From Gammaproteobacteria bacterium (lineage in GTDB: Bacteria; Pseudomonadota; Gammaproteobacteria; DSM-26407): a DNA stretch of 11,287 nucleotides. The stretch is from the NCBI GenBank assembly GCA_028694565.1, contig JAQVKR010000044.1:1-11287 (forward strand), in the 5' to 3' direction. This document shows, in pieces, positions 1-11,287 of the stretch. Within the stretch, counting starts at the first letter, position 1. Every line of letters begins with the position of its first letter. The notes under the pieces are model-generated. The model had not been told where the DNA came from. It ran no database searches and saw only the letters and a list, made by a program, of their open reading frames with translations. A program made the translations under genes and the position numbers.

Positions 1-673
1 CGAGGAGGCCCGCCGCGGCACGCGGCGCACCCTGGTCCGGGTGCTGGAGGCCCTGCTGCGCCTGGCCCATCCGCTGATGCCCTTCATCACCGAGGAGATC
101 TTGCAGCGCGTGGCGCCGCTGGCCGGCAAGTCCGGCGCCACCATCATGCTGCAGCCCTATCCGCAGGCCGAGGCCGGAAAGGAGGACGGGCAGGCGGTCG
201 CGGACATGGAGTGGGTGCAGGCCTTCATCGTCGGGGTGCGCAGCATCCGCGGGGAGATGAACATCGCCCCCGGCAAGCCGCTGGCCGTGCTCCTGGACCA
301 TGGCGGTGACGAGGACCGGCGGCGCCTGGAGGAGAACCGGGCCTTCCTCGCCACCCTCGCCCGGCTGGAATCGGTGGCCTGGCTCGAAGCGGGCGCCCCG
401 GCGCCGGTTTCCGCCACCGCCCTGGTCGGCTGGATGCGCATCCTGATCCCCATGGCCGGCCTCATCGACAAGGATGCCGAGCTCGCCCGCCTGGGCAAGG
501 AGATCGCCCGCCTGGGCAAGGACCTGGAGCGCGCCGAGGGCAAGCTGGCCAATCCCAGCTACGTCAACAAGGCGCCCGCCGAGGTGGTGGAAAAGGAGCG
601 GCAACGGGCGCTGGAGCTGCGCTCGGCCCTGGAGAAGCTGGGGGCGCAGAGGGCCCAGATCGAGACCTTGTGA
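1..673 (+). CDS. valS: Valyl-tRNA synthetase, C-terminal part (5' end outside window)
   Basis: This is the last ~223 residues of the class I synthetase that charges tRNA-Val in the cytoplasm; the reading frame enters at base 2 and stops with TGA at 671-673. What is seen: the anticodon-binding region with the family signature 'RLAHPLMPFITEEI' (bases ~59-100), a 'VRSIRGEMNIAPGK' block (~235-279) typical of ValS, and a charged C-terminal coiled coil from ~460 to the end, in which the heptad 'ARLGK' occurs twice. That C-terminal arm contacts tRNA in known ValS structures. The catalytic core (HIGH/KMSKS) lies upstream of the window. No coding gene follows on this strand for 329 bases, so it appears to end its transcription unit. 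Recognition is from conserved sequence and is very secure. Confidence 0.96.
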   Translation, partial: EEARRGTRRTLVRVLEALLRLAHPLMPFITEEILQRVAPLAGKSGATIMLQPYPQAEAGKEDGQAVADMEWVQAFIVGVRSIRGEMNIAPGKPLAVLLDHGGDEDRRRLEENRAFLATLARLESVAWLEAGAPAPVSATALVGWMRILIPMAGLIDKDAELARLGKEIARLGKDLERAEGKLANPSYVNKAPAEVVEKERQRALELRSALEKLGAQRAQIETL

Positions 674-865
674 CGATCCGCCCGGACGGCCGCCGGGGCA
701 TGGGCGCGCCGTGAAGGAGCGCCCGCCCGGGCGCGTCCCGGAACAGCCGGCCCGGGGCTCCACCCGCCTCCGGCCCCGGGATCCCGGCCTCGGGCGGGGA
801 TAAGGGATTGGCGCCGATCGTCCGGCGGGCTGCCGGCGCTCAGCCGCCCCGCCGGCGGCGGTTAC

Positions 866-881
866 TGTGATACCCTTCACG
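866..881 (+). promoter_or_regulatory. CRP/Clp-type site upstream of rpfG
   Basis: The sequence TGTGA-TACCCT-TCACG matches the CRP-family consensus TGTGA-N6-TCACA at 9 of 10 half-site bases. Its centre (873.5) is about 60 bp upstream of the start inferred from the promoter at 898-927, the class I activator position. A site of the same class stands upstream of rpfF. Binding is inferred; the half-sites are directly visible. Confidence 0.6.
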
Positions 882-897
882 GGGCTTTACATCGGCG

Positions 898-927
898 TTG
901 GTCACCGTCCCGGGATGGGGCTACATT
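898..927 (+). promoter_or_regulatory. Candidate sigma-70 promoter of rpfG
   Basis: A -35-like TTGGTC at 898-903 and a -10-like TACATT at 922-927 are separated by 18 bases, predicting a start near 934 and a leader of about 69 bases. Both hexamers are imperfect (3/6 and 4/6), which would fit activator dependence. Chosen by eye. Confidence 0.4.
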
Positions 928-956
928 TATCGAGACCGCAGCCGTATTTTTTCGAC

Positions 957-972
957 AATGCAGCGCTGCATT
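957..972. repeat. 16-bp perfect palindrome in the rpfG leader
   Basis: AATGCAGC followed directly by its reverse complement GCTGCATT. It lies between the inferred rpfG start of transcription and the start codon. It could be a dimeric repressor operator or, in RNA, a 6-bp hairpin with a GCGC loop about 30 bases before the ATG. Function unknown. Confidence 0.6.
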
Positions 973-1002
973 CCAGCCATGTCACGGGGCCGCGCACGGA
1001 TC

Positions 1003-2064
1003 ATGTCAACCGTTCTCATCGTCGACGACCAGTTCACCAGCCGCAAGATCCTTGCCGAGCTTGTGCAGAAGATTGAAAACGGTCTCGACATCGTCACCTT
1101 CGCCAATCCCCTGGAAGCGCTGGAATGGTCCCGTGAAGCCCAGGCGGATCTGGTCATCACGGACTACAAGATGCCCGAGCTCGACGGGGTCGAGTTCACC
1201 CGCCGGTTCCGGGCCACGCCTCTCGGGGCCGACATTCCCCTGGTGGTGATCACGGTGGTGGAGGATCGCAACATCCGCTACCAGGCGCTGGAGGCCGGCG
1301 CCACCGACTTTCTCACCAAGCCCATCGACCACTACGAGGTCCAGGCGCGCTGCCGCAACCTGCTCACCCTGCGCCGCCAGCAGCGCATCATCAAGGATCG
1401 CGCCAAGTGGCTGGAGCAGCAGGTGGCCCTGGCCACCGCCGAGATCCGCACCCGCGAGTACGAAACGCTCCTGCGCCTGGCCAAGGCCGGTGAATACCGT
1501 GATGTGGACACCGGCAACCACGTGTTGCGCATGGCCAAGTACTCCCGCCTGATCGCCGACCAGCTGGGACTGCTGCCCCAGGAGAGCGAGGTGATCGAAC
1601 AGGCGGCGCCGATGCACGATATCGGCAAGATCGGCATTCCCGACAGCATTCTCCTCAAGCGGGGCCGGCTGACGGACCGGGAGCGCGAGGTCATGAAGGC
1701 CCATACCCGGATGGGTTACGAGATACTGAAGGGCAGTCCCTCGAAGTACCTGCAGATGGGGGCGGTCATCGCCCTCAACCACCACGAGCGTTACGACGGC
1801 AGCGGTTATCCGCAGGGGCTCGCCGGCGACCGCATTCCCCTTGCGGCCCGCATCGTGGCGGTTGCCGACGTCTACGACGCCCTGACCACCGTCCGTCCCT
1901 ACAAGCCCGCCTGGTCCAGCGAAGACGCCATGGACTACCTCACCACCCAGATCGGCCGCCATTTCGATCCCCGCTGCGTGGAAGCCTTCCTCTCCGACCA
2001 CAACCGGGTCTTCGAGGTGCAGCGCCAGCTGCCCGACATGGGGCGGCTCGAAGAAGCCGAGTGA
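1003..2064 (+). CDS. rpfG: RpfG-type response regulator, c-di-GMP phosphodiesterase (REC + HD-GYP)
   Basis: Cytoplasmic response regulator of 353 aa that, by family knowledge, hydrolyses cyclic-di-GMP when phosphorylated by RpfC, turning the DSF signal into a fall in c-di-GMP. Residues ~1-125 are a receiver domain: acidic pair D8-D9, phosphoacceptor D54 in 'TDYKMPELDG', and K106 in 'FLTKP'. A helical linker (~128-160) leads to an HD-GYP domain with H173, the 'HDIGKIGIPD' motif (H205-D206), 'HHERYDGSGYP' (260-270, GYP at 268-270) and 'ADVYDAL', so the catalytic set looks complete. I chose the ATG at 1003 because 'MSTVLIVDDQ' is how RpfG proteins begin. In-frame ATGs at 958 and 979 would add non-homologous residues, and none of the three has a good Shine-Dalgarno. 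It lies 199 bases upstream of rpfC on the same strand. A generic RpfG-like regulator is the alternative, but the neighbours favour the ortholog. Confidence 0.93.
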   Translation: MSTVLIVDDQFTSRKILAELVQKIENGLDIVTFANPLEALEWSREAQADLVITDYKMPELDGVEFTRRFRATPLGADIPLVVITVVEDRNIRYQALEAGATDFLTKPIDHYEVQARCRNLLTLRRQQRIIKDRAKWLEQQVALATAEIRTREYETLLRLAKAGEYRDVDTGNHVLRMAKYSRLIADQLGLLPQESEVIEQAAPMHDIGKIGIPDSILLKRGRLTDREREVMKAHTRMGYEILKGSPSKYLQMGAVIALNHHERYDGSGYPQGLAGDRIPLAARIVAVADVYDALTTVRPYKPAWSSEDAMDYLTTQIGRHFDPRCVEAFLSDHNRVFEVQRQLPDMGRLEEAE

Positions 2065-2226
2065 TCGGTCACGTCCCGGAACACCCGGGCTTGTGCTATC
2101 TATTTGTTTAGGCTTTACTTTGCCAAAGCGAGCGGCGGATCCCGAACGCCGGGTGAAACGCTGCGCGGACTGGGGTATCTTCAGCGGTGCCGCCTCCTGC
2201 AGGGGCAGCGGCCTTGAGTGACCCCT

Positions 2227-2242
2227 GTTGACAGGTTTCAAC
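2227..2242. repeat. Inverted repeat just upstream of rpfC
   Basis: GTTGA-CAGGTT-TCAAC is a perfect 5-6-5 dyad ending 21 bases before the rpfC ATG. It overlaps a second dyad, CCTGT-TG-ACAGG (2224-2235), and contains a perfect TTGACA with no matching -10 at the right distance. It could be an operator or an RNA structure near the ribosome-binding site; no function is demonstrated. Confidence 0.45.
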
Positions 2243-2263
2243 CGAGAGACCGAAGAGAGCTCG

Positions 2264-4822
<2,559 letters not shown>

Positions 4823-4904
4823 TCCCCCCGTCGCACCGGCAACGCGGACAGGGGCGCGCGGGCCGGCGGCCCCGAGGCGCCGTTCCCGCGGCGTCCAATC
4901 ATCC

Positions 4905-4934
4905 ACCGGCGGCTGAGCTCTCTCAGCCGCCGGT
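4905..4934. terminator. Bidirectional hairpin terminator between rpfC and rpfF
   Basis: Perfect 13-bp inverted repeat ACCGGCGGCTGAG / CTCAGCCGCCGGT with a CTCT loop, centred in the 212-base gap between the two convergent stop codons. The + side is followed by TCGTTCG, a weak U-tract; the - side has no clear T-run. Position and stem strength make it a likely shared terminator that keeps the rpfC and rpfF transcripts apart. Confidence 0.75.
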
Positions 4935-5034
4935 TCGTTCGCCAACCGGCCGGACCTGGACGACAGGGGCGTTCCGGCCCTGTTCCCGGAGCGCGTCGTC
5001 TTTTCGCGGCGGGCTCAGCCCTGCGGCGAGCGCG

Positions 5035-5940
5035 TCAGGCCACTTCGTGGGCGCTCTCGCCCTTCTTCTGCTCGCTGAAGGCCTTGTCCTGGGCCCGCAC
5101 GAGCCGCTCCATCACCTTCAGGTCCTTGGCCTCCAGCTGCATGGCCGCATCGACCCAGATGCGGGTGATGTCCATCAGCTCGGCATGGGTGACGGGGTTG
5201 TAGCGCTGGCGCACCCGCTGCATGGCCAGCTGGCCGATTCGGGAACGGCTGTGCTTGCGCACATAGCGGTAGACCTCCTCCTCGCCCTCTCCCTCCTCGG
5301 CGAGAACGTCCACGACGCCCATCTCGAACAGCTCCTCCGCGGTATGTATCCGGCCGCTCAGAATCAGCTGCTCGGCGCGGATGGGATCGATGCGGCGCGC
5401 CAGCAGGCTGTAGGCGCCCATGCCCGGGAACAGGTTGAACAGAATCTCGGGCAGTCCCATCTGGGAACCGCGCTCGGCGATCACCACGTGGCTGGACAGG
5501 GCCGCCTCGAAGCCGCCGCCGAGGGCCTGTCCCTTGACCAGGGAGATGGTGGTCAGCGGCAGGTTGTAGTTGATGGAGTTGGGGAACAGAACGTCGATGC
5601 AGGCGGTGGCGTACTTCAGCAGGCCGGTGCGATCCCGCTCCCGGATCAACGACATGAACAGGTTGAGATCCCCGCCGAGATTGTAGACGCCCGGCACATC
5701 GGACGTCAGCACCTGGTAGTTGACGGGAAGAAGCTCACCGTTGGCCGGGAAACGGCCGCCGTGGTTCTCCAGAATGCGCTGGTACTTGCGCAGGTCATCG
5801 AGCAGGCGTGGCGTGAAACAGGGACGCGGAGCGGAATGCATGTAGAGCCAGATGATGCCGTGCTCCACGTCGAAACGGGTGGTCAGCTGCTCGTAGTAGG
5901 CCTGGACACTGCCCTGGAACTTCTTGCTTTCAAAAGACAT
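5035..5940 (-). CDS. rpfF: RpfF, DSF synthase (crotonase-fold acyl-ACP dehydratase/thioesterase)
   Basis: Cytoplasmic 301-aa enzyme. By family knowledge it acts on 3-hydroxyacyl-ACP, dehydrating it and releasing a cis-2-unsaturated fatty acid (diffusible signal factor). The crotonase signature 'GQALGGGFEAALSS' contains E145, and 'MGLPEILFNLFPGMGAYSLLARRI' contains E165. The 20-residue spacing matches the catalytic glutamates E141 and E161 of Xanthomonas RpfF. 'YNLGGDLNLF' (86-95) is the oxyanion-loop region. The length is close to Xanthomonas RpfF (~289 aa). The start at 5940 is fixed by a strong Shine-Dalgarno AAGGGGG (5947-5953, 6-base spacing); a longer frame to 6054 lacks support. It is convergent with rpfC, as in Xanthomonas. 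Upstream it has its own candidate promoter and a perfect CRP-type site. An ordinary enoyl-CoA hydratase is unlikely because the LFNLFPGMGAYS block and the rpfG-rpfC neighbours are specific. Confidence 0.95.
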   Translation of the reverse strand: MSFESKKFQGSVQAYYEQLTTRFDVEHGIIWLYMHSAPRPCFTPRLLDDLRKYQRILENHGGRFPANGELLPVNYQVLTSDVPGVYNLGGDLNLFMSLIRERDRTGLLKYATACIDVLFPNSINYNLPLTTISLVKGQALGGGFEAALSSHVVIAERGSQMGLPEILFNLFPGMGAYSLLARRIDPIRAEQLILSGRIHTAEELFEMGVVDVLAEEGEGEEEVYRYVRKHSRSRIGQLAMQRVRQRYNPVTHAELMDITRIWVDAAMQLEAKDLKVMERLVRAQDKAFSEQKKGESAHEVA

Positions 5941-6043
5941 TGCGAACCCCCTTGGTACGCTGGTGGTGCGTTGAGTGGACTGGCAAAGATCAAAAAAGTA
6001 CATCTGAAACAGGCACATAGAAGAGCCTTTTTGCATTGACCCA

Positions 6044-6071
6044 AGTATGGGCAATGGGGGGGTAAAAGCAA
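6044..6071 (-). promoter_or_regulatory. Candidate rpfF promoter
   Basis: On the minus strand, TTGCTT (6066-6071) and CATACT (6044-6049) are separated by 16 bases, predicting a start near 6037 and a leader of about 97 bases. The weak -35 would suit activation from the CRP-type site just upstream. An alternative pair, TTGGGT (6039-6044) and TCTATG (6016-6021) with 17 bases between, fits the CRP spacing less well. Confidence 0.4.
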
Positions 6072-6087
6072 ATGTCCACGCTCTCCG

Positions 6088-6105
6088 ATGTGACGCAGTT
6101 CACAT
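6088..6105 (-). promoter_or_regulatory. Perfect CRP/Clp-type palindrome upstream of rpfF
   Basis: ATGTGA-CGCAGT-TCACAT is an exact match to the CRP-family consensus TGTGA-N6-TCACA, with one further symmetric base on each side. Its centre (6096.5) is about 60 bp upstream of the inferred rpfF start, the class I activator position. No gene starts on the plus strand nearby, and the neighbouring nagZ reads toward rpfF and ends 189 bases away, so rpfF is the natural target. Confidence 0.72.
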
Positions 6106-6264
6106 TTCGGATGTGCGGAGCCCATTCGTCGCCGTCGACCGCCGCGGCGCGGGCCGTCGCACCCGTCGCGGGCGGGCGCATCGGCGCGGGGAAATGGGCG
6201 CGGGGCGTCGCTCCGCCGCACGGTGCGAAAACGGCCGGGAGCGCGATGAATCAGGCACCTGCCC

Positions 6265-6278
6265 GCCCGGAGCCGGGC
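6265..6278 (-). terminator. Hairpin directly after the nagZ stop
   Basis: GCCCGG-AG-CCGGGC abuts the nagZ stop codon (6279-6281). It has no T-run downstream on the minus strand, so it is at best a weak or Rho-assisted terminator. It would help separate nagZ from the rpfF promoter region. Confidence 0.35.
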
Positions 6279-7322
6279 TCAGACCAGGTCGAGTGACTGG
6301 GGCGGTTCGAGTCCGGCCACGGCGTTGACCGCCTGTTTCCAGGCCTGGGACTGCATCAGTTCGGCGCGCAGGGGCGCGGGCCGGCCGTGCAGACGGACCA
6401 GGCGCAGATGCGAGGTGGGATCGTCGTGGTGGCGGAGTCGGTCCAGCACCCGGTGGGTGGCGGCCCGGTCGTTGCAGACCAGCACCATGTCGCAACCGGC
6501 CTGCAGGGCGAGCTCGGCCGCGGATTCCGTATCGCCGGCCACCCGGGCCCCCTCCATGGTCAGATCGTCGCTGAAGATGACGCCCTGGAAGCCGAGCCGC
6601 CGGCGCAGGATCTCCTGCAGCCAGTGCCGCGAGAAACCCGGTGGCATGGGATCCACGCGGGGATAGACCACATGGGCGGGCATGATGGCCGCGAGCCCGT
6701 TCCGGCACAGCCGCTCGAAGGGCACCACGTCCTCCAGCAGCAGCTCCTCGAGCCGGCGCTCGTCGCGGGGAATGTCCACGTGCGAGTCGGCGGCCACCGA
6801 GCCGTGACCGGGGAAGTGCTTGCCGGTGGCGGCCATGCCGGCCCGGTGCATCCCCTCGATCCATGCCTGGGCCAGCCGGGTGACCGTGTCCGGCAGGCGG
6901 TGAAAGGCGCGGTCGCCGATGACTTCGCTGAGACCCCGCCCCAGATCGAGAACCGGCGCCAGGCTGAGATCCACGCCCACCGCGCGCAGTTCCGCGGCCA
7001 TGAGCCAGCCGCCGGTCTCCGCCAGGCGCAGCGCGCGCTTGGGTTCCTGTTCGAACAGCGCCCCGAGCCGCGCGGCGGGGGGTATCCGGGTGAACCCCTC
7101 GCGGAACCGCTGGACCCGCCCCCCCTCCTGGTCCACCGCCACCAGGAGACGCGGTTCGCGCAGGGCGTGGATTTCCGTCACCAGCGCCTGGATCTGCTCC
7201 GGATCGCTGAAGTTGCGGCTGAACAGTATCACGCCCCCGACCGCCGGGTGGCGCAGCAGTTCGCGCTCCTCGGCATCCAGATGGAGTCCCTGCAGGTCCA
7301 GCATCACGGGCCCCAGTGACAT
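6279..7322 (-). CDS. nagZ: Beta-N-acetylhexosaminidase (glycoside hydrolase family 3)
   Basis: Cytoplasmic GH3 enzyme of 347 aa. In peptidoglycan recycling it removes GlcNAc from GlcNAc-1,6-anhydroMurNAc peptides. Visible family motifs are 'VAVDQEGGRVQRF' (61-73), 'LAPVLDLGR' (121-129), 'KHFPGHG' (168-174) followed by 'DSHVDIP' (179-185, catalytic-loop His), and 'FSDDLTMEGA' (250-259), which carries the nucleophilic Asp. There is no signal peptide, as expected. I chose the ATG at 7322 because GGGAG (7328-7332) is well placed before it and because NagZ proteins begin with a short run leading into 'MLDLQG'. An upstream ATG at 7364 would add 14 unrelated residues. It lies 115 bases after the DUF1820-like gene on the same strand and could share its transcript. 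The 338 bases to rpfF argue that rpfF is not part of this unit. Confidence 0.95.
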   Translation of the reverse strand: MSLGPVMLDLQGLHLDAEERELLRHPAVGGVILFSRNFSDPEQIQALVTEIHALREPRLLVAVDQEGGRVQRFREGFTRIPPAARLGALFEQEPKRALRLAETGGWLMAAELRAVGVDLSLAPVLDLGRGLSEVIGDRAFHRLPDTVTRLAQAWIEGMHRAGMAATGKHFPGHGSVAADSHVDIPRDERRLEELLLEDVVPFERLCRNGLAAIMPAHVVYPRVDPMPPGFSRHWLQEILRRRLGFQGVIFSDDLTMEGARVAGDTESAAELALQAGCDMVLVCNDRAATHRVLDRLRHHDDPTSHLRLVRLHGRPAPLRAELMQSQAWKQAVNAVAGLEPPQSLDLV

Positions 7323-7351
7323 GGCCTCTCCCACCCCCTGTTCGATTATTG

Positions 7352-7366
7352 CCGTGCTGTGCACGG
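7352..7366 (-). repeat. Hairpin in the nagZ leader
   Basis: CCGTGC-TGT-GCACGG (6-bp arms, 3-base loop) lies about 30 bases upstream of the nagZ ATG. It could be an RNA hairpin in the leader or an operator; no T-run follows. Confidence 0.35.
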
Positions 7367-7417
7367 GATGATTACGGATTGATGACGGGGGGGCAAGGGG
7401 AACGGAGCCGCCGTGCC

Positions 7418-7434
7418 GGCCGGTGCCGCCGGCC
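7418..7434 (-). terminator. GC hairpin after the DUF1820-like gene
   Basis: GGCCGG-TGCCG-CCGGCC lies four bases beyond the stop of the DUF1820-like gene on the minus strand. The 6-bp all-GC stem has no T-run, so it may be a partial terminator, an mRNA 3' stabiliser or chance in GC-rich DNA. Confidence 0.3.
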
Positions 7435-7437
7435 CCG

Positions 7438-7782
7438 TCAACGTGTTCCGGGGCCTTTCTCCGGCGGCGGAACGGGGAACGGGAACGGCGTGACCACGGC
7501 CGATTCGCCGAGTTCGATGACCTTGGCCGGACCCTCGCGATCCACCTCGTCGATGCGCACCACCGAGTGCAGCGGGATGAGGGTGCGCGACACGCCCTGG
7601 AACTCGCTTTTCAGGCGCTCCTCCACGGGATCCACCAGCAACGCGCTCTTCTCGCCGAACACCAGTTCCTCGACTTCCACAAACCCGAACAGCGAACCCT
7701 GGGAAACCTTGCGCGCATAGATTTCATACAGGGAGCCCTGGTTGTGGAACATGACCTTGAAGAGACGTTGCTGGGTGGTCAT
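7438..7782 (-). CDS. DUF1820-family small protein
   Basis: A 114-aa protein of unknown function that resembles the DUF1820 family of gammaproteobacteria as I recall it. The conserved blocks are 'LFKVMFHNQGSLYEIYARKV', 'GFVEVEELVFGE', 'LLVDPVEERLKSEFQGV' and 'IPLHSVVRIDEV'; the last 20 residues are proline-rich and variable. It is soluble, with no signal peptide or membrane segment. The ATG at 7782 is immediately followed by the conserved N-terminus, although no strong Shine-Dalgarno is visible. It sits between the L,D-transpeptidase-like gene (111-base gap) and nagZ (115-base gap), all on one strand. No function is known to me, and context alone does not justify assigning a cell-wall role. 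Confidence 0.85.
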   Translation of the reverse strand: MTTQQRLFKVMFHNQGSLYEIYARKVSQGSLFGFVEVEELVFGEKSALLVDPVEERLKSEFQGVSRTLIPLHSVVRIDEVDREGPAKVIELGESAVVTPFPFPVPPPEKGPGTR

Positions 7783-7893
7783 CTGGCGCGGATCCCGGCT
7801 GCCGGAACGGACCGCCAGAATAGCACAGCCGGCGCATCCGGGATGGCCTCCGCCGCCGTCCGGCGGGCGCGGGCGCTGGCTTCCACGGCGGAA

Positions 7894-8370
7894 CTACTCG
7901 ACGACGAGGACCCGCGTGCCCGCCGGCGTGCGGTCGAACAGTTCCACCAGATCGCGGTTGCGCATGCGTATGCAGCCATGGGACAACGGCACGCCCATGG
8001 GCAGCTCGTCCGGGCAGCCATGGATGTAGATATAGCGGCGCATGGTATCCACGGCCCCGAGGCGGTTGCGTCCCGGTTCCAGGCCGCTCAGCCACAGGAT
8101 GCGGGTCAGTATCCAGTCGCGGTCGGGATGGCGGGCGCCCAGCTCGGGCGTGTAGATCTCCCCGGTGGGACGACGGCCGACGAAGACCGTGCCGAGCGGG
8201 CAATGATCGCCGATCCGGGCGCGGACCTGGTGCAGCCCCCGCGGCGTACAGCCGCTGCCGGAGCGCTCGCCGGCACCGTTGCGGGCGGTGGAAACGGGAT
8301 ATTCGAGCCGCGCCCCGTCCCGCTCCAGGGCCAGCCGCTGGTGGCTAAGATCGACAACAATCCGTGGCAT
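7894..8370 (-). CDS. L,D-transpeptidase family (YkuD domain) protein, no signal peptide
   Basis: A 158-aa protein made almost entirely of a YkuD catalytic domain. The signature spans 'YIHGCPDELPMG' (H117) to 'SHGCIRMRNRDL' (H131, catalytic C133, R135). N-terminal family blocks are 'IVVDLSHQRLALERDG' and 'YPVSTARNGAGERSGSG-TP'. L,D-transpeptidases normally make 3-3 peptidoglycan cross-links or attach proteins in the periplasm, but this protein starts directly at the first strand of the domain with no signal peptide or anchor. The homologous N-terminus places the ATG at 8370 with confidence. A TACACT (8378-8383) stands 7 bases upstream and could be a -10 box giving an almost leaderless mRNA, though no convincing -35 is seen. 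It may lead a unit with the DUF1820-like gene and nagZ. Substrate and location remain open. Confidence 0.9.
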   Translation of the reverse strand: MPRIVVDLSHQRLALERDGARLEYPVSTARNGAGERSGSGCTPRGLHQVRARIGDHCPLGTVFVGRRPTGEIYTPELGARHPDRDWILTRILWLSGLEPGRNRLGAVDTMRRYIYIHGCPDELPMGVPLSHGCIRMRNRDLVELFDRTPAGTRVLVVE

Positions 8371-8916
8371 GTGCGCTAGTGTACCCGCTTCGCCCGTGAA
8401 GGCGCTTCCAGAGCCGCCCCGAAAGCGCCTGGACGAGGCGCAGCGCAGGCAATGGCCCCGTTCCCTCGCCGAGCGCCGCGAGGCGGCCCTGTCCCCTGTC
8501 CGGCCGCTGCGCCGGAATGTGGGTGTTGCGCCGCATCAGCCTGGCATACCCGCCGGACGCCGGCAAAACCGCGCCCGGAACGTCGCGCCGGGCCCCGGGT
8601 GAGGCGCGGAGCGCGGCTTGATCACGCAGGCAACGCGGCTGCCGGTGAAATCCGCTCCGGGCGCGGCGGCCGAGGTGCTCCGATCCGGATGCGGGGTGGG
8701 CGGTGCCGGCGCGGGTCACGGAAGGCTTGCAATCCACCGCAAAGACACCTATTTGGTAAGGGACGCGGGCCGAAGCCGCGCCGCGCCGGCCCCGAATCTC
8801 CGGACGCGCACCGCATCACGGGCCCGCGCACAATGCGGGGAACGCCGGATGTTCTTTCAGGGGTGACGCAGTACACTGGGACCACAGGGGTTCACTGGAT
8901 GATGGAGGATGCAGTC
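8371..8916. other. Long intergenic region, no gene recognised
   Basis: About 546 bases separate two divergent genes. Open frames here (for example a minus-strand frame at 8345-8737 and the long in-frame extension of the downstream gene from 8452) are Arg/Pro/Gly-rich and look like GC-driven shadows. I found no tRNA and no complete riboswitch. 'GCCGGTGAAATCCG' near 8640 recalls a cobalamin-riboswitch segment, but the rest of that element is missing. Two weak candidate promoters for the downstream gene are TTGCAA (8727-8732) with TATTTG (8750-8755), 17 bases apart, and a lone TACACT at 8872-8877. Confidence 0.5.
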
Positions 8917-9216
8917 ATGGCCGAAAGCTACCGTCCCGTCGTTGGTGAATGGTACTGCAACCTCGAAACGGGCGATCTGTTCGAGGTGGTCGCCCTGGAC
9001 GAGGACAGCGGCACCATCGGCATCCAGTATTTCGAGGGTGAAGTGGAGGAGATCGACTCCGATACCTGGACCGAGCTGATGCTCGAGCCCAGCGCGGAGC
9101 CCGAGGACTGGTCCGCGCCGTTTGACGACCTGGAACGGGAGGAAATCAACTACGGCGAAGCCCAGCGTCCGGAAAACTGGTCAGGCCCCTTCAACGACAT
9201 CGACCTGGAAGACTGA
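8917..9216 (+). CDS. DUF6763-like small acidic protein
   Basis: A very acidic 99-aa cytoplasmic protein of unknown function. The N-terminal half ('YRPVVGEWYCNLETGDLFEVV', then 'IGIQYFEGEVEEIDSDTW') looks like a small beta-rich domain that I associate with the DUF6763 family of gammaproteobacteria; the family name is from memory. The C-terminal tail repeats a short motif: 'PEDWSAPFDDLE' (~66-77) and 'PENWSGPFNDID' (~86-97). The start at 8917 is set by GGAGG at 8904-8908 with 8 bases of spacing; ATGs at 8899 and 8902 overlap or precede this site. The frame is open far upstream to 8452, but that stretch has no conserved character. It is flanked by a divergent L,D-transpeptidase-like gene and a convergent universal-stress-like gene, so it appears monocistronic. 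Confidence 0.85.
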   Translation: MAESYRPVVGEWYCNLETGDLFEVVALDEDSGTIGIQYFEGEVEEIDSDTWTELMLEPSAEPEDWSAPFDDLEREEINYGEAQRPENWSGPFNDIDLED

Positions 9217-9315
9217 CGCTTCCGCCCTCCCCCTATCCTCCCCGCCCGGCAGCCGCGGCGCGGCGACGGCGCTTCGCGCCCCGGGGCTCAAGGACCTGGC
9301 CGCTGCGCCGAGGCC

Positions 9316-9340
9316 CCGGGTTCGTGCGGTTGGAACCCGG
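9316..9340 (+). terminator. Candidate terminator between convergent genes
   Basis: CCGGGTTC-GTGCGGTTG-GAACCCGG is a perfect 8-bp stem with a 9-base loop, followed on the plus strand by CTTTCC. It lies in the 149-base gap between the two convergent stops (9216 and 9366). The T-tract is short, so efficiency is uncertain. Confidence 0.5.
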
Positions 9341-9365
9341 CTTTCCGCGATCCGCCGGCCGGATG

Positions 9366-10238
9366 TCAGCGTATCAACAGGAGCGAACAGCTCAACCCGC
9401 CCAGCAGGCGCTCGGTGATTTCGAGAGCGGTGCTCATGCCGCGGGCGGGGGCATGGGTCACCAGGATCCGTCCCTGCTCGGCTTCCACCGCGCGCTGCAG
9501 CATCCCGGGTGAAGTACCCTGAATGAACAGGAAGCGCGCCTGCGCCCCCTGCCGTTCCAGCCACTGCCCGGCCAGGTCGCGCAGGGACTCGGCTTCCGCT
9601 CCACCGGGCTGCGGTATCAGCACCACCAGCCCGTCCCGTTCCCGACGGGCCAGCTGAAGTGCCGCGGCCAGCGCGCGGAAAGAGGGCTCGCCGCCGTCGA
9701 ACAACACCAGCACCGGCCGTCCGGGCGGCGCCTTCCGCCCGACCAGCAGCGGCGTTTCCGGCGCCGACTCCAGGATTCGCCGCAGATTGCTGCCGATGAT
9801 GCGGCGGTGGGGATTTCCTCCCCGGCCCACCACGACCAGATCGGCGTCCCGGGCCGCAAGAAGCAGTTCCGCGACGATCTGCCCGCGCACCACCCGCAGC
9901 GAACCGGCGATCCGTCCGCGCCGGAGGTTCTGGCGCAGCAGCCGCTCTATCAGCCGGACCTGGGCCCGCAGGCTCTGCTCCAGCTGCAGGGCGTCCAGGC
10001 GGCGCGGCATGCCCGAGGAGAGGCCCACCTCGCGGGTGAAGGGCAGCTCCGCGAGACGCAGCAGATTGGCATCCTCCACGAACAGGCCGAGCAGCTCGGC
10101 CCGGTCGCGGACCGCCAGCTCGACGGCCGCCTCCAGCGCCTCCCGGCTGTGGGGCGAGGCGTCCAGGGCCACGAGTATGCGGCGGAACACCCGGGTATCG
10201 CCGGACCCCGGATCAGGAGGGTTCGCCGCCGGAGTCAT
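9366..10238 (-). CDS. Universal stress protein (UspA) family, two-domain
   Basis: A 290-aa soluble protein. Residues ~17-167 form a Usp domain: 'FRRILVALDASPHSREALEAAVELA', 'LLGLFVEDANLLRLA', and a nucleotide-loop-like 'VVVGRGGNPHRRIIGSNLRRIL' followed by 'TPLLV'. The usual G-2x-G-9x-G(S/T) ATP-binding spacing is shortened by two residues here, so ATP binding is doubtful. Residues ~173-290 ('RPVLVLFDGGEPSFRALAAALQLA' to 'LLGGLSCSLLLIR') look like a second, more diverged Usp-like half. Usp proteins are generally stress-linked regulators; the specific role is unknown. The ATG at 10238 has GGAG (10246-10249) 7 bases upstream and lies inside the end of the Lon-related gene (26-base overlap), which suggests translational coupling. 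Confidence 0.85.
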   Translation of the reverse strand: MTPAANPPDPGSGDTRVFRRILVALDASPHSREALEAAVELAVRDRAELLGLFVEDANLLRLAELPFTREVGLSSGMPRRLDALQLEQSLRAQVRLIERLLRQNLRRGRIAGSLRVVRGQIVAELLLAARDADLVVVGRGGNPHRRIIGSNLRRILESAPETPLLVGRKAPPGRPVLVLFDGGEPSFRALAAALQLARRERDGLVVLIPQPGGAEAESLRDLAGQWLERQGAQARFLFIQGTSPGMLQRAVEAEQGRILVTHAPARGMSTALEITERLLGGLSCSLLLIR

Positions 10239-11142
10239 GCTTGTGCTCCATCAGCTCGAGGCGCAGGTGGTAGAGTTCGTCGAGGCGATCATCCACCCGG
10301 CGGTTGAGGCTGCCCTCCGGGTATCTGCCCCCGCTGTCGGCCTCCCCCGCCGGCAGCCCGGTCAGCAGGGCGGCGGCCTGGTCCACCGTCTCCACCGGGT
10401 AGACATGGAACCGGCCTTCGCGACAGGCCGCGACCACATCCTCGCGCAGCATGAGGTGGGGAACGTTGGTGCGCGGGATCAGAACGCCCTGCTCCCCCGT
10501 CAGCCCGCGGGCGGCGCAGATGTCGAAGTAACCCTCGATCTTCTCGTTGACGCCGCCGATGGCCTGCACCCGGCCGTGCTGGTTGACCGAGCCGGTAACG
10601 GCGAGCGACTGCTTCACCCCGGCGCCGGACAGGGCCGAGAGAAGGGCGCAGAGCTCCGCCACCGACGCGCTGTCGCCCTCCACCATGCCGTAGGACTGTT
10701 CGAACACCAGGCTGGCGGACAGGGACAGGGGCCGGTCGCGGGCGTAGCGGGCGGCCAGGTAGTGGGACAGGATGAGCACGCCCTTGGAGTGGATGGAGCC
10801 GCCCATTTCCACCTCGCGCTCGATGTCCACGACCTCCCCCTCGCCGAAGCGGGCGGTGGCGGAGATGCGCGAGGGCTGGCCGAAGGCGAAGTTGCCGAGA
10901 TCGATGACCGACAGCCCGTTCACCAGCCCCACCTCGACACCCTCCGTTCGGATGTTGATGGTGCCGCGCTGGATCTCGGCATAGATGCGCTCACGCAGTC
11001 GGTCCGAGCGGTGGATGCGGGCGTCGATGGCGCTCTGTATGTCCGGCCGCGTGATGGCCCCGTGCCCGGCCTCCGAGGCGTAGTGATGGGCTTCCCGGAG
11101 CAGATCCACGATGTTGCCCACGTGGGCGGCGGGGACGCGCAT
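10213..11142 (-). CDS. Lon-related ATP-dependent protease, C-terminal proteolytic part only (5' truncated)
   Basis: 309 aa that correspond to the end of the proteobacterial Lon-related protease family (AAA_32 plus Lon_C, ~800 aa; AsrA/YcbZ-like). Visible features are 'VDLLREAHHYASEAGHGAITRPDIQSAI' from the AAA lid region, a long linker, and a complete Lon proteolytic domain: 'MVEGDSASVAEL' with catalytic S158 and 'IGGVNEKIEGYF' with K201. The whole ATPase part with Walker motifs is missing. The codon immediately before the first ATG (11143-11145 on the minus strand) is TAG, and the DNA beyond encodes a different protein on the other strand, so the gene is really cut here. The ATG at 11142 has no Shine-Dalgarno, and the first ~8 residues ('MRVPAAHV') may not be native. 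It overlaps the downstream Usp gene. Either a decayed or rearranged gene or an assembly chimera is possible. Confidence 0.8.
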   Translation of the reverse strand: MRVPAAHVGNIVDLLREAHHYASEAGHGAITRPDIQSAIDARIHRSDRLRERIYAEIQRGTINIRTEGVEVGLVNGLSVIDLGNFAFGQPSRISATARFGEGEVVDIEREVEMGGSIHSKGVLILSHYLAARYARDRPLSLSASLVFEQSYGMVEGDSASVAELCALLSALSGAGVKQSLAVTGSVNQHGRVQAIGGVNEKIEGYFDICAARGLTGEQGVLIPRTNVPHLMLREDVVAACREGRFHVYPVETVDQAAALLTGLPAGEADSGGRYPEGSLNRRVDDRLDELYHLRLELMEHKHDSGGEPS

Positions 11143-11287
11143 CTACGGCAAGCAGGGCTGCCCGCACACCGAACGCGCGCGCAGGGCCCTGCCCGGCGCG
11201 GCGTTCATCGACGTGCTGGCCGACCCGGCGCGGCTTGAGGAGATGCTTGCGCTCTCCGGCGGCGTGCGCCGCGTGCCGGTGATCGTG
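11111..11287 (+). CDS. Glutaredoxin-like UXX-star-type protein, Cys form (3' end outside window)
   Basis: A plus-strand frame of 59 codons reaches the window edge. From 11138 it reads 'RIYGKQGCPHTERARRAL', then 'FIDVLADPARLEEMLALSGG' and 'RRVPVIV': a thioredoxin-fold, glutaredoxin-like start with one Cys in the motif G-C-P-H-T, then helix 2 and the cis-Pro segment VPVIV. This pattern fits the UXX-star (seleno)protein family, in which many members have selenocysteine at that position; here the codon is TGC (Cys). The family assignment is from memory. The first in-frame ATG is at 11111, with GGAG at 11097-11100, but the nine residues it adds are atypical and overlap the truncated Lon-related gene antisense. 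The native start may have been lost at the junction near 11112-11138. Confidence 0.72.
   Translation, partial: MLPTWAAGTRIYGKQGCPHTERARRALPGAAFIDVLADPARLEEMLALSGGVRRVPVIV

Follow-up and report, generated by a model that had tools for sequence, protein, structure and literature searches.

In xanthomonads, rpfGHC lies convergent with rpfBF, according to the accessible text of earlier papers (PMC4504480, PMC3749722, PMC8357829). A 2015 review, in the portion available, names rpfFGC clusters in Methylophaga, Leptospirillum, Thiobacillus and Methylobacillus. The DSF-sensing residues of Xanthomonas RpfC are given as R15, D17, S18, E19 and Q22, and replacement of S18 by Ala cut the DSF response, as stated in the accessible sections of the source (PMC5391125). 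The CRP-like protein Clp of Xanthomonas has been reported to act downstream of the signal and at rpfB, and the excerpt of a review describes Clp-c-di-GMP as acting at the rpfB promoter (PMC13220807).

In this study, we analysed a stretch of 11,287 nucleotides (the window) and found rpfG and rpfC arranged convergently with rpfF, all three with intact reading frames. The rpfG gene (1003..2064, + strand) encodes a response regulator with an HD-GYP phosphodiesterase domain (Pfam Response_reg and HD_5/HD), and the active-site motifs of its receiver and HD-GYP domains are present (D54, H205-D206, and GYP at 268). The rpfC gene (2264..4822, + strand) encodes a membrane hybrid histidine kinase, in which a membrane sensor is joined to HisKA, HATPase, REC and Hpt domains (Pfam HisKA, HATPase_c, Response_reg and Hpt) carrying the predicted phosphorelay residues H203, D635 and H789. 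The rpfF gene (5035..5940, - strand) encodes a DSF synthase of the crotonase family (Pfam ECH_1/ECH_2) with both catalytic Glu residues, E145 and E165. Thus every residue named in a preliminary description, which had reported all three core parts with intact catalytic residues, was found in place. Judged from its sequence, the locus very probably encodes a full DSF module, with RpfF, RpfC and RpfG as originally known from Xanthomonas.

The preliminary description had further proposed that this may be an uncharacterised DSF system in a gammaproteobacterial lineage other than Xanthomonas. The analysis supports a DSF module whose RpfF does not group with the two xanthomonad-type RpfF rows of the tree, but it does not support an unusual layout. 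Of 80 named loci retrieved by an RpfF profile, 41 show the complete convergent layout (rpfG-rpfC facing rpfF; 46 of the 89 loci examined), which is also that of xanthomonads. The 2015 review, at least in the part available, also names such clusters, so the locus does not represent a novel type of system.

The gene nagZ (6279..7319, - strand; NCBIfam PRK05337, 484 bits, cut-off 207) lies next to rpfF on its upstream side, in the same orientation, and is outside the DSF module. Family models agree with the flanks as originally named (nagZ, DUF1820, DUF6763 and Lon-like), and further models place an L,D-transpeptidase-type gene at 7894-8370 and a universal-stress gene at 9366-10238. The 3' end of valS, a name given by eye, matches a full-length frame in G001, the only genome of the same genus among 56 compared. 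These flanks had been called unlike those of Xanthomonas, and rpfB and rpfH are indeed missing from the window; however, the nagZ-rpfF neighbourhood recurs in two loci (L031 and L038), both in a sister clade consisting mostly of Nitrosomonadales and Gallionellaceae. In G001 the genes between valS and the Lon-like gene, both included, follow one another as they do in the window, on an 818-kb contig, and the two RpfF proteins are 96% identical, indicating that the window locus did not arise by chance.

We also identified a conserved CRP-like box at both rpf promoters, a new point that the preliminary description had missed (pattern TGTGA-N6-TCACA; counts allow at most one mismatch unless stated). 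The box upstream of rpfG (TGTGATACCCTTCACG, 866..881, + strand) has one mismatch and is centred 129.5 bp before the ATG, and the box upstream of rpfF (TGTGAACTGCGTCACA, 6089..6104, - strand) is perfect and centred 156.5 bp before the ATG. The window contains no further box, and each transcription unit is preceded by one; against this total of two, 0.10 would be expected and 2 of 200 shuffles reached two; 20 kb of G001 likewise holds two boxes in the same two places (0.28 expected; 4 of 200 shuffles). Genome-wide, there are 21 boxes in the window's genome (G000, 3.0 Mb) and 44 in G001, compared with 5 and 9 for the reversed pattern, and the rpf promoters hold two of them in each genome. Perfect boxes number 7 in G000, including that of rpfF, and 11 in G001, while the reversed pattern gave none in either. 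The rpfG box is identical in G001; the rpfF box is kept there with one core base changed. When the upstream regions were aligned to G001 with gaps scored as mismatches, conservation climbed at the box in both: the columns alike were 134/189 before the box and 164/180 from the box on for rpfF, and 121/227 and 141/150 for rpfG. In the rpfC-rpfF spacer, 125/286 columns were alike.

Taken together, these sequence features suggest that the rpf units are likely under CRP-type control, and we infer from them both the binding of CRP and its direction. Each transcription unit probably has a CRP-type promoter with the box near -60, which may be a placement for class I activation. The possible -10 elements, chosen post hoc, are TACATT for rpfG (922..927, + strand), 48.5 bp after the box centre, with an alternative of equal score at +80.5, and CATACT for rpfF (6044..6049, - strand), 47.5 bp after the box centre. 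This spacing is not common to most box-bearing relatives. A sigma-70 scan listed neither candidate -10 and no promoter at either box, which we counted against CRP control. The terminator-like and sigma-70-like sites in the window (4 and 1, vs 3.8 and 0.6 in shuffles) are no more than chance.

The boxes might instead be chance matches, or sites of another protein of the CRP/FNR family, with no special CRP input to the locus; we consider this rather unlikely. Boxes were found in 11 of 87 rpfF and 4 of 48 rpfG upstream regions (9/85 and 2/46 when the window and G001 are left out), compared with 13 of 940 for other ORFs. The excess was smaller at up to two mismatches (rpfF 23/87 vs other ORFs 97/940). 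The 76 rpfF regions without a box favour this alternative and were counted against CRP control; of the nearest named relatives, L026 has no rpfF box and L025 has one with two mismatches. Near the boxes of L138 and L144 we recognised no plain CRP target. There are 5 PF00325 matches in G000 and 11 in G001, so other family members could bind. However, the share of boxes at the rpf promoters set against the reversed-pattern counts, and the conservation that climbs at both boxes, argue against this alternative, as do OmpW, porin and DUF3417 genes close to further perfect boxes. In addition, G000 encodes a CRP/Vfr-type regulator (L118:1459-2094, - strand) whose C-terminal DNA-binding part matches closely. 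This protein scored 349 bits against the NCBIfam model of cAMP-activated CRP (cut-off 266), and its PDB matches were Vfr (7few, 312 bits), CAP (1g6n, 288) and 3iwz (217), which we take to be Xanthomonas Clp. A Clp-type regulator was rejected, as the protein is nearer to Vfr and CAP.

A search of the genus for adenylate cyclases of class I (outside the N-terminal domain) and class III found none, with class IV covered through CYTH. This result was also counted against CRP control. For class IV, one CYTH protein was found in G001 and none in G000, a result that is not telling because CYTH matches occur in 11 of 14 control genomes. It is conceivable, although doubtful, that signal synthesis and sensing are both direct targets of a CRP/Vfr-type regulator that, given the lack of class I and III cyclases among the search results, responds to a non-cAMP ligand such as c-di-GMP. 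If c-di-GMP were the ligand, the loop would be closed: RpfG would destroy c-di-GMP, and DSF sensing would feed back on rpfF and rpfGC. Titles and abstract openings, with subscription journals mostly outside the search, revealed no literature on CRP/Vfr control of rpfF; a paper on the TetR-family regulator TfmR (PMC6637906) uses the words 'rpfF promoter' once.

As for the synthase itself, RpfF scored 387 bits against NCBIfam PRK08788 (cut-off 177) and 258.1 bits against the RpfF equivalog NF053515, below the curated cut-off of 550, so that it is not filed under that equivalog. Its best PDB matches were 7zq7, 3m6m, 6dgn and 5fus, the last two of which are presumably Burkholderia structures. In a tree, a check put forward by the preliminary description, RpfF fell inside the DSF-synthase clade (support 100/99), which excludes 14 further rows of the crotonase family and holds rows from Gallionellaceae and Nitrosomonadales (96/95), and it did not group with the two xanthomonad-type RpfF rows. 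The grouping with ordinary enoyl-CoA hydratases that would have refuted the preliminary description was thus not seen, and an ordinary hydratase was rejected on this basis.

For RpfC, the receiver best matched 3m6m_D ('Sensory/regulatory protein rpfC') at 99.5 bits, with the next match at 79.9; 3m6m is an RpfC receiver crystallised with RpfF. The putative DSF-sensing N-terminus (residues 1-29; 2264..2350, + strand) contains D20-P21-E22-x-x-Q25 and R29. Among 59 aligned sequences, restricted to loci matching the window's N-terminus at E 1e-5, 58 had letters at the motif, and E22 was kept in 56, Q25 and R29 in all 58, and D20 in 41. Matched by motif from the text of the Xanthomonas paper, three of the five sensing residues (D, E and Q) are kept, with Q18 in place of R15 and P21 in place of S18. 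Kyte-Doolittle hydropathy of the input region gave four peaks above 1.4, vs five transmembrane helices expected of the RpfCG type.

We counted the low equivalog score, P21 and Q18, and the four peaks against a DSF module. The first, together with the two differing sensing residues, would fit an RpfF that works as an ordinary crotonase (a fatty-acid hydratase or thioesterase in lipid turnover) beside an RpfC/RpfG pair sensing something else. This is quite improbable, given the branch of 4.35 changes per column that sets the RpfF clade off from the 14 other rows, the retained catalytic Glu pair, and the finding that rpfC and rpfF are convergent neighbours in 68 of the 89 loci (46 + 14 + 8).

An assembly of different organisms has a negligible chance of explaining the locus: the last ~145 bases (11143-11287) interrupt the Lon-like gene, 11130-11287 used as query found no match in G001, and the bin is 88% complete in 511 contigs, but the gene order shared with G001 contradicts a chimera for 1-11142. 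Plasmid origin was also rejected (603 plasmid records match, 14 covering at least 80% of the query, with a best listed identity of 48%). No mobile-element family was found among the nine window proteins scanned with Pfam and NCBIfam models, and no known RNA element in the window passed the Rfam gathering thresholds.

The most likely reading is that the DSF module is an ordinary one and is controlled by CRP. RpfF would convert 3-hydroxyacyl-ACP to a cis-2-unsaturated fatty acid, which the RpfC N-terminus would sense at the membrane edge. Phosphate is predicted to pass from H203 to D635 and H789 of RpfC and on to D54 of RpfG, which may then hydrolyse c-di-GMP. By analogy with the Xanthomonas complex, unliganded RpfC probably holds RpfF via its receiver, limiting synthesis. 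The CRP/Vfr-type regulator would couple both the making and the sensing of the signal to the physiological state of the cell. If the boxes work, physiology and DSF would be linked at the signal genes themselves, whereas Clp has been reported downstream of the signal. With this locus, DSF genes are recorded in one more genus of Gammaproteobacteria. Convergent rpfGC and rpfF, like an E-x-x-Q in the RpfC sensor, prove to be frequent far outside Xanthomonas.

Compared with known systems, the locus resembles Xanthomonas in its three proteins, their domain orders, convergent orientation and catalytic residues, and in an RpfC receiver nearest to 3m6m. Unlike Xanthomonas, the window lacks rpfH and rpfB, its RpfF falls under the equivalog cut-off and elsewhere in the tree, and its genome has a CRP/Vfr-like protein instead of Clp, with boxes on both rpf units. 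Burkholderia RpfF/RpfR shares a homologous synthase (6dgn, 5fus), but its sensor is a PAS-GGDEF-EAL protein rather than RpfC/RpfG, according to the available part of a review. The gene set is that of the non-xanthomonad rpfFGC clusters (Methylophaga, Thiobacillus, Leptospirillum and Gallionellaceae), and the complete convergent layout is that of the 41 named loci. Most of the rpfF upstream regions differ from the window in having no box. The rpf genes of Leptospirillum, in contrast to the window, are described as one-directional in the text available, and they are likewise one-directional in L072, a Nitrospirae MAG that groups with a Leptospirillum row.

The window belongs to a 3.0-Mb genome (G000; 511 contigs, 88% complete). 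We found the 3' end of valS, and only this part, at its start, followed by rpfG (1003-2064) and rpfC (2264-4822) on the forward strand and rpfF (5035-5940) on the reverse strand. Beyond rpfF lie, in this order, nagZ and genes of the DUF1820, L,D-transpeptidase, DUF6763, universal-stress and Lon-like types, the last of them truncated. In the sister genome G001, the sole same-genus genome among the 56 compared, RpfF is 96% identical and the gene order matches. The other RpfF matches within G000 are four, all partial, scoring at most 47.3 bits vs 671 for rpfF itself. The rpfG-rpfC/rpfF DSF locus reported in the preliminary description stands, and every residue listed there for the DSF proteins proved correct. 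Separately, the Lon-like gene is broken in the last ~145 bases of the contig (11143-11287), which read forward look by eye like a glutaredoxin-like stretch; the stretch 11130-11287 gave no match as a query against G001. This end is probably a wrong join.

The closest solved structures to RpfF are 7zq7, whose deposit calls it a crotonase-family protein, the RpfF structures 3m6m and 6dgn, and 5fus, after which the score drops from 194 to 56 bits. Xanthomonas is the source of 3m6m, and Burkholderia that of 6dgn and 5fus. The window RpfF did not reach the NCBIfam RpfF equivalog cut-off (258 vs 550 bits), and it passed the broader PRK08788 (387 vs 177). Grouping with ordinary enoyl-CoA hydratases, named earlier as the outcome that would speak against a DSF synthase, was not what we found: a 111-row tree splits the synthase clade, with support 100/99, from 14 other crotonase-family rows, 3 of which span less than half of the columns. 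The window groups (support 96/95) with G001, a pair of gammaproteobacterial MAGs and eleven other rows, of which nine carry Nitrosomonadales, Gallionellaceae or Ferrovaceae in their titles. The position of the Burkholderia row is unsure because of its long branch.

The receiver of RpfC best matches the RpfC receiver of 3m6m among solved structures (99.5 bits; next receiver 79.9). The full DSF response of Xanthomonas RpfC was found to require R15, D17, S18, E19 and Q22, and five membrane helices are described (PMC5391125). Pairing by motif gives Q18, D20, P21, E22 and Q25 as the window counterparts; thus D, E and Q are the same, whereas R and S are replaced. Hydropathy revealed four strong membrane peaks, in contrast to the five helices. 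Among loci whose N-terminus matches the window's, 59 sequences were aligned, one without letters in the sensing stretch; the E is present in 56, the Q in 58 and the D in 41 of the remaining 58. An R four residues past the Q is found in all 58 sequences with letters there.

The layout was surveyed in the closest relatives of the window RpfF only. A profile scan with one genome per species supplied the best 80 of at least 550 confirmed stretches, and 8 further relatives and the window brought the survey to 89 loci. Among these 89, which include the best 80 of at least 550, the complete convergent layout was found in 46 (41 of the 80 scan loci). A convergent rpfC was seen in 14 where the contig stops before rpfG is visible and in 8 with rpfG not adjoining. 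Another gene order was found in 3; neither rpfC nor rpfG was found in the DNA examined around rpfF in 15, and the contig stops after rpfF in 3. A review lists rpfF-rpfG-rpfC clusters for Methylophaga, Leptospirillum, Thiobacillus and Methylobacillus (PMC4504480), and another paper covers DSF signalling in leptospirilli (PMC8357829). These counts and published clusters place the window locus in a known kind. The system itself is known and common.

Some neighbourhoods vary. The nagZ-rpfF adjacency recurs in L031 and L038. In L032, L035 and L050, which lack rpfC and rpfG in the DNA examined, a full-length valS-like frame adjoins rpfF directly downstream on the opposite strand. In five loci (L056, L061, L064, L087, L098), from four Krumholzibacteriia MAGs and an uncultured bacterium, rpfF is convergent to a lower-scoring RpfC-like kinase (309-345 bits) with a DEExxQ-type sensor motif, and rpfG is not adjoining within the DNA examined. 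Large Methylobacterium and Sphingomonas plasmids (L131, L132) have an EAL-domain gene convergent to and adjoining rpfF, which looks like the RpfR arrangement.

A search for TGTGA-N6-TCACA with at most one mismatch revealed two predicted CRP boxes in the window (866-881 and 6089-6104), one ahead of each rpf transcription unit. The expected number was 0.10, and two were reached by 2 of 200 shuffles. In 20 kb of G001, boxes occur at the same two places only (0.28 expected; two reached by 4/200 shuffles). Genome-wide, perfect boxes number 7 in G000 and 11 in G001 vs 0 in both for the reversed pattern; at up to one mismatch there are 21 and 44 vs 5 and 9. We inspected the surroundings of 8/11 perfect boxes in G001 and 6/7 in G000, where the remaining one is the rpfF box. 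Candidate target genes chosen by eye fall into the OmpW, porin, OMP beta-barrel, DUF1631, DUF3417, MASE1 and 2-hydroxyacid dehydrogenase families, and a fabI-like gene was identified by eye; near some inspected boxes no plain target gene was recognised.

With gaps scored as mismatches, identical columns in the alignment to G001 rise from 134/189 ahead of the box to 164/180 from it onward for rpfF, and from 121/227 to 141/150 for rpfG, vs 125/286 in the rpfC-rpfF spacer. One core base of the rpfF box is changed, and its half-sites are unchanged. The ~150 bp between this box and rpfF (5941-6088) are almost unchanged in G001, among them TTGCCCATACTTGGGTCAA over a possible -10 of rpfF, and possibly hold a second regulator site. 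CRP class I promoters follow a rule for box-to-promoter spacing. Candidate -10 elements, picked post hoc, lie 47.5 bp (rpfF) and 48.5 bp (rpfG, where an alternative is equally good) past the centres of the boxes, which is close to the class I distance. A sigma-70 scan listed neither candidate promoter, and most box-bearing relatives lack this spacing.

In 400 bp upstream of each gene, a box with at most one mismatch was found in 11/87 rpfF and 4/48 rpfG regions (9/85 and 2/46 minus the window and G001), vs 13/940 other ORFs with 200 codons or more and 1.0% of random windows. Shuffling N-free regions gave a mean of 0.88 and a maximum of 4 for rpfF (60 rounds; 9/85 observed), and 0.37 and 2 for rpfG (4/45 observed). 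Allowing two mismatches narrows the excess (23/87 and 15/48 vs 97/940). Mapped on the RpfF tree, the rpfF box needs at least 7 changes, indicating that it was gained or lost several times. Counting against the CRP reading, the nearest named relatives have no box (L026) or one at two mismatches only (L025) upstream of rpfF.

G000 has five PF00325 matches. One is a CRP/Vfr-type protein whose gene adjoins, by eye, trpC-like and osmC-like genes. It scores 312 bits with Vfr, 288 with CAP (1g6n), 217 with Clp (3iwz), and 349 with the NCBIfam cAMP-activated CRP (cut-off 266). Both G000 and G001 encode such a protein (L118, L119), and class I (PF01295) and class III (PF00211) adenylate cyclases were not found in either genome (G001 is 99% complete).

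A literature search for CRP or Vfr control of rpfF, covering titles and abstract openings, gave no account of direct boxes on rpfF and rpfGC together. CRP-type regulation of both rpf units, predicted from sequence, is a reading new to us. In Xanthomonas, c-di-GMP inhibits Clp, which works downstream of RpfG (PMC3749722, PMC9040794), and according to a review the rpfB promoter is a site of Clp-c-di-GMP action (PMC13220807). On these accounts, CRP-family input to a DSF locus is not new in principle.
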